Source of the DNA: Rubripirellula reticaptiva
GTDB lineage: Bacteria > Planctomycetota > Planctomycetia > Pirellulales > Pirellulaceae
Assembly (NCBI RefSeq): GCF_007860175.1
Contig: NZ_SJPX01000002.1
Span: 1,240,001-1,304,000 of the forward strand
Direction of reading: 5' to 3'
Length of the DNA: 64,000 nucleotides
Every line of letters begins with the position of its first letter. Within the stretch, counting starts at the first letter, position 1. The notes beneath the pieces were generated by a model that saw nothing but the letters and a program-made list of their open reading frames with translations, did no database searches and was not told where the DNA came from. Below, piece after piece: positions 1-64,000 of the stretch. Both the position numbers and the translations under genes were made by a program.

Positions 1-855
1 GCTGCGGCGGTCGAAGCGCAGAGCGAGCATCCGTTGGCACAGGCGGTCGTTCGCCGAGCGAAGGCGGACGAACTGCAGCTTGTGGAGGCAAGTGAATTTA
101 ACAGTATCACCGGTGGTGGCGTTCGCGCTCGCGTCGATGATCATGATGTGTTGATTGGCAAAGCTGACTTGTTGGATGAACAAGGCATCGAGGGCGTCGA
201 TGCGGGGCGAGACAAAGCGGGATCGCATCAGGCAGAAGGTGCGACGGTTGTGTTCGTGGCGATCGACAATAAGCTGGCAGCAATTCTCGCGATCACTGAC
301 CCAATCAAGGAGAGCACGCCGGCAGCGCTAATGACATTGCATGACCTGGGATTGAAAGTCGTGATGTTGACCGGTGATGCCGAGCCGACTGCGAAAGCCG
401 TGGCGACAAAGCTGGGCATCGACGAGTTTCATGCTGGTGTTTCGCCCGAGGAAAAGCATGACTTCGTTCGTGAGCTGAAGAAGCAAGGCAAGACAGTTGC
501 GATGTGTGGCGATGGGATCAACGACGCTCCGGCACTCGCCGAAGCGAACGTTGGCATCGCCATGGGCACCGGGACAGGCGTTGCGATTGAGTCCGCTGGC
601 GTCACGCTCGTCGGTGGCGATCTGCGCGGTGTGGCTGCGGCGGCGAACTTGAGCCGCAAAACGATGAGCAACATTCGTCAGAATCTGTTCTTCGCATTCA
701 TTTACAATGCATTGGGAATCCCGGTCGCTGCTGGGTTGCTGTATCCGATCTTCGGCGTGTTGCTCAGCCCCATGATTGCAGCGGCAGCGATGAGTTTCAG
801 CAGCGTGTCCGTGATCGCGAATGCGTTGAGATTGCGTGCCGCTAAACTCGCCTAA
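1..855 (+). CDS. copA: Cu+-exporting P1B-type ATPase, C-terminal part (5' end outside window)
   Basis: The reading frame is open from base 1, so only the C-terminal ~284 residues are present. It begins in the nucleotide-binding domain with the SEHPL motif typical of heavy-metal P1B ATPases. The P-domain motifs MLTGD and GDGINDAPAL follow. The two last membrane helices carry YN (FIYNALGIP) and MxxSS (MSFSSVSV), the pairs that mark Cu+/Ag+ (P1B-1) pumps. The protein would use ATP to export Cu+ from the cytoplasm across the inner membrane. The CsoR-type repressor gene starts soon after its stop, which fits copper-regulated co-transcription. The phosphorylation site and N-terminal metal-binding domains lie outside the window. 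Confidence 0.93.
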   Translation, partial: AAAVEAQSEHPLAQAVVRRAKADELQLVEASEFNSITGGGVRARVDDHDVLIGKADLLDEQGIEGVDAGRDKAGSHQAEGATVVFVAIDNKLAAILAITDPIKESTPAALMTLHDLGLKVVMLTGDAEPTAKAVATKLGIDEFHAGVSPEEKHDFVRELKKQGKTVAMCGDGINDAPALAEANVGIAMGTGTGVAIESAGVTLVGGDLRGVAAAANLSRKTMSNIRQNLFFAFIYNALGIPVAAGLLYPIFGVLLSPMIAAAAMSFSSVSVIANALRLRAAKLA

Positions 856-975
856 TCTGTGGCAAAGCAGGCTTTCGCTTCTAAAGGAGCCAATCAATAC
901 CCATCTAACGACTATCGACCTATCACGCTAAAATCGGAATTCTTGCAAAGCCAACCTATCCAAAAGTCTCCACGA

Positions 976-1254
976 ATGCTCTCAGACGACGAGAAAAAGA
1001 AGCTCAACAACCGACTTCGACGAGTCATCGGGCAAGTCGAAGCGGTTGGTCGTATGATCGAGGATGAGGAATACTGCGTCGATATCCTGATGCAGTTGTC
1101 CGCCGCGACGGGAGCACTCAATAAAGTCGGCCAAATTGTCTTGGAGCAGCACATCCGCACGTGCGTCAGCGAGGCGATCAAGAGTGGCAGTGCCAAGGAA
1201 CGTGACGAGAAGATCGAAGAGCTGATGACGGTCTTTCGTAAGTACGGCGAGTGA
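976..1254 (+). CDS. csoR: CsoR-type copper-sensing transcriptional repressor
   Basis: A 92-residue all-helical protein of the CsoR/RcnR/FrmR (DUF156) family. From the ATG at 976 the metal ligands are Cys34, His59 and Cys63. Their spacing of 25 and 4 residues equals the Cys-His-Cys set of copper CsoR; nickel RcnR has His at the last position. Apo-CsoR binds operator DNA and Cu(I) releases it. An upstream in-frame GTG at 859 would add 39 residues without family character, so I prefer 976, although its ribosome-binding site is weak (an AAAGGAG lies further upstream near 882). The location between the Cu-ATPase and the downstream copper genes supports copper sensing. Confidence 0.88.
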   Translation: MLSDDEKKKLNNRLRRVIGQVEAVGRMIEDEEYCVDILMQLSAATGALNKVGQIVLEQHIRTCVSEAIKSGSAKERDEKIEELMTVFRKYGE

Positions 1255-1266
1255 AAAATTAACGTG

Positions 1267-2298
1267 ATGAACTGGTTCTTGACTGCTGGCGGGTTTCTGA
1301 TGACTTGCCTTGGCGTCTGGGAAACCTTCATGGCAGTTCTGCATCCTCGTGCGACGGTTGGCCCGATCACGAAAGGCATCAATCGTGGCTTTCACTTTTT
1401 AGTCCGAACGCGAATGTTCGCTCATCCGCGAGTTTTGGTTTACTGCGGACCGGCGTTGATCGTGACGCAAGTGTTGTGTTGGGCGACGTTGCTGTTGATT
1501 GGCATCAGCCTGGTCGTGTGGCCTCAACTCGGCACGGGCATTACGGCTACCGGATCGACACCGACGGATACTGGTTTTGCGAGCGCGGTGTACTACGCTG
1601 GCTTCACGATCACCACATTGGGTGTGGGCGACTTGGTGCCGCGAACGCCAGCGATGCAGTTCTTGACAATCACCGCTGCCGGCTTGGGGTTCAGCTTCTT
1701 TACGCTCGTGTTGGCTTATGTCATTTCGGTCTATTCAACACTCGCCCGACGCAACCAGTTTGCCAACGAAATTGAGTATCGCACCGGACGAACGGGCGAC
1801 AGCCTTAGCTATTTGCGAGCGTATCTGACCGAGAGCGATCCTTCGTTGGTCAACCAAGACCTATACACGATGTCGTCGAACATAGCGGACTTGTTGGAGT
1901 CGCATCATTTCTATCCTGTCCTGCATTACTTTCGATTTAGCGAACCGCGTTATGCGATGAGCCGAATGCTGCGATTCTGTTTGGAGGTTTCTTCAATGAT
2001 GCGAGCGGCGCAGCAGGTCGATACTGCCAGGCCCGCCGCCAGTGCCGAGGCTGTCGATCGGCTTTGGCACGCTAGCATGCAGATGCTGGAGGAGACCAAA
2101 CGGCATTTCGTGATCTGTCACTCGACGCATGACGTTCCCGACCCACGGTTGGCGATCGAGATTTCGCGGTCGATCGGCGACTCTGACGACTTATCGGACC
2201 AGCTAAAATCCGCCTTTGTCGATCAGCAATCCGAGTGGCTTCACGACCTGAACGCGCTTGCTGTTTGCACCAGAAGCGAACCCCGAAAAGAATCCTGA
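1267..2298 (+). CDS. Two-TM potassium-channel-like membrane protein
   Basis: About 343 residues. There is a first hydrophobic segment at residues ~5-20, a second near 60-85, a pore loop, then a further helix at ~135-160. The pore reads TTLGVGD, a variant of the K+ filter TxGYGD, so it belongs to the Ion_trans_2 (PF07885) type. The C-terminal ~180 residues are cytoplasmic and helical, without a domain I recognise. It starts 13 bases after csoR (GTG at 1264 or ATG at 1267) and is probably in the same transcript. Family knowledge suggests potassium conductance, but the Val at the filter makes ion selectivity uncertain. A direct role in copper resistance is inference from position only. Confidence 0.75.
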   Translation: MNWFLTAGGFLMTCLGVWETFMAVLHPRATVGPITKGINRGFHFLVRTRMFAHPRVLVYCGPALIVTQVLCWATLLLIGISLVVWPQLGTGITATGSTPTDTGFASAVYYAGFTITTLGVGDLVPRTPAMQFLTITAAGLGFSFFTLVLAYVISVYSTLARRNQFANEIEYRTGRTGDSLSYLRAYLTESDPSLVNQDLYTMSSNIADLLESHHFYPVLHYFRFSEPRYAMSRMLRFCLEVSSMMRAAQQVDTARPAASAEAVDRLWHASMQMLEETKRHFVICHSTHDVPDPRLAIEISRSIGDSDDLSDQLKSAFVDQQSEWLHDLNALAVCTRSEPRKES

Positions 2299-2405
2299 AA
2301 TCTTTATCGAAGTCGTGAAGAAACGTCGGGGCCGTGCATCCAAAGAGCATCAAAGAAGAGATTCCCTCAGTGGGAGTCCTTTGAAAGCTCTTGGAACTGT
2401 CCGCC

Positions 2406-2786
2406 ATGAACCGTCGTCACACCAACCCTGCCGCTCGATTGTTTGCTGCTTTTGCAGTAATCGCGGTGCTGTTGGCGTCCTCGCCGGCCGCTCGGGCAGG
2501 ATCACACGACGCGAAGCCTTGCCCTCATGCTTGCTGCCAATCGCAGCCGGTCGGGCACGGCTGCTGTGACAGTGATCCTTTGCACGAATGCCCTGCAATG
2601 GCTTCATGTGAGACGAAAGTCTGGTTGCCGCCGCGAACTTCTGGCGACGATCCGTCGCCTCGCGGCTTGGAACGCAGCGACTTCTCGCGGATCAGTTGGA
2701 AGACCGAATCGGTCGCTCTTGGTCGGCCGGATTCTTTTGTCTGTCTCAACTCTCTGATTGATTGGCACGTTCGTCTTCAGATTTAG
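2406..2786 (+). CDS. Small secreted Cys-rich protein
   Basis: A 126-residue protein from the ATG at 2406. It has a clear signal peptide (RR near the N-terminus, then a hydrophobic stretch ending at about ARAG). A short Cys/His-rich section follows (CPHACCQ, HGCCDSD, CPAMASC), then a Cys-poor C-terminus. No known domain was recognised. The Cys/His cluster together with the copper genes on both sides suggests periplasmic metal binding, which is inference. An upstream TTG in the same frame (2391) is possible but would precede the signal peptide. Confidence 0.55.
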   Translation: MNRRHTNPAARLFAAFAVIAVLLASSPAARAGSHDAKPCPHACCQSQPVGHGCCDSDPLHECPAMASCETKVWLPPRTSGDDPSPRGLERSDFSRISWKTESVALGRPDSFVCLNSLIDWHVRLQI

Positions 2787-2902
2787 CGGTTGGCTCTGCT
2801 TCGACCTGCGAAGCCGGACCCAATTCAAAAAACGAAGATGTTTCTGTTTCCCAATCGGTGCATGTCCATGTCGGCTGCGCCATCAATCCTGGAGTTTCTA
2901 AA

Positions 2903-3313
2903 ATGTTAGCGACTGTATTCTCTGCTGTTCTGTTCGCCGTTTCCTTCGTCCCCGCTGGCAATGTTGACACCGCCGCATCGGCTCGGCCGACGTGTTGTTC
3001 AAAGCACGCTTACTGCTGCACGGTTCATGCACCGTGCTGTGACAAACAGGCTGAAGCGAAAGCGACCACTGACAAAGTGGCGAACGCAACTTCCCAACCC
3101 ACCTGCTGTGCCAAGCGTGCCTATTGCTGCTCGGTGAACGCACGATGCTGCGGAAAGAACGCTGAAACGAATGCGACAACCAGCGACGTCGTCAGCGCGG
3201 CCGGTCAACCGACCTGTTGCGCAAAGCGAGCGTACTGTTGCAGCGTTGGCGATGCCTGCTGCGGCAAAGGGTCGTCAAGTTCCACAGAAGTCGAACCCGC
3301 TTACCGCAGCTAA
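2903..3313 (+). CDS. Secreted protein with three CC-x5-CC-x5-CC repeats
   Basis: A 136-residue protein from the ATG at 2903, which directly begins a signal peptide (LATVFSAVLFAVSF). The frame is open further upstream, but that section lacks secretion features. The mature part holds three near-identical modules, each beginning PTCC, then AYCC, then a third CC pair, separated by Ala/Thr/Asn-rich linkers. The 18 module cysteines come as nine CC pairs at constant spacing, a pattern suited to binding soft metals such as Cu(I) or Ag(I). I know of no named family. The setting (CopA, CsoR, RND efflux) supports a periplasmic metal scavenger role, by inference. Confidence 0.68.
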   Translation: MLATVFSAVLFAVSFVPAGNVDTAASARPTCCSKHAYCCTVHAPCCDKQAEAKATTDKVANATSQPTCCAKRAYCCSVNARCCGKNAETNATTSDVVSAAGQPTCCAKRAYCCSVGDACCGKGSSSSTEVEPAYRS

Positions 3314-3342
3314 TCGCTTCTGATTTCGTTCGATCCCACATC

Positions 3343-3378
3343 AGCCGGGCGAGCCTGAAAACTCGCCCGGCTTCTCTA
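3343..3378 (+). terminator. Rho-independent terminator
   Basis: A perfect 11-bp GC-rich inverted repeat (3343-3353 and 3362-3372) with an 8-base loop, followed by a T-rich tail. It lies 30 bases after the Cys-repeat gene stop and ends the plus-strand copper transcript before the phosphatase gene. Confidence 0.85.
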
Positions 3379-3394
3379 TTTTCAGGGTGCTAAT

Positions 3395-4843
3395 ATGGAC
3401 ACATTCAAACACCGATGGCATCAGTTGCCGATCAGCCGGCAACTGCTTGTCCTCGTCAATGCGATTCTCTTTGGGTTTGTCGTTTTGTTTCTTGTCGTTG
3501 ACTACCGCCTGCGGATGGATCGACATTTGAACGAGAAGCAGATCGCGTTGACCGAAGAAGCAAAAACGATGTACGAATCACTGTTGGTCGCCGAAGCCCA
3601 CGGAGATGTCGCGATTCAAAATTTGGTTGACAACGTTTGTGCTCGAATGAACACCGACGATTCGCCCGGTCACCATATTGCTGCGGATTGGCGAGGGCTG
3701 CCTTACCAAGCGATCTCGCATGGGCATGCTTCCGACGAAATGCTCTCTGCCATGCGTTCGGCAGCTGATTCAATAGGCACCGAATCGAGAGCCTCCGGCG
3801 CGCACGTTGTCGGCGCTTTCACCGGACCGGCGGGTACTGTCTACATTTCCGAGAAACGTTCAGCCGTTGTGGGCGCAACACGCCGCTCATTGCTGATCCA
3901 GATGTTTGCCGTCTTGTTGCTGGGAGCGATTGCAGCCTTCGTGGTCAGCGCGGTGCTGCGGCAATTGATTGCCAAACCGATCCAAGGCTTCGTTTCGGCG
4001 TTACAAAGTGTTGCGTCTGGGGACTTGAGCGTGATGGCACGCACGCGAAGCTGTCGAGAACTGAGTTACCTTGCCGATCAGATCAATGCAATGACTGAGG
4101 CGTTGGATCACGCTCAGCGTGACCACCGTGTTCACATGGAAAAGGCACGCCAGATTCAACAGAACCTACGCCCGACAGTGAATGGACTGGTTGGAATCGA
4201 CGTCGCCGAGTTGTTTGAGCCGGCCGACGATGTTGGCGGTGACTACTACGACGTCATTCCATTGTCCGATGGACGTTATCTACTTTGCGTCGCTGATGTT
4301 TCGGGACATGGCGTTCCAGCCGCGATGGCGGCGACGTTGTTGAAGGCGTTCGTGTCGGAAGCAGCAAAGAAGTCGTCCAGCCCCGCTGAAATATTGACAG
4401 ATGTCAATCAACGTTACTGCGAGTATGTAATGATGGGACATTTTGCGACCATGGCGTTACTGGTCGTTGACCCTAAAAACAGGCAACTGACCTACGCCAA
4501 TGCTGGCCACGAGTTTCCGTTCTTGCAGATAGGACGCGACACGCCTGTGCGATTGAACGTGGGCGATCTGATCTTGGGCGTCGAGGACGATACGCACTAT
4601 GACGAAGAAACAATTCCACTAGGCGATTCGGCTCGCTTAGTCATCGTTAGCGACGGAGTGACTGAAGCGTTTGATCCAAGTGATGAGCAATACGGCACCA
4701 AACGAATTGAACATTTGTTGCATTCCGTCCAGAGCTGCAATGCTCGTGAACTTGTTGAATCGTTTGAGTCATCCATCGAAGCGTTTCGCAAGGGCCGAAA
4801 GGCTTTCGATGACACAACGCTATTGGTGGCACAATTAACTTGA
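3395..4843 (+). CDS. Membrane HAMP-domain PP2C/SpoIIE serine phosphatase
   Basis: 482 residues. An N-terminal membrane helix (~18-40), an extracytoplasmic sensor section (~45-160), a second helix (~165-190), a HAMP linker (~190-245) and a SpoIIE/RsbU phosphatase domain to the end. The metal-site motifs DDVGGDYYD and ADVSGHG are intact, so it should dephosphorylate a Ser/Thr phosphoprotein, classically an anti-anti-sigma factor. No STAS or anti-sigma kinase partner is adjacent. The gene follows a strong terminator and therefore has its own promoter. What it senses is not visible. Confidence 0.88.
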   Translation: MDTFKHRWHQLPISRQLLVLVNAILFGFVVLFLVVDYRLRMDRHLNEKQIALTEEAKTMYESLLVAEAHGDVAIQNLVDNVCARMNTDDSPGHHIAADWRGLPYQAISHGHASDEMLSAMRSAADSIGTESRASGAHVVGAFTGPAGTVYISEKRSAVVGATRRSLLIQMFAVLLLGAIAAFVVSAVLRQLIAKPIQGFVSALQSVASGDLSVMARTRSCRELSYLADQINAMTEALDHAQRDHRVHMEKARQIQQNLRPTVNGLVGIDVAELFEPADDVGGDYYDVIPLSDGRYLLCVADVSGHGVPAAMAATLLKAFVSEAAKKSSSPAEILTDVNQRYCEYVMMGHFATMALLVVDPKNRQLTYANAGHEFPFLQIGRDTPVRLNVGDLILGVEDDTHYDEETIPLGDSARLVIVSDGVTEAFDPSDEQYGTKRIEHLLHSVQSCNARELVESFESSIEAFRKGRKAFDDTTLLVAQLT

Positions 4844-5506
4844 TTGGGCCGCAGTATCGTCGCCGACATACCGTCCGATTGTGAATCCAATTTCGTTTGG
4901 CAATGTCGGGTACTTTGCTCGGCATAGTGGGCCAAGCCGAAAAAGTGATGCTTGGGCGACGTTTTGGAAACCCATGCGGTCGACTGCTTTCAATGCTCGT
5001 TGGTTGGAGCCTTCGGTGGTTAGCACCAGCGTTTGGATTCCATCGGTTTGCAACTGATCGGCCATTTGGCTCATGATTGCTGCGTAAAGGCGACGGCCTC
5101 GGTAGGCGGGCAAGACCAGCACTTGGAATACGAACGCGGCATCGTCGGAGAGCTGGATTGGCAGACCAGTTTCGGGCTTGCCGTCGTGGTTCATCTGGCC
5201 GGGAATGTCTCCGAAGGCGACCCAAGCGAATCCGGCGAGCGAATTGGCTTGGAACGCTGTGAAGCACCGGGCATGCCCAGCATCTAGCATCTCAAAGTCA
5301 CGTTCTGGGATTTGATATTCCAGTTCGTGCGCGTGCGAGCGAAGGCGATCGGAGGAACACGAGTCGATCGTGTATCCATCGGGGATGGGTGTTCGCGGCA
5401 TCTGGTCAATGGGCGATTGATAAAATTGACAGATATTCGCAATCGCTATTCGCCGCATCGCTCGGTACGGCAACCACCGTAGCGAGCGTGAAGATGTAAT
5501 TTTCAC
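4835..5506 (-). CDS. GNAT-family N-acetyltransferase
   Basis: Up to 223 residues. The acetyl-CoA-binding motif A is clear (VLVLPAYRGRRLYAAIM) and motif B follows (NQRALKAVDRMGF). The substrate cannot be told from sequence. The start is uncertain: GTG at 5506, ATG at 5458 and ATG at 5401 are in frame, and the fold seems to begin near the last one (MPRTPIPDGYTI). The 3' end overlaps the convergent phosphatase gene by 9 bases. Confidence 0.78.
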   Translation of the reverse strand: MKITSSRSLRWLPYRAMRRIAIANICQFYQSPIDQMPRTPIPDGYTIDSCSSDRLRSHAHELEYQIPERDFEMLDAGHARCFTAFQANSLAGFAWVAFGDIPGQMNHDGKPETGLPIQLSDDAAFVFQVLVLPAYRGRRLYAAIMSQMADQLQTDGIQTLVLTTEGSNQRALKAVDRMGFQNVAQASLFRLGPLCRAKYPTLPNEIGFTIGRYVGDDTAAQSS

Positions 5507-5524
5507 AGTGGGAATCCGCCAGCG

Positions 5525-5800
5525 TTAGTGGCAGCAGCTTCCGCCGCCCGACGAAGGGCGGGGCGATGCTGAAGTGGAAGCAGCGGAGAACGAGGTTGCT
5601 ACTGGCGGTTGATAGTCAGTATCGAGGTCGACCGCCGTGTCGTATTGAATGTTGGCAGCGGCCTGTTCGGCATATTGCTGAGCAGTCATAGACGGTTCGT
5701 CCTTTCGATTGCCAACCCAGGGCAGCGATTGGCATCCGGCAGACAGCGAGAGGGTGCAGATGAACGCAGCGGTAGCGCAGGATTTCCATAGCGATTTCAT
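5525..5800 (-). CDS. Small lipoprotein with Gly-Ser-Cys-Cys-His tail
   Basis: 91 residues with a signal peptide and lipobox (LSAGC), so lipid-anchored. The body is polar and the C-terminus ends SGGGSCCH, a possible metal-binding tail. Start ATG at 5800 has a good AAGGAAG ribosome-binding site. It follows the metal-cassette gene (stop at 5945) on the same strand, after a 144-base gap. Function unknown; the copper neighbourhood and the CCH tail suggest envelope metal handling. Confidence 0.62.
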   Translation of the reverse strand: MKSLWKSCATAAFICTLSLSAGCQSLPWVGNRKDEPSMTAQQYAEQAAANIQYDTAVDLDTDYQPPVATSFSAASTSASPRPSSGGGSCCH

Positions 5801-5944
5801 GACGACTTCCTTGTCGTGAGTTGAAACAAAAAAGGCAGGGACGGCGTGGTGACGTCATCACTTGCGTGAATCAGACGCGACACCGCCCCCGCGTGAGTCA
5901 GAGGGGAAGCGAGGAGCCAATTTGCAAACTCGCTCCCGAGTTGA

Positions 5945-7333
5945 TTAACGAATTGTTGGAGCTTCGACTCCTTGTGATTTCAGGACAGCTAACCACTTGT
6001 GCGGCTCGGCTGCGATCTTCTTCGCGCATCCAGGGCAACAGATGTAGATTGCTTTCCCGGCCGCGTTGACCTTGTACGGTCCACCCATCGCATCGAGCGG
6101 TTCGTCCATCACGGGGCATTTCTTCTGGGCTGCGATAAATGGAACATCGGCAGAAACTACTTTGAAAATGCCGTCGCGTACTTGCTCGGTTCCGGCGGGG
6201 ACGGACGCTTGATCGCCGTTCCCATAAACCATGGCGAGGTACTTCGCTGGTTCAGCTTGAATCTTTTTGATGCAACCTTTGCAGCACAGATAAATCGGCT
6301 TGTCACCAACCATCACCTTGATCGGTGTGCCCATGCCACCGAGAGGCTCATCCATCACTGGGCAAACCTTTTGAGCCGCAATGGCCGCTGCGTCGGCTTG
6401 CGTTGATGTTGAGACAGTAATCTTTGCCGCAGTCGTGACAGCGGGCTGGCCACTGTTTTGCGGACCGTTCCCATAAACCATGGCGAGGTACTTCGCTGGT
6501 TCAGCTTGAATCTTTTTGATGCAACCTTTGCAGCACAGATAAATCGGCTTGTCACCAACCATCACCTTGATCGGTGTGCCCATGCCACCGAGAGGCTCAT
6601 CCATCACGGGACAGACCTTTTGGGCGGCAATCGCAGCAGCGTCGGCTTGTGTCGCTGTGGTGACCGTTATTTGCGGGCGACCGGCAGCATATTTAGCCGG
6701 GTCTGACTTGACCGCGTTCACACAGCCGGCACAACAAACGTAGAGTTTCTGTCCGTTCACATCGACTGCCACGGGATCGCCCATACTGCCGAGCGGCTTT
6801 CCGCTGACGGGACATATCTTTTGACGGCCAATTGCGGCGGCGGCCAGTTGTTGCTCGCTGGCGGGAACCGTTGCGACCTCGTTGAAACTGACGACATTTC
6901 CGCCCGAAGCCTTCATGCCGACCAACTGAATATCGACGTCGATTTGCCGACCAGCAAGCTGCGAAAGATTCACTGGAGCCGTTAGCGCTCCTTTGCCGTC
7001 GGGAAGCAAGTCGTAGCGATAGCGTTTCGCGTTGCCTTCAACGCGCACTGAGACAGCACCGCGTCCCTGGTCGACCGAGACTGGCTGGCCCGTGCGATCG
7101 TAGACGAACATTTGCAGCCCGCCTTGGGAAACAATTGTTTCGATTTGCAGGTTGCCGGTTTGTTTCAGACTGCCGCCATGCGGCCCCACTTGAGTTGCTT
7201 CTCGAGCCTGGGTCATGCCGGGCATCGCGTGGTTGTGTCCAGCGTGGTCGTGCTGCGATTGAATCGTTTGCCCAAACACAGACGATGTGAACATCGCGAG
7301 CGAGAAAGCAGTGACAATGAGTGTTCGTTTCAT
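5945..7333 (-). CDS. Secreted protein with four CPV/M-CCxGC metal-binding cassettes
   Basis: 462 residues with a signal peptide and a His/Met-rich segment after it (HDHAGHNHAMPGM). An N-terminal domain of ~140 residues precedes four cassettes of ~45 residues. Each has a CPV(S/M) start, PLG-MG, a YxCC-GC core and a PxKY end, a layout like YHS/TRASH metal-binding modules. Cassettes 2 and 3 are almost identical (see the repeat entry). It lies downstream of cusA 1 on the same strand (113-base gap), so a periplasmic copper/silver chaperone or sink for that efflux system is likely. GGAG precedes the ATG at 7333. Confidence 0.75.
   Translation of the reverse strand: MKRTLIVTAFSLAMFTSSVFGQTIQSQHDHAGHNHAMPGMTQAREATQVGPHGGSLKQTGNLQIETIVSQGGLQMFVYDRTGQPVSVDQGRGAVSVRVEGNAKRYRYDLLPDGKGALTAPVNLSQLAGRQIDVDIQLVGMKASGGNVVSFNEVATVPASEQQLAAAAIGRQKICPVSGKPLGSMGDPVAVDVNGQKLYVCCAGCVNAVKSDPAKYAAGRPQITVTTATQADAAAIAAQKVCPVMDEPLGGMGTPIKVMVGDKPIYLCCKGCIKKIQAEPAKYLAMVYGNGPQNSGQPAVTTAAKITVSTSTQADAAAIAAQKVCPVMDEPLGGMGTPIKVMVGDKPIYLCCKGCIKKIQAEPAKYLAMVYGNGDQASVPAGTEQVRDGIFKVVSADVPFIAAQKKCPVMDEPLDAMGGPYKVNAAGKAIYICCPGCAKKIAAEPHKWLAVLKSQGVEAPTIR
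6216..6607. repeat. Tandem 143-bp exact duplication inside the cassette gene
   Basis: Bases 6216-6358 recur exactly at 6465-6607, an offset of 249 bases (83 codons, in frame). This is the DNA behind two adjacent identical metal-binding cassettes. Exact identity at silent positions points to a recent in-frame duplication or gene conversion. Confidence 0.9.
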
Positions 7334-7446
7334 GGGAGAACTCCGTTGTGAAAGTCAGGACGCCATCCGTTGGGTCCGTCGATCTTGGTGAGGTTGATTA
7401 ATTGGATGCCCGAGTCGTGAGTTCCTTCACGGGCAAATGAAGAAAT

Positions 7447-10400
7447 TTATGCCGCTTTCATGAGTTCCTCCTCCGGCATCGCTTCGGTTCCTTCCCAAAG
7501 CTCGTCTTGAAATCCAAATCGCATTTTCAATTCCAGATAGCCGCAATAGAGTGTCGGCACGATGAATGAAGTGAATGGTTCGGCTAGCATTCCTCCGAAC
7601 ACTGGAATCGCCATCGCTCGGGCAACGTCAGCCCCACGGCCCGTCGCGATCAACACCGGAATTAACGCGGCAAGCGTCGTCACGGTCGTCATCATGCAAG
7701 GTCGAATACGTTTCAGGCCGGCTTCGTAAACCACATTGCGAATGTCTTCGACCGATTCGATTTTGCGTTTCTTGAGAAGTTGATGGATGTAGGTCGCCAT
7801 CACGACGCCATCGTCGACCGCCAGACCGAACAGGGCGATGAAGCCAACCCACACCGCCGTGTTGAGTTCCACGCCCATCGTTGCGACGGCGATCATGCCG
7901 CCGGCAAATGCGACCGGGATACCGGAGAACACGGCCAACGAAATCGAGAAGTTGCGGAACTCCATGTAGAGCAACATCAGATTGATGCAGATGACCAGCG
8001 GAATGATCCACATTAATCGCCGGTTTGCCTCGATCTGGTTTCGGAAACTTCCAACGGCTTCAAGGGAGTAGCCAGCTGGCAATGACAGGCGATTGGGATC
8101 CGATGGTGGAAGAGATTGCGCTTTGCGGAGTTGTTCTTCGATCGCAGCGACCGATTCCAAGTCGCCTTTGCTACCATTGGCCATGAAAGAAACGTGAGCG
8201 ACCAGTCGCCCGTTTTCACTGTTAATCGCACCTGGCCCCCAGGTCGTTTCCAGCTTTGCGAGTTCTTGCAGCGGCACAACAGCACCTGAGTGCGTGACGA
8301 CTGGCAAACGTTTCAGCCCGTCGATCTGTTCGCGAAGGTCACGGTTGTATCGAAGCCGCACGGGATAACGCTCTCGGCCTTCGACCGTCTTGATCAGATT
8401 CATTCCGCCGAGTGCCGTCTCGATGACCTGGTTCACCATCGACGAACTCATTCCGTAGCGTGACGCTGCCTCACGATCGACAGTGAACTCGACGTAGGGC
8501 TTGCCGAGCACAATGTCGGGATTGACCGTGCCGGCATTGATCAGTGGTGACTTCTTTAACTCGGCGGCGACGTCCATTGCGGCGTCGGCGAGCGTGTCCA
8601 GCTTGTCGCCGTAAACACGGATGGCCATCGGTGCCTTGATACCGGACTGCAACATCACGACACGACCTTCGATCGGCTGCAGCGCCGAGGCCGGCGTGAC
8701 GCCCGGTAACGTCGCGACGCGGTTGATCTCATCCCACACATCGCGTGCAGTGACGCCCTCTCGCCACTGGCTTTCAGGTTTCAGCATCACATACGTTTCG
8801 ACCATCGCTGCGGGCGCGGGATCGAGCGCCGATTCCACGCGGCCTATCTTGCCGAGCACATCTTTGACTTCGGGAATCTGGCCGATCAGCACGTCCTGGG
8901 TTTGTAAGACCTGCATCGCTTGCGAGAAGCTCGCCGCCGGGTACAGCGTCGGCATGTAGAACCAACTTCCCTCGTCCAAGGCGATCCAGTCGTCACTTTG
9001 CAAACCCGTGAAGACGTGCTTGGCGTCGACGTAGCCGGGGAAATCATTCAGCTCGGCACCAAATAGGTTCGCGAACTTCTCGATCGGACGCATCACTGTC
9101 GGCATTCCAATGTAGGCTCCTACACCGATGAACAGCAGCACTAGCGGAAAAGAGAGTGCGAATGCTTTGTGATTGAGCGCATGTCGCAGTCGCGCCGCGT
9201 AAATCCAGCGAACGAAGCGGCTCGACGGAATTTCTTCGATGGGTCGAATTCGTTCTCGCATCAACTGCCAACCGCCAATGAAGCCGATCATGGCTGCGAC
9301 TGCGGTCACAATCCAAGTATCCAGGCCAAAGCGTTCTGCCAGTCGCGATCCCCAAAGGAAATGTGATACGGCACCTAGCAATCCGGAGAGCGACAACGCA
9401 GAAACCAACGCGGTTGATTTGCGACGTACATTGCTTCGCAGCATCAATCGACATAAAGCCGGCACGATCGTGACGGCCGCGATCATTGCTGCAGCAATCG
9501 CAAATGTCTTGGTATAAGCCAGCGGCGAAAATAGCTTGTAATCGCGACCGGTCAAAAAGAAGACCGGCAGAAAGCTGACGATGGTTGTCGCCACGGCAGT
9601 TACGACGGCTGGTGCGACTTCTACCGTTGCTTCGTAGACAACTTCCGCACGAGGTTGCTTGATTCTCGCCTCTGCGCTTCCTGATTCCCAATCAGAAAGG
9701 TGTTGGTAAATGTTCTCCGAAACGATGATTGCCATGTCGACCATCGTGCCGATCGCGATCGCGATGCCGGCGAGCGACATGATGTTCGCACCGACGCCGA
9801 CTACCCGCATCGCGATGAACGACATCAGTACGGCGGCAGGCAAACAAATTGCGACGACAAAACTGCTGCGAATGTGCAGTAAGAACAACAGGATGATGAT
9901 CGCCGTGATGATGATTTCGTCACGCAACGCATGCGTCAGCGTCGCCATCGTCTCGTCAATCAGTCCGCTGCGATCATAGACGCCATGGATGGTTACGCCT
10001 TGCAGCGATGGCGTAATCGCGGCGATCTTTTCTTTCACTCGGTCGATCACGACGCGTGGGTTCTCGCCGTATCGCATTACGACTACGCCGCCAACGGCTT
10101 CGGCTCCGTTGTAATCCAACGCACCGCGGCGAAAGTCAGGACCAATCTGCACAGCGGCAATGTCACGGACGCGAACGGGAACGCCGTCACGCTGCATGAT
10201 GACGGTGTCCTCGATGTCCTCGACCGCCTTGTCCTTGTCACCACCCGAGCCGAGGAAGCCCTTACTGCGGACGATAAACTCCATGCCAGTCGTTTCGACG
10301 GTTTTCGCTCCGACGTCAACGTTCGATCCCTTGATCGCCATCGCCAATTTGTCCAGCGACACGTTATGGAATCGCAGCTTGTCGGGATCCACTTCGATCT

Positions 10401-10962
10401 GATACTGGCGAACGTAACCGCCGATCGAAGCAACCTCGCTAACGCCCTCGACGGCTTGCAACTCATACTTCACGACGAAGTCTTGCATGCTGCGAAGTTC
10501 CGCAAGACCCATGCCTTCATTAGGTGGCTGCAATGTGTAGTAGTAGACCTGCCCTAGGCCCGTCGCGTCTGGCCCAAGTTGTGGCACAACGCCATCGGGC
10601 AACTGTGACGCCGCACTGCCGAGTTGCTCAGAAACTCGACTGCGTGCCCAATAGAAGTCAATTTCGTCCTTGAACGTGACCTGCACGAAGCTGTAGCCGA
10701 ACATGCTCTTGCCACGCACCGATTCGGCACCCGGCACAGCCAGTAACGAAACGCTGAGCGGATAGGTGACCTGGTCTTCGATGTCCTTCGGCGAGCGACC
10801 CGGCCAAGGCGTCAGCACGATGACTTGGTTCTCGCCAATGTTGGGAATCGCGTCGATTGGGATCGACTTGAAACTTACCCAGCCGGCAACGCTCAAGCCG
10901 ATCGTCAGCAGTACGACCAGCCAAGGTTCTTTGACGCAAAAGCGAATGATTAGATTTAACAT
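7447..10962 (-). CDS. cusA: CusA-type heavy-metal RND efflux pump (system 1)
   Basis: 1171 residues, the inner-membrane proton/metal antiporter of a CusCBA-type tripartite pump. The N-terminus (VKEPWLVVLLTIGLSVAG) and GRSPKDIEDQVTYPL are HME-RND hallmarks. The proton-relay helix reads GTMVDMAIIVSEN, like CusA (Cu/Ag) rather than CzcA. Met sites matching CusA are seen in APAAMVET and RVVMLQSGIK; a third Met of E. coli CusA (near YMP) is replaced by Ala/Ser. It is ~120 residues longer than E. coli CusA because of an extra membrane segment near residues 510-570. cusB lies 11 bases upstream. Confidence 0.95.
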   Translation of the reverse strand: MLNLIIRFCVKEPWLVVLLTIGLSVAGWVSFKSIPIDAIPNIGENQVIVLTPWPGRSPKDIEDQVTYPLSVSLLAVPGAESVRGKSMFGYSFVQVTFKDEIDFYWARSRVSEQLGSAASQLPDGVVPQLGPDATGLGQVYYYTLQPPNEGMGLAELRSMQDFVVKYELQAVEGVSEVASIGGYVRQYQIEVDPDKLRFHNVSLDKLAMAIKGSNVDVGAKTVETTGMEFIVRSKGFLGSGGDKDKAVEDIEDTVIMQRDGVPVRVRDIAAVQIGPDFRRGALDYNGAEAVGGVVVMRYGENPRVVIDRVKEKIAAITPSLQGVTIHGVYDRSGLIDETMATLTHALRDEIIITAIIILLFLLHIRSSFVVAICLPAAVLMSFIAMRVVGVGANIMSLAGIAIAIGTMVDMAIIVSENIYQHLSDWESGSAEARIKQPRAEVVYEATVEVAPAVVTAVATTIVSFLPVFFLTGRDYKLFSPLAYTKTFAIAAAMIAAVTIVPALCRLMLRSNVRRKSTALVSALSLSGLLGAVSHFLWGSRLAERFGLDTWIVTAVAAMIGFIGGWQLMRERIRPIEEIPSSRFVRWIYAARLRHALNHKAFALSFPLVLLFIGVGAYIGMPTVMRPIEKFANLFGAELNDFPGYVDAKHVFTGLQSDDWIALDEGSWFYMPTLYPAASFSQAMQVLQTQDVLIGQIPEVKDVLGKIGRVESALDPAPAAMVETYVMLKPESQWREGVTARDVWDEINRVATLPGVTPASALQPIEGRVVMLQSGIKAPMAIRVYGDKLDTLADAAMDVAAELKKSPLINAGTVNPDIVLGKPYVEFTVDREAASRYGMSSSMVNQVIETALGGMNLIKTVEGRERYPVRLRYNRDLREQIDGLKRLPVVTHSGAVVPLQELAKLETTWGPGAINSENGRLVAHVSFMANGSKGDLESVAAIEEQLRKAQSLPPSDPNRLSLPAGYSLEAVGSFRNQIEANRRLMWIIPLVICINLMLLYMEFRNFSISLAVFSGIPVAFAGGMIAVATMGVELNTAVWVGFIALFGLAVDDGVVMATYIHQLLKKRKIESVEDIRNVVYEAGLKRIRPCMMTTVTTLAALIPVLIATGRGADVARAMAIPVFGGMLAEPFTSFIVPTLYCGYLELKMRFGFQDELWEGTEAMPEEELMKAA

Positions 10963-10973
10963 GGTTCGTTTCC

Positions 10974-13097
10974 TTACTGCACGGTGCGAGCGATCGAGGG
11001 AACTTCGCCAACCGGCATCGCCATGTCACGAACGACTTCGCCGCAAGTCAGCATCTCGCTACCCCAGTACGGGTTCTGCAAATCGCCGCCGGGCTGCATC
11101 CAGTCGCCACCTCCACCGGGAACCATCGGACAGTAGTAATGCGTTAGCTTCACGGCCGTCTTCGGGCCACGAGCAACCGTCGCCGCTTTCAACATCGCGT
11201 GACTGACGCCGCGGTAAGCTTCGCGAGCGGTTTCCAACGATCCATCCATGCGAGACGCCGCACGGCGGGCGATTGCGAACTTACGTTGGGCATCGTCGGG
11301 GACGCCGGCCGACATTTCCAGCTCGCGGAGTCCTGCGATTAGAGTGTTCAAGGCGACGGGCGGAGGCGTTTGGTCGGCCGCCATCGCACATTGAATCTCG
11401 AAGTAGGCGTCGTAGGTGCGATCAAGCGCTTTGCCAGCGTCGGTCGCCAACATGACCGGAATGGAATTGGGAAGCTCAAGCGGTCCTGGCGAATAGCTCG
11501 GTGCCTTCGTCGGGTCCATCAATGAGGGGTTACCGGCAAGCTGCATCTGTGAGTCGATCAAGAAGTTGCCTCCAGTGGCGACCGTCTCGCCAGCCGAAAG
11601 CCCTTCGACGATCACGGCTTCTTTGCGATTCATCGGGCCAACCGTGACTCGGCGAATCTCAAAACGTCCCGGTTCAGTTTCGACATAGATCACACTGTTC
11701 TCGCCGGCCAACAGCACGGCGTCGCGAGGAACGGTGACGACCTGCTGCATCGGCAACGGCTCCGCCGCGAATCCAAGCTGCGATGTCGGCACCAAATCCA
11801 TATCGCAAAGCGGGCACTTGCCCGGCTGGTCGCGGATGACTTGCGGGTGCATCGGGCTGATGAACTTGTTCGCAAGTGCCGGATCGTAAACTTGGTCCAT
11901 GGGTATCGCGGGAACGGTGACGCGAGCGGTCGCGTAGTCGCCTGGTCGCAGCTTGCCGTCGAAATTCATGATCTCAACACGTACACGAACCGTTCGAGTC
12001 GTTGCATTGACCGTAGGATCAATGAACGCAACGCGGCCGGTAAACACTTCGCCCGGCATCGACTGAATTTCCGCTTCAACTTGTTGGCCGAATCGAACCG
12101 CCGATGCGTCGTCGGGAAACAGGTCAAGCATCAACCAAACACTGCTCAGGTCGGCGACTCGATAGAGCTTGTGTCCTGTTTTGACATAGTCGCCTTCGAC
12201 CGCCGACTTCTCGATTACCGTTCCACTCTGCGGTGACTTGATGCGGATTCGCGACATTGGTTTTCCGGACTGCCCCAGCTGGTCGATCTGACCCTGCGTC
12301 ATGCCAAGCTCAGCCAAATTCTCGCGTGCCATCTTGTTCAGATCGCCGCCAGAGATTTGAAAGCGTCCGATTTTTCCGTCGCTGTTCATGCTCATGATGA
12401 ACTCGGTTTGGGCGGTATAAAGCTGGGGGCTGTAGATCAACGCCAGATCGTCGCCTTCGTTAACCTTCACGCCGGCGTAGTTGGCGTACATCTTTTCCAA
12501 ACGGCCGTCGATGTACGCACTGATGGTCGACAGTTGGCTTTCATCGAAGTCGATCGAGCCGATGGTGCGGATGGTTCGATTGACTTCACCCATCGTGGAC
12601 ATGGCGGTTTGAATGCCAACGAGTCGACGGGCCGAGGCCTCAATCGTGACCGAGATACCGTCGCCGCCTCCGCCGCCGGTCGCTTCGACCAATTCCATCG
12701 CACAAACCGGGCAACGACCCGGTTCCGTTGATGGCGGCGTACACATCATCGGACAGATGTATCGCTTGTCTTCGCCACCGCCAGCTTCCGCCACGGCTTC
12801 GCCTTTGCTGCCCGAAAATCCGTCAGCGGTCAACCACTTCGTTCGCTGTGCGATACCGAGTAGGAAAAACACGAGGCCGGCGACGGTGACGATAGTTGCG
12901 GCTTGCACGCCTGTGCGTATGAGCCACTTCATTCCGCCACCACTTTGTGGAACGCTCGGTTGAGCTTCAACTGGCGGTATTGTTGCTTCCGTCGCAGTCT
13001 CGACTGGCTCGCTATCGGTCGGCGCATCCGCATCCACGTTGCTGACTTGGTCGTCAACGTCGGCTTCATCGGGCTTGATTGGTTCGTCCTGATTCAT
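10974..13097 (-). CDS. cusB: CusB-type RND periplasmic adaptor with two metal-binding modules (system 1)
   Basis: About 707 residues from the ATG at 13097; a GTG at 13124 is also in frame. An acidic cytoplasmic N-terminus, one membrane anchor (~55-80), a first metal module (YICPMMC...CPVCAMEL), and the hairpin/barrel adaptor region follow. A second module (FISPMHP...CPLCDMDL) is inserted before the last barrel domain. The C-terminal ~170 residues are unlike E. coli CusB and include YCPMVPGGGGDW. It links CusA to the outer-membrane channel and hands over metal. It is transcribed with the cusA gene immediately downstream. Confidence 0.93.
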   Translation of the reverse strand: MNQDEPIKPDEADVDDQVSNVDADAPTDSEPVETATEATIPPVEAQPSVPQSGGGMKWLIRTGVQAATIVTVAGLVFFLLGIAQRTKWLTADGFSGSKGEAVAEAGGGEDKRYICPMMCTPPSTEPGRCPVCAMELVEATGGGGGDGISVTIEASARRLVGIQTAMSTMGEVNRTIRTIGSIDFDESQLSTISAYIDGRLEKMYANYAGVKVNEGDDLALIYSPQLYTAQTEFIMSMNSDGKIGRFQISGGDLNKMARENLAELGMTQGQIDQLGQSGKPMSRIRIKSPQSGTVIEKSAVEGDYVKTGHKLYRVADLSSVWLMLDLFPDDASAVRFGQQVEAEIQSMPGEVFTGRVAFIDPTVNATTRTVRVRVEIMNFDGKLRPGDYATARVTVPAIPMDQVYDPALANKFISPMHPQVIRDQPGKCPLCDMDLVPTSQLGFAAEPLPMQQVVTVPRDAVLLAGENSVIYVETEPGRFEIRRVTVGPMNRKEAVIVEGLSAGETVATGGNFLIDSQMQLAGNPSLMDPTKAPSYSPGPLELPNSIPVMLATDAGKALDRTYDAYFEIQCAMAADQTPPPVALNTLIAGLRELEMSAGVPDDAQRKFAIARRAASRMDGSLETAREAYRGVSHAMLKAATVARGPKTAVKLTHYYCPMVPGGGGDWMQPGGDLQNPYWGSEMLTCGEVVRDMAMPVGEVPSIARTVQ

Positions 13098-13375
13098 GAC
13101 AGTTCTCACAGCGTTTTCCGGCACGCGATTGTGGATCCATCCACGAACGTCAGCTCAAGAGTTGACTGGCCGATGAAGCGACGGGGGGATCGCATCATCG
13201 ACCAGTCATCGCCTCCAGGCTGTGACCGGTTCATTGTTTCGGGTGACGCGAATCAAATCGCGTAGGGATTGCATCTGGAAAGACTCCACTGGGAATGAGC
13301 GCGCAGCACCATTCACGTGAAAGCCAACTTGAAACCGAAGAGCTACGAGCGCGCAGCTCTCCTATCGAGACGACG

Positions 13376-13930
13376 CTAGATGCGCCAGATGCAAAGAAAC
13401 CGCTGAGAGAAATGCGGTGAGTGATCGCCGATCGCCAAACGTGACATCAGCTGATCTGGACGAATTGAAAGTCCAGCCTCGGATGCAACGTGATCCAAGT
13501 ACGCGATCACGACCAATTCACGAACTTGCGGAACAGGAACGCGATGAGGTGCTGGTGCAATCGGTTCCGAGCGAATTCCACACATACACGATGACAATGC
13601 AACCCGGTCTTGAACCAAGTCCTCGTCGTCGGGTTTCGGTGGCTCAGGCACGACATCGGAGATTTCTCCGAACAACTCATCGTGCTTTGGCCGTTCGGAT
13701 TTCTTCTTGCAGCAACTGCCGGCGTCTTCTTCGTTGCCACTACAGCAGCCGCACAGATCACCGTCTGTTTTCACTTCACAGCATTTGCAAGCTTGGCAGA
13801 CCGTTTCGGCCTCGCAGCACTGACCTTGAGCACATGTTCCCTGCGCAGCAACGATCGCCATCGGCTGAATCACTATTGCAGCGATCAGACAAAGATTAAC
13901 GGCGGCGCGAATTAGGGGGGAGTTACTCAC
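13376..13930 (-). CDS. Secreted Cys-rich protein
   Basis: About 184 residues from the GTG at 13930, which has GGAAGG just upstream and directly begins a signal peptide ending near IVAAQG. Some 14 cysteines follow within ~60 residues (QCCEAE, CQACKCCE, CGCCSG, SCCKKK), then a Pro/Asp-rich linker and a Cys-poor C-terminus. No domain recognised. A longer frame from a GTG at 13960 would run across a palindrome that looks like an operator, so the shorter start is preferred. Metal binding is inferred from the Cys pattern and from its place between cusB and the TolC gene. Confidence 0.6.
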   Translation of the reverse strand: MSNSPLIRAAVNLCLIAAIVIQPMAIVAAQGTCAQGQCCEAETVCQACKCCEVKTDGDLCGCCSGNEEDAGSCCKKKSERPKHDELFGEISDVVPEPPKPDDEDLVQDRVALSSCMCGIRSEPIAPAPHRVPVPQVRELVVIAYLDHVASEAGLSIRPDQLMSRLAIGDHSPHFSQRFLCIWRI

Positions 13931-13948
13931 TGTGACCTTCCGAAAAGG

Positions 13949-13965
13949 ATACCCATACACGGTAT
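13949..13965. promoter_or_regulatory. Possible CsoR-like operator
   Basis: An inverted repeat ATACC-N7-GGTAT lies just upstream of the Cys-rich gene (minus) and ~100 bases before the TolC-like gene (plus). CsoR operators are typically inverted repeats of the ATACCC/GGGTAT kind around a C/G-rich centre, and this centre is only partly so. Proposed target of the repressor encoded at 976-1254. Confidence 0.3.
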
Positions 13966-14063
13966 ATGAACTGTATCGGAAATTTGGCCGAAGAGTTCAA
14001 TAGGAATTAGCCGGTTAGGCAAACTTTGACAGATCAATTATAGCTCATTAGGACCTGAACGCC

Positions 14064-15812
14064 ATGGATCGGCATTCTTCGAGACCCGGAAGAACCCAAG
14101 CGAAGCGCCTGCTGCTAGCAGCATTGGTTGCCGCGTCGGTGTCCGGTTGTGCCTCCGAGCGTGGTGTTCAGGTAGCAAAAGTCACCGCTCCGGTCGCCGC
14201 TTCCACCCCGACTTCGGTCGCGACCAGTGACGTCGATTGGCAGCAAGTCCTTAGCGAGCCGGAAACAGCCGTCGTTCAGCCCGTTGTCTTCAACGACGGA
14301 GTAGTGATCGCATCGCCCGCCGTCTTCGCTCAACCACCCCAGGAAGACAGCAAACGAAGCTTCGGAGACTTTCTGCAACTCGATCCGCCCAAGGGAGATG
14401 AATCGAAGGGAGTGAAGGAAGATGGGGAGAAGGATGGTGATGAACCGGACTTGATTGAAAAGGGCGACGAGCAGGACGGGAGGAAAGACGACAAAGACAC
14501 CGAAGGCAAAGACTCCAAGGATCGGGAATCCGACGAAAAGGAAGGCTCCGAAGATGGTGAGGCCGATCGCACTGCCGAGCGGATCGCGACGCCCGCGCTC
14601 AATGGCCAGCCCGTCGAGTATTTCGTAGGCACGGCCCTCGCACGTCACCCCAAAATCCTCGCCGCCAGGCAACGTGTCGCTGCGGCAACCAATGTTATCC
14701 CGCAAGCCAAAGCCTTGCCCGACCCGACGTTCAACAACACGTTCTGGCCATTGCACGATACCGCCATTCAAACCGCGGCTGGCCGGGTCGCCAACCAGAT
14801 GTCGGTCAACCAAAAGGTGCCGTTTCCTGACAAGCTGAAAACCAAAGCGGTCATCGCCAGCCGCGAAGTGCAAATTGCTCAAACGGAAGTTGACGCGATT
14901 GCTCGCGAGATCACCGAGTCAGTTCGTCTCGCCTATTACGAAGTTTGGTTCGCAACCCGCGCGATCGACATCATCGAAGAAACCAAAGACCTCGTTGCCG
15001 ACCTGACCGACGTTGCTGAGGCACGCTACCGCAGTGGCGGTTCTCAACAAGACGTGCTGCGAGCACAACTCGAAACCGATCGACTCGACGAACAACTCAT
15101 CACGCTTGCAAGACAAAAGCTGGTTGCCCAAGCCGACCTCGCTACTTTGCTACAGCAACCCGTCGGGATTCTTCCCGAAGCGACGGATGAACTGAGTATC
15201 ACTGACACGCCACAGCAAATCGAAGAATTGATCGCGTTGGCCGAGCAGTGCAACCCGAAGCTACGCGGCCTCGCATGGGAAATCCAACGCGATCGCGACA
15301 AGGAACGCTTGGCCTGCTTGCAGCAGTACCCAGACTTCAGTGTCGGATTGAATTGGGGATTGGTCAGCGACAACCATGATGTCCTTAGCCCAGTGGCCAA
15401 CGGAAACGATCAACTCAGTGTCAGTTTCGGCACAACATTGCCAATCTGGCGAGAGAAGATCAACGCCGGAGTCCGCGAAGCAGCTCACCGTCGCAGCAGC
15501 ACGACTCGACGCCTAGAAGCCGAACGCGACGAACTGTACGGCAAGATTCGCCGCCTGATTGTTCAAGCCGACGCCCTGGTCGAGCAACGCGACATCTACG
15601 AAGAACGCATCATCCCACGGACAGAAGACACACTCAAACTGTCAATCGCAGACTACCGAGGCAAACGCACCGACTTTTTCACCTTGATCGAAACCTACCG
15701 CGAACTGTTGATGTTCGAGACCCAACTCGCCCGCATCGACGCCACATTGGCCGGCACGATCGCTCAATTGGATCGAACAGTCGGCTGCCCGTACACGACG
15801 GAATCGCGGTAA
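14064..15812 (+). CDS. TolC/CusC-like outer-membrane efflux lipoprotein
   Basis: 582 residues. A lipobox (SVSGC) ends the signal sequence. A ~110-residue spacer follows, with a very acidic Asp/Glu/Lys run around residues 110-175. Then come the two repeats of the OEP fold, with long helices such as SVRLAYYEVWFATRAIDIIEE and PLP-type turns at ~215. It would form the outer-membrane duct for one or both CusBA pumps. The charged insert is unusual for the family. It is divergent from the Cys-rich gene, with which it may share an operator. Confidence 0.85.
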   Translation: MDRHSSRPGRTQAKRLLLAALVAASVSGCASERGVQVAKVTAPVAASTPTSVATSDVDWQQVLSEPETAVVQPVVFNDGVVIASPAVFAQPPQEDSKRSFGDFLQLDPPKGDESKGVKEDGEKDGDEPDLIEKGDEQDGRKDDKDTEGKDSKDRESDEKEGSEDGEADRTAERIATPALNGQPVEYFVGTALARHPKILAARQRVAAATNVIPQAKALPDPTFNNTFWPLHDTAIQTAAGRVANQMSVNQKVPFPDKLKTKAVIASREVQIAQTEVDAIAREITESVRLAYYEVWFATRAIDIIEETKDLVADLTDVAEARYRSGGSQQDVLRAQLETDRLDEQLITLARQKLVAQADLATLLQQPVGILPEATDELSITDTPQQIEELIALAEQCNPKLRGLAWEIQRDRDKERLACLQQYPDFSVGLNWGLVSDNHDVLSPVANGNDQLSVSFGTTLPIWREKINAGVREAAHRRSSTTRRLEAERDELYGKIRRLIVQADALVEQRDIYEERIIPRTEDTLKLSIADYRGKRTDFFTLIETYRELLMFETQLARIDATLAGTIAQLDRTVGCPYTTESR

Positions 15813-15907
15813 TTTGCGGGCCAAAAAATATTTTTGAAATTTGCTGCGAGAGTGCTGCGAAGCGAACTCTTTTAAGGTAAATCAAACCCTTATAAGAGGA
15901 AAATCAC

Positions 15908-17299
15908 ATGAAGAATGAATTGATATGGCTGAAATTTCGAGGCGGTGATGCGGAAAGCATCAAGCAAGCAATCGAAGATCGAGGCGAGTTTACAGCGGTC
16001 GTATCTGTAGCAGACGTGGCGCCACAGACGAATCAAATCTGCTTGGTATCGCTACAGGACGACGAAAGCAGACTAAGCGATGATGGCCCCGAGCTAAGCA
16101 TCGACTTCGTCGGCGTGTCCCAGCTGGGCAAGTGGATCGCAACGGGAAAGAAGCAATTGAAAGTCAGCGGCGTTGTTGAAACGGGTCGGACTGACGTTGA
16201 GGTTGTTCTTGAACGATTGGACGGGCGATTTCGCAACAGAGTCGACACGAACTTCGGTGAGGCGACCCGATTGCCCGAAAAGACGTCGGAAGCCTTGCTT
16301 GGGGCACTTCAGGGCGTGTCACAGAGCTTGCGGGCGGGAATGCCCGGAATTCAATCGCTGATAGCTGAACTCGCCTCCATTCGCAGCCAAGCCGAAGGTG
16401 GCATCGCCGACATCGAGCGTGACGCAGTAGTAACGTCGCTCGAAATATTCGGCGGGTTGCGTCTGCGCAAAGAGATCCTGCGTGGCACGACACCGGCACA
16501 ACAAGAGGCAACCAGCTTTCTGAACCGATTGTCACACTACAACGTCCGTGAAGACTCGCAGATCAATTTGGATGCAATGTCGTTTCCGGGTTTCAACTTC
16601 ATTAAACCCTACATCACGAGTCGTGTTGATGTGTCCAACGACACCGGTGAGACGCTCTCGATTATCAACTGCAATCGTCAACCGCTCGAACACACGCTCG
16701 GCGTGGACTTGATCTATTTCAGTCATGTCCATGAATCGTTCGTAATGGTCCAGTACAAAAGGCTATCCGCTAAAGGAGATGGCAAACCGACTTACTACCC
16801 CAACAGCGACAAGAATTACGCAGGGGAAGTGGAGCGGATGAATGAAGCAGCAACGATGCTGCGAAAATTGGAGGACGCTGAGCCATCCATTGCAAGCTAC
16901 CGTCTGGGCGAAGAGACGCTGTTTCTGAAGTTCTGTGAGGCGAAACAAAAGAGTTCTCTGGACAACAGCATGGCCTCCGGTTTCTACATTCCACTCGGTT
17001 TGTGGAATGCTTTTGCTGCATCTCCAGCATCGAAAGGCCCAAAAGGCGGCCTGCGAATTGATTGGGAAAGCAAACCTCGTTCGTTGAACAACACTGAATT
17101 TTGCAACATGGTCCGATCTGGATGGTTCGGATCTTCATCGGCCCAAACGGACTGTCTAAAAGAGATCGTTCGACAAACCCTTGAAGCTGACCGAATGGTC
17201 GTCTTAGCGGCAACGTCACGGAGCCAGGAACGCCCCGATCAACTGCGTGATCCCTTCGGTCGCTACACGGAAGAGGACGACCCGCTTGGGTGGCGATAA
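15908..17299 (+). CDS. Hypothetical protein with a PD-(D/E)XK-like motif
   Basis: 463 residues, not assigned to a known family. In the central section Glu261, Asp267 and the pair Gln282-x-Lys284 sit on predicted strands (LGVDLIYF and VMVQYKRL). This matches the spacing of restriction-endonuclease-like E...D...QxK cores such as Mrr. That reading is inference from motif and hydrophobic pattern alone. The N-terminal ~200 residues are alpha/beta, without signal peptide or membrane segment. A good AGAGGA precedes the ATG at 15908. It is not an obvious part of the metal genes around it. Confidence 0.6.
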   Translation: MKNELIWLKFRGGDAESIKQAIEDRGEFTAVVSVADVAPQTNQICLVSLQDDESRLSDDGPELSIDFVGVSQLGKWIATGKKQLKVSGVVETGRTDVEVVLERLDGRFRNRVDTNFGEATRLPEKTSEALLGALQGVSQSLRAGMPGIQSLIAELASIRSQAEGGIADIERDAVVTSLEIFGGLRLRKEILRGTTPAQQEATSFLNRLSHYNVREDSQINLDAMSFPGFNFIKPYITSRVDVSNDTGETLSIINCNRQPLEHTLGVDLIYFSHVHESFVMVQYKRLSAKGDGKPTYYPNSDKNYAGEVERMNEAATMLRKLEDAEPSIASYRLGEETLFLKFCEAKQKSSLDNSMASGFYIPLGLWNAFAASPASKGPKGGLRIDWESKPRSLNNTEFCNMVRSGWFGSSSAQTDCLKEIVRQTLEADRMVVLAATSRSQERPDQLRDPFGRYTEEDDPLGWR

Positions 17300-17305
17300 C
17301 GAACG

Positions 17306-18001
17306 TCAGGGCTGAAGTTCATAGGTCGGCTTCACATCAGGAGCCGACCACGAACTATACATAGAGTATTCCGGCATAGTGAAGTCGATGGGTAGGGTCG
17401 TGATAGTTCCAAACTGAAACTGCATGGTCTTCCCATCCGTGCTGCAGGTGTATTTTTGCTCGACACGATGCTGACGGCCACGGGAATCACGACAGCGAAT
17501 AAGCGCGGTGCCCTTAGTCATCCGCTCTGGTTTTTCGCTGTTATTCAAGGCATCCGGGATGGCGAAGAAGCCAGTTTGCTGCTCAGGAAGCAGGTGCATT
17601 GGCGAAGTCGGAAAAAGCGTTTCGTCATCCCCTTCGTAGCTGACCTCAACGTGCAGCGCTGGACCGGCTCCGTAGTTGGTGAGAGTTGGAATGAGTGTTT
17701 GGTCAATAACGGCGCCGTCTTTTCGGACCAAATCAAACCGGTGTCCTTTCACGTCCGTAGCCTCAACGGGAAATACAAACGTGACACGATCAAACGCAAC
17801 GAAAGGCTGCATCCTCATATCTCGCTCTGCATCGAATTGATGTTGCTGTTGCCGCATTTGATCGACCGCCAAGGCGCGTTGCTCTGTAGCGTGATTCGCT
17901 CCAAGCACCAGTGCGACGACGGCAACGAGAGAGGCGACTACCGCTGCAATCGCCGAAATTGCTGACCAATTCATCTGACGGCTCTTCTTTTTGTCTGTCA
18001 T
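17306..18001 (-). CDS. Hypothetical single-pass membrane protein
   Basis: 231 residues from the ATG at 18001, preceded by GGAGAAAA. The frame is open upstream, but the strong ribosome-binding site decides the start. A short positive N-terminus (TDKKKSRQ), one membrane helix at ~15-38, a short charged helical stretch and an extracytoplasmic beta-rich domain follow. No family recognised. Its stop is 7 bases from the stop of the convergent gene at 15908-17299, and it lies 68 bases after the ECF sigma gene on the same strand. Confidence 0.55.
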   Translation of the reverse strand: MTDKKKSRQMNWSAISAIAAVVASLVAVVALVLGANHATEQRALAVDQMRQQQHQFDAERDMRMQPFVAFDRVTFVFPVEATDVKGHRFDLVRKDGAVIDQTLIPTLTNYGAGPALHVEVSYEGDDETLFPTSPMHLLPEQQTGFFAIPDALNNSEKPERMTKGTALIRCRDSRGRQHRVEQKYTCSTDGKTMQFQFGTITTLPIDFTMPEYSMYSSWSAPDVKPTYELQP

Positions 18002-18068
18002 TTTTCTCCTTCGTGTGTTCCTACCAACAGTTTCTTGGCACGAGATCAAGTGCAACAGGGCGCGCAAA

Positions 18069-18629
18069 TCATTGAGGCGTGTCAATTAACCTCCGAAGTT
18101 CCCGCCGCGCCCGATTAAGCCTCGATCCGACGGTGCCTTCGGGAATTCCGAGCGTCGCTGCGATCTCTTGGTACGACAAACCGCTCTCTTCTTTGAGCGT
18201 GAAGATCGCCCTTAGTTCCGGATCGAGTTGATCGAGGGCGTGGCGAACGATTGCGACTCGTTCGTCTTGCTCGACGGGGTCGGTTGCCTGCATCGCAGGC
18301 TCAACGACCAACTCCTTCGTCCGGCGATGCTTCTCGCGTCGCAGATGCTGCAAGGCTTCGTTGGTCGCCAGGCGGTACAACCAAGTCTCGAACTTTGCGT
18401 CGCCACTGAACTGGCTGAGTTTGGAAAACGCTCGCACGTAAACCTGCTGAGTCAGATCGTCCGCATCTTGAATGCCGACCATCCGAACCATCAGCCGAAA
18501 TACCCGATCGCTGGTAGCCTCATAAATCTCCCGCAGCGCACGTCGATCGCCGGCCGCAGCAGCTTGCACCGTCGGGTCGTCAATCGAATCATGAGCAGGG
18601 TTTTCATGCGAAGGCTCCATTGCCACCAT
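18069..18629 (-). CDS. ECF-family RNA polymerase sigma factor
   Basis: 186 residues with sigma region 2 (ADDLTQQVYVRAFSKLSQF) at ~55-75 and region 4 with its helix-turn-helix (LSYQEIAATLGIPEGTVGSR) at ~145-170. It directs RNA polymerase to a specific set of promoters. No anti-sigma gene is adjacent; the only zinc-finger anti-sigma-like protein in the window is at 28192-29103. Starts at 18629 and 18620 are both possible. Confidence 0.92.
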   Translation of the reverse strand: MVAMEPSHENPAHDSIDDPTVQAAAAGDRRALREIYEATSDRVFRLMVRMVGIQDADDLTQQVYVRAFSKLSQFSGDAKFETWLYRLATNEALQHLRREKHRRTKELVVEPAMQATDPVEQDERVAIVRHALDQLDPELRAIFTLKEESGLSYQEIAATLGIPEGTVGSRLNRARRELRRLIDTPQ

Positions 18630-19082
18630 TCTAGCGATACCCGCAGGGGGTAAATAGCCGGGCGGAGAAGAGCTTCCTACGGCGTCCTTTTCCTCATCAG
18701 TCGATGCCCATTACGGCTTTCATCTGTTTGCGTCGACTCACGGAAACCTAGTGACCTTCGATCTCTAACAACTCTTTAGAGTCTCGATTATCTGCTTTCC
18801 AGTTCAAAAATCGGTGCAGTTCAACCACAACATGATGAAGCATGCCAGCCCATGCGATAGGGATGCAGCTGAATTCCAGCGAAGGTTTGATGGTTGATTT
18901 CAATTCAAGATGAAAGTCTGAAAGATGATCCCGCAGACCACCGGCAACATGATCGATAGTGTTTTCGCTCCTGTGTCCAAGCACTAACCCGTCAGACCAT
19001 CGAGACGAAAAGGCAAGAAATCACAAGAAAGTCGATTTAGGTGATGAGGCGTGTGTTCGTCTCGCATTTCAATCGAAGGTTT
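18630..19082. other. Intergenic stretch without a convincing gene
   Basis: About 450 bases upstream of the sigma gene and downstream of the HEPN-motif gene. A 78-codon minus-strand frame (18748-18984) starts with GTG and shows no domain or ribosome-binding site, so I do not call it. No strong palindrome seen. Confidence 0.4.
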
Positions 19083-21101
19083 TTACGCAAGCGAGATTCG
19101 TTGAATAAGTACGTTCATGTCGATTGGACCTGACCCAAGTTCGTCGAGTAGTTCGTCGAACGTATCGCGATAGTCAATCAGAACTTCGTCGACCGAGCCG
19201 TCGATTCGCTCAGCGGTGAGTTGAACGCTTAGGTCGCGGAGCAGATCGTATAGTCGGTTTTTTGCTCGATCACTGACGACCGTTAGAAGCGGGTGATCAA
19301 TTCTTGCTCGGTGAACCAGCTTGTTGCGTATCATCAGAAACTGTGACAGCTCACGGCGAATTTCTTTGTCGTCGTCTTGCACGGTGTGTGCAAGGACCTG
19401 GTGGTTGGCCATTCGCTTACCTTCGATCTTTGTACGATGGCGAAGCAAAACTGACTGACTCGCTATGTCTAGGACTGCCTGTCCAAGTTCATTGGGTGAA
19501 GACTGAGCAGAATCGTAAAGCAACGTTGCGATACCAGAAAGGTTCGGACGGTTGCGGTACGCGACCGCGATCTCGATGAGAGCATCTTTTTTCTCGTGAC
19601 CTTGGAAACCAGGAGATGCTGCAAACGAACTCCACCAATAAAGCAATCGCCTACGAACATTTCCAATCGCGATTACCTTGGGAAAATAGCTGACAATCCC
19701 TTCAACTGCGGTTCGTTCAACAGTGCCCGCCAAATACTCAAATGCGAACCAAGATGCCAGCAACGAAACCTCAGGTGTTTTTTCGCGTCTCGCCACTGCT
19801 GACCATCGCAACGCTTCGGCCAAACCGCTCAGCTTTCCAGCGGAATTTGGATCGATACGTGCCGCGTAGTCCGCCTGAGGCGGTTGCTGGGCCGAGTCGT
19901 CAGGGTAAGTGCGGGCGAAGAGCTTCCCATTCCTGTCCTCCCACGTCACCAACATCTTTGGATGAAGGTCGTACCGCTGCATCGGAGACTGGAAATCGAG
20001 AAAATCAATAATCTCTTGAAGCCGTCTTTTTGCATCGTCTGCTGCCGCTCCCGCGTCAGGGCTGTCCTGCCAGTGCATACTCAAAATTAGCTGATCGCAA
20101 TCCAGCTGCGATAAGAACTCATCGACATCGACGGAACCTGCTGACAGAGTCCCCTCATCGACGTCATCGGCGTCAGCAATTTCGCCTTCTTCGCTCTCGA
20201 TTTCTGTTGGCGCAGATCGCCCCTCGTCTAGCTTGGACTTTAGATCCTCCACGCTCTGTTTTGTATGTTGATCGATGCGAAGTTCGCTCGAACGAATTTC
20301 AGCGTCCGTAGCTCCGTCAACAACGAAATAGATTTTGTAGCGATGACGTTTCAGACTGCTTAGTCTGCGGAACATGTGCAGCATACCGTCTCGAAGATCG
20401 CTCTTCATCGGAAGATAGCGGTCGAGCAGAGACGTCAGGTAGTCTGCGTTGTATCCACGGTAAACGCAATCGAGTAACAGTTGTTCAACGAGAGTATCAA
20501 GACGGTTGTAGCTGGGCTCGTCTTTTGCTACTTCTCGACACAACTCCATCGCAGCGAGACCACCGTACCCTGTCCATGTCATGTCGTCCTCGGTAGCACG
20601 GCGACGAAAACACCGATGATGCAATCGTCTCGCGGCAGCAGCTGCTCGCCGACACTCCTTATGACGCTTCTTCAACTCCGCGTACTTATCTTGTGGACTC
20701 GCGGGTAGCGAGTCATATAGATTTTTGAAGGTCTCAACCGTTGCGTTTACTTCTGCTGGAAACGCGTGTGCAAGCAATAGGTTTGACGAAAGTATTTGCC
20801 CAAGCTCATCATAGAGCGCATCTAGCTGGTGACAGCTACGAAGGCGTCCACCCTGAAGGTCGTCCAAAACCTCTGCGATGTCTTCGAGCACACTTACGCA
20901 AAAACTGCTTGGCAGTGAGTAGCTTGTGATGCAGTGCCAGTCTTTAAGTAGTTCCCACCACCTCTCAGACAGATATTTGACCCCATCGGGAACCTGCCAA
21001 GCGGCCGAGTCCCACCAATACTGTTGTGGAAAGAACAAGAATCTGCCTCTGTAAACGTCGAAAGGGCCGCCGAAGCGACCCTTTCCTTTGCAGATTCGCA
21101 A
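19083..21101 (-). CDS. Large protein with C-terminal HEPN (Rx4H) motif
   Basis: 672 residues, no signal peptide. The C-terminal helical domain contains IRNKLVH (Arg592-x4-His597), the catalytic signature of HEPN ribonucleases, in a context like Apea-type HEPN proteins (LSQFLMIRNKLVHRA). The rest is mostly helical with an acidic linker around residues 290-325. HEPN proteins are often toxins or antiviral RNases, so a defence role is possible but inferred. The only start is a TTG at 21101, because a stop lies just upstream in frame. It stands alone between the sigma factor and metal system 2. Confidence 0.65.
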   Translation of the reverse strand: MRICKGKGRFGGPFDVYRGRFLFFPQQYWWDSAAWQVPDGVKYLSERWWELLKDWHCITSYSLPSSFCVSVLEDIAEVLDDLQGGRLRSCHQLDALYDELGQILSSNLLLAHAFPAEVNATVETFKNLYDSLPASPQDKYAELKKRHKECRRAAAAARRLHHRCFRRRATEDDMTWTGYGGLAAMELCREVAKDEPSYNRLDTLVEQLLLDCVYRGYNADYLTSLLDRYLPMKSDLRDGMLHMFRRLSSLKRHRYKIYFVVDGATDAEIRSSELRIDQHTKQSVEDLKSKLDEGRSAPTEIESEEGEIADADDVDEGTLSAGSVDVDEFLSQLDCDQLILSMHWQDSPDAGAAADDAKRRLQEIIDFLDFQSPMQRYDLHPKMLVTWEDRNGKLFARTYPDDSAQQPPQADYAARIDPNSAGKLSGLAEALRWSAVARREKTPEVSLLASWFAFEYLAGTVERTAVEGIVSYFPKVIAIGNVRRRLLYWWSSFAASPGFQGHEKKDALIEIAVAYRNRPNLSGIATLLYDSAQSSPNELGQAVLDIASQSVLLRHRTKIEGKRMANHQVLAHTVQDDDKEIRRELSQFLMIRNKLVHRARIDHPLLTVVSDRAKNRLYDLLRDLSVQLTAERIDGSVDEVLIDYRDTFDELLDELGSGPIDMNVLIQRISLA

Positions 21102-21225
21102 TCCCCGACCGCAGCCGAGGAATGCCTTTATCTGACTGAATTATGATTCAGGGAATGGGCCGCGTCAACACTGATCAACCCATCATATTGGTAACGACAC
21201 TCGAGTTGCAGGGGATGTTCGGGTC

Positions 21226-21852
21226 CTAACGAAGCAAGCCCATTGATGGACATTCGGAACTGCCAGCGTGTGTGGTGTCTCTACGCCAAAACCAGTCGAA
21301 AACGTGATCGTAGCCGTCTACTCCTGGCACTTCGTGTCTCTCGGGGGCGTCGATGAATCCGGTGTGCTCAAAAAGGGAAGTGATGTCTTTGTTGTGGGAA
21401 GGATCGCGTGTTCGGTCGGCGTCCCACCCGAGCATCAGGTGGCCGCCGGGTTGTAAAGCTCGATGGCATGCCGTGATCATGGCGCGGACACCTTCTGGCG
21501 TATCGACGCCGAAGCCCAAGAGCCCGTTGATGTGAATCATGTCGAAGCGGACGCCACGAAAGACCTTGTCCACCTCGCACATATCGCCAGTGCGGTGAAG
21601 TTGACCGTTGCCAAAACGTGCCGCCGACGGATCGAAGTCGATCGTCCAAACCGCCGTCATCTCCCGGTCAAAGAGTTCGGGATACCGCTTTGTGTAGCGG
21701 CGTGTTCCAGCAAGCAGCACATTGGCGGGTTTCATCCTCGCCATCGCTGGAAGCATCACTTGTCGAAGATAAACGCGATCCGGCAACGATTGGACTTGCC
21801 AATTGAACTTGATCGCCGAAACGATCGACTTGGTTCTGGCGACTACGGGCAT
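21226..21852 (-). CDS. Class I SAM-dependent methyltransferase-like protein
   Basis: 208 residues. A Rossmann-type methyltransferase layout: NVLLAGTRRYTKRY in place of the usual glycine-rich loop, an acidic strand end (TIDFDPSAARFG), DMIHINGLLGFG at motif II and ALQPGGHLMLGWD at the post-motif. The first loop is degenerate, so SAM binding is not certain. It starts 9 bases after the cusA 2 stop and is probably the last gene of that operon. Substrate unknown. Confidence 0.62.
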   Translation of the reverse strand: MPVVARTKSIVSAIKFNWQVQSLPDRVYLRQVMLPAMARMKPANVLLAGTRRYTKRYPELFDREMTAVWTIDFDPSAARFGNGQLHRTGDMCEVDKVFRGVRFDMIHINGLLGFGVDTPEGVRAMITACHRALQPGGHLMLGWDADRTRDPSHNKDITSLFEHTGFIDAPERHEVPGVDGYDHVFDWFWRRDTTHAGSSECPSMGLLR

Positions 21853-21861
21853 GGTGTTGAT

Positions 21862-24800
21862 CTATGCGTCCTTTGTAAAGCGTTCGTCTTTGATGCCGAG
21901 TCGCAACTTCCACTCCATCGCACTGCAATAGAGAACTGGTACGACGAGCATCGTCATGATTTCGATCGTCATGCCGCCGAAACTGGGGATCGCCATTGGC
22001 ACCATGATGTCGCTGCCCCGGCCGGTGGAGGTGAGGACGGGGATAAGGGCGAGCAGCGTGGTCGCCGTGGTCATCAGACAGGGGCGAACTCGTCGCATGC
22101 CGGCGGTCACGGTGGCTTCGCGTGCATGTTTGGCGTTTTCGATGCGGTCCTTGCGAAAACTCTCGTCGAGGTACGACGCGATCACGACGCCGTCGTCGCT
22201 GGCGATGCCGAACAGGGCCAGGAAGCCAACCCAGACGGCGACACTGAGGTTGATCGTTTTGACTTGGAACAGTTCACGCATATTCGTGCCAAGCAAACTG
22301 AAGTCGAGGAACCAATCGGTGCCGTACAACCACAGCATGATGAAACCGCCTGCCCACGCGATCAGGATGCCGCTGAAAACCAGCGATGTCGTGATGGCTG
22401 ATTTGAACTGCATGTAGAGGATCAAGAAGATGATCCCGAGTGCCAGCGGTAACACAATTGCCAACGTCTTCTGCGATCGAATTTGGTTTTCGTAGTTGCC
22501 TGCGAACGTGTATGTCACTCCGGCTGGTAGCGTGAACTCGCCCGAGTCGATCTTCGATTGCAAGAACGCCTGAGCATCCTCAACGACGTCAACTTCCGCT
22601 TCTCCTGGCTTCTTGTCGAACAAAACGTAACCCAGTAAGAACGTGTCTTCGCTCTTGATGACCTGCGGGCCGCGGGTGTAGCGAATGTCGGCGAGCTGCC
22701 CGAGCGGAATCTGTGGCCCCATCGGCGTCGGGACCAGAATTCGGTCGAGTGACTCGAGATCGTCACGTAGTTCGCGAGCGTAACGCACGCGGACGGGGAA
22801 CCGTTCGCGGCCTTCTACAGTCGTCGTGATTTGCCGGCCACCGATCGCGACTTCGATTACGTCCTGCACGCTGCGGATGTGCAACCCGTACCGCTTGATC
22901 GCATCTCGGTCGATGTCGATTTCCAAATACGGCTTGCCGACAATGCGGTCAGCAATCACGGCGGATGATTGAACGGTGGGAATCTGCTTCAGCAGCGATT
23001 CCAGTTCCAAGGCAACCCGCTCGATCGTTTCTAGGTCTGGACCTTTGACCTTCATTCCCATCGGTGCCCGCATGCCGCTTTGCAGCATTACGATCCGAGC
23101 TGCGATCGGTTGCAGCTTGGGTGCCGAGGTCGTGCCGGGAATCTGTGCCGCCGTCGTGATCGCTTGCCAAATGTCATCCGGCTTGCGAATCTCATCACGC
23201 CATTGTCGAAACGGTCGGCCGCCGGGATCAGGGATCAATTCGCCTGTTTCTTCGCGGACAAATTCTTCGGATGCGTTGTCGTAGCGAAAGTTCAGCCGAT
23301 GACCGTTCTGATCGGTTTTGTATTCCGATTTGTAAGTGATGTAGGTTTCGAGCATCGACACGGGAGCCGGGTCGAGCGGCGTGTCGGCGCGACCGATCTT
23401 GCCGACGACTGATTCGACTTCGGGAATCGACACCAGCAATTGATTCTGTAATTGCAACACGTCGAGAGCTTCACCGATCGAAGCGTGCGGCATCGTTGTC
23501 GGCATGTAGAGGAAAGAGCCTTCATCAAGCGGCGGCATGAACTCTTTGCCAAGCCCTGGCAGTACGTTCGTTGCGGCTTTCCAGGGACCGGATTGCCGAA
23601 CGGTGGTTTCCGAAACGCCAACCATCGAGAGCGCCTTGGGGATGAACCCGAACACCTTGTCGAAGCCCAGCCAAGCCGAGCCGCCGAACAAAAGGATCGC
23701 GATCGGCAGCGTCATGAACGCAAGTTTGTGATTGAGGCACCAGCGCAGGATCGGTTCGTACAGGAATCGTTGAAAGACGGTAAAGAACCCCAGGATGCCG
23801 CCAATCAATCCGCCGACGAACAGCAAATTCAGTAGCAAACCTTTCTGTGGCCCCAGCGGCAACCATTCCTGAGTCAGCAACACGCCGACGACCAGCGCCG
23901 CAAGTGCGCTGGTCGCATACGGGCCGTAACGCTGGTAACTCTCGGGAATCCGATCTTCATACAGTTTGTAGGTCGACAGCACGATCAAGATTGCACCGAC
24001 CCACCATGTCAGCAGCATCGACGCAGCAATGCCGAGGATCAGCAACGCGAACCAAGCTCCACGACGCAGGCTCTTTGATTCAATTCGTCCGCCCATCAGG
24101 ACGTGGGCAACCGGCGGAATGATGGTCAACGCAACGATGACGGACGCTGCGAGTGCGAACGTCTTGGTGAAGGCGAGCGGCCGAAACAGCTTTCCTTCTG
24201 CACCGATCATCGTGAACACGGGCAGGAAACTGACTACGGTGGTTGTCACGGCGGTTAGCACCGCACCGGCCACTTCTTGAGTGGCCTTAAAGATCAACGT
24301 CATCTTGTCGTCTTCGGGATCGGCCTCATCGAGATATTTAAGAATGTTCTCCGTGACAATAATCCCCATGTCGACCATCGTCCCAATCGCAATCGCGATT
24401 CCCGACAACGCCACGATGTTGGCGTCGACACCGAATGTCTTCATGGCGATGAAGCACATCAACACGGCCAGCGGCAACAACGCACTGATCAGGAACGAGC
24501 TGCGCAAGTGAATGACCATCACCAGAATCACGATGATGGTGACAAGGATTTCTTCAAACAACGCAGTTTTCAACGTGCCCAGCGTTTCGTAGATCAACCC
24601 GGTTCTATCGTAGAAAGGCACGACCGCGACTTGGCTGGTCGTGATCCATGTCGGCCACTCCTCTTGTGACATTCCACGAAGGTGCTTCACCCAAGCGTCG
24701 CTGGTGGTCGTCGCACCGGTGATCGACTCCAAATCATGACGCTCGGCGTACAGGTCAACTTCATCAGCCGACGCCTTCGTGTAGTCGACCAACACCTTCG

Positions 24801-25839
24801 TGGGTAAACCTGGCGAGACTTCTTTGATTCGTTGCTTGATGTTCTTGATCGCAGCCAAAGGGTTGTATCCGTAGCGTACGACCGCGACACCGCCCACGGC
24901 TTCCGCACCGGCTTTGTCGAGCGCACCTCGCCGCAACGCCGGACCTAGCGACACGTTGCCCACGTCGGCCACCGTGATCGGCACGTTGTCGGTCACCTTT
25001 ACGACAGTCTTTTCGATGTCCTCGATGCTCTCGATGAAGCCCAGACCGCGGATGACGTATTCGGCCTTGTTCAGTTCAATCGTTCTCGCACCAACGTCGA
25101 CGTTCGTCATGCGAATCGACTCGAACACACTGGCCAACGTCACACCGGCGGCCCGCATCGCATCAGGGTCCACGTCGATTTGGTATTCCTGAACGAAGCC
25201 TCCGATCGAAGCGACCTCACTGATCCCTTCCGCCGAAGTCAGCGAATAGCGGACGTTGTAATCCTGGATCGTTCGCAGCTCTCGCAAATCCCAACCACCG
25301 GTCGGTTTTCCATCAGGATCGCGGCCTTCGAGTGTGTAGAGATAAATCTGTCCGAGCGCCGTCGCATCTGGCCCCAGCGTCGGTTGCACACTATCTGGCA
25401 ACGTGCCAGCCGGCAGACTGTTCAGCTTTTCCAGCACCCGCGTTCGCGACCAATAGAAGTCCGCGTCTTCGCCAAAGATGATGTAGATCGACGAGAAGCC
25501 GAACATCGAATAGCTGCGGATCGTCTTGACCTCGGGGATTCCCAGCAGTGCGACCGTCAGCGGATAACCGATCTGGTCTTCGACGTCTTGTGGGCTGCGT
25601 CCCATCCACTGCGTGAACACGATCTGTTGGTTTTCGCCGATGTCGGGAATGGCATCGACGGGAACGGGATCGCGAGGCAACGCTCCGGTGTCCCAATCGA
25701 ATGGAGCGACCATCACGCCCCAACCCATCGTCGCAATGACCAACAACATGACGACCAGCTTGTTGGTCAAGCAGAACCAAATCAGTCGGCCGAGGATTGA
25801 GCGTTTCGCGTTTTTAATGGTCTCATCGTTGTTTGTCAT
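21862..25839 (-). CDS. cusA: CusA-type heavy-metal RND efflux pump (system 2)
   Basis: 1325 residues, some 280 more than E. coli CusA. HME-RND features are clear: GRSPQDVEDQIGYPL near the N-terminus, GTMVDMGIIVTEN in the proton-relay helix, and Met sites in APVSMLET and RIVMLQSGMR. Two insertions explain the length: a ~60-residue extracytoplasmic piece near 330-395 and an extra membrane section of several helices near 600-740. It pairs with the cusB gene 15 bases upstream. The Cu/Ag assignment rests on similarity to CusA motifs; other soft metals are possible. Confidence 0.94.
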   Translation of the reverse strand: MTNNDETIKNAKRSILGRLIWFCLTNKLVVMLLVIATMGWGVMVAPFDWDTGALPRDPVPVDAIPDIGENQQIVFTQWMGRSPQDVEDQIGYPLTVALLGIPEVKTIRSYSMFGFSSIYIIFGEDADFYWSRTRVLEKLNSLPAGTLPDSVQPTLGPDATALGQIYLYTLEGRDPDGKPTGGWDLRELRTIQDYNVRYSLTSAEGISEVASIGGFVQEYQIDVDPDAMRAAGVTLASVFESIRMTNVDVGARTIELNKAEYVIRGLGFIESIEDIEKTVVKVTDNVPITVADVGNVSLGPALRRGALDKAGAEAVGGVAVVRYGYNPLAAIKNIKQRIKEVSPGLPTKVLVDYTKASADEVDLYAERHDLESITGATTTSDAWVKHLRGMSQEEWPTWITTSQVAVVPFYDRTGLIYETLGTLKTALFEEILVTIIVILVMVIHLRSSFLISALLPLAVLMCFIAMKTFGVDANIVALSGIAIAIGTMVDMGIIVTENILKYLDEADPEDDKMTLIFKATQEVAGAVLTAVTTTVVSFLPVFTMIGAEGKLFRPLAFTKTFALAASVIVALTIIPPVAHVLMGGRIESKSLRRGAWFALLILGIAASMLLTWWVGAILIVLSTYKLYEDRIPESYQRYGPYATSALAALVVGVLLTQEWLPLGPQKGLLLNLLFVGGLIGGILGFFTVFQRFLYEPILRWCLNHKLAFMTLPIAILLFGGSAWLGFDKVFGFIPKALSMVGVSETTVRQSGPWKAATNVLPGLGKEFMPPLDEGSFLYMPTTMPHASIGEALDVLQLQNQLLVSIPEVESVVGKIGRADTPLDPAPVSMLETYITYKSEYKTDQNGHRLNFRYDNASEEFVREETGELIPDPGGRPFRQWRDEIRKPDDIWQAITTAAQIPGTTSAPKLQPIAARIVMLQSGMRAPMGMKVKGPDLETIERVALELESLLKQIPTVQSSAVIADRIVGKPYLEIDIDRDAIKRYGLHIRSVQDVIEVAIGGRQITTTVEGRERFPVRVRYARELRDDLESLDRILVPTPMGPQIPLGQLADIRYTRGPQVIKSEDTFLLGYVLFDKKPGEAEVDVVEDAQAFLQSKIDSGEFTLPAGVTYTFAGNYENQIRSQKTLAIVLPLALGIIFLILYMQFKSAITTSLVFSGILIAWAGGFIMLWLYGTDWFLDFSLLGTNMRELFQVKTINLSVAVWVGFLALFGIASDDGVVIASYLDESFRKDRIENAKHAREATVTAGMRRVRPCLMTTATTLLALIPVLTSTGRGSDIMVPMAIPSFGGMTIEIMTMLVVPVLYCSAMEWKLRLGIKDERFTKDA

Positions 25840-25854
25840 GTTGGATTACTTGGC

Positions 25855-28182
25855 CTACAGCTTTTCGACTTTGTCGGCACATTTCAGCATCGAAGCGCCG
25901 TAGTACGGATTGCGAACCGCGTCATCGGATTGAAGCCACGACGCACCGCGACCCTCGAAGGCCATCGGACAATGAAGCTCATAAAGTGTTTCGTCAGTCG
26001 GCAGCCCGAACATTCGCTGCAGGCTCAACATCTGTTCGGACAGCAACGCGAACCCGCTCCGCAAGGCGGAGAGATCATTCGCCTTCTGCAATCTTGCAAT
26101 GATCTCGGACAAGTCGCGTTTTTCTTTGCTCCACATTCCGACCGCTTTGGATTCAGAAACGATCGGCGCCAATGAAGCCAAACGTTGATGCAACGGTTCG
26201 ACGGCTTGCTTCGCCGCATCCAAATCGTCGGCCGCGAGTGCTTGGCTGAGTGCCAAGTAGGGAGCGACGAAGCCGTTCAGTTGTCCAACGACCTCCGGCG
26301 GAGCATCCATGTTCGCCATGGCCGGCATCTGCATCTCGTCATGTGACATCGGCAACGGAAACTGGCCCTTCATCTGATTGACGTGCTGGCGAGTTAACGC
26401 GAATACCCGGTCGGCTTCACGCATGGATTTGACTTCGCGACCTTCGGTGACGTCATTGCGAAGCAACATCGCAACCTCGAGCCACTGCGGTCGCATTTGA
26501 GGACCGATCAAGTCTGCCGGCACTGCCTCAACAGTTTGTCCCAGTCGTTCGTAGCTTGCACGCATCTCTGCGAGGTTCGCCGCTTCGACCTTTTCCTGAA
26601 TCGTTTTGTATTGCTCAACGAGGCTCTGCATCGCATCGCGTGCTGCTGGCACCAACTCCATCGGACTCGCGTCCATCGCCACGCCTTCGTCCGCCTTTGG
26701 CATTTCCATGCCGCCGTGATTGTGTCCACCGCCACCGCCACCTTGCGGCGTCATCATCGAGGGCTTTGCGGAAATCTGCAGCGCACTGTCGAGTTTGAAG
26801 TTGCCGTTGGTCACCACCAAGTCGCCTTCGTCGAGACCGGCTTTGACGAGATAGAAATCGCCGGCTCGCGGACCGATCACAATCTCGCGACCCTCGTAAG
26901 TCGGCTTATCAGCATCGGGAACCTGGATGTAAACGATCGCTCGCGTTCCGGTAAGCAACACAGCCTTCACCGGCACGATCAACGGCTTCGCGGCGTTCGT
27001 CGGCTCGGCGGTGACGTACCCGAGCGATTCGGCTCGCACCAACGGCATACCGCAAATGTCACAGTCACCCGGCTGGTCTTTGATGATTTCCGGGTGCATC
27101 GGACTGATCCACTTTCCCGCCAGCGAAGCGCTCAGCACTCGACCGCCAGCCGCGATGTCGCTCTGCACAATCGCACGCACGAACATTTCCGGTTTCAAGC
27201 GACCATCGTCGTTCGGCACGTTGACTCGGACCTTCACCGTTCGTGTGTCCTCGTTCAGCACCGGATCAATAAACGCGATTCGGCCGCGGAACACTTCGCC
27301 TGGATACGCTTCCGTCGTGAACTCGACGTCTTGCCCATACCGCAACCAAGCCAGGTCCGATTCGTAAGCATCCATCTGAACCCACAAGACGTTCAAGTCA
27401 GCAACGGTGTAGATACGGTCGCCAGTTTGAACGCGGTCGCCTTCTTGCTTGTTCTTTGCAACCACTACACCCCCGACGGGCGAATAGATCGTTACGGTTT
27501 CGGAAGACTTGCCGCGTTGTTCAATGGTTTGAATTTGCTTCGTCGTCAAACCGAGCAAACGCAGTTTCTCGCGAGCGGACTCGGCAAGATCGAGTGGTTT
27601 GATTAATCGTGAGGTACTCAGCAGTCGATCACGCTTGGTCACCGCCAGCAGTTCTTCTTGTGCGGTGTAGAGCGACTCGCTGTAGATTTGCACCATGTGA
27701 TCGCCCTTGTTGACTTCGACGCCGGTGAAGTCAACGAACATGCGTTCTAAGCGACCAGGAACCCAAGCTGTGATGTGTGCGAGGCGTGTTTCGTCGTAAT
27801 CAACCTTGCCCACCATGCGTACTTCGGATGTCACGTATTGCCGGCGCACGGGACTGACCTGCACGTTCATCAAGCTCTTGATTTCAGAACTGATCGAAAC
27901 GGTGCGAACTCCGTCTGCCGATTCTCTGACTGGAACCAAATCCATCCCGCAGATCGGACAACTGCCCGGCCCGTCACGACGTATTTGGGGATGCATCGAG
28001 CAAGTCCAAATCGACGGCTTACTTTGCATTGCCTCCAAGTTCGACGTAGCGGAAGTCGGAGAGACTTTCGGCTCATTCGAGCCGCCGCTAAACCAAGATG
28101 CGACGAAGATACCGAGCACCACAAACGCCACCGCTTGTGCAATCCAGAGTTTTCCGCGGTGTCGTTTGAAGAATTCGTTCAT
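25855..28182 (-). CDS. cusB: CusB-type RND periplasmic adaptor with two metal-binding modules (system 2)
   Basis: 775 residues. A membrane anchor at ~14-32, a first metal module (WTCSMHP...CPICGMDL) at ~58-85, adaptor hairpin and barrel domains, and a second module (WISPMHP...CDICGMPL) at ~355-385. A His/Gly-rich stretch (GGGGGHNHGGMEM) follows near 490. The C-terminal ~280 residues are helical, contain MSHDEMQMP Met clusters and end with a Cys motif (LHCPMAFEGRG). The gene is 9 bases after the anti-sigma-like gene, so these are one operon. Confidence 0.93.
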   Translation of the reverse strand: MNEFFKRHRGKLWIAQAVAFVVLGIFVASWFSGGSNEPKVSPTSATSNLEAMQSKPSIWTCSMHPQIRRDGPGSCPICGMDLVPVRESADGVRTVSISSEIKSLMNVQVSPVRRQYVTSEVRMVGKVDYDETRLAHITAWVPGRLERMFVDFTGVEVNKGDHMVQIYSESLYTAQEELLAVTKRDRLLSTSRLIKPLDLAESAREKLRLLGLTTKQIQTIEQRGKSSETVTIYSPVGGVVVAKNKQEGDRVQTGDRIYTVADLNVLWVQMDAYESDLAWLRYGQDVEFTTEAYPGEVFRGRIAFIDPVLNEDTRTVKVRVNVPNDDGRLKPEMFVRAIVQSDIAAGGRVLSASLAGKWISPMHPEIIKDQPGDCDICGMPLVRAESLGYVTAEPTNAAKPLIVPVKAVLLTGTRAIVYIQVPDADKPTYEGREIVIGPRAGDFYLVKAGLDEGDLVVTNGNFKLDSALQISAKPSMMTPQGGGGGGHNHGGMEMPKADEGVAMDASPMELVPAARDAMQSLVEQYKTIQEKVEAANLAEMRASYERLGQTVEAVPADLIGPQMRPQWLEVAMLLRNDVTEGREVKSMREADRVFALTRQHVNQMKGQFPLPMSHDEMQMPAMANMDAPPEVVGQLNGFVAPYLALSQALAADDLDAAKQAVEPLHQRLASLAPIVSESKAVGMWSKEKRDLSEIIARLQKANDLSALRSGFALLSEQMLSLQRMFGLPTDETLYELHCPMAFEGRGASWLQSDDAVRNPYYGASMLKCADKVEKL

Positions 28183-28191
28183 GAGTTCGCT

Positions 28192-29103
28192 CTAGATTTT
28201 GTCCAACCAGGTCACTAGCTTCGTCACTTCGTCTTGGTCGCGAACGCCGACGGCAGTGACGCTTCGAGAACCTTGCCTCCAAGTTGCCGCAATACTGGAA
28301 TCGAGATCAACAAGGCAGCAATCTTTGTCACCACATGTTGCCATACTCTGGGGGCGATCGCCAAACCAAGCCGTCTCTTCGTCATCGTGTTCAAACAGAA
28401 CCAGTGTCGAACCGTCACTTCGTTTGCAAACCGCCTTCACGCAAGTGCAACAAGGCATCTTCAACACGCTAGTCGACGCCAAGGAATAGCCCTCGGGCAA
28501 TCCACCCGAGACAATGGGTCGATAGCCGACCAACTTCACGGCTCTCTCCGCGTCGACTGTCTCACCGTCGTACTTGGTGAGCAGCATCTGTTCCGCTCCG
28601 TCTGGATCGCTGGGCAGTTTCTGCAAATAGTCGTCCATCACCACGGCGAACTCAGCCATGTGTTCGGCAGACATTTCATCATCATGCGAATGCCCATCTC
28701 TGCCGTGCGTCGCCATCGCACCACCGCCTGCCATGTCGTGATTGTTTCCGCCGCCGTACCACAGTCCTGCACCCAACAGCACCAAAACGGACGCCGCCAT
28801 CGACACCAGCCCAGCACCATATGGCGACTCGCGAACCCAAAGACTGAATCGCTTCGACAATGTTACCGGTTCGGCGGCTGTTGGCAGCTCACGTTCGATG
28901 CGTTGCCACAGATCAGACGGTTTTGCCGGGAAGGAAGTTTGAGCGAAAGCCGAGCCGAGTGACTCAAACGCACTCAGCTCTGCCGCACACGATTCGCATG
29001 ACTCAACGTGTTCCGCCACAGTATCCGCTTGTCCAGCCGCAAGCTCGCCGTCGTGATAAGCCGACAGGTATGGCTGCACCGTTTTGCAATCGTTGGATGA
29101 CAT
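28192..29103 (-). CDS. Zinc-finger anti-sigma-like membrane protein with Cys-rich C-terminus
   Basis: 303 residues. The N-terminus is a zf-HC2 anti-sigma domain (His and CESC at ~17-39). One membrane helix is at ~92-115, followed by a His/Asp-rich loop (HGRDGHSHDDEMS). The extracytoplasmic domain carries PCCTCVKAVC and CGDKDCC. The layout suggests a transmembrane anti-sigma factor that senses metal outside the membrane and controls an ECF sigma factor. No sigma gene precedes it; the nearest is at 18069-18629. It heads the cusBA 2 operon (GAGAGGG before the ATG). Confidence 0.78.
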   Translation of the reverse strand: MSSNDCKTVQPYLSAYHDGELAAGQADTVAEHVESCESCAAELSAFESLGSAFAQTSFPAKPSDLWQRIERELPTAAEPVTLSKRFSLWVRESPYGAGLVSMAASVLVLLGAGLWYGGGNNHDMAGGGAMATHGRDGHSHDDEMSAEHMAEFAVVMDDYLQKLPSDPDGAEQMLLTKYDGETVDAERAVKLVGYRPIVSGGLPEGYSLASTSVLKMPCCTCVKAVCKRSDGSTLVLFEHDDEETAWFGDRPQSMATCGDKDCCLVDLDSSIAATWRQGSRSVTAVGVRDQDEVTKLVTWLDKI

Positions 29104-29290
29104 AACCCTCTCATTCTCTGTGAGACGCTTCTGCTGATGTGTTTTTGGATGCCCGAAGTCGACGTTTCTTCACGCATTTAGACCAAATAGAAGAATTCTT
29201 GTCGCGCCGCGTGAAGAAAGCGACCGCCCACGCATCCAAATGCACGTCAATCGAAAAACCCGCCCTCCTCATCCGCGAAGGCAAAACCCC

Positions 29291-29704
29291 ATGCGACGCT
29301 CAAAACTCATTCCTATCCTACTCTGCGGGCTACTCATTCTCGGAATCTACGGGTGCAATTCGCCTGAACCCGATCCAGTGACTCTACCCACGACTCCTGC
29401 CAGCGACACGGCCGAGGACCATGCCGAACATGAGCATGACGACCACGCCGATCACGATCACGGCGACACCGCCGATGCCGATTCGTCGATGGCCAAGATG
29501 ATGTCGGGTTTGAAAGAGCTATCGCCGGAAGATCACAAGTCTGCCATGGCCCAACACATGTGCCCCGTCAGCGGCGAGATGTTGGGAACGATGGGAGCCC
29601 CTGAGAAAGTTGACGTGAATGGCAACTCCGTCTGGATTTGCTGTGACGGCTGCAAAGACAAACTGCTCGCCGCACCCGACAAGTACCTCGCGAAGTTGAA
29701 GTGA
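29291..29704 (+). CDS. His-rich lipoprotein with one CPV-CCxGC cassette
   Basis: 137 residues from the ATG at 29291, which begins a lipoprotein signal (lipobox GIYGC). A His/Asp-rich segment (HEHDDHADHDHGD) is followed by one metal-binding cassette: MCPVSGEMLG, then WICCDGCKDK, then PDKYL. The longer frame from 29240 adds an Arg/Pro-rich leader without merit. It is divergent from the anti-sigma/cusBA 2 operon, across a 187-base gap that should hold both promoters. Likely an envelope copper/silver-binding protein. Confidence 0.7.
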   Translation: MRRSKLIPILLCGLLILGIYGCNSPEPDPVTLPTTPASDTAEDHAEHEHDDHADHDHGDTADADSSMAKMMSGLKELSPEDHKSAMAQHMCPVSGEMLGTMGAPEKVDVNGNSVWICCDGCKDKLLAAPDKYLAKLK

Positions 29705-29738
29705 TTGGCACCGACTGAGTCTACTAACGAAAGCACCA

Positions 29739-30410
29739 ATGGCCACGACTGAATTTCTGAAACGGGTTTTCTCGATGCGACCCACAAGCACTCTTCAAAG
29801 TGCTTTGAGTGTCTACGACGACTACGTGTTCGATAAACGCTATCAACTTGACACTCGATCCGAGGTCGCCATCGACGACCTGGACATCAGTCAAGAAGAC
29901 AAGGAGCATGCCGACAAATACAAACCGACTCGCGCGAGATACTTTCGCAAGATCATGGAGAAAGTCGATCTCCCCCGCGATGGAGTGTTCGTCGATGTTG
30001 GATGCGGCAAGGGCCGAATCCTGTTGCTCGCTGCGGAGCAGGGATTTGACCAAGTCGTCGGTTTAGAAATCTCGCCTGGCTTGTGTCAGATCGCAGAGCG
30101 AAACGTCGCGACCTTCAAAGAAGCGAAGCCCAAAACGGGTTCGATTAAAGTCGTCTGCACCAATATCCTCGACTATCAGATGGACGGAAGCGAAACCGTC
30201 TTCTTTCTGTATTCACCGTTCGGCTGCTCGGTAACAGAGCGATTTCTCGAGATGATACGGCAGTCGCTCAAGGATCATCCGCGAGACTTGTGTCTTATCA
30301 TCGACGAATTCCGCTTCCCCAAATTACTTGTCAACGATCACTACTTCGAGCAATCGCTAATTTACAAGTACGGGGCAGCCGTATTCCATGTGTATTCTCA
30401 CGTCAGCTAA
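29739..30410 (+). CDS. Class I SAM-dependent methyltransferase
   Basis: 223 residues. The SAM loop is intact (FVDVGCGKGRILLLAAE at ~82-98), with an acidic motif II (GLEISP) and a motif near NILDYQ. No membrane or signal sequence, so cytoplasmic. The substrate is unknown. It lies between two secreted metal-cassette genes on the same strand with short gaps, which suggests one transcript. Whether it serves metal resistance is not visible. Confidence 0.78.
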   Translation: MATTEFLKRVFSMRPTSTLQSALSVYDDYVFDKRYQLDTRSEVAIDDLDISQEDKEHADKYKPTRARYFRKIMEKVDLPRDGVFVDVGCGKGRILLLAAEQGFDQVVGLEISPGLCQIAERNVATFKEAKPKTGSIKVVCTNILDYQMDGSETVFFLYSPFGCSVTERFLEMIRQSLKDHPRDLCLIIDEFRFPKLLVNDHYFEQSLIYKYGAAVFHVYSHVS

Positions 30411-30459
30411 CGCAAGACTGATTACCTTTCCCTCGACCTTTTCCCGAATGCAACTTCCC

Positions 30460-31368
30460 ATGAAACGACAACTCTTTGCAGCCGCTTGTACAGCAGCTTT
30501 GCTGGTGACACCTCAATTCGTGATCGCGCAGGAAGCAGCCGCACCGCACGATCACGCGCATGACCACTCCGCACACGACCACGCTGGCCACAGCCATGCC
30601 GCCGATGCAACTGGCCCACATGGTGGCACCGTTCAAACCGTTGGCGACAGCAGAATCGAAACGGTGATCGTCGAAAAGGGAATCATGTTCATGATCCTTG
30701 GCCAGAACGATCAACCCATCGCACCACCCGACGCGACAGGAAATCTGAGACTACGAATCGGCGAAGGTAAAAAGGAATACACCTACGAACTCAAGACGCT
30801 CAAGAACCTCGCCATCGGAGTCGGTGTGGACCTTTCCAAAGTCGTCGATCAACCACTACACATGAACGTCCGTATCACCAAAGTCGGCACGGAACCACTG
30901 ATCTTCCACGCCATGGGTAAACTCGCCAGCGGCAAGCTATCCGACGAATTGCTCATCAGCCTGCAAGCCACCTGTCCCGTCAGCGGCCAACCGCTCGGCA
31001 GCATGGGCAAGCCACCCAAGATCACGATCGGTGACAAGTCGCTCTTCGTCTGCTGTGCGGGCTGCACGAAGAAAGTCGAAGCCTCACCCGACCAGTACCT
31101 CACAAAGTACTACACCGCCAAAGGCGAACAGGTGCGCGAAGGCGTCTTCAAATCCACGCTTGCCGATGCTGCCGCAATCGCCGCACAGAAAACCTGTCCC
31201 GTGATGGATGAACCGCTGGGCGGCATGGGCGTCCCAGGTAAAGTCAGCGTCAACGGAAAAGCCGTCTACATCTGCTGTCCTGGCTGTGCCAAAAAGCTGG
31301 TCGCCGAACCAGACAAGTACCTCGCGGCCCTCAAAGCCAAGGGAATCACTCCGCCGGTTTTCCAATAG
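30460..31368 (+). CDS. Secreted His-rich protein with two CPV/M-CCxGC cassettes
   Basis: 302 residues from the ATG at 30460, which begins a signal peptide (LFAAACTAALLVTPQFVIAQ). A His-rich section (HDHAHDHSAHDHAGHSHA) and a ~110-residue domain like that of the 5945-7333 protein follow. Two metal cassettes end the protein (TCPVSGQPLG...VCCAGCTKK and TCPVMDEPLGG...ICCPGCAKK). It is a shorter paralog of the four-cassette protein. Periplasmic copper/silver binding for efflux system 2 is likely, by inference. Confidence 0.73.
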   Translation: MKRQLFAAACTAALLVTPQFVIAQEAAAPHDHAHDHSAHDHAGHSHAADATGPHGGTVQTVGDSRIETVIVEKGIMFMILGQNDQPIAPPDATGNLRLRIGEGKKEYTYELKTLKNLAIGVGVDLSKVVDQPLHMNVRITKVGTEPLIFHAMGKLASGKLSDELLISLQATCPVSGQPLGSMGKPPKITIGDKSLFVCCAGCTKKVEASPDQYLTKYYTAKGEQVREGVFKSTLADAAAIAAQKTCPVMDEPLGGMGVPGKVSVNGKAVYICCPGCAKKLVAEPDKYLAALKAKGITPPVFQ

Positions 31369-31415
31369 GAGGCTGCATAGAGATGACGGCCTGCGGTGGC
31401 AATTAGCCGAATTCG

Positions 31416-32414
31416 CTAAACCGAGATTCTCTCAACGATGTTGCGTGTGACTTTTCGCTGGCGACGATCGTACAAGCGAGTTGTTCGCGGGTCCGCATGG
31501 CCGGCTAGTTGCTGAACTTCTTCGAGTGACACACCCTGGCTCAACAGATCAGTGATCGTGGCGACTCGAAACGAGTGCGGTGAAAGCCGGTTCGGCAGCC
31601 CAGCGTCACGAATGCGACGTTTCACCATGCGACTCATGTCGTTTGCCGACATCGCCTTGTCGGTCAATTGTTTGGTGCGTCGAATCGTTGTTCGGAAAAG
31701 GGGAGTCTTGTCGCTCGCGTTGCTGAGTCCTGCCACTCGCATGTATTCCGCGATGTACTGCTGCAAATCATGTCGAACCGGAATCTCTCGTTGCTTGCCG
31801 CCTTTTTCATTGAAACGCAAACAGTATTGTTCCCCGGCGTCCACGAAATCACGCCGCCGAAGTTTTGCAATCGCACCCACTCGGGCGGCTGTGTAAATCA
31901 AGATTGCAATGATGGCTCGGTCGCGATAGCCGACAGCAGAAGAAACGTTGATGCTACGAAGTAGCTTGCGAGCCTGCTGAATCGTAATCTCTGGTGTTTT
32001 GCCTTCAACGACCTGCAATCTCTCTCCACGAACCGACGCAGCTGGATTCAAGACCACGACATGCCTCGTGACCAGAGTGTCAAAGAAATGACGAAGTGCA
32101 GCCAGATGCAACTTCTTCGTCGCGGGAGCATAGTCGAGCGAATCGAGATAGTCGCCGACATCGCGAGGGCTAACATTCGGAAGTTGCCGACCAAGTCCGT
32201 CGCAATGCTTAAGAAACTGACGCACCGCGCGACCATAGGCATCGCGGGTGTGGGGATTGCGAATCTTGCCGTAAATGAACTCCTCCCAGGCAAACTGAGC
32301 ACTGGGACCAGCCTTGGCGACCAAAACGGGCAACTCGTCGCCGGATGACGCGGACACCACTTGAGTCTCGTCGTTGACTAACAAAGCAATTGATTTAGTT
32401 GGCAAGTCTTCCAT
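31416..32414 (-). CDS. Tyrosine recombinase/phage-type integrase
   Basis: 332 residues from the ATG at 32414. It has an N-terminal SAM-like DNA-binding domain (~40-130) and a catalytic domain with ARVGAIAKLRRRDF (first Arg), HSFRVAT (His-x-x-Arg), LAGHADPRTTRLY (His and nucleophile Tyr). All catalytic residues are present. No tRNA adjoins it, and no matching att repeats were recognised. It marks an accessory segment between the metal genes and the tetrapyrrole operon, and could serve a second, older element than the island at tRNA-Leu. Confidence 0.9.
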   Translation of the reverse strand: MEDLPTKSIALLVNDETQVVSASSGDELPVLVAKAGPSAQFAWEEFIYGKIRNPHTRDAYGRAVRQFLKHCDGLGRQLPNVSPRDVGDYLDSLDYAPATKKLHLAALRHFFDTLVTRHVVVLNPAASVRGERLQVVEGKTPEITIQQARKLLRSINVSSAVGYRDRAIIAILIYTAARVGAIAKLRRRDFVDAGEQYCLRFNEKGGKQREIPVRHDLQQYIAEYMRVAGLSNASDKTPLFRTTIRRTKQLTDKAMSANDMSRMVKRRIRDAGLPNRLSPHSFRVATITDLLSQGVSLEEVQQLAGHADPRTTRLYDRRQRKVTRNIVERISV

Positions 32415-32612
32415 GGTGTAACCAAGCAAATGCTTTACGCATCGTCCACATCGGGAATCAGTCGATCGTGAACTTATCGGGCATCGGAGTTAGTAGCTCA
32501 TAACGTCCTTTGTGATGCGTTACTTTGCCCCAGCAGAAAAGGAATAGCAACGTAATTTGGACGTGCCAGGTGCACCCTGCAAGCCAAACGGATCTCGCTA
32601 CTTGCAATTCTT

Positions 32613-33908
32613 TCACGAAGAGTGGCCGTCGAGGTGAGCGACCACTGAGGGAACTTCGACGAAGCAGTCCAACTGTGTCGGAGACTCGGAATTGAAGTAG
32701 TTCATCGCACGCTCCAACTCGTCAGATCCCGTTGTCGGTGAATCATTCGTCCTGATTCCGTGTGCCGAACCGATTTTCCAAGCGAGCAACACCGCGCTAT
32801 GCTCCAGTCGGTTGTTTTGAATGTTGTTCATTACAAGACGGGATTTGCATTGGTTGAGCGTCGCCAGTGCTTCACGAACTTGGCCATCTTTGGCCAGTGC
32901 GATCGACGCTACAAGATCAAACTTCGTCGACAAGATTGGTTGAGGCATAGTGAGATCTTCGGATTGCTCGTACATCGACAAAAAGCCTGGGAACTTTCTC
33001 TGAATATCAACGCTCGCACGCAAGTCTTTCGGCGTTCCTCGTTTAGCTAACACTCTTGCCAAGGCCATCATTTCGTGGTGAATAATTGATTCGATTTTCG
33101 CCTCCATCGAGCGATCATCCAATTTCCGGGCTAAGGCTTGAGCCCTTTTGAAATCCTTTATCGCTTTTTGATGTAGTGCTGCTTTCTTTTGAGATGCATC
33201 GGGGTTGGGGTCATCTTTGTCCCAGCAGGTAAATTTTCCCGGCACACGCTTGCGATTGAGCTGACCGCGAATGACAAGAAGCTCGATGAGTTGCTCATCA
33301 TTGGCACGTTTCTTCATCAGGGCGATTTGGCTGAGAGCGGAATCCAAAAGCCGATTGTGGTGGTTAACCCGAAGTCTTTCCGGATTTCCCATCAGTTGAT
33401 GCGTGGAGAATTCAACCAGGCAACTTAACAGGAAGCGAGATTCGTTCCAGAACAGATCTGACGTTCCCACGAAGGGCAACCATTGTGAAAAACGGGCATA
33501 CATGTTTGGCAATTGGTAGTCATCTATGACCGAATGACTCGACAAACCGGTTAGCTTCTTTTCCTTGCTGACACCTGGAAGCCAACCGTTGAAGACATTG
33601 GGTGATCTGAAGTATTGAGTCAGCCGATTGTGCTCTTGCAACTTGGTTTCAAAGAAAAACGATTCGTCGTTCTCAAACTTCAGACCAATTTTTTCAAGCA
33701 CGCTGCGATTTAGCAATCCAGATGAGAGGCCCTTGCGAAAAGTCTCAGGTGTGATTGTTCGATGACCCAACGTCCTCTTCGGAGTGATGATTCCTAGCTC
33801 AATGCATCGATCCCGAAAACCACGGTCGCCGCCATGTTTCGAAACCAAGACACGAAAACGTCTTTCATCGAAGTTGACTCGCTCGTCGGTCTTACGCTTG
33901 CCAGTCAT
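32613..33908 (-). CDS. Hypothetical helical-repeat protein
   Basis: 431 residues, no signal peptide. The N-terminal ~80 residues are basic and look like a helix-turn-helix region (TITPETFRKGLSSGLLNRSV). The rest is alpha-helical, TPR-like. A protein of similar size and layout (52371-53564) stands next to the other integrase. Function unknown; a regulator of the mobile element is one possibility. It is divergent from the ALA synthase operon across ~180 bases. Confidence 0.55.
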   Translation of the reverse strand: MTGKRKTDERVNFDERRFRVLVSKHGGDRGFRDRCIELGIITPKRTLGHRTITPETFRKGLSSGLLNRSVLEKIGLKFENDESFFFETKLQEHNRLTQYFRSPNVFNGWLPGVSKEKKLTGLSSHSVIDDYQLPNMYARFSQWLPFVGTSDLFWNESRFLLSCLVEFSTHQLMGNPERLRVNHHNRLLDSALSQIALMKKRANDEQLIELLVIRGQLNRKRVPGKFTCWDKDDPNPDASQKKAALHQKAIKDFKRAQALARKLDDRSMEAKIESIIHHEMMALARVLAKRGTPKDLRASVDIQRKFPGFLSMYEQSEDLTMPQPILSTKFDLVASIALAKDGQVREALATLNQCKSRLVMNNIQNNRLEHSAVLLAWKIGSAHGIRTNDSPTTGSDELERAMNYFNSESPTQLDCFVEVPSVVAHLDGHSS

Positions 33909-34092
33909 GTTGTCTTGTCGCCTAGTAAATCCGGAATCTGCACGTTAGCCCCCCACAAGTTGCCCTAGCACCAATGTTACCCAGTTTACCAGATGGCCAT
34001 TCAGATGGCGGTTTGAAGTAGTGACGGTAGGGTTGATCTCCAAAGCAAGGCCGAGAGTCCATCAAGATCCACGCCTCCACAAGAGAGACGCC

Positions 34093-35319
34093 ATGTCATT
34101 TACACGTAGACTCCGAGATTTAGTTCGCGAGTTGAAAGAAGCATCAACCTTCAGGGTGTTTTCCGAGGTCAACAGGATTGCCGGCGAGTTCCCTTTGATG
34201 CGTTCAAACGGCGGATCTGCCGATTTGGTCAACTGGGCTTCCAACGACTATCTCGCGATGGGCCAACACGAAACTGTCTTTCAGGCAACCCGCGACGCAC
34301 TGGAAGAGTTCGGAGTTGGGTCGGGCGGCTCACGAAATATCACTGGAACATCTCATCTTCACTGCGGACTTGAAAGCGAGTTGGCAAGACTTCACGGCAA
34401 AGAAGCCTCGCTCCTATTCTCCTCGGGTTACTGCGCCAATCGTGGTGCCCTTAGCACATTGGGCAAGCTATTCAGCGGTTCGGTTGAGTTTTTCTCTGAC
34501 AAAGCCAACCATGCGTCTCTGGTGCGAGGGATTCTTGCGACAGGTGAACGAAAATCCGTTTACAACCACAACGACCCTCAACACCTCGTCGAATGCCTAT
34601 CGCGGTCAACTGCTGAGGTCAAAGTTGTTGTATTTGAATCGCTGCACTCAATGGACGCTGACATTGCTGATGTTGAAACCATGCTTGATATTTGCGAGGA
34701 CTTTGGCGCGTTTTCGTTCGTTGATGAAGTCCATGCAGTCGGCGCTTACGGCCCTAAGGGTGCTGGGATTGCAGCCGCACAGGCTGTCAGCGCAAAGGCA
34801 ACAGTCGTAATGGGAACGCTCGGCAAAGCATTCGGTTGCTTTGGTGGCTACATTGCCGGAAACCGGGACACTATCGATGCAATCAGGAGCTACAGCGACG
34901 ATTTCATTTTCACAACGGCATTGCCGCCGCATGTGGTTGCTGGATGCCTAGCTTCAGTTCAGCATCTTTCTTCATCCAATGAAGAACGTGAACGTCTGCA
35001 TCAGAATGCGAGCCTGCTCGCGTCGGAGCTACAAACTGCGAATGTGCCGTATCTCGGAAAAGGCACGCACATCTTTCCGATCGTTTTCGGATCGGCAGAA
35101 CGCTGCAATGAAGCTCAGCGACGGCTGAGGTTGGAATTTGGAATGGAAGCGACGGCAATCAATCCTCCGTCGGTCGAAGCGGGTGCTTCGCGAATCCGGG
35201 TCGCGATCACATCGGCACATACCGAGTCAATGATCGCTGAATTCGTCGAAGCGATGAAGAGCGTTCACCAAGATTTGTCACCCACATCCTCAGCGAGCGT
35301 CAAGAATGAGAAGACTTAA
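34093..35319 (+). CDS. hemA: 5-aminolevulinate synthase (C4 pathway)
   Basis: 408 residues from the ATG at 34093; a GTG at 34021 is in frame but adds no conserved sequence. A PLP enzyme of the alpha-oxoamine synthase family that joins glycine and succinyl-CoA to ALA. The ALAS-specific signatures are present: GVGSGGSRNITGT, FFSDKANHASLVRGI, YNHNDPQHL, FESLHSMDADIA, DEVHAVGAYGPKGAG, and the PLP lysine K245 in GTLGKAFG. Related KBL and BioF lack the NHND and NHAS sets in this form. Its stop overlaps the next gene by 14 bases, so the hemA-hemC-hemB genes are one operon. Confidence 0.9.
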   Translation: MSFTRRLRDLVRELKEASTFRVFSEVNRIAGEFPLMRSNGGSADLVNWASNDYLAMGQHETVFQATRDALEEFGVGSGGSRNITGTSHLHCGLESELARLHGKEASLLFSSGYCANRGALSTLGKLFSGSVEFFSDKANHASLVRGILATGERKSVYNHNDPQHLVECLSRSTAEVKVVVFESLHSMDADIADVETMLDICEDFGAFSFVDEVHAVGAYGPKGAGIAAAQAVSAKATVVMGTLGKAFGCFGGYIAGNRDTIDAIRSYSDDFIFTTALPPHVVAGCLASVQHLSSSNEERERLHQNASLLASELQTANVPYLGKGTHIFPIVFGSAERCNEAQRRLRLEFGMEATAINPPSVEAGASRIRVAITSAHTESMIAEFVEAMKSVHQDLSPTSSASVKNEKT

Positions 35320-36268
35320 AGCGATTACCCGGAAAAGTGAATTAGCGAAGTATCAAACTGGTCTGGTGTGCTCGGCATTGACCGAAAGTCTTGACGGCGG
35401 CGATTGCATGGAGATCATCTTCAAAGACTCTCTCGGTGACAGATATCGTGAGTCTTGGGTTGAGTTTACAGATGCAAATCCGGGAACGGCGAAACGCAAA
35501 TGGACGTATGAATTGGAACTCGCAGTTCAGTCTGGTGTAGCTGACCTCGCGATTCATTCAGGCAAGGACCTTCCCTCCGAAGTGATGCCGGGTACGGTGC
35601 TTCGCCCCGTCATGGTCCGTGAGAACGCCACGGACGTACTGGTAACAAAACTTCCAAGTTCAGACGCGGACGAACTGAGGCGGCCTCGTATCGCCACGGG
35701 AAGCCTCCGACGCACTGTTGGCTTGCGGAAGTTGATTCCGAATGCCGAGCTATTTTCAATCAATGGCAACGTCACTACGCGACTCACCAAACTTCGAGAG
35801 TCCGATGGTATCGATGGAGTAGTGTTGGCAAGTGCCGGTGTCAATCGACTTTCCGCCAGCGGCGAATTGGACCTGAGTGGACTATTCGTTCGCGAGTTTC
35901 CGGTGAATGAGCTAATGCCCTGCGCCGCGCAGGGAACTCTTGTCGCTCAATATCGAGACGACCACCTTGAGGTCAAAAAGCTGATTACATCAGTCGTGGA
36001 TGCGACGACAGAGTCGGCATGGCTTGCTGAACGTGCATGCCTTGAGGGCTTGTCTGCGAGTTGCGACAGCGTACTCGGGATCTATGCGTCAGTCCAAAAC
36101 GGGCAAATTCTCCTACGGGCATGGATTGGATCCCAGGAGTGCGATGAAGAGCTTACAGGGAGCGAAGTAGGTGCTATAGAGCAAGCCGAAGAGATTGGAC
36201 GTTCGCTGTCATCGAAGCTCTTGAAGCAAGGGGCAGAAAATCTCATTAAATCAAATACCAAGGAGTAA
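35306..36268 (+). CDS. hemC: Hydroxymethylbilane synthase (porphobilinogen deaminase), divergent
   Basis: 320 residues. It polymerises four porphobilinogen units into hydroxymethylbilane. Present: TRKSELAKYQ, HSGKDLP (Lys87, Asp88), GSLRR (Arg135, Arg136) and the dipyrromethane cofactor cysteine Cys253. Odd: the usual RGNVGTR loop is NGNVTTR (Asn153 in place of a substrate/cofactor-binding Arg), and GQG near residue 209 is AQG. So the fold and key catalytic residues are kept but two normally invariant sites differ. It overlaps the ALAS gene and is followed 5 bases later by hemB. Confidence 0.87.
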   Translation: MRRLKAITRKSELAKYQTGLVCSALTESLDGGDCMEIIFKDSLGDRYRESWVEFTDANPGTAKRKWTYELELAVQSGVADLAIHSGKDLPSEVMPGTVLRPVMVRENATDVLVTKLPSSDADELRRPRIATGSLRRTVGLRKLIPNAELFSINGNVTTRLTKLRESDGIDGVVLASAGVNRLSASGELDLSGLFVREFPVNELMPCAAQGTLVAQYRDDHLEVKKLITSVVDATTESAWLAERACLEGLSASCDSVLGIYASVQNGQILLRAWIGSQECDEELTGSEVGAIEQAEEIGRSLSSKLLKQGAENLIKSNTKE

Positions 36269-36273
36269 TCGAA

Positions 36274-37284
36274 ATGCGTGATTTTCCCATGACTAGGCTA
36301 AGACGATTGAGGAGTGACGATTGGTGCCGCCGCCTCGTTCGTGAATGCGAGTTGACTCCCAGCGATCTTATCTGGCCCATCTTCGTTGTTGAAGGAATCA
36401 ACCACCGCGAGTCTGTCGAAGAATTGCCGGGTGTCGATCGATTGTCCATCGATCTCGCAGTTACAGCCGCCAAGGAAGCAGCTTCGGCTGGAATCCCTGT
36501 CGTCAACATCATCCCAGTCATTAAGCAAGATAAGAAGGACGATCGAGGTTCTGAGGCTGGGAACGGTGACAATCTGGTTTGCCGTGCTGTGCGAGCGATT
36601 CGGGAGGCCAAGGTTGATGTGGGTATCATGTGTGACGTTGCCCTCGATCTGTTCACATCGCATGGCCACGATGGAATACTCGATAGTACCGGTAACGTGG
36701 ACAACGACGCGACAGTCGAGGCGTTAGCAGAACAAGTGATTGTTCAGGCTAGAGCGGGAGCTGATATGATGGCACCATCTGACATGATGGATGGTCGAGT
36801 GAAAGGAATTCGTAGTCGGCTCGAAAGTGAAGGAATGCACGACGTAAAGATCATCGTCCACTCGGCAAAATATGCATCCGCGTTGTACGGACCATATCGC
36901 GATGCTGTGGGATCGTCAGCGAACTTGGGAAAGAATGGGAAGCAGACATATCAACAGGATCCCGGGAATTACCAAGAAGCGCTCCATGAAGTGGAGATGG
37001 ATATCCGTGAGGGTGCGGACATGATTATGGTAAAGCCCGGCACTTTCTATTTAGACGTCATTCGTAAAATAAAGGACAAGTTCCAAATGCCAACTTTCGC
37101 ATTTCACGTCAGTGGGGAATACGCGATGGTGAAGGCCGCAGGCGAACGAGGCTGGATTGACGCTGACCGAGTGATGGTCGAAGCACTGCTTAGTTTGAAA
37201 CGATCGGGATGTTCAGGAATCGTGACCTACGCGGCATTGGACGTTGCGAAGATGCTTGGCCAGAACAACAGAGTGATCCGTTAG
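36274..37284 (+). CDS. hemB: Delta-aminolevulinic acid dehydratase (porphobilinogen synthase)
   Basis: 336 residues. It condenses two ALA into porphobilinogen. Both Schiff-base lysines are present (K199 in HSAKYASALYGPYRD, K254 in MIMVKPGTFYLD). The metal segment reads CDVALDLFTSHGHDG, the Asp-rich type that uses Mg rather than the three-Cys zinc type. The N-terminal FPMTRLRRLR is standard. AGGAG lies 9 bases before the ATG. It completes a three-gene set from glycine/succinyl-CoA to hydroxymethylbilane; hemD is absent from the operon. Confidence 0.93.
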   Translation: MRDFPMTRLRRLRSDDWCRRLVRECELTPSDLIWPIFVVEGINHRESVEELPGVDRLSIDLAVTAAKEAASAGIPVVNIIPVIKQDKKDDRGSEAGNGDNLVCRAVRAIREAKVDVGIMCDVALDLFTSHGHDGILDSTGNVDNDATVEALAEQVIVQARAGADMMAPSDMMDGRVKGIRSRLESEGMHDVKIIVHSAKYASALYGPYRDAVGSSANLGKNGKQTYQQDPGNYQEALHEVEMDIREGADMIMVKPGTFYLDVIRKIKDKFQMPTFAFHVSGEYAMVKAAGERGWIDADRVMVEALLSLKRSGCSGIVTYAALDVAKMLGQNNRVIR

Positions 37285-37306
37285 AGCCTGCAACTTGGGT
37301 GAACAA

Positions 37307-37530
37307 GTGAAGAGGCATCGGTGATCTGTAAACCAAAGAAACTTCTTCTGGCGGAACCGTGATTTCGCCATGTCGCTTGTCAGTCCGTTGACTTGTTAGC
37401 GCTGTCGAAGCCCCAGTCGTGAGCCTGTCGCTGTTTTTGCCACCAGGGGCAAACGCCCGCCGCTTGGCGAAAGGCGACGCGTTTGGGCACTGTTCGCTCC
37501 GACGCGGTTTCGTTGTAGGCATCGACGTTG
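37307..37530 (-). pseudogene. Decayed, internally deleted copy of the 38443-38880 segment
   Basis: Bases 37307-37450 align with 38443-38588, the 3' end and downstream flank of the small gene at 38515-38760. The encoded tail AHDWGFDSANKSTD corresponds to AHTWIFENASKSTD. Then ~37455-37530 resembles ~38797-38880, so about 200 bases of the gene body are missing. A non-functional relic of an element-internal duplication. Nothing else was recognised between hemB and 37718. Confidence 0.6.
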
Positions 37531-37717
37531 ACGAGCAATAGGGTCATAAAGGCCTGCTGAACTTGCTCAAACGTTCCGAGATTGAGAGACTGGTCGTCAT
37601 GTGGGGCCACCGAAAATCAGCTAACGAAAACGCCCGTGTCCCTAAGCCGGCCATTTGACTGACCATCGACCAAACTAGATTCGACGTACGATCGATTTGG
37701 CTGTAACGTTCCGAGTT

Positions 37718-37975
37718 ATGCCTGCCCACCAATTGAGTAAACCGCAAGGAGTCAAACTATTCGAGACACGTTCCGGTCCGGTGCGAGCGGTCGTCATCGG
37801 TCCCACTATCGGCATTCGATGGCGAATATTGAAGTACTTCCGTCTCGTGAAATCGACGAAGGTTCCTGGCGAATGGTTGGAAGTCGGATCGAGCTGGCGG
37901 CCTTCCGAGAATTCGCACTTGGCGAAGTGTGTTGCAGCCGTTCAGTGTTTTCTGGATAGCGAAGACGACGCCTGA
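37718..37975 (+). CDS. Small hypothetical protein
   Basis: 85 residues from the ATG at 37718. Composition is protein-like (VKLFETRSGPVRAVVIGP...CVAAVQCFLDSEDDA), but no domain, signal or clear ribosome-binding site is seen. It lies in the accessory segment between the relic and the next small ORF. Could be spurious. Confidence 0.35.
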   Translation: MPAHQLSKPQGVKLFETRSGPVRAVVIGPTIGIRWRILKYFRLVKSTKVPGEWLEVGSSWRPSENSHLAKCVAAVQCFLDSEDDA

Positions 37976-38085
37976 ACGCCGAGACGCCCAACGAAGCGTC
38001 CATTCCAGCAGTTTGCGCAGCCCTCGCAATTGAGGCAGCCTAGGCGGGCGGTTCTTTCGGTCCTCCAGTTAGGAAGGTTTTTGCG

Positions 38086-38298
38086 ATGCACGCATTCTTG
38101 CGCTCACTGTTTTTTCGGCGATCAGTACTAGACGAAAACGAGCCTGTGGTCAGTCCCTCGACAGTCGCACCGGATCAAGCAGACGCTGCGAACTGTGACC
38201 AACGTGCTCAAGATGATCGAGCTTCAATGTTCATCGATGATCCAGACCCTTTTGGTCGAGATTGGCAGTGGTTACGCGATCCCGAGAAGAAGAAGTAG
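38086..38298 (+). CDS. Small hypothetical protein
   Basis: 70 residues from the ATG at 38086, preceded by TTAGGAAGG at suitable spacing. The end is acidic/aromatic (FIDDPDPFGRDWQWLRDPEKKK). No known family. Convergent with the small gene at 38515-38760. Confidence 0.42.
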   Translation: MHAFLRSLFFRRSVLDENEPVVSPSTVAPDQADAANCDQRAQDDRASMFIDDPDPFGRDWQWLRDPEKKK

Positions 38299-38514
38299 CA
38301 AATACATCAAAGTTGCTAAGTCTTCAAAACGTGAACAATCGCTGCGGTTCTTTCAAATTTTTCAGGTTGAATCATTCTGGAAGAGCCGCAACACATGTTT
38401 CTTTTGTAGGCATACTTATAGGGCTGAGCCACCACACGAAACGTGAAGAGGCATCGGTGGTCTGGGAACCAAAGAAACCTCTCCAGGCTGATCATAAGAT
38501 CGCCTTATAGTGAC

Positions 38515-38760
38515 TCAATCAGTTGACTTACTGGCGTTCTCGAAGATCCAGGTGTGAGCTTGGTCGCAGACCTTTGCCACCAATGGCAAGTCGTCGCGAC
38601 CGAAACTCGTTGAATCTTTCCATTCTTCGCCGTCTTTGTAGATACGACTGACTGTCACGTTGTGACGGACTCCGTTGTCAGTATCGTTCGCCCAGATTGC
38701 TGCTTTCACAACACCTAGTCGAACTTCGTGAACGGGTCGCGTCTTCGTTTTCGTTGCCAT
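38515..38760 (-). CDS. Small conserved island protein (copy 1)
   Basis: 81 residues from the ATG at 38760, with AAGAGA upstream. The middle (RLGVVKAAIWAND) and end (STSFGRDDLPLVAKVCDQAHTWIF) closely match the 75-residue protein at 50827-51054, so this is a small conserved family carried twice by the island, with a third decayed copy at 37307. No function known. It is last in the DUF932-headed operon. Confidence 0.72.
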   Translation of the reverse strand: MATKTKTRPVHEVRLGVVKAAIWANDTDNGVRHNVTVSRIYKDGEEWKDSTSFGRDDLPLVAKVCDQAHTWIFENASKSTD

Positions 38761-38833
38761 GGTATTCTCTTGGGTAAAGAGGATGTTAGGAACGTCATCC
38801 GCTTGGCGAGCGGCGACGCATTTGGCTGCCGGT

Positions 38834-39232
38834 TCAGTCACCGCGACTGCATGCCGGGCATCGACCAAGAAAATTTTCAGACAAGCCCGCAGGCGTGTAC
38901 TCGATCCCCGTCCAACCTTGCTGCGTTGCCACAGTAAATTGGTCAGGGCCTTCATCACAGCAATCCGCACAACAGAGCGAAAAGTAGACCCCTGGAGGAA
39001 TGCCGTTAGCGTCTTCCAAAACGCTTGTCGCACGTCGGAGCATGTATCGTGCGACTGTTCGAGTTATCTTCCGGTGACACTCGTCTCCGAGATTACCAAT
39101 CGGAGTTGTTTTGGGTGCGCAACCGTCACGAGCAAGCCAGTCCAGCAGGGCTCGTGCGTATTCCGTCACTTCCAACCACTCACGATCAGTCCACGATCGA
39201 AGCATCTCGATCCAAGCTTTCTGCGGGTCCAT
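38834..39232 (-). CDS. Hypothetical protein with Cys clusters
   Basis: 132 residues from the ATG at 39232, coupled to the upstream gene by a TGATG stop-start overlap. The N-terminal half is helical. The C-terminal half has CCADCC and CPAC, which could bind zinc. No family recognised. The N-terminal pattern (MDPQKAWIEML) resembles that of the upstream gene (MDAQKYWNDLI), which suggests an old duplication. Confidence 0.6.
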   Translation of the reverse strand: MDPQKAWIEMLRSWTDREWLEVTEYARALLDWLARDGCAPKTTPIGNLGDECHRKITRTVARYMLRRATSVLEDANGIPPGVYFSLCCADCCDEGPDQFTVATQQGWTGIEYTPAGLSENFLGRCPACSRGD

Positions 39233-39759
39233 CAAACAGACTCGATTGCGGCTCGGGATTCACCGTCTCGTTCGCCGTCACGTGTAAGCAAGATGAGCTG
39301 GCAAACCCATTGGGCAAGCTGTCCTTGGATCGCATCGTTGAATGGCACAGCCGTCAATGAATACGGCGGAGCCATTCCGTCATGCAGGTCAAGCAGGAGC
39401 GAATCAGCGGTTTCCGCCGCGTCTTCGAGACCACCTTCACGACTCCAAGCTGCAAGCATGGCCTCCCATCGCGTCTGCGACTCAGCCAATGGTTGCGTCC
39501 CACTGCTAGCAGTAGGATGACTTGCAGTCTCTGGCTGAAGCAAACACAGTGAAGCATCTCGCTTAAACTCTGTGGCGACGAACTTAGCGATCGGACCATT
39601 GAGACTGTCGTCGCGGTCAAGGCTGGCAAGCGTTGACGGAGGCGCGTCACCAGCGTCCAAGCAAGCGAGAAGATCAGTTGCCAATGATTCGATTGACTCG
39701 TAATCTGCCAAACGCCGAACGGCTATCAAGTCATTCCAGTATTTCTGAGCGTCCATCAT
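39232..39759 (-). CDS. Hypothetical protein with internal repeat
   Basis: 175 residues from the ATG at 39759, which overlaps the DUF932-like stop as TGATG. Two halves share a pattern of a Trp-led helix, a DLL/SLLL-x-LD/LHDG segment and APP/APPYSL. No domain recognised. Part of a tightly coupled four-gene operon (40787 down to 38515). Confidence 0.58.
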   Translation of the reverse strand: MMDAQKYWNDLIAVRRLADYESIESLATDLLACLDAGDAPPSTLASLDRDDSLNGPIAKFVATEFKRDASLCLLQPETASHPTASSGTQPLAESQTRWEAMLAAWSREGGLEDAAETADSLLLDLHDGMAPPYSLTAVPFNDAIQGQLAQWVCQLILLTRDGERDGESRAAIESV

Positions 39760-40787
39760 CAAACCGCCAGTGCAAGAGAGAGAAGTTTGCCAACCTTGGC
39801 GTCCATTTCCGTGCGGTCCCCGGCGAGTTGCACTCGCTGAGTCACCTGCGTTAACGCATCGACTAACGCGAAAATCGTGAAAGCACCGTGTTGACGGGCG
39901 ATCTCCATCGCGTCCTTGATCAAATGCCGAGGCACACCCTCTTTGGTGAGCACCGAAAGCACTTGCTCATCGTCGTGACCCAGCTTTTCACGCATTGCTT
40001 TCCGAACGCAGTTGACGAATCCGTCACGACGTTCATCTCGCTTCGCAATTAGCGACTCAATAACATTGCGCACCTCGGGCAATCCATCGCGAACATTCGC
40101 GGTGTGTTTGCGGTTGAATTCAACAACTTCGGTGGCGTCCCACACAATGTGATTGCGACAGACCTTCTGAAACCAAAACGTCTGAACGCCCATCGTTCGC
40201 CGGCCGACTTCGGAGTTCCAAAGGAAGAAACCTGGAGCAAACGCTTCGCCCTCGATTTCCGCCCAACCTGTTGGGTCAATCAGGAACGCGAACATGTCTT
40301 GTTGACCACAGTACAAACCGGTGCTTTCGCCGTCGGCGGCTGTTTGCGGTGGCACAAAGTCCGATGCAAATTCTTTGGCGATGTCGAGCATCTCGGTGTT
40401 CCAAAGTCGCGTGTACGCAACTCCGTGAACCGAGCGAATCTCGTCATTGACCGTAAGAATTTGGTAAGGCTTGTCCGCCGTCGATGGCAGCGTTTCCTCG
40501 AGAGCCTTACTTGCCGTCTTCGGAGACAGCCGATTGATCGTGTCTTTGTGGACACGTGCGGTGCGACACAATTGCGAGAACGACCAATCGTTCAAGTTGT
40601 AGTCGGGCGTATCACCTAGTGACACGGTCAAATCGTGAGTGACAACTAGGTTCTGCGGAAGGATCCATTGATCCTCCGCCGACTCTTGGTCGTCCTGACA
40701 CTTCTGGTAGAGCGCATCAAATGTTGCAAAGCATTGGTCCGGCGTTCGCCGAAACAATTCTTCGTTTGCTCGGGTGAGCGTAGCCAT
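39759..40787 (-). CDS. DUF932-like plasmid/phage-type protein
   Basis: 342 residues from the ATG at 40787. Sections such as RLWNTEMLDIAKEFA, GLYCGQQDMFAFLIDP, FFLWNSEVGRRTMG and FWFQKVCRNHIVWDA look like the DUF932 family, found on plasmids, phages and integrative elements. Its biochemical role is not known. First gene of a four-gene translationally coupled operon; its leader is the palindrome-rich stretch at 41120-41341. Confidence 0.68.
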   Translation of the reverse strand: MATLTRANEELFRRTPDQCFATFDALYQKCQDDQESAEDQWILPQNLVVTHDLTVSLGDTPDYNLNDWSFSQLCRTARVHKDTINRLSPKTASKALEETLPSTADKPYQILTVNDEIRSVHGVAYTRLWNTEMLDIAKEFASDFVPPQTAADGESTGLYCGQQDMFAFLIDPTGWAEIEGEAFAPGFFLWNSEVGRRTMGVQTFWFQKVCRNHIVWDATEVVEFNRKHTANVRDGLPEVRNVIESLIAKRDERRDGFVNCVRKAMREKLGHDDEQVLSVLTKEGVPRHLIKDAMEIARQHGAFTIFALVDALTQVTQRVQLAGDRTEMDAKVGKLLSLALAV

Positions 40788-41119
40788 GGCAGATACTCCT
40801 GCGTGTTGGCGAGAACGATTCGTTGACGACCGACAAGGTGCGTTAGCGAAATCGCTTGAGCTGAACAATGGGCTGGCTCTAAGTAAGTCAGTCCAACATT
40901 CAGCTCGCTGCCAGCGAGCAGCGATGTTCTGCGAAAACCTTTTTAGACCACCGGCCTCATGCCGCACGATTGAGCGTGGGGCATAAAGCCGACATACGTC
41001 TACTCAGATTCAGTTGTCAATTCTCGGTCGCTAGCTTTCCCTACCACAGAAGTGAGGAATTTGCACGCATATGGTTTCGCTTCCTTAACACGCTTTTTTG
41101 GCCAACAACAAGAAAGAGT

Positions 41120-41341
41120 GGCTTCGTCGTCCTTTCACCGATGGGGCTCGCCCCGCAGAGGCCGAAGGCCCTTGGCCCCGCTCGGTGAAAGGACGATGAA
41201 GCCTGCTTTGGCGGAATCACTCCATACGTCGAACGAGTGGCTTTGTTGTTTCGATTCCGCTTGGGGCTGGTCGAAATCGAAATCGGCTCTGGCACGAATG
41301 AGCGGAGCCGATGGCTGGGCGAGCAGCTTGCCTGTCTCGCC
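41120..41341. repeat. Palindrome-rich intergenic element
   Basis: A 22-bp stem (41120-41141 with 41182-41203, one G-T pair) encloses smaller hairpins: GGGG/CCCC at 41143-41154 and GGCC-GAA-GGCC at 41161-41169. Further short perfect inverted repeats follow at 41211-41218/41253-41260, 41284-41289/41305-41310 and 41318-41323/41336-41341. It sits in the ~840-base gap 40788-41630, which shows no credible gene. It could be a transfer or replication site or a structured leader. Confidence 0.7.
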
Positions 41342-41630
41342 GTGCCTTTGGCGGAGCGTGAATTGCACGCGAGCGAGCAGATTCTGAAATCACGTCGCGA
41401 TCTCGCGATTTTGCCATGCGGCGACGTGAATTCAGTAACTGATCGCGGACGAATGCAGTCAGCGGTCACGAACTAAGCGGCAGTTTCGTCCAAAATATTG
41501 GTTGCAACGAACGAAGCAGCGAAGATAATGAAGGTTCACTGCCCCAGCCGCCGGGTTATAAAATAAGGGGGCCAGACGTGGGCCAGGTCTGTCAAAACTG
41601 GCTTTTTTCATGCGCGCATCAGGTAGCTAT

Positions 41631-43004
41631 TCAGGGGTCGAGCATGCCTTTGTCCTTCAATGTCTTCCCATACTTTCTGAACAGATCGTGTGCGGCCTGT
41701 AGCGTCGTCATATCCAATTGACCCCAATGAGTCGGCTTGAGGTAACGATAGTCGGCGGAACCCCACTTTGTGGTGGTGCGGTCGTTCCAGCCTGCATCGA
41801 GTACCTTGATCATGTGAATGAGTCCATCTTGAGTTGCTGCCTCTGTTCCGAGCGTAACGAGGTGAGAATAGGACGCGGGGCCAGGCTTCGAGGATTCTTT
41901 TCCGCGCAAGCTATAGCCGTTACCAAACAAGGGACTGAGATATTGGCGGATCGCGGGAAGATCACGCTGGAATTCCTGTTCAAGCTTCGTTGCTTCGGCT
42001 GCTTTCCGTTTGCGTTCATTAACATCAGCTAAGTCGTCTGCTTTTCGCTTCGCCTCGATTCTGATTCGCTCGGCTTCTTCTCGTGCGATTTTCTCCAGAG
42101 CTGATTTTTCTGCTTCAGCAATTTGACGTTCTTTCGCGATTGTTGCGTTGGTCGTCATTGCAGCGTTCTCACGACGTGAGATCTCAAGTTGCTCTGCTAG
42201 CTGACGCAGTTCGGCAGATCTTCTGTCGGTGGCTCGTTGTGCAAGCAGGCTTCGCAATGTCGTTTCCGACATGCTCGTGAGCTTCGAGGCTCGCGATGTG
42301 AGGTCGCGAAGGCTGAGTAGAGTACGCTCGGAAGCTTGGTCGTCACGCTCAGCTTGTCTCTTTAGCTCTCGCACTGCGCCGAGAATCTCAGAGCTAGGCG
42401 AAAAGTCGGCAGGCAAATCCTTTTGTGCATCAAGCAGCGGTTTCGCGAGTGTCGACAATTGTTCTTGAAGCAATTCAACGTCGACGCTTTCCGTATCAGA
42501 AGCGACCCCAACCAAAGACTCAACTTCCTCGATCATTGCTGCATCACTTACGACTTTGCGTCCTAGCGGTCCATCGAGAAACTGATCCGTTTCGACTTGA
42601 ATCGCTTTTGTGTTGGCTTTGAGTTGGTCAATTGCCGAACCCGCGGATGATACTTCACGCAAAGCGAGACTCAGCTTGGAAGATGCAACAGCGAACGCCT
42701 CTTGATTCGCCAACTCCGCCTGCCGAAGTATTTTGTCCTGAAGTTCAGCGTTAGCTTTTCGGGTCCGCAGTTCTACGTCACTCTCCATTCCGCTCAAGAC
42801 ATTCTCAGTGCGCCAGGAAGATGCGTAAGCCAGGACCATCCAGAGAGAAAAGAGAACTGCGGCCGATCCGAGCAGCACGCTGAACCAACCACGATTGGAA
42901 AGAACGCCAATTGCCTTCGTCCATGCGGTTTTGTCAGGCTCGCGAATAATGAGTGCTCGTTCGCGAGGTGTGGGTTTTGCTTCAGTTTTATCGTTGTTCG
43001 TCAT
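41631..43004 (-). CDS. Membrane-anchored coiled-coil protein
   Basis: 457 residues. A short cytoplasmic N-terminus, one membrane helix (~42-62), then a long heptad-rich coiled coil (~75-340) with a Lys/Glu/Arg-rich end (AEKSALEKIAREEAERIRIEAKRKA region). A ~110-residue C-terminal domain follows. No family recognised. It starts 32 bases after the coupling-ATPase stop, so it is probably part of the transfer operon and may anchor or scaffold the transfer apparatus. Confidence 0.65.
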   Translation of the reverse strand: MTNNDKTEAKPTPRERALIIREPDKTAWTKAIGVLSNRGWFSVLLGSAAVLFSLWMVLAYASSWRTENVLSGMESDVELRTRKANAELQDKILRQAELANQEAFAVASSKLSLALREVSSAGSAIDQLKANTKAIQVETDQFLDGPLGRKVVSDAAMIEEVESLVGVASDTESVDVELLQEQLSTLAKPLLDAQKDLPADFSPSSEILGAVRELKRQAERDDQASERTLLSLRDLTSRASKLTSMSETTLRSLLAQRATDRRSAELRQLAEQLEISRRENAAMTTNATIAKERQIAEAEKSALEKIAREEAERIRIEAKRKADDLADVNERKRKAAEATKLEQEFQRDLPAIRQYLSPLFGNGYSLRGKESSKPGPASYSHLVTLGTEAATQDGLIHMIKVLDAGWNDRTTTKWGSADYRYLKPTHWGQLDMTTLQAAHDLFRKYGKTLKDKGMLDP

Positions 43005-43036
43005 TGATGCATTCTCAGAGGCTGGTTGGAATGTAT

Positions 43037-45832
43037 TCAGAATTTTTCGAGGATTGAGCCTGGATCGGGATCGGGCTTTTCCCCTGCTGGTGGGTCATCG
43101 GCGTCACCAGTGTCTGCGTCCGGTTCGTCGTCATCCGCCCCGGCGATTTCGTCCTCGAGTCGCCGTTGCCGAGTCCACTCATCTTCGCAGATGACAGTTT
43201 CTTCGGTGAGTGCCGGCCAGGGTTGCTTGCTGCGTCGTTCGTGCTCGGCGAATGACATTGCAAATTCGGAGTCGATGGGCATCGTCAGTCCGCCGTATTG
43301 AGCGTAGTCACGGTCTGCTTTGAGGCGGATGATGCTCCGTTTTCGCTTGGCACTTATGTTATTGCAGTCCACGGCCGTCAAACGCGGATGCTCAACTTCG
43401 GCAAATGATACGGTCGGTTGCTCGCCCGGTTGTTGGCTTGTACTTCTGGACAAAACGACGCTGTTACCGGAGGTGATTGAAAGATCCTGAATCTCTGACT
43501 TTGTTGTGACCGAAAAATACTGCTGCACCTGCACGTTGGCTTCGACGGTGGTCGTTAAATCTAAGCCGGATTGTTTCAGATCCTCAAGAGACTGGTGGGC
43601 AACAATAAGGCTGATATTCAAGCTGCGGGCTTGTTGGAAAACTTCCTTTAGGCTAGGCGATAGAATGCGTTGGAATTCGTCAATTACTACGTAGGTTTGA
43701 ACTCGTGACTGTTTTCGTAAGTGCAACGCAGATTTGAAGATTGAATGGAGGGCGAGTTGGGCGAGGTTTGCACTGGTGATGCTTCCGTCACCACTCCCCA
43801 GATCGAAGTGGCAAACCTGCGGTGATCTGAAAAACTGCGTGCAGTCGATGGCGTTTTCGAGAGCTTCATTGGAATGCCCCATCCCAGAAATCGCATTGAC
43901 CGACTCCAGCTCCGCCATTCGTCTAAGCACCATCTTTACGTGGCTTGAGTCGTCTTTTCCTCGCTTAGGCTTGTGGAGCGAGACCTCTTCACTCGCTTTG
44001 CAAAGCTCGCGGAACGATCGAACCTCGTCTTTCCTCTCCGCGTATGTGATCACTTCTGCAAGGTGATCAGAGTTGGCGTCGGAGAAGAACGATGGACCGT
44101 AAGAAACGCCATATTGCAATCCCAAAGCCTGAGTCAAAAAGTCTGCTTTGGTTTGCGGCGAACGCCCTTTTAAATACTGCTGGTCGACAGGATTGAAGAC
44201 ATAAGTTGACTCGCCTCGCTGCAGTGTGTGCCAGCGGAATCGCATGGCTCGTTTTTCGCTCTCGATACGGAGCGTCTCGAATAGAGCCGTGTCACCACCC
44301 TTGAGGTCCATCACAACAACGGATGCATCTCCATGCTCCATCAGTTGAATAATCAGCGGAATCAATCCGCAGCTCGTCTTGTGTGAACCACTTTTCCCCA
44401 AGATATGGACATGCTCCTTAAACGCCGCTCTAGGAATCAGAACAGGTGTGTTATCTTTGGAGTTGACCCCCATAAATATTGATTCGTTTGTGCGACGGTC
44501 ATCGCAATTGGCGACACGTTTGGTGATGTCTTGCCAAATCTCTGGTGTCAGGAAATGGCCGGCACGGACTCCTTTTGGAAACCGGGCACCTAATCTAGAA
44601 ACCACGATCATTGGTGTCGTAAGTGTGAGAGCCAGACCGGCGAAAAAGCAAACGATGGGTGAAACGATCCACGTGAGATAGCGAACGGTTTCTGCGTCGA
44701 ATGTGGAAGTGTTTGTGTTCTTCTGGAATGATCTTGGACCAGCAATCTCTATTTCCCAACGATTTCGTTCATCTTCCGTAAGACGGTCGAGAAAAGCTTT
44801 CTGATACGGCTGTAGAACCGTTGATTGCGAGCTACTGGAAGCCTGAATTGCTTTGGCAGGAGCTTGGTAGTCTTGCGGAACGCTGATCTGTGCAGCAGCG
44901 GCAAGGATGCCAAGTGACGCGACTGTGATGACTTGAGTCCAGCGTTGCTGGCAGTTGCCGGTACTTGCATGGTAGTTTCCCACACCCGGTTGGTTCCGCC
45001 AGTTGTATACGCAAAATCGACGAACGGCTCGCTTCATTCCGTAGTACATTCGTCGCGGTGTGAGGTACGGACGAAGACGTATCTTTCCAAGTACAAACTC
45101 AGTTGCGAGTAGCAAGCTAACAGACATGATTAGCCATGCGGTGACCAAAAAGAGTAGAGTTGTCGCAATAGAAAGAGGCGAGTCGGAGCCGCGCAAAAAG
45201 ATCGAGAACGAAACGATGTAGAGAATCGCCGGCGTGAATAGCACGAGGGGATACCACTCAATGTATTGCGAAGAAAACTGCCGAGCAAATCGCTTCTTCC
45301 AACTCTCGCGAAACATCTTACATTCGGACAAGAGCGTCGGTGGAATAGTCTGAAGCTCCATCGTTTGTGTCGCCAAACGGTCTGCGGCATGCACCGATAT
45401 GACCATTGCAACAAAGAGCGTGACGAAGGATGGGCTGAGAAGAGAAGCCGAATAGCAAATCGCCAGACCGACCAAGGCGGGCAACATCGCAGATGTCACT
45501 CGCCAGTGTGAGCACCTTGAGAGCATGATTGTTCGCAGGTAGATCAGTGTGACCAAGCCTGCAATCCACGCCAGATATTCTCCAAGACCCGCGATCGCTA
45601 GCCAACTCGCACCAAGAGCAAACGCGGCCAATATGGTTGCCCAGGTCTTTCTCCTTTCACGCAGCCAAGGGGTAGTTTGCTTGGGACGATTTCCAAATAT
45701 CGGAAGTTCCAAATCCAATTTGCTGTAGTCTGGAAGTTCCGAATACTGCGTTGGATTGTCGCGTGAAGTGTAAGCCGAGTCTGGATATGCGGGAGTTTGG
45801 AAAAAGCCTTCGATGAATTGTTGGATCTTCAC
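43037..45832 (-). CDS. VirD4/TraD-type conjugative coupling ATPase
   Basis: About 931 residues from the GTG at 45832, which has AAAGGA upstream and lies 16 bases after the previous stop; a GTG at 45889 would overlap that gene. Several membrane helices fill the N-terminal ~400 residues. The ATPase domain has Walker A GKSGSHKT (~480), MDLKGGD, Walker B TYVVIDEFQR (~700) and a Gln-rich motif (IVAHQSLEDLKQSGLDL). The C-terminus is acidic. It resembles the T4SS coupling proteins that bring DNA to the transfer channel. No mating-channel genes are seen nearby. Confidence 0.85.
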   Translation of the reverse strand: MKIQQFIEGFFQTPAYPDSAYTSRDNPTQYSELPDYSKLDLELPIFGNRPKQTTPWLRERRKTWATILAAFALGASWLAIAGLGEYLAWIAGLVTLIYLRTIMLSRCSHWRVTSAMLPALVGLAICYSASLLSPSFVTLFVAMVISVHAADRLATQTMELQTIPPTLLSECKMFRESWKKRFARQFSSQYIEWYPLVLFTPAILYIVSFSIFLRGSDSPLSIATTLLFLVTAWLIMSVSLLLATEFVLGKIRLRPYLTPRRMYYGMKRAVRRFCVYNWRNQPGVGNYHASTGNCQQRWTQVITVASLGILAAAAQISVPQDYQAPAKAIQASSSSQSTVLQPYQKAFLDRLTEDERNRWEIEIAGPRSFQKNTNTSTFDAETVRYLTWIVSPIVCFFAGLALTLTTPMIVVSRLGARFPKGVRAGHFLTPEIWQDITKRVANCDDRRTNESIFMGVNSKDNTPVLIPRAAFKEHVHILGKSGSHKTSCGLIPLIIQLMEHGDASVVVMDLKGGDTALFETLRIESEKRAMRFRWHTLQRGESTYVFNPVDQQYLKGRSPQTKADFLTQALGLQYGVSYGPSFFSDANSDHLAEVITYAERKDEVRSFRELCKASEEVSLHKPKRGKDDSSHVKMVLRRMAELESVNAISGMGHSNEALENAIDCTQFFRSPQVCHFDLGSGDGSITSANLAQLALHSIFKSALHLRKQSRVQTYVVIDEFQRILSPSLKEVFQQARSLNISLIVAHQSLEDLKQSGLDLTTTVEANVQVQQYFSVTTKSEIQDLSITSGNSVVLSRSTSQQPGEQPTVSFAEVEHPRLTAVDCNNISAKRKRSIIRLKADRDYAQYGGLTMPIDSEFAMSFAEHERRSKQPWPALTEETVICEDEWTRQRRLEDEIAGADDDEPDADTGDADDPPAGEKPDPDPGSILEKF

Positions 45833-45848
45833 TCTTTGTTCCTTTGCC

Positions 45849-46565
45849 TCAGATTGCGAACGTTTCAAGCCAACGCGAAGGCTCGACACGAACGGAGACA
45901 GGGAACTGACGTCGCTTGATTGATGCTGCTAGAGTGTCAGCCTTAGCTTGGCTCGGTGTCAGCATGACAATGAAGAAGAGACGGTTTTCGATTAGCTGCT
46001 GAAACGCGGGCACTTCCAATCGTTTGTCTATTTCTGCCTTGCATTTTCGAGCAGCGTGATCGACGGGGCCACCGAGGCATACGACGATCAATCCAAGTCG
46101 CTTTGTGCCCAATTCAGGATCAACTTCAAGAAAGTAGTTCTTGGCATCGACTTTCTTGGCCAGTAGTTTCGGCTGAGTTTTGTCGATCTTCCCGCGCGTT
46201 AGCTTCTCTCTTATTTGAGGCTCAGCGCTGCAGTATTCCAATATCGCCAGTCGTGTGGGCAAAGCTTGGCTACCGAACCCACCGGTTCGATTTCTTGAAT
46301 AGCCAAAGTAATCGCACGCGGCAGGTCCATAGCTGTAGTAGACCGATTCATGATCAATCTTATGACGTTCCAACAATCCGTTGCGGATAAGCCTGGTCGT
46401 TACTTTGGTGACAGCATTGAGCTGGGAATCGTCGAAGAACAACCGATGCAAAACATCACGCGTGGTCAATCCGTAGACTCGCACGTGATCAAGAATCTCC
46501 AAATCTCGATCCATCGTTTTACCGCGAACGGCACGATTATGTTGGGTGGGTTTTCGACGCGCCAT
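45849..46565 (-). CDS. Winged-helix replication-relaxation-like protein
   Basis: 238 residues from the ATG at 46565, coupled to the upstream gene through a TAATG overlap. The N-terminus is a winged helix (RDLEILDHVRVYGLTTRDVL...VTTRLIRNGLLERHKID). The remainder is alpha/beta and may be a degenerate nuclease-like domain. This layout fits the replication-relaxation family (PF13814 type) of integrative elements. Recognition is moderate. Confidence 0.6.
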   Translation of the reverse strand: MARRKPTQHNRAVRGKTMDRDLEILDHVRVYGLTTRDVLHRLFFDDSQLNAVTKVTTRLIRNGLLERHKIDHESVYYSYGPAACDYFGYSRNRTGGFGSQALPTRLAILEYCSAEPQIREKLTRGKIDKTQPKLLAKKVDAKNYFLEVDPELGTKRLGLIVVCLGGPVDHAARKCKAEIDKRLEVPAFQQLIENRLFFIVMLTPSQAKADTLAASIKRRQFPVSVRVEPSRWLETFAI

Positions 46566-47206
46566 TACCAGATCTCGTATGGCAGGTGACGTTTCTGGCA
46601 ATCCCGATGGAATGCTTCAACTCGTTGCTTGTCATAGCTACCGCCGAACTCAAGAACCAAGCGCGGACGTTGATCGGGTGCCTTTGCTAGAACTGCGTCG
46701 GGTAGCTTCTGGCGATAGCGAAACGGTGCGAGATCATCCTCTCCAATCCATGTCGCGGCCTTGTCGGCGTCGTTGCGGCGGAGGTTGAGAAACATCTGGG
46801 ATACGCCCAAGTCATGGGTGGCATGAAAGGAAAGTTTGAGGCGTTTGCCGCCTCGGCCACCAAACATCTTGGACGATTTTGATGTCGCGGTATAAACCGG
46901 AGTTTTGACGACACCTGCCGTCCATCGACTCTGTAGCTTCCACGCAACAGCACCAAAATCAGGCGCAGGCGTCTTTGGCTTCCAACTTGCTACGGGGTGA
47001 TCCATCGGTGGTAGTTCCGACGCAAACACGTGCTGAATCGAAACGAGTTCGACCTCTGCGAGCTTGTTGATGCGACGAATCGCTGCGTCGCTTGTCGCGA
47101 CTGTATCAGGCCACCACGTATCGCGAATTTGGATACGATTCAAGACTCGAACCTGATGACACAGAATCGAGAGAATCTCCTTGTCGCGTGGGGTTAATCT
47201 TGTCAC
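46565..47206 (-). CDS. Second winged-helix replication-relaxation-like protein
   Basis: 213 residues, GTG start at 47206. N-terminal winged helix (LTPRDKEILSILCHQVRVLNR...AAIRRINKLAEVELVS), then an alpha/beta part with HATHDLGVSQMFLNLRR and RPRLVLEFGGSYDKQRV. It is analogous to its downstream neighbour and overlaps it by the TAATG junction. Together they probably control replication or transfer of the island; neither has the HUH or MOB relaxase motifs. Confidence 0.6.
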   Translation of the reverse strand: MTRLTPRDKEILSILCHQVRVLNRIQIRDTWWPDTVATSDAAIRRINKLAEVELVSIQHVFASELPPMDHPVASWKPKTPAPDFGAVAWKLQSRWTAGVVKTPVYTATSKSSKMFGGRGGKRLKLSFHATHDLGVSQMFLNLRRNDADKAATWIGEDDLAPFRYRQKLPDAVLAKAPDQRPRLVLEFGGSYDKQRVEAFHRDCQKRHLPYEIW

Positions 47207-47428
47207 GATGAACTACCAAACTCCCATATTGTGATTCGTGGAGCTGAAAATTCAACAAAAGAAATTGATCGTGTTTCCAAGGTGTTTCCAGATACTCAGA
47301 TCTGACACTTCAGCACGAAACGAAGTCTTTTACGTCGTAATTTACGCCTATTTGGAACTGAGAGGCGGCACATGACGCGGCACATGGCACGGTGAGGTGG
47401 GGTGCCACCACGACGTTGCACTGAAGTA

Positions 47429-47815
47429 GCCGCTGCGAAGCAGCGGCGTGAGGTCGGGCGGCCAAGCCCGACCGAATGGCGAGTCCGTCCAGGACTCGCA
47501 AGACCGATTGCAACCGGCCCCAGGCGGTTCGATCGGTGGCCGAGCGGCCAAGCGAGGCGGAGCGACCCTCGTCGCTCATGGCGTCCGCCCTAGCGGACCC
47601 GTGCAAGACCGTTCAGGTCGCGTGCCCTAGCACGCATGGCTGCGGAGGGAGGGATCTCCCAAGTGCGAAGCACTGGGGAATCCCGAGAGCAGCGGCAAGA
47701 CAAAGCCCGCGGCCCCAGCCGCGCGGACCAATCACGGCCAGGCGTTCCGATCTCCTGATCGCGCACGCGATCGGGAATCGTACGCCAGGACAGAGGGGAC
47801 GTCGCAACGCGACGT
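47429..47815. repeat. Array of more than ten perfect small hairpins
   Basis: Within 387 bases there are perfect stems with tiny loops: 47429-47447 (8 bp, GAA loop), 47452-47473 (8 bp), 47479-47499 (8 bp), 47503-47537 (two-part stem), 47537-47550, 47560-47577 (7 bp), 47583-47598 (6 bp, CCTA loop), 47607-47619, 47620-47635 (6 bp, CCTA loop), 47662-47674 (GAA loop), 47757-47772 (7 bp) and 47799-47815 (7 bp). The stems differ in sequence, so this is not a CRISPR. It fills the gap 47207-47952, which has no credible gene. Confidence 0.8.
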
Positions 47816-47952
47816 GCGCTCTTGTCGAAAAATTGCACGGTTCCGACTGCACTCTATTCGTTGCTTAGGCTCGCTGCTTGCGCTGCAGAACTGGATTGTT
47901 CGTTTGTTAGTGGTACAAGGCCGGAAGCGACGATGTCGCCTCCGGCTGTCCG

Positions 47953-48492
47953 TCATTCAGTCTCAGCAAGGACACCTTCTTGGAGGGACGTTGTCTGCTC
48001 GTTTAGCAGACGCGAGACACTTTCCCAAAGGTCGCGAATTTGACGTGGTGAGGTTGCGAGCCAAACGGTATCAAGCATTGCGTCTTGCTCATCCAGCAAC
48101 GCCAAAATCAGCTTTCCAAGCTCATCGCTTTCCATTAGCCGACGCTTCTCCAACTTTTGCTGTGACTCCATGCGTTTGTCGATGATACCCTTCGCGACCC
48201 ACTCGCCCCTGTCGGCGATGCTGCTGACGGATCGCCCACTCAATCGGGAGGCATTGCGTTTTAGATGCTCCACCCTTTCTTCCTTCAGCCGCTCGATTGT
48301 TGCGTCGATTTCTTCGGCTCGCTTCACTGTTTCGTCAAGCCCAAGCCGCTGTTGCGCCAACTCTTCCGCTCTTGTTTCGATCGTTTCCAAGTAGCTCGGA
48401 TCGCGTTCGGCAACGATCCGCGCGATCGTTGACTCGATACGTTTTCCAATTCTCTCTTTCCAATGCTCTTTCTCTCTGACTGTCATGCTCAT
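47953..48492 (-). CDS. Coiled-coil hypothetical protein
   Basis: 179 residues, ATG at 48492 with GGAG at good spacing. Strongly charged and helical throughout (heptads in ETIETRAEELAQQRLGLDE and ATIERLKEERVEHLKR). No family recognised. Third gene of a minus-strand set that starts at 49138. Confidence 0.65.
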   Translation of the reverse strand: MSMTVREKEHWKERIGKRIESTIARIVAERDPSYLETIETRAEELAQQRLGLDETVKRAEEIDATIERLKEERVEHLKRNASRLSGRSVSSIADRGEWVAKGIIDKRMESQQKLEKRRLMESDELGKLILALLDEQDAMLDTVWLATSPRQIRDLWESVSRLLNEQTTSLQEGVLAETE

Positions 48493-48509
48493 GTTTTTTG
48501 TCTCCGTGT

Positions 48510-48779
48510 TTACTGCTTAGTAGCGTTTTCAAGTTTCATGCCGGCTAAGGCGTCACATTCTCGCCGCCACTTCCGAGTCGTCAATTCGACCCAAGCGACT
48601 GCGAGTGCGATGTCGCGGGTGTCGCTCGCTTTGAAGAAGCGTGACGTTTCACCAGCAAGGCTCTCGTCTCGAAACATGCCAATTTCGATTTCTGAGCTTG
48701 GTGTTTGCCGCCGCATTCCAACAACAACGCAACCAAAACTCGTCGCTTCAATCTGGTAGTCATCCGCTGTCCAGTTCAT
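48510..48779 (-). CDS. Small hypothetical protein
   Basis: 89 residues, ATG at 48779 with an excellent AGGAGG, overlapping the upstream stop by one base (TAATG). Likely small alpha/beta fold (YQIEATSFGCVVVGM). No domain known. Its coupling to both neighbours makes it a real gene. Confidence 0.65.
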   Translation of the reverse strand: MNWTADDYQIEATSFGCVVVGMRRQTPSSEIEIGMFRDESLAGETSRFFKASDTRDIALAVAWVELTTRKWRRECDALAGMKLENATKQ

Positions 48780-49138
48780 TATTGACCTCCTGTTCGTCGC
48801 GTTTGTGTGCGATGTACTCGCAGCTCGGGGCGCGTGCTTGCGGGCGACTTATCTTGAGCGGGCACCTTGGCGAATCCCGCAATCCATTGGCAACCACGAA
48901 TAACGTCCGGGTAGTCACTCGGGCGGAAGCTTTTGGCGAGCCGCTCCTCGCCATATCTCTCGTAGATGCGGTTTTGGGAAAACGTGTAGCTGATTTCTCC
49001 CGTGATGCTTTCGTTTTTCCAGATTCTTGTGATTACGCTCCCGTAAATTCGTTGCTTGAGTGGGCGGTTCTCCTCGAAATCTAAAGTTTCGTTTCGTTGG
49101 GGCTGAGCGGTTGGCTGAGCCTTCTTTCTTCTCAACAT
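48779..49138 (-). CDS. Small hypothetical protein
   Basis: 119 residues, ATG at 49138 with GGAGA upstream. The centre (IYGSVITRIWKNESITGEISYTFS... as IWKNES, FRPSDYPDVIRGCQWI) looks like a compact domain seen in integrative-element cargo. The tail is basic and Thr-rich. First gene of the coupled trio; its leader faces the 210-nt palindrome at 49183. Confidence 0.65.
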   Translation of the reverse strand: MLRRKKAQPTAQPQRNETLDFEENRPLKQRIYGSVITRIWKNESITGEISYTFSQNRIYERYGEERLAKSFRPSDYPDVIRGCQWIAGFAKVPAQDKSPASTRPELRVHRTQTRRTGGQ

Positions 49139-49182
49139 GGCGTGTCTCCATTTGTTGGTTCATTCTTAGCACCGTCTCCGAA

Positions 49183-49392
49183 GCGTTCCTCGGTCGGTGC
49201 AGGAGACACCTGACGTGCTGTCGAGCCGGGGGCAAGGTGGAGAACGGAGCGCAGCGGAGTGGACCTTGCGGCCGAGCGAGCAGCATGGCAGAGGGCGGCG
49301 TGCGTTTTCCGCGACGCGGAAACGCATGACGGTCATCTTCCGCGAAGCGGAAATGACGTACCCGCGTGGCTCCTGCACCGACCGAGGAACGC
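49183..49392. repeat. 210-nt multi-hairpin element closed by a perfect 23-bp stem
   Basis: The outer arms 49183-49205 and 49370-49392 are exact reverse complements over 23 bases. Inside are hairpins at 49301-49326 (GCGTTTTCCGC arm) and 49332-49357 (TTCCGC-GAA-GCGGAA plus a GTCAT/ATGAC base), and a weaker stem with ends near 49217 and 49284. The layout is a closed multi-branch structure. It lies in the 486-base divergent gap between the 49138 trio and the MT-A70 gene at 49625; nothing else was seen there. Confidence 0.8.
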
Positions 49393-49624
49393 CCCCAATC
49401 TCGACAGGTTTTGCGTCACATGCTTGACGAATCAAATCGGAAAGGGTGTCAGGTCTTGTACGGCTGTATTCGCCGTGAAAATCAACGTCGACGACAACCG
49501 AACTTGCAGTGGACGTGCCATCACAACGTCCACATTCTTCGCGATTGGCTGTTTTGAGTTTTCAATGGTCAGGGTAATCGCCAACCGTTGGCGAATCAGT
49601 TTGTTCCTAACAAAAGGCAATCGC

Positions 49625-50680
49625 ATGGGACTCTTCACGAAAGAAGAGAGTTCCGACCAATCGCAGTCGGAACCGAAGCAAGAGGGTCGAGAAGTCGCTG
49701 CTACGAACGACCACAATGACGCGGCGTCAGCACAACTAATTGCACTCAATGGAGTGCAGCAAGCGTTGGCGGTCGTGTCGAGGGTCGAAGACATCAAAGA
49801 GATCCGAGACCGCGCCGAGGCCGTTCGCAAGTACATCGAGAGCGTAGGTCTCGGGCTCGAGGTCCAAAACAAAGCCGCGGAACTTAAGCTTCGAGCGGAG
49901 CGAAAAGCTGGCGAGATGCTCGCGGAAATGAAACTGCACGGAGGCGACCGCCGCAGTGACCAAAGTGCCGACCGAAGAACGCTAGAGGACTTGGGAATCT
50001 CGAAGGATCAATCGTCGCGTTGGCAACTGCTCGCGGCGGTTCCCGAAAACCTGTTCGATGACTTCATCGGGCAATTCACCGTTCGTCGTGTCGAACTAAC
50101 GACCGCTGAGGCGCTTCGCTACGCAAGAACGATTCGTGGTCCTGGAAAGGGTGGAAAGTCCGCGACGGAAAATGATTGGCTGCCGCCAGCTATGCTGAGT
50201 GAGGTCCTTGCATCGGGAGCTAAGTTTGGTTGCATCTATGCTGCACCACCAGCGACGGGGGACGGAGAGGGAACGCTGAGCATTGATCAGTTGTGTGGAT
50301 TGCCGATCGGTGATCTTGCCGCCGAGAATGCACACCTTCATTTGTGGACCTGCAATGAGCAGTGCGCGGCGGCTCATCGTGTGGTCGAGGCATGGGGGTT
50401 CAAGCCGCAAGATATTCTCGTTTGGATTAGGCCCAAACGCGGCCCGGGCCCGTATTGGCGTCGCGCTCACGAGCTGTTGATGCTCGGTGTCCGAGGTGAT
50501 TGCCCATTCCAAGATAAGACCGTCCATAGCTGGATCAAGGCGAACAAGCCACGAAATGGCGGTAAGCCCTCCGCCGTCCGCGATCTGGTCGAGGCCGTCA
50601 GCCCCGGACCCTACGTCGAGCTTTTTGCGAATAAGACGGCTCGCGGATGGCAGTGCTGTCAGGTCGACGATGAAAGCTGA
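49625..50680 (+). CDS. MT-A70-like protein with degenerate catalytic motif
   Basis: 351 residues from the ATG at 49625; upstream in-frame starts run through the palindrome and are unlikely. The N-terminal ~170 residues are of the type found ahead of MT-A70 domains in phages and plasmids (LKLRAERKAGEMLAEMKLHGGDRR, LGISKDQSSRWQ). The MT-A70 part keeps LHLWTCNEQ, AWGFKPQDILVWIRPKRGPGPYWR and HELLMLGVRG. The catalytic DPPW is replaced by APPA (residues 207-210), so N6-adenine methylation is unlikely. It may be a DNA-binding or regulatory relic. Confidence 0.78.
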   Translation: MGLFTKEESSDQSQSEPKQEGREVAATNDHNDAASAQLIALNGVQQALAVVSRVEDIKEIRDRAEAVRKYIESVGLGLEVQNKAAELKLRAERKAGEMLAEMKLHGGDRRSDQSADRRTLEDLGISKDQSSRWQLLAAVPENLFDDFIGQFTVRRVELTTAEALRYARTIRGPGKGGKSATENDWLPPAMLSEVLASGAKFGCIYAAPPATGDGEGTLSIDQLCGLPIGDLAAENAHLHLWTCNEQCAAAHRVVEAWGFKPQDILVWIRPKRGPGPYWRRAHELLMLGVRGDCPFQDKTVHSWIKANKPRNGGKPSAVRDLVEAVSPGPYVELFANKTARGWQCCQVDDES

Positions 50681-50948
50681 TTGGTTCATCGCGTCCTGCG
50701 AGCGGTGCGGGAGCAAATGGTTTGCCCCGTTTCAGCCGATGCGGTGTCCACCGTGCGGCAAACTTCACCCGGCAGCCGTTCGCGGATTGCCGGATTACCT
50801 AATTTCAAACGACGAGAAAATAGACAATGAGCAAACCACCAGTGATCGAATTTCGGATGGGCCTAATCAAGGCGACTGTATGGGAGAACCAGACGAAACA
50901 GGGATGCCGATACACGACGACGTTGACGCGGCTTTTCAAGAATGGTGA
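50670..50948 (+). CDS. Small zinc-ribbon hypothetical protein
   Basis: 92 residues from the ATG at 50670, overlapping the MT-A70 stop by 11 bases. The N-terminus has a CxxC-x14-CxxC pattern (CERCGSKWF, RCPPCGK), a likely zinc ribbon. The last ~40 codons overlap the next gene in another frame, an unusually long overlap. Either the overlap is real or the stop of a shorter protein has been lost. Confidence 0.5.
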   Translation: MKADWFIASCERCGSKWFAPFQPMRCPPCGKLHPAAVRGLPDYLISNDEKIDNEQTTSDRISDGPNQGDCMGEPDETGMPIHDDVDAAFQEW

Positions 50949-51054
50949 CAGTTGGGTCGAGTCGACACGTTTTGGGCGAGACGACTTGCCACTAATCGAA
51001 AAGGTTGCGGCGAAAGCCCACGACTGGATATTCGCGAAGAATCAAGGCGGATGA
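50827..51054 (+). CDS. Small conserved island protein (copy 2)
   Basis: 75 residues from the ATG at 50827. It shares MGLIKATVWEN and STRFGRDDLPLIEKVAAKAHDWIF with the 81-residue protein at 38515-38760, but is encoded on the other strand in a different operon. Function unknown. Confidence 0.72.
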   Translation: MSKPPVIEFRMGLIKATVWENQTKQGCRYTTTLTRLFKNGDSWVESTRFGRDDLPLIEKVAAKAHDWIFAKNQGG

Positions 51055-51105
51055 AACATCGCCATGATTGAACAGTAAAGCCGGGCACGACGCCCGGCAG
51101 TTTGG

Positions 51106-51441
51106 TCAATAGTCACTTGGCAGCAGTACGGTCGTCGAGGCCCGGCTAGCTTCCGTAATGATCCAGATCTTTTCGCCTGATTTGCTTTGGTAGATCGAGA
51201 ATATCCGTGCTCCGGTCCGAATTGCATCTTCGTTGGCTTCGCGGTCATGTTCACTGCAATTCCCCCAATCGCCTGAGGCGTGGCGCTGCACCAGATCGTA
51301 CAACTCTTGCTCCTCCAGGTGCTCTAGCGCGCCCGGTGTCGCCCCTAACGCCCCAAGCGAGAACTTTGTGATCTCGATTATTCTATTGATACTCTCGTGC
51401 GTTGCGTTCTTATTCACGGTGGTGTCTCCAATGATGGGCAT
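51106..51441 (-). CDS. Small conserved mobile-element protein
   Basis: 111 residues from the ATG at 51441. The C-terminal section (ARIFSIYQSKSGEKIWIITEASRASTTVLLPSDY, seen as WIITEASRASTTVLLP) is a pattern I know from small proteins of plasmids and integrative elements, with no established function. The upstream frame runs into the 51479 palindrome, so the short start is preferred. Confidence 0.66.
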   Translation of the reverse strand: MPIIGDTTVNKNATHESINRIIEITKFSLGALGATPGALEHLEEQELYDLVQRHASGDWGNCSEHDREANEDAIRTGARIFSIYQSKSGEKIWIITEASRASTTVLLPSDY

Positions 51442-51478
51442 GTTGCCCGTTTCTTCCAACGGCCACCCGCCGAAGGCA

Positions 51479-51540
51479 AATTGTTTTCCTTCCGAGTGGC
51501 CTTTCACTCCTGCTGAAGGCCCGCTCGGAAGAAAACAATT
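51479..51540. repeat. 62-nt long hairpin in the leader of the 51441 gene
   Basis: Arms 51479-51496 and 51524-51540 pair over 17 positions with one bulged C, and an inner stem GGCCTT/AAGGCC (51498-51503 with 51516-51521) continues it. There is no T-run typical of a terminator on the minus strand. It is one of four palindromic gaps in the island. Confidence 0.7.
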
Positions 51541-51922
51541 CAAAAATCTTTGTTTGCCTTTCGCGCAGCATGCGAAGAGAGCGGCGAGCAACGGCAAGGC
51601 GAATGACAGACGAAGTCTGGCGTAAGCGTTGCTGTGATGAGCGACCGAAGCAGAGGCAAGCGAAAGACCACACGGTTATTCAATGTGCCATCGACTTCGT
51701 CGCTATGCCGAGTTGGTGTAGGTGTCAGATTAAACAACGAGAGTTCCCCCGTGAAAACCGGCGAAAGGGAAAGGGTATCGCCAGTTTCGCGTGCCATCGC
51801 AATCGCCACCTTCTTTGTTGTTACAAAGAGTCTGTCTAGCATGTCGAATCACAAATCTGATTGCTTATCAACATGCATAGACAACTCGGAAGGGTTCGCC
51901 CGCCATTGAAAGGAAATCCAAC
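51541..51922. other. Intergenic stretch without a convincing gene
   Basis: About 380 bases between the long hairpin and the excisionase gene. Open frames on both strands overlap each other and lack ribosome-binding sites or recognisable domains. An AAAGGA just before 51923 is the excisionase ribosome-binding site. Confidence 0.4.
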
Positions 51923-52192
51923 ATGAATGAGACCGATGTGGTCGCACGGCTCGAACGAATCGAAACGTTGCTTAGTTCGCTGGTGCAGCAAGAAAAAGTG
52001 AAGGATTTCTATACGACTTCGGAAGTCGCCAACATTCTGGGGCGTGCCGAATTTACCGTCCGCGAATGGTGCCGCCTGTACCGCATCCATGCAGAGAAAC
52101 GACCTTGCGGGCGCGGGCGATCAAAAGAATGGATGATCTCGCACACCGAACTACAGCGAATCCAGAACGAAGGGTTGCTCTCGATCCGCTGA
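51923..52192 (+). CDS. Excisionase-type helix-turn-helix protein
   Basis: 89 residues, ATG at 51923 with AAGGA upstream. A short coiled N-terminus, then a MerR-like/HTH_17 domain (FYTTSEVANILGRAEFTVREWCRLYRI) with a basic wing (RPCGRGRSKEWMIS). Such proteins act as recombination directionality factors or AlpA-type regulators. Its place ~2.3 kb from the integrase at the island end fits an Xis role, by inference. Confidence 0.82.
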   Translation: MNETDVVARLERIETLLSSLVQQEKVKDFYTTSEVANILGRAEFTVREWCRLYRIHAEKRPCGRGRSKEWMISHTELQRIQNEGLLSIR

Positions 52193-52370
52193 GACTTTTG
52201 CGAAGGGGGCACGACGCATCTACTGAGGGATGCCATGACGAGAGGGGTTACTCCGTTACACTCGCCATTTTCGAGCAGGACGATTTCGCTCAGCAAGATG
52301 CGAATGATCGTCTTTTTCGACAAGAAGTACTAAAGGGAAAAAAGCACGCGATACAGTTAGATGAGAACGA

Positions 52371-53564
52371 CTATCTTGGCTTCTTCTTACGAGGGAAAGA
52401 AACCGATTTGCGATTGTCAATTCGCGTTGGCAGTTCAGCCAAGTCAACGTTCCAATGAGTTGCCATGACGGAACGACTGAAGAAATCGAGTCCCTGCGCC
52501 AATCCATCTTCGGTGCTTTCATTGGGATAGTTCTTAGCAAGGAACAGGTGAAGCGACTGGGGATAGTGGTGTTCGTTGCCCAGTTCATCCTCGTATAATC
52601 CAATTGCCTGCTTCGTGTGGCGGATCGCCGATAGATCGTTGTTCTTGGCTCGTTCAACCATCGCTTTCAGAACGAGGATATCAGCTTGGACTGCTTGTAC
52701 CGGAATCTGAAGTGCGAGCGTTTCTGCGATTGCCAGTTGTTCACATGCCTCATTCACAAGGTCTGCCTTCGCAAGCAATCGCGTTTGCGCCTCAGCTTCC
52801 ACAAGTCGTCGGAAATCGTAGTGCGGGTTGCTGTTACTTGCCCATCGGCTTGCCTCAGAAAAGTAGAAATCCGATTTCCGGTGGAAGGCGCAGGCACCGC
52901 GTGCCTCTTTGGGAGTCACGGCATCGCGTTTCCAAACATCTCCACTTGGCGGGACATGCAAATGATAGAACTCGGCAATAAGTGCGGTGGCGCGTGCGTT
53001 GCGATGCTCATCCAGATCGGAGTACAGCAAAATTCGACTGGCTGCCTCGATAGCTTGCCCAATCAGGTTGTTGATTTGTAATTCGCTCTGCTTGGAATCC
53101 TCCAGAAGATGCTTGTAGGTCACGTGCCATTCGACAGAGTCAAGTACTTCAAACTGTTCACTCAGAGCGTAGTGACCCTCTTTTAGCAACTCCAATGCCG
53201 CCTGAATCATCGGCGAAAGGTGACACAATTCTTCAGCTCTTTGCTTGAAGGTGTCTTCGTCGTGGTGTCGAACCCATTCGTTGTGGGTGTAGCGCGAAGC
53301 TCGAATCCTCGTTAACAAATCTTCCGCGCTAAGTGAAGAATAGCTGAGAGACTCTTCCGGTAACTGAAGACATCGTTCGAGCTTGCGTCGGACGGTGTCA
53401 GATGCCTTTCCGGCGAACGCTTCTCGAACTGCAGTGGTTCCGCATGAATCTTGCTCGGCCAGACGCCGATAAACGGCGGTCAGTTTCAGGTCACCCAACG
53501 CCGTAGCTCTCGACAGTTCTAACGTCGGTTTGCTTGACGGGGTGACGTTTGCCTTCCTATGCAT
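52371..53564 (-). CDS. Hypothetical helical-repeat protein beside the integrase
   Basis: About 397 residues from the ATG at 53564 (the frame continues upstream without a better start). A possible helix-turn-helix near the N-terminus (GTTAVREAFAGKASDTVRRKLE), then a helical, TPR-like body. Same layout as the 32613-33908 protein near the other integrase; sequence similarity by eye is weak. Its 5' end overlaps the ThiF remnant on the other strand, so the two meet at a recombination junction. Confidence 0.58.
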   Translation of the reverse strand: MHRKANVTPSSKPTLELSRATALGDLKLTAVYRRLAEQDSCGTTAVREAFAGKASDTVRRKLERCLQLPEESLSYSSLSAEDLLTRIRASRYTHNEWVRHHDEDTFKQRAEELCHLSPMIQAALELLKEGHYALSEQFEVLDSVEWHVTYKHLLEDSKQSELQINNLIGQAIEAASRILLYSDLDEHRNARATALIAEFYHLHVPPSGDVWKRDAVTPKEARGACAFHRKSDFYFSEASRWASNSNPHYDFRRLVEAEAQTRLLAKADLVNEACEQLAIAETLALQIPVQAVQADILVLKAMVERAKNNDLSAIRHTKQAIGLYEDELGNEHHYPQSLHLFLAKNYPNESTEDGLAQGLDFFSRSVMATHWNVDLAELPTRIDNRKSVSFPRKKKPR

Positions 53565-53925
53565 GGATGCTGGCGAGGCTAAGCGGGCGGTTGTCGAGAA
53601 ACTCGAAGCGATGGACGCATCATTCATTGATGTTGGGATGGGAGTCGAGCTGATTGATGGATTGCTCAGCGGGATATTGCGAGTCACCACTAGTGTTCCT
53701 GGCGAACGCGATCACGTTCGCAAGGGAGGCGTATCGTTCAAAGGTGATGACGCAGAAGACTTGTACGCATCAAACATTCAGGTCGCTGACCTGAATGCGT
53801 TGAATGCGATGCTCGCGGTGGGGAAGTGGAAAAAGATTAGGAGCTTCTATTGTGATCTCAAAAAAGAGGTCTATTCCAGTTACACCATCGATACCAACAA
53901 GATCGCCAACGGGTTTGAAACGTGA
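53509..53925 (+). pseudogene. Truncated ThiF/E1-like protein, C-terminal part only
   Basis: The frame from ~53509 (LDSSNVGLLDGVTFAFLC) to 53925 resembles the C-terminal half of ThiF-family E1-like adenylyltransferases of bacterial ubiquitin-like systems (FAFLCMDAGEAKR, FIDVGMGVELIDGLLSG, ADLNALNAMLAVGKWKK). The N-terminal ATP-binding GxGxxG half is missing and an in-frame stop lies at 53470. A TTG at 53530 could still start a 131-residue fragment. It overlaps the DUF6527 start (TGATG), which marks an old operon. Confidence 0.65.
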
Positions 53926-54356
53926 TGAAGTATGAAACGCTGAAACACGAATTTGTAACGCACTTTCCTGACCAACCTGAACCAGGAGTGCTTTACATTT
54001 CGATTGAGTACAAAAGCGTGTCGCATCTTTGCTGCTGCGGTTGTGGCGAAGAAGTCGTCACTCCACTGAGTCCGGCGGACTGGCAGATCACCTACGACGG
54101 ACGAAGCATTTCGCTAAGTCCGTCGATCGGCAGCTGGACGCTTCGATGCCGCTCGCACTATGTGATTACGCGGGGAAGAGTGCGCGAGGCGGGGCAATGG
54201 ACCGACGAGCAAATCGTTGCTGGTCGAAGAAGAGATCGGCTTGCCACAGAGCGTCAGCACGGTACTCAGACCCAACTTGGCGAGACGATGCCCAAAGCAG
54301 TGCAAAAGCCCAGGTCTTGGTTCGCGAAACTGGTTGATTGGCTATTTGGTCGCTAG
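53925..54356 (+). CDS. DUF6527-family protein
   Basis: 143 residues, ATG at 53925 inside a TGATG overlap with the ThiF remnant. Typical features are EPGVLYISIEYKSVSHLCCCGCG, EEVVTPLSP, SLSPSIGSW and CRSHYVI; the cysteines probably bind zinc. The C-terminal ~50 residues are basic and end in an amphipathic stretch. DUF6527 proteins accompany ThiF E1-like and ubiquitin-like genes in bacterial conjugation systems, some linked to defence. Here it is intact although its E1 partner is truncated. Confidence 0.75.
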   Translation: MKYETLKHEFVTHFPDQPEPGVLYISIEYKSVSHLCCCGCGEEVVTPLSPADWQITYDGRSISLSPSIGSWTLRCRSHYVITRGRVREAGQWTDEQIVAGRRRDRLATERQHGTQTQLGETMPKAVQKPRSWFAKLVDWLFGR

Positions 54357-54468
54357 CTTTCCCCGAGATAATGTTCGTACAGAACGAAAGCTCTGGTGAT
54401 CCAGGTCTTTCGCGGAGTTGCCTTCGTGACTCGGAGCAACATGGTTCGGCCAGTGGTCTTAGATTGGC

Positions 54469-55707
54469 TTAGCCGAACACGCTCTTGATAACTTCTTGCT
54501 CCTTTGTCGGGAATAGATGCCGATAGCGTTTCCGCATGGCTTCGGTAGTATGACCAACCCAAGCGTCGATGATTCGTTGATCGACGCCCTGCGACGCACA
54601 GTTGCTGCAAAACGAGTGTCGAAGACAGTGCCACCCGCGAATGACTTCCCACTTTGAGCCGGCCAGCGTCCGTTGGAAGTGGTCATTCGCTTCGTTGCGA
54701 GTAATTGGCAACAGGCTCTCGCGACTCTTTTTGCTGCGGGCGATATCAGGAATGCAAAACGTGTGCAGGCCACCTGGATGAACCGTTCTCCACTGCTTGA
54801 TCGCCTTGGTCAGGCGATCCGACATGGGGACTCGCCTCGTTGACCGTTGCCCACGGACTCGCTTTTTCTCGCGAACGACCATGTGCGTCGCGTTGAAGTC
54901 AACGAATTGAGAACGCATCAACTCGCTCCGCCGTACACCCGTGTGCGCTGCCGCAACGAACATTGGATAGATAAACGGGTGGTTTGCGGTTTGCTCAACG
55001 TAGTCAAGCAACTCTTCAATCTGCTCGCGCGTCAAAAAGAGGCAGTCCCATAAATCTAGGGAAGCAGCCTCGTCCAAATTGCCACGCTCGATTTGGTCAG
55101 CAATCTCTTGCATCGTTTGAAAGTGCGGTTTTTCATCCGTCTTCGGAAAGCGAACTCCCTTCAGTGGGTAAGGAGTCGCGACGATGCTCTCCGCCAACGC
55201 CCAATTCCAGACGCTACGGAGTGTGACGAGTTCCTTTCTGATTGTCGCCGGGCTCAGCTTTCGACCGCGAATCCCTGGCGCCTTGGCTCGCTTCTGAACG
55301 TAGGTCTGTAACGTCTCACGAGTGAGTGAATCTATGGGGAATCGAGCACCAATGTGTCGCTCCAGGTGGGTCTGGTGCGTCTTCATGCCATCAACTGTAG
55401 TGTCCTCTAATGCATCGTCCGGTATGCCATCGAAGTATCGCTGGAACAGTCCCGAAAGCTGAACCCGTTCGGTGGCCGACCTTTTGGATTCCAGCTTGCC
55501 ATCGGAGAGAAGAAAAATTGGAGCATCCGCGTTGTCAGGCAACTCCAAACGCCCACTTTCAACCAGCCGAATGTTCTCCTCCAGTCGGTGAAGCCTTGTC
55601 TGTGCTTCCGTTTCGTTTTTGGTTTTCAGGGAGCGTTTGTACTTGCGGCCGGCAAATCGAAAGCTGATGTGGAAATTGCCGGAAGGATCATTTTGAAGCC
55701 ATGCCAT
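54469..55707 (-). CDS. Tyrosine recombinase of the tRNA-Leu island
   Basis: 412 residues from the ATG at 55707 (GAGAGA upstream). An arm-binding N-terminus (WLQNDPSGNFHISFRFAGRK), a core-binding domain (~95-190) and a catalytic domain with HTGVRRSELMRSQF (Arg), HCLRHSFCS (His-x-x-Arg), WVGHTTEAMRKRY (His and Tyr) all present. The gene lies 177 bases from the 3' end of tRNA-Leu, the usual place for an integrase that inserts into a tRNA gene. It fixes the right end of the island. Confidence 0.92.
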   Translation of the reverse strand: MAWLQNDPSGNFHISFRFAGRKYKRSLKTKNETEAQTRLHRLEENIRLVESGRLELPDNADAPIFLLSDGKLESKRSATERVQLSGLFQRYFDGIPDDALEDTTVDGMKTHQTHLERHIGARFPIDSLTRETLQTYVQKRAKAPGIRGRKLSPATIRKELVTLRSVWNWALAESIVATPYPLKGVRFPKTDEKPHFQTMQEIADQIERGNLDEAASLDLWDCLFLTREQIEELLDYVEQTANHPFIYPMFVAAAHTGVRRSELMRSQFVDFNATHMVVREKKRVRGQRSTRRVPMSDRLTKAIKQWRTVHPGGLHTFCIPDIARSKKSRESLLPITRNEANDHFQRTLAGSKWEVIRGWHCLRHSFCSNCASQGVDQRIIDAWVGHTTEAMRKRYRHLFPTKEQEVIKSVFG

Positions 55708-55838
55708 TTTCTCGGTCTCTCTCAATTGAAGTGAGAGTGAGCCTAGCTCTGGGCGACGTGCTCAGGCCAGCGACGCAAGCCCAACACAAACGCAGGGGTG
55801 CCACTGATCTGCCACTGATGGTTCTGAGAGCGCATGAA

Positions 55839-55872
55839 AAAAGGACTCAGAGCCAAAGCCCTAAGTCCTTTT
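55839..55872. terminator. Bidirectional terminator hairpin
   Basis: AAAAGGACT (55839-55847) pairs with AGTCCTTTT (55864-55872) around a 16-base loop, with A/T runs on both sides. It lies between the tRNA 3' end and the integrase and would stop tRNA read-through. Confidence 0.7.
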
Positions 55873-55883
55873 CTCACAAAGAG

Positions 55884-55966
55884 TACCGAAGGAGGGACTC
55901 GAACCCTCACTCCCTTGCGGGAACTGGATTTTGAATCCAGCGCGTCTGCCATTCCGCCACTCCGGC
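55884..55966 (-). tRNA. tRNA-Leu (anticodon CAA)
   Basis: An 83-nt class II tRNA. The 7-bp acceptor stem begins GCCGGAG at 55966. The anticodon stem CTGGA/TCCAG holds loop TTCAAAA. A long variable arm (TTCCCGCAAGGGA) and the T-loop GGTTCGAGTCC are present, and the discriminator is A. CCA is not encoded. Likely attachment site of the island. Confidence 0.95.
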
Positions 55967-56052
55967 TTCTCGTCGTTGCCGTTTCCGACTACTCGAGAGG
56001 GACAAGTATCTAAACCTGAGGCAGTTTTTGCAAGCCGGGCTTGCAGAAGTCT

Positions 56053-57348
56053 TTAGGCAATCTTTTTCAGCACCTTTTCTGCCGCTGCGATGGTCTGGTC
56101 GATATTCGCTTCGGTATGGGTGCTGCTGAAGAACAGCGACTCGAATTGGCTGCAGGGCATGTAGACGCCTTCGCCGATCAAACCCCAGAAATACCGCCCA
56201 AACGCCTCGCGGTCGCAGCGATCTGCGTCCGCCCAGCAGTGAACCGGATCCGGGTTGAAGAACAGCGTGACCATGCTGCCGACGTGCCCCATCGTGTGCG
56301 GGATGCCGGCGGCAGTGGCTGCCCGGTCCAGGCCGTCGGCCAGTCGCTGTCCCATTTTTTCGAGATATTCGTAGGGCGGCTTTTCCTTCAGGATCCGCAG
56401 CGTGGTGCTGCCGGCGGCGACGGCGACTGGATTGCCGCTCAGCGTACCTGCCTGAAAAATCTTTCCGGCTGGGATCACTTGATTCATGATGTCGGCTCGG
56501 CCACCGTAGGCGCCTAGCGGCATGCCGCCACCGACGATCTTGCCGAGGGTCGTCATGTCGGGCGTGATTCCGAAACGCTCTTGTGCACCGCCAAATGCCA
56601 ATCGGAAACCCGTCATCACTTCGTCGAAGATCAGGACTGCGCCGTCGGCGGTCGTTTGTTCGCGCAGGCAGGTCAGAAACTCTATCGTTCCTGGAACGCA
56701 TCCCATGTTGCCGACGACAGGCTCCAGGATGACAGCGGCGATTTGGCCGGCGTACTTCTGGAATGCTTCGACGACGCCTTGCGGATCGTTGTACGCCAAC
56801 ACAATCGTGTCGCCGCCCGCACCGGGTGTGACGCCGGGTGAATCGGGAACGCCAAGAGTCGCCGCGGCACTACCAGCAGCAACCAACAGCGAATCGACAT
56901 GGCCGTGATAGTTGCCCGAGAACTTGATGATCTTGTTACGTCCGGTGGCACCGCGAGCTACGCGAATGGCACTCATCGTGGCTTCGGTACCGCTGTTGAC
57001 CAGCCGAACCTTTTCGATGCTTGGAACGGCATCAATGATCTGCTCGGCTAGCATCGACTCGGCTTCGGTCGGCGCACCATAACTGGTTCCGCGACTGGCC
57101 GCTCGCACGATCGCGTCGATCACTTCGCCGTTGGCGTGCCCCAAGATCATCGGCCCCCATGAACCGATGTAGTCCAGGTATCGCCGACCGTCGATGTCGA
57201 ACAAGTACGGCCCTTCGGCATGGTCGATGAATAGCGGCGTTCCACCGACGGCACCGAACGCGCGAGCGGGACTGTTGACGCCGCCAGGCATCAATTTGCT
57301 AGCACGCTGGAACGCTGCGACGCTCTTGGGACCGATATCATGGGTCAT
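56053..57348 (-). CDS. hemL: Glutamate-1-semialdehyde 2,1-aminomutase
   Basis: 431 residues from the ATG at 57348. A PLP enzyme that turns glutamate-1-semialdehyde into ALA, the last step of the C5 route. Hallmarks: LMPGGVNSPARAF, RLVNSGTEATMSAIRVAR, NYHGHVDSLLV, LIFDEVMTGFR and the PLP lysine in TLGKIVGGGMPLGAYGG. It follows leuD by 45 bases on the same strand. Its presence means the organism makes ALA from glutamyl-tRNA by default. Confidence 0.96.
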   Translation of the reverse strand: MTHDIGPKSVAAFQRASKLMPGGVNSPARAFGAVGGTPLFIDHAEGPYLFDIDGRRYLDYIGSWGPMILGHANGEVIDAIVRAASRGTSYGAPTEAESMLAEQIIDAVPSIEKVRLVNSGTEATMSAIRVARGATGRNKIIKFSGNYHGHVDSLLVAAGSAAATLGVPDSPGVTPGAGGDTIVLAYNDPQGVVEAFQKYAGQIAAVILEPVVGNMGCVPGTIEFLTCLREQTTADGAVLIFDEVMTGFRLAFGGAQERFGITPDMTTLGKIVGGGMPLGAYGGRADIMNQVIPAGKIFQAGTLSGNPVAVAAGSTTLRILKEKPPYEYLEKMGQRLADGLDRAATAAGIPHTMGHVGSMVTLFFNPDPVHCWADADRCDREAFGRYFWGLIGEGVYMPCSQFESLFFSSTHTEANIDQTIAAAEKVLKKIA

Positions 57349-57393
57349 GAAGTGCAACCGATTCTTGTTGGATGTGCTGAGAGGAAAAATCGA

Positions 57394-57987
57394 TTACCAG
57401 GTGCGGGCGTTCTCGTAAGCCGTAATCTTTGCTTCGCGAAGCAGGGTTTGGTCGATGTCGTCGAGTCCCTTCAGCATGTTCTCGCGGCGGCTAGCGTCGA
57501 CTTCAAACGAGCGTTCAAACCCATCCGAATCGGACACGGTTTGGTTTTCCAAGTTGACCGTCAATTGATACGACGGATTCGCGGCGGCGCGTTTGAACAG
57601 TTCTGCGACATCGGCTTCGGAGAGCGTGATAGGAAGCACGCCGTTCTTGAAACAGTTGTTGAAGAAGATGTCCGCGAACGAAGGTGCGATGACGGCTCGG
57701 AAACCGTAATCATCGAGCGCCCAAACAGCGTGTTCGCGAGAACTGCCGCTGCCAAAATTCTGGCCAACGACCAAGACCGACGCACCTTTGACGTTGTCTT
57801 GGTTGAGTTCAAATTCGGGGTTCGGCGTTTTGCCATCGTCCAAGAAACGCCAATCGAAAAACAGAAACTGGCCAAAGCCCGTTCGTTCAATTCGTTTTAG
57901 GAATTGCTTGGGGATAATTTGGTCAGTGTCAACGTTGGCACGGTCCATCGTGGCAACGACGCCGGTGTGAATGGTAAAGTTTTGCAT
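57394..57987 (-). CDS. leuD: 3-isopropylmalate dehydratase small subunit
   Basis: 197 residues, the standard length. It forms with LeuC the isopropylmalate isomerase of leucine synthesis. Family marks: [29 protein letters not shown] and [16 protein letters not shown]. It lies 109 bases after leuC on the same strand, with an inverted repeat between them. Confidence 0.96.
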
Positions 57988-57998
57988 GGGTGGAAAGC

Positions 57999-58083
57999 AG
58001 GTGTTAGGTATTAGGCGTTGGGTAGTAGGAAAAACGGTATGGCGTCCGGGCGTTTGGGTTTTGAATCCTAAAACCTAACACCT
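57999..58083. repeat. Inverted GGTGTTAGG-type repeat between leuC and leuD
   Basis: Arms 57999-58015 and 58067-58083 are 17 bases each with one mismatch, built from GTTAGG-like units. A similar GGCGTTGGGTAGTAGG stretch follows the first arm. Its function is unknown; it may modulate transcript stability between the two genes. Confidence 0.6.
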
Positions 58084-58096
58084 AGACCCTCTTTTC

Positions 58097-59521
58097 CTAT
58101 TCCTTATAGTTCCAGTTACGGATGTCGACGAAGTGACCTTCGATGGCTGCGGCGGCGGCCATGGCGGGGCTGACTAGGTGAGTCCGTCCGCCCTTTCCTT
58201 GGCGGCCTTCGAAGTTCCGGTTGCTGGTACTGGCACAGCGTTCGCCCGGTTCAAGTTTGTCAGGGTTCATCGCCAAGCACATGCTGCAACCGGCTTCGCG
58301 CCAATCGAGACCCGCTTCGACAAAAATCTTGTCCAGGCCTTCTTTTTCAGCCTGCAATTTGACTCGGCCACTGCCCGGCACCACCATGGCGCTGACGTCC
58401 GAGGAAACGTGATAGCCTTTGACGACGGCGGCGGCGGCACGCAGATCTTCGATGCGAGCGTTCGTGCACGAACCGATGAAAACTCGGGACAACGAAACGT
58501 CTTCGATCGACATGCCGGCTTTCAGCCCCATGTATTCCAGCGCGCTGGCCGTCGACTTCTGTTCCGTGACGTCAGTGAACTCCGACGGGTCCGGCACGTT
58601 GTCGGTAACGCTGCGGACTTGACCGGGGTTGGTTCCCCAAGTCACTTGCGGCTGGATGTCTTCGCCACGGAACACCTTTGACACGTCGTAGGTTGCGCCC
58701 GGGTCGGTTGGCAATTGCTTCCAACGTTCGACGGCGGCGTCAAAGTCCTTGGGTGCTTCAGGAAGACCGCGAAGATAATCAAAGGTGGTTTGGTCCGGTG
58801 CGATCATGCCGGCACGAGCGCCCGCTTCGATCGACATGTTGCAAACCGTCATGCGTTCTTCCATGGTGAGTGCACGAACGCAGTCGCCGGTGAATTCCAA
58901 CACGTATCCGGTTCCGCCGGCGGTGCCCAGCTTGCCGATCAGGTATAGAATCATGTCTTTGGCGGTGACACCGCGAGGCAGCTTGCCGTCGACTCGCAGT
59001 TCCATCGTCTTGGGTTTGAACTGCAGCAACGTCTGAGTCGCCAACACGTGCTCGACTTCGCTGGTTCCGATCCCAAATGCCAGCGAACCGAATGCACCGT
59101 GAGTCGCGGTGTGGGAGTCGCCGCATACGATGGTCATGCCGGGCTGGGTATAGCCATTTTCAGGGCCGATAACGTGAACGATGCCTTGGCGAACGTCATC
59201 GATGTCAAACAGCGTGACACCGAACTCTTTGCAGTTCTGACGCAGCGTTTCGATTTGCTTGCGGCTGATTGGGTCAGCAATTGGCAGGCTGCGGTCGCTT
59301 GTCGGAACATTGTGGTCGGGTGTCGCGATTGTTCGCTCGGGGCGGCGGACGGGGCGATTGTTCAGCCTCAGACCTTCAAACGCCTGCGGGCTGGTCACTT
59401 CGTGAACCAGGTGCAGGTCGATGTAGATGATGGCGGGGCCAGACTCGGGTGCGTCGACGACGTGTTGTTCCCAGATTTTGTCGAGCATGGTCCGCGGGGC
59501 GGACGAAGAAGCGTCGGTCAT
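58097..59521 (-). CDS. leuC: 3-isopropylmalate dehydratase large subunit
   Basis: 474 residues from the ATG at 59521; the frame runs on to 59575, but family length favours this start. A [4Fe-4S] aconitase-type enzyme isomerising 2- and 3-isopropylmalate. Cluster ligands lie in [13 protein letters not shown] and [11 protein letters not shown]; substrate loops [12 protein letters not shown] and [19 protein letters not shown] are intact. First gene of leuC-leuD-hemL. Confidence 0.96.
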
Positions 59522-59812
59522 GTGCGTTTTGGCGCTGCGAAAGGCGGCATAAAAGGAGAGAAACGTTTCGTCCACCCACTGTCAACTGTGACCGCCGGAC
59601 TGTCAACGGCTAAGGGCGGGCGTCTCAACACGACGGCTAGGAAAAACGCTGCGCGGTGGCAAATGGTGGCGAAGGCCCTTCGCGGTTTGCAGACGCCGCA
59701 CTAAGTCCGGCTGACGCCACACGGTGGGCGGGCGTCAGGTAATAGAAGGCCGAAAACGTCGGAGTGCCGGGGGCGGAAAAAGATACTCAGCCCGACGAAG
59801 AATGGGAAAACC

Positions 59813-60016
59813 CTAGACAGGTTCTTCGATGAGGTGATCGTTGATCGAATCGACCACGCCCGGGACAATCTTGGTGACGTTCACCTTTGTCCGCCGCAGT
59901 TCTTCGATTTCCGCCGCCATTTGCGAGATCAGATTGGCGATTTCGCCACCGGCGACGTCGCCAAGGTTAACCATCAGGGCTTTGCGTGAATTATAGGTGA
60001 GGCCATGTTGTTTCAT
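59813..60016 (-). CDS. Small conserved-looking hypothetical protein
   Basis: 67 residues from the ATG at 60016. A helical protein with an acidic/basic helix (GGEIANLISQMAAEIEELRRTKVN) and no signal peptide. No family recognised. It stands alone between leuC and glmS in the conserved part of the chromosome. Confidence 0.6.
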   Translation of the reverse strand: MKQHGLTYNSRKALMVNLGDVAGGEIANLISQMAAEIEELRRTKVNVTKIVPGVVDSINDHLIEEPV

Positions 60017-60173
60017 CGTTGTGCCTTTTGGATGCAAATTCAGGAAGAGGAGAAGAAAAGAAATCGAAGATTGAGACTAAAAGATACGAAAACGCGAATG
60101 CGAAGAAAACCCTCCAGCGGTGTTCAAATGCACACCCGCGGCGACCAAGCATCCCCCCGACTTGCAGGCCAGT

Positions 60174-62030
60174 TTACTCGACAGTAACGCTTTTTGCTAA
60201 ATTTCGTGGCTTATCAACGTCACAGCCACGCAGCAGCGCGATGTGATAGGACAGCAATTGCAGCGGAACTACCGTCACGATTGGTTGCAAGAATTCTTGG
60301 ACCGAGGGGACGCGAATCACGTCATCGGCAATTGCTTCGATGTGCGGATCATCGTGGCTAGCGACCGCGATGATCGGACCACCGCGAGCCTTCACTTCTT
60401 CCATGTTGGCCATGACCTTATCGTGCGTCGTGCCACGCGGGACGATGAACAGACTTGGCGTATCCTTGTCGACCAATGCGATCGGACCGTGCTTCATCTC
60501 GGCGGCCGGGTAACCCTCGGCGTGGATGTAGCTGATTTCCTTTAGCTTCAGAGCGCCTTCGAGTGCCGTCGGAAAATTGTATTGGCGTCCCAAGTACAAA
60601 AAGTTGGTGGCGTTACAGTACTTTTTGGCCACGTCACGCACTTGTTCGTCCGTCGTCAGTGCTTGTTGAACGGCTGCGGGCAAGCGTCTTAGCTCTTCGA
60701 TCAAACGTTTGCCACCCTCATAGCTCATGTGCCGAGTTCGACCAAAGTACAACGCCAACATCGCAAGCACACAGCACTGGGACGTGTACGCCTTGGTGCT
60801 GGCCACGCCGATTTCGGGTCCGGCGTGCAAGTACACGCCGCCGTCGGCTGCTTGCGCAATCGAACTTGCGACGACATTACAAATCGCCAGCGTCCGGTGC
60901 CCTTTGCGTTTGGTTTCACGCAGTGCTGCTAGCGTGTCGGCGGTCTCACCACTTTGTGTGATCCCGAACACCAACGTGTTGTTTTCCATCGGCGGATTGC
61001 GATACCGCAACTCGCTGGCGTACTCGACACTAACAGGAATCCGCGCGAGTTCTTCGATCAGGTACTCACCCACCAGCGCCGAGTGCCAACTGGTGCCACA
61101 GCCTGTCAAAACGATTCGTTCGACGCTGCGCAGTTGTTGGGGTGTTAGGTTCAATCCACCAAACACTGCGGTGGCGTCTTGGTCATCCAGTCGACCTCGC
61201 ATCGCGTTGCGAATCGATTCAGGTTGTTCGTAGATTTCCTTCAGCATGTAATGGTCAAAACCATTCAGGCTCACATCGCCGGTGTCAACTTCCAAGGGCC
61301 GGATGTCAACACGAACTCGCCCCGAATCACGGTGAATGACAGAAAAGCCTTCGGGCGTCAGCACAGCAATCTGGTGATCGGCCAAGTACACGATACGGTC
61401 AGTGCGACCGGCTAGCGGCGATGCGTCGCTGCTGATGAAGTACTCGCCTTTGCCAACGCCAATGACCAGCGGGCTGCCAAATCGTGCGGCAATGATAAAG
61501 TTGGGCCGGTCCCGAAACGCAATCGCCAAACCATACGTCCCACGCAGCCGGGCCACCGAAGCCTGGACGGCGTTCAAGTAACGCATGTTCGGCTGGCCAG
61601 CGATTTCAGCCGTTGTTTTTAACTTCTCGGCGACCAAGTGAGCGACGACTTCACTGTCGGTATCCGATTTGAAGACATATCCCTTTTCGATCAATTCCTT
61701 CTTGAGATCCAGAAAATTCTCAATCACACCATTGTGAACCAGCACGACTTCGCCATCACCGCCTTGATGCGGGTGAGCGTTCGGTTCAGTGGCTGGTCCG
61801 TGAGTGGCCCATCGAGTGTGCCCGATGCCCATGGTACCGGTCGGTAATTCATCGCCGATCCGTCCAACCAGTGAATCAATGCGTCCAACTGACCGAGTGA
61901 TCGCAAAATCATTGTCGCCTTGGATCGCGATCCCTGATGAGTCATAGCCGCGATATTCCAACCGACGTAGACCGTCGATCAAGAATTGACACGCATCATC
62001 GCCGCCAACGTAACCCACAATGCCGCACAT
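60174..62030 (-). CDS. glmS: Glutamine-fructose-6-phosphate aminotransferase (isomerizing)
   Basis: 618 residues from the ATG at 62030, which puts the N-terminal nucleophile Cys directly after Met (MCGIVGYVG); the upstream frame would bury it. It makes glucosamine-6-phosphate for cell-envelope sugars. Glutaminase marks: GIGHTRWATHG, HNGVIENF. Two SIS domains with CGTSWHSALVGEY and SQSGET-like TQSGETADTL; C-terminal end DKPRNLAKSVTVE is typical. No glmS ribozyme was recognised upstream. Confidence 0.97.
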   Translation of the reverse strand: MCGIVGYVGGDDACQFLIDGLRRLEYRGYDSSGIAIQGDNDFAITRSVGRIDSLVGRIGDELPTGTMGIGHTRWATHGPATEPNAHPHQGGDGEVVLVHNGVIENFLDLKKELIEKGYVFKSDTDSEVVAHLVAEKLKTTAEIAGQPNMRYLNAVQASVARLRGTYGLAIAFRDRPNFIIAARFGSPLVIGVGKGEYFISSDASPLAGRTDRIVYLADHQIAVLTPEGFSVIHRDSGRVRVDIRPLEVDTGDVSLNGFDHYMLKEIYEQPESIRNAMRGRLDDQDATAVFGGLNLTPQQLRSVERIVLTGCGTSWHSALVGEYLIEELARIPVSVEYASELRYRNPPMENNTLVFGITQSGETADTLAALRETKRKGHRTLAICNVVASSIAQAADGGVYLHAGPEIGVASTKAYTSQCCVLAMLALYFGRTRHMSYEGGKRLIEELRRLPAAVQQALTTDEQVRDVAKKYCNATNFLYLGRQYNFPTALEGALKLKEISYIHAEGYPAAEMKHGPIALVDKDTPSLFIVPRGTTHDKVMANMEEVKARGGPIIAVASHDDPHIEAIADDVIRVPSVQEFLQPIVTVVPLQLLSYHIALLRGCDVDKPRNLAKSVTVE

Positions 62031-62228
62031 AGTCTTCTCGTTCCCATATCGATCATTCATTGAACCAGAGCGATTCAACGATTTCGAAAGTCTAGGCCAT
62101 AAAATCGATTAGCGCCCGCGCAACTTTTCAGCTTCGCAAGCCTCGATGGCTAAACACGATAGGCGCACACGGCGCCCTAGGGAAGTCTCGATCGACAGTC
62201 GCGCCGCGACGGGGGCGATCACCCGCCA

Positions 62229-63026
62229 TTAGGCTGCGCGGCGAACCGGCGTTTCACTGGTCGTGGGCGATTTCCACGCGTCACCGTCACGAACCAAAAC
62301 TTTCGTATCAGCGTGCGAGACACGTCCGATCAGCTTGGCAATCTCAGGCTTGTCCCATTGATCCGCCGGTGCGGCAAACAAGATTAAATCGACTGCGCCG
62401 ATCGTATGGGCGACACGAATAAGTCCGCGATCGATCGGCTCGGGATAAACTTGGGGCCGGATATCCGCCCCACGTAGGGTTTGATGGAACTGCTTCAGCG
62501 TGGTCGCACCACCCGCCATTTCAAACTGATCGATCACGATGTAGCGGACACTTGGGACAGCCGCAGCCACGGCATCGTCAGCTGCGTCGCCCGCATCGAT
62601 GTCAGCAATTTTCACGGTTGTTGCGGCAACTGGTAGCGTCTTGGCCAACGTCTCAAGCACCGCGATCGCACGCGATCCGTCTTCGGCACTGATTTCCAGC
62701 ACCGTTCGAATCTCACGTACGCTCGCTTCGCCGCGACCGGGCGTCGTCATCGACTTGATTTGCTTGCAAAGCGCAGCGTGAGGACTGGCGGATCCAAAGA
62801 TCCCCAGCGCAGAAATACGTGACTTGGCTGGAGCGGGAACGGCAGCAGGTGCCGGAGCGGCGGCGACGGGCGCAGGATTCACAGCTTTCGCCGTTTTCGA
62901 ATTCACTGGTGCACCGGTAGCCGGCTTGGCCGAATTCTCGCTGGGGTCCTGAATCGATTTTGCCGGTTCGGCAGCCTCAGAATTGGATTTGCCCCGAATT
63001 GAGTTCCAAAGTTTCAGCAGTGGCAT
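62229..63026 (-). CDS. Hypothetical protein with Pro/Ala-rich linker
   Basis: 265 residues from the ATG at 63026; the longer frame to 63542 crosses low-complexity and antisense sequence of the subtilase. A basic N-terminus, a Pro/Ala-rich linker (~45-70), then an alpha/beta domain (~80-255). No known motif. It is divergent from the subtilase across ~250 bases in which no other gene was seen. Confidence 0.55.
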   Translation of the reverse strand: MPLLKLWNSIRGKSNSEAAEPAKSIQDPSENSAKPATGAPVNSKTAKAVNPAPVAAAPAPAAVPAPAKSRISALGIFGSASPHAALCKQIKSMTTPGRGEASVREIRTVLEISAEDGSRAIAVLETLAKTLPVAATTVKIADIDAGDAADDAVAAAVPSVRYIVIDQFEMAGGATTLKQFHQTLRGADIRPQVYPEPIDRGLIRVAHTIGAVDLILFAAPADQWDKPEIAKLIGRVSHADTKVLVRDGDAWKSPTTSETPVRRAA

Positions 63027-63273
63027 CGGACGAAGCCTCAAAATCCAGAAGAACAGGCGCGAATGTAACGACTTACCCAGATTTATCGGCACCTTCCGCC
63101 ACCTTCGTGGAATGCATCTCGCGAAGATCCGGTTAGGTAGACCGTGGGCGAGTGTACGACCTAGGCTTCCTTGAAGGACGGCCCTGGTTCTGGTGGTAGA
63201 CACCAGGTATCGCGCGATGGACACCACTGATCGCCCCCCCTTTCCCTTCGGATCGCCTGCTAAACGGCAACGC

Positions 63274-64000
63274 ATGAAAAGCGACGTACAAAAAAAAAAG
63301 CCGATCGACGACGGAATCGAGGCTAATCGTTCGCGCATCGAACCGTGCGAGCCGCGGCTCGCGCTTTCGGCGTCGTTAGCCGGCGACGTGCTACTGCAGG
63401 CGCTCGACAGCGCCCATCTGTTTGACGATTCGCTGCTGGACGATTCGCCAGATCCTGAACCCGCTTCCAACGTGATCGCCCAAGCAGCGGACTTGCGTGA
63501 AACAGTAAACCTGACTGGCGCCGGACAAACCGTGGCTGTCATCGACAGCGGAGTCGCCTGGGATCACGTCGCACTGAAATCCGACATAGCACTCCCCGGA
63601 TTTGGGCCGGGCTATCGAGTGGTCGGTGGCTGGGACTTTGCTGAAAACGACAGCGACCCGTATGACGACGGACCCGCCGGCTACCACGGCACTCACGTCG
63701 CCGGCGTGTTAGCGGGCAATACAAATGACTTCGTCGGAGTCGCTCCCGAAGCAGACATTGTCTCGCTGCGCGTCTTTGATGACAACGGTTACAGCGAACT
63801 GGAATGGATCGAATCGGCGCTGCAGTGGGTTCACGCGAACCAACACTCGTTTGAATCACCGATCACGACCGTGAACTTATCCGTCGGTGCCGCACTGTCG
63901 GACGCCAATCGCGTCGTCGCGATGGATATGCTTGAAGACGAATTTGCGTTGCTTCGCCAAGACAACATTCTTGTCTTCGCCGCCGCCGGCAACTTTTTCG
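63274..64000 (+). CDS. S8 (subtilisin-like) serine peptidase, N-terminal part (3' end outside window)
   Basis: 242 codons are visible from the ATG at 63274. The N-terminus carries EPRLALSA, close to the planctomycete LEPRxLLSA cell-surface sorting-like motif. The catalytic Asp is in AVIDSG (~91) and His in GYHGTHVAG (138). AAAGN, the oxyanion Asn region, ends the window; the Ser lies beyond it. Likely an exported protease. The codons 4-9 contain a run of ten A, prone to slippage. Confidence 0.85.
   Translation, partial: MKSDVQKKKPIDDGIEANRSRIEPCEPRLALSASLAGDVLLQALDSAHLFDDSLLDDSPDPEPASNVIAQAADLRETVNLTGAGQTVAVIDSGVAWDHVALKSDIALPGFGPGYRVVGGWDFAENDSDPYDDGPAGYHGTHVAGVLAGNTNDFVGVAPEADIVSLRVFDDNGYSELEWIESALQWVHANQHSFESPITTVNLSVGAALSDANRVVAMDMLEDEFALLRQDNILVFAAAGNFF

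Follow-up and report, generated by a model that had tools for sequence, protein, structure and literature searches.

Large ornate bacterial RNAs (GOLLD, ROOL, OLE, and HEARO) are long, multi-helix molecules that reside partly in mobile elements, and single-strand origins (sso) carry conserved sequence motifs. To our knowledge, little has been learned about transfer origins in planctomycetes. MOBC relaxases are PD-(D/E)XK-related (PMC12857230), CONJscan recognizes PF13814 as MobC, and two streptococcal IMEs with PF13814 carry VirD4 (PMC5357655). ICEBs1 has a functional sso whose structure is thought to matter besides or instead of its sequence (PMC4595007), and Salmonella genomic island 1 (SGI1) depends on an sRNA of its own, the functional portion of which is located between mpsA and oriT (PMC9299015).

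The locus analyzed here lies in a window of 64,000 nucleotides from Rubripirellula reticaptiva. Like the large ornate RNAs, its hairpin array is long, multi-helix, and of a kind found partly in mobile elements, but it has no Rfam 15 match over the gathering score. With the MOBC oriT regions of CloDF13, pAD1 TraX, and the streptococcal IMEs with Rel_PF13814, the locus shares a Replic_Relax/PD-(D/E)XK-like relaxase, an adjoining VirD4-type gene, and a repeat motif near the operon. However, an array of about 10 covarying hairpins, present here, is not described for those regions in the available portions of the reports (PMC12857230, PMC5357655). As in sso1 of ICEBs1, several stem-loops lie on one strand near a relaxase gene; sso1 has three stem-loops, whereas the window array has many modules with fixed loop classes. 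The proposed likeness to Frpo/ssi of F-like plasmids is a folded single-strand DNA in the leading region with genes beyond it templated on the same strand (PMC11541004); Frpo pairs −35 and −10 boxes, whereas no sigma-70-like sites were seen in the window array or in that of a Contendobacter locus (L093). The sgm-sRNA of SGI1 is likewise a non-protein transfer factor between a mobilization gene and oriT (PMC9299015), but the SGI1 mobilization proteins are tyrosine-recombinase-like, unlike those of the window element. Titles and abstract openings among the literature matches listed mentioned no such array, which is weak evidence of absence because most subscription journals and preprints fall outside that scope.

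An initial sequence-only reading had described the array as at least a dozen perfect stems with loops of 2 to 6 bases, far more than chance would provide (Table 1). When we counted perfect stems of 5 bp or more with such loops, the array held 12 that do not overlap, with 79 stem bp in all; 500 dinucleotide shuffles yielded 2.62 such stems on average and 7 at most, and none attained 79 stem bp. When stems of at least 4 bp were admitted, the 83 stem bp of the array were again attained by 0 of 500 shuffles, but the bare number of stems (13, versus a shuffle mean of 7.4 and a maximum of 14) is within chance. The initial observation is confirmed. The reported recurrence of GAA and CCTA loops (twice each) and the two copies of GCGAAGC were found as described. 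Folding of 47429–47815 with RNA parameters gave −220.8 kcal/mol for the + strand versus a mean of −171.7 kcal/mol in 100 shuffles (z −8.9), and a z of −4.7 for the − strand. For the whole gap (47207–47952), where a folding-energy check had been proposed, z was −9.8 against 40 shuffles. Among 400-base windows taken in steps of 100 across the 64 kb, 47401–47800 is the richest in hairpins.

Two points of the initial description needed amendment. Perfect stems are indeed present, but several are parts of compound hairpins (outer stem, bulged C, inner stem, and loop), and conserved sequence begins 5′ of the proposed start at 47429, near 47277. The assertion that the array is unlike REP elements is true for copy number; both a DNA search and the covariance model R1 (see below) found a single place in the genome of origin, which rules out REP or other dispersed repeats. 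A search of the whole window with Rfam 15 at gathering scores matched a tRNA alone, distant from the array. Permissive Rfam scans of stretches of the window and of two other loci (L034 and L093) returned weak, chance-like matches below cut-off, the best of which, a group II intron fragment in L034 (E 0.022), was rejected.

Table 1. Features of the window discussed in the text, with positions counted from its first nucleotide.
Feature	Position	Strand	Basis or remark
Tyrosine integrase of the element	54469..55725	−	Phage_integrase 7e-19; adjoins tRNA-Leu
tRNA-Leu	55883-55966		
Coupling protein (T4CP, VirD4/TraG type)	43037..45889	−	TraG-D_C 1.7e-9; VirD4-like CD1115 family 3.5e-11, below the model's cut-off
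Winged-helix protein 2, same operon as wH1	45849..46601	−	Homologues beside wH1 or the T4CP gene; no Pfam match
Winged-helix protein 1 (wH1), Replic_Relax-like, predicted MOBC-type relaxase	46568..47206	−	
Imperfect inverted repeat CCAAGGTGT..TACTCAGATCTGACACTTC, candidate relaxase-binding or oriT motif	47277..47311	+	Gibbs sampling; function inferred
GGCAC..GGTGCC stretch with pairing potential at the array's 5′ edge	47364..47409	+	7-locus alignment A9: GGCA invariant, GGTGC in most
Hairpin array	47429..47815	+	Folds better on the + strand
Module A: GTCCA pentaloop hairpin	47479..47499	+	Loop scan and alignments
Module B: outer stem, bulged C (47511), inner stem, CCCA loop	47503..47537	+	
Module C: stem, GA/GA, GC, GGCCAA hexaloop	47539..47558	+	
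Module D: hairpin, loop CCTC in window, GTNCA in most aligned relatives	47560..47577	+	
Module E: outer stem, bulged C (47582), inner stem, CCTA loop	47578..47602	+	
Module F: GTTCA pentaloop hairpin	47607..47619	+	
Module G: CCTA hairpin in window, GTNCA in most aligned relatives	47620..47635	+	
Hairpin GGGATCTCCCAAGTGCGAAGCACTGGGGAATCCC (bulged C after AT)	47651..47684	+	L034 (two copies) and L042 have a near-identical hairpin, L092 and L093 a variant
Second AT(C)TCC..GGGAAT hairpin	47741..47786	+	L034 and L122 have hairpins like it

A DNA search of 60 related genomes recovered the locus itself, one 98% identical copy (genome G001), and a 28-base match in another genome, around which lies a different array with the same loops and other stems. 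Homologues of the winged-helix protein occur in 28 of 296 genomes of the order, including the genome of origin, and in their surroundings CCHA, GTNCA, and GGCCAA loops cluster on one strand in similar order. Model R1, built from a 7-copy MAFFT alignment, matched 10 of 396 genomes of the order, nine with E <1e-17 and one (G144) weakly (E 0.0084). The G144 match and a second weak place in G001 (E 0.0032) were taken as chance or stray single modules. Three genomes in a draw of 392 from the phylum were matched, again including the genome of origin.

A protein search supplied 48 named loci, and R1 was run over 88 sources. This yielded 31 matches at E <1e-6, representing 27 distinct loci with the same ordered hairpins once three loci of already included genomes were set aside; L034 holds two matches. 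The array was thus recovered in related genomes by the covariance search that had been recommended for it. Weak matches (L081, L082, and L052, as well as L097, whose array is cut by a contig end; E 0.0002) were left out and counted among the 58 loci without an array, where 41 hairpins with such loops in 847,121 bases of both strands show how rare they are. Alignment A6 covers 27 of the 88 sources and excludes the three loci of included genomes, the weak matches, and the sources without matches; alignment A7 covers 44 of the 48 loci plus the window, and A8 covers 34 loci plus the window. The named carriers are mostly planctomycetes (Tautonia of the Isosphaerales among them), together with one unclassified MAG (L123) and two Competibacteraceae (Gammaproteobacteria); the other carriers are kin of the window organism by order or class. 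The two Competibacteraceae arrays are near-identical to each other and have the same loop types (rough E-values of 1e-7 and 5e-7). Exact-pattern scans for the conserved core in viral and genome contigs and for the 3′ domain in viral contigs gave no hits, and neither the L093 array nor wH1 had a match in plasmids.

The consensus order of the modules is a GTNCA hairpin, a bulged-C CCHA hairpin, a GA/GA stem with a GGCCHA hexaloop, a GTNCA hairpin, a second bulged-C CCHA hairpin, and two further GTNCA hairpins. Individual modules differ from locus to locus, and the loop types (CCHA, GTNCA, and GGCCHA) and the bulged C are kept while stem sequences change. Module B has one G-G mismatch in the window copy, which is paired in the 98% relative. 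The AT(C)TCC..GGGAAT hairpin 3′ of the modules hardly differs among the window, L034, and L042, and variants of it occur in L092, L093, and others. Two tandem array copies of about 264 nt each, with a few stem differences, lie at 8750–9266 of L034. The L093 array is, by eye, about 800 nt long, and at 8590–9090 of this locus the 3′ domain (TTCCGCGAAGCGGAA, a G-rich stretch, and ATCTCCC..GGGGAAT) is apparently repeated about three times, likewise by eye.

An absence of compensatory changes had been named as a refuting result, and such changes proved to be abundant. Among 28 copies, 45 of 49 pairs changed on both sides and 95.8% of cells were paired, with a covariation score of 0.656 versus 0.144 for shuffles and at most 0.068 for slid alignments. 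These values lean towards R1 because the alignment was fitted to that model. The 7-copy MAFFT alignment, which was not model-fitted, nevertheless had double changes in 28 of 49 pairs and a score of 0.470 versus at most 0.110 when slid. The alignments indicate that the fold is kept by covariation in otherwise different sequences. Because this fold, maintained through paired changes, recurs at an equivalent position in numerous planctomycetes and in a distant bacterial group, it is probably a working part of element transfer.

The neighboring genes are consistent with such a role. The wH1 protein scored 18.3 bits against Replic_Relax (cut-off 25.3), and 27 of 45 members of its family match this domain at E ≤0.01, the best at 5e-8. 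A profile search with wH1 found no PDB relative, and a permissive look at Foldseek results for the whole model gave a list filled by winged-helix proteins. Therefore, the C-terminal half was modeled separately. Neither model had a PDB match at E ≤0.001 in Foldseek, but as modeled the C-terminal half resembles restriction endonucleases, as in MOBC relaxases, and is a candidate PD-(D/E)XK-like catalytic fold. In keeping with an oriT, which adjoins relaxase and coupling genes, the T4CP gene is on the 5′ side of the array and on the opposite strand in all 24 loci in which a T4CP was found, several of which are close relatives. The proposal that the array lies upstream of two winged-helix replication-relaxation-like proteins was upheld, in that 25 of 27 loci have a winged-helix homologue with this same placement; a search of the remaining two found no homologue. 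The nearest winged-helix start is 204–317 bp from the core in 11 loci and 3.5–7.1 kb away in 14, always on the opposite strand. In 20 of 24 loci, the first ORF beyond the array that reaches 120 aa is oriented toward it; among all ORFs within 3.5 kb, 42 face the array versus 31 that do not. No exact direct repeat of at least 14 bases that would define the ends of the element links 55700–56000 to the rest of the window.

Gibbs sampling was applied to 23 5′ flanks, from which the near-duplicates L123, L105, and L092 had been dropped beforehand. By our reading of the output, 16 of the 23 sites end in nACAC and start 136–188 nt before the core, 15 of them at 163–188 nt. The position in L080 (−177) was read from the flank sequence, as the sampler's value of −222 is a short-flank artefact. 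The log-likelihood of the motif, an inverted repeat, was 212 versus at most 172.5 in six shuffled sets, and a regular expression composed after reading the flanks matched 10 of 26 flanks versus 0.6 expected. Nine of the 16 sites fall in the 12 flanks whose nearest winged-helix gene is more than 3.5 kb off, and thus the motif accompanies the array itself and is more than a promoter of the winged-helix gene. It could be the promoter of another nearby gene.

We then considered which strand, and which type of nucleic acid, is under constraint. In 24 of 26 copies, the array strand is the one with the lower folding energy (RNA parameters), and G-U pairs outnumber A-C pairs 12 to 1 on the alignment and 10 to 1 by lineage, which makes the array strand the probable constrained one. 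A free scan of internal single mismatches, made with no alignment, gave a weaker asymmetry (G-T 28, A-C 18, and others more). The complement strand, on which the loops begin with the primase-like CTG, CTA, and CTT, was dropped for these reasons. The same results could be explained by a structured noncoding RNA made from the array strand, divergent from the relaxase operon, that acts in transfer in trans as a scaffold or cofactor of the relaxase or coupling protein, or that regulates the operon. Bulges and GA motifs are RNA-like, the SGI1 sRNA offers a precedent (PMC9299015), and by eye the array strand of L034 has, just past the array, a hairpin and T run resembling a terminator, although the symmetry of this hairpin also suits the opposing gene. 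However, the array lacks the G-U tolerance typical of RNA helices when judged against RNase P, a single control from one group with less G-C in its stems. G-U accounts for 1.2% of consensus pairs in the array versus 13.9% in RNase P of 20 relatives, a comparison that rests on 22 pairs; the share is 2.0% (15 of 760 pairs) on the MAFFT-only alignment, and in minimum-energy folds it is 4.0% for the array, 9.4% for RNase P, and 7.8% for shuffled array sequence. One-sided differences are also far fewer (206 of 3476 on the MAFFT-only alignment versus 272 of 1245 in RNase P and 81 of 267 in eight RNase P RNAs of different genera). Scans of window 47150–48000 and L093 8050–9450 found no sigma-70-like promoter on either strand, a weak test given that planctomycete promoters may differ, and an equally weak scan of the window gap and L093 found no terminator-like site on the array strand. 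Moreover, array-strand transcription would collide with that of the first ORF beyond, since it faces the array. We consider an RNA the main rival explanation, although a rather unlikely one. From the contrasts with RNase P in G-U content and one-sided change, we read the array as a fold probably kept as DNA, or perfected by arm-to-arm copying in single-strand replication.

If the fold is DNA, it might act in the double-stranded donor molecule, where hairpins extruded by supercoiling would form a platform for the two winged-helix proteins at oriT or regulate the promoter of their genes. The strictly Watson-Crick stems, the winged-helix fold of the neighboring protein, and the short distance to a winged-helix gene start in 11 loci are all compatible with a cruciform. 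This reading is nonetheless improbable, given that the nearest winged-helix gene is kilobases away in 14 loci, that stem sequences vary freely, unlike those of protein-binding palindromes, and that the loop types cluster on one strand only in the seven array loci scanned. We regard as more improbable still a selfish or mutational origin, in which functionless palindromes are perfected by template switching during single-strand replication. Such a process would account for perfect stems with few one-sided changes and for the tandem duplication in L034, but not for the preservation, across phyla, of module order, loop identity, the bulged C, and the placement of the array with respect to the operon, nor for the single copy in the genome of origin.

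We give an even chance to the reading that a mobilizable integrated element with a MOBC-type relaxase and a VirD4-type coupling protein has the array as its oriT-proximal part, and that the array folds on the transferred strand. Since the relaxase operon lies 5′ of the array and the first ORF usually faces it, transfer would involve the array strand and would begin with the array, which favors an oriT-linked single-strand fold. Relaxases are typically in the lagging region (PMC11541004), and the facing ORF fits leading-region genes templated on the T-strand. As in an sso, multiple stem-loops lie on one strand and structure is kept over sequence, as judged from covariation and strand energy. 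That pairing is strictly Watson-Crick is compatible with a fold on which selection, or arm-to-arm copying, has acted at the DNA level. Among the roles first suggested (single-strand origin, oriT, or structured RNA), the pairing and the near-fixed distance of the motif lean towards the oriT and single-strand options over RNA. In this mechanism, a MOBC-type relaxase with winged-helix and restriction-endonuclease-like parts would act at or near the inverted repeat (~47277–47311) and nick the array strand, so that the array would be the first DNA into the recipient. There it would fold as single-stranded DNA, and a protein would bind the repeated loops and bulged-C hairpins. The likeliest role would be that of a single-strand-initiation (sso/ssi-like) or relaxosome-loading signal.

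A more specific proposal, which we advance as speculative and on balance doubtful, is that the array is a single-stranded DNA "aptamer" built of many hairpin modules whose loops follow fixed codes (CCHA with bulged C, GTNCA, and GGCCHA). The T-strand would adopt this fold in the recipient, where a dedicated protein would recognize one hairpin after another and so initiate second-strand synthesis or load the transferred strand. The array would constitute a new class of transfer signal common to MOBC-type elements of Planctomycetota and Gammaproteobacteria. A 49-bp covarying fold beside relaxase-like and coupling genes in two phyla would mark transfer origins that are missed by sequence searches because almost nothing of the stem sequences is shared. 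The scarcity of G-U pairs also suggests a simple sequence test for distinguishing folds selected as DNA from those selected as RNA.

Several observations concern the genes and folds around the arrays. A 179-aa protein encoded at window positions 47953–48492 has no match in Pfam, NCBIfam, or PADLOC and has relatives in L094 and L060. In Planctomycetes bacterium K23_9 (L120, 4134–9453), PD-T4-6-like defence kinase genes and a weakly Cas4-like gene lie between the array and the relaxase operon, whereas the opposite flank of the array holds an antirestriction gene of ArdC type. A second strongly folded stretch of the window (49180–49400; z −8.6), in front of an MT-A70 methyltransferase gene, consists of a long outer stem that encloses TTCCGC(GAA/GAC)GCGGAA hairpins, a hairpin type also present in the 3′ part of several arrays.
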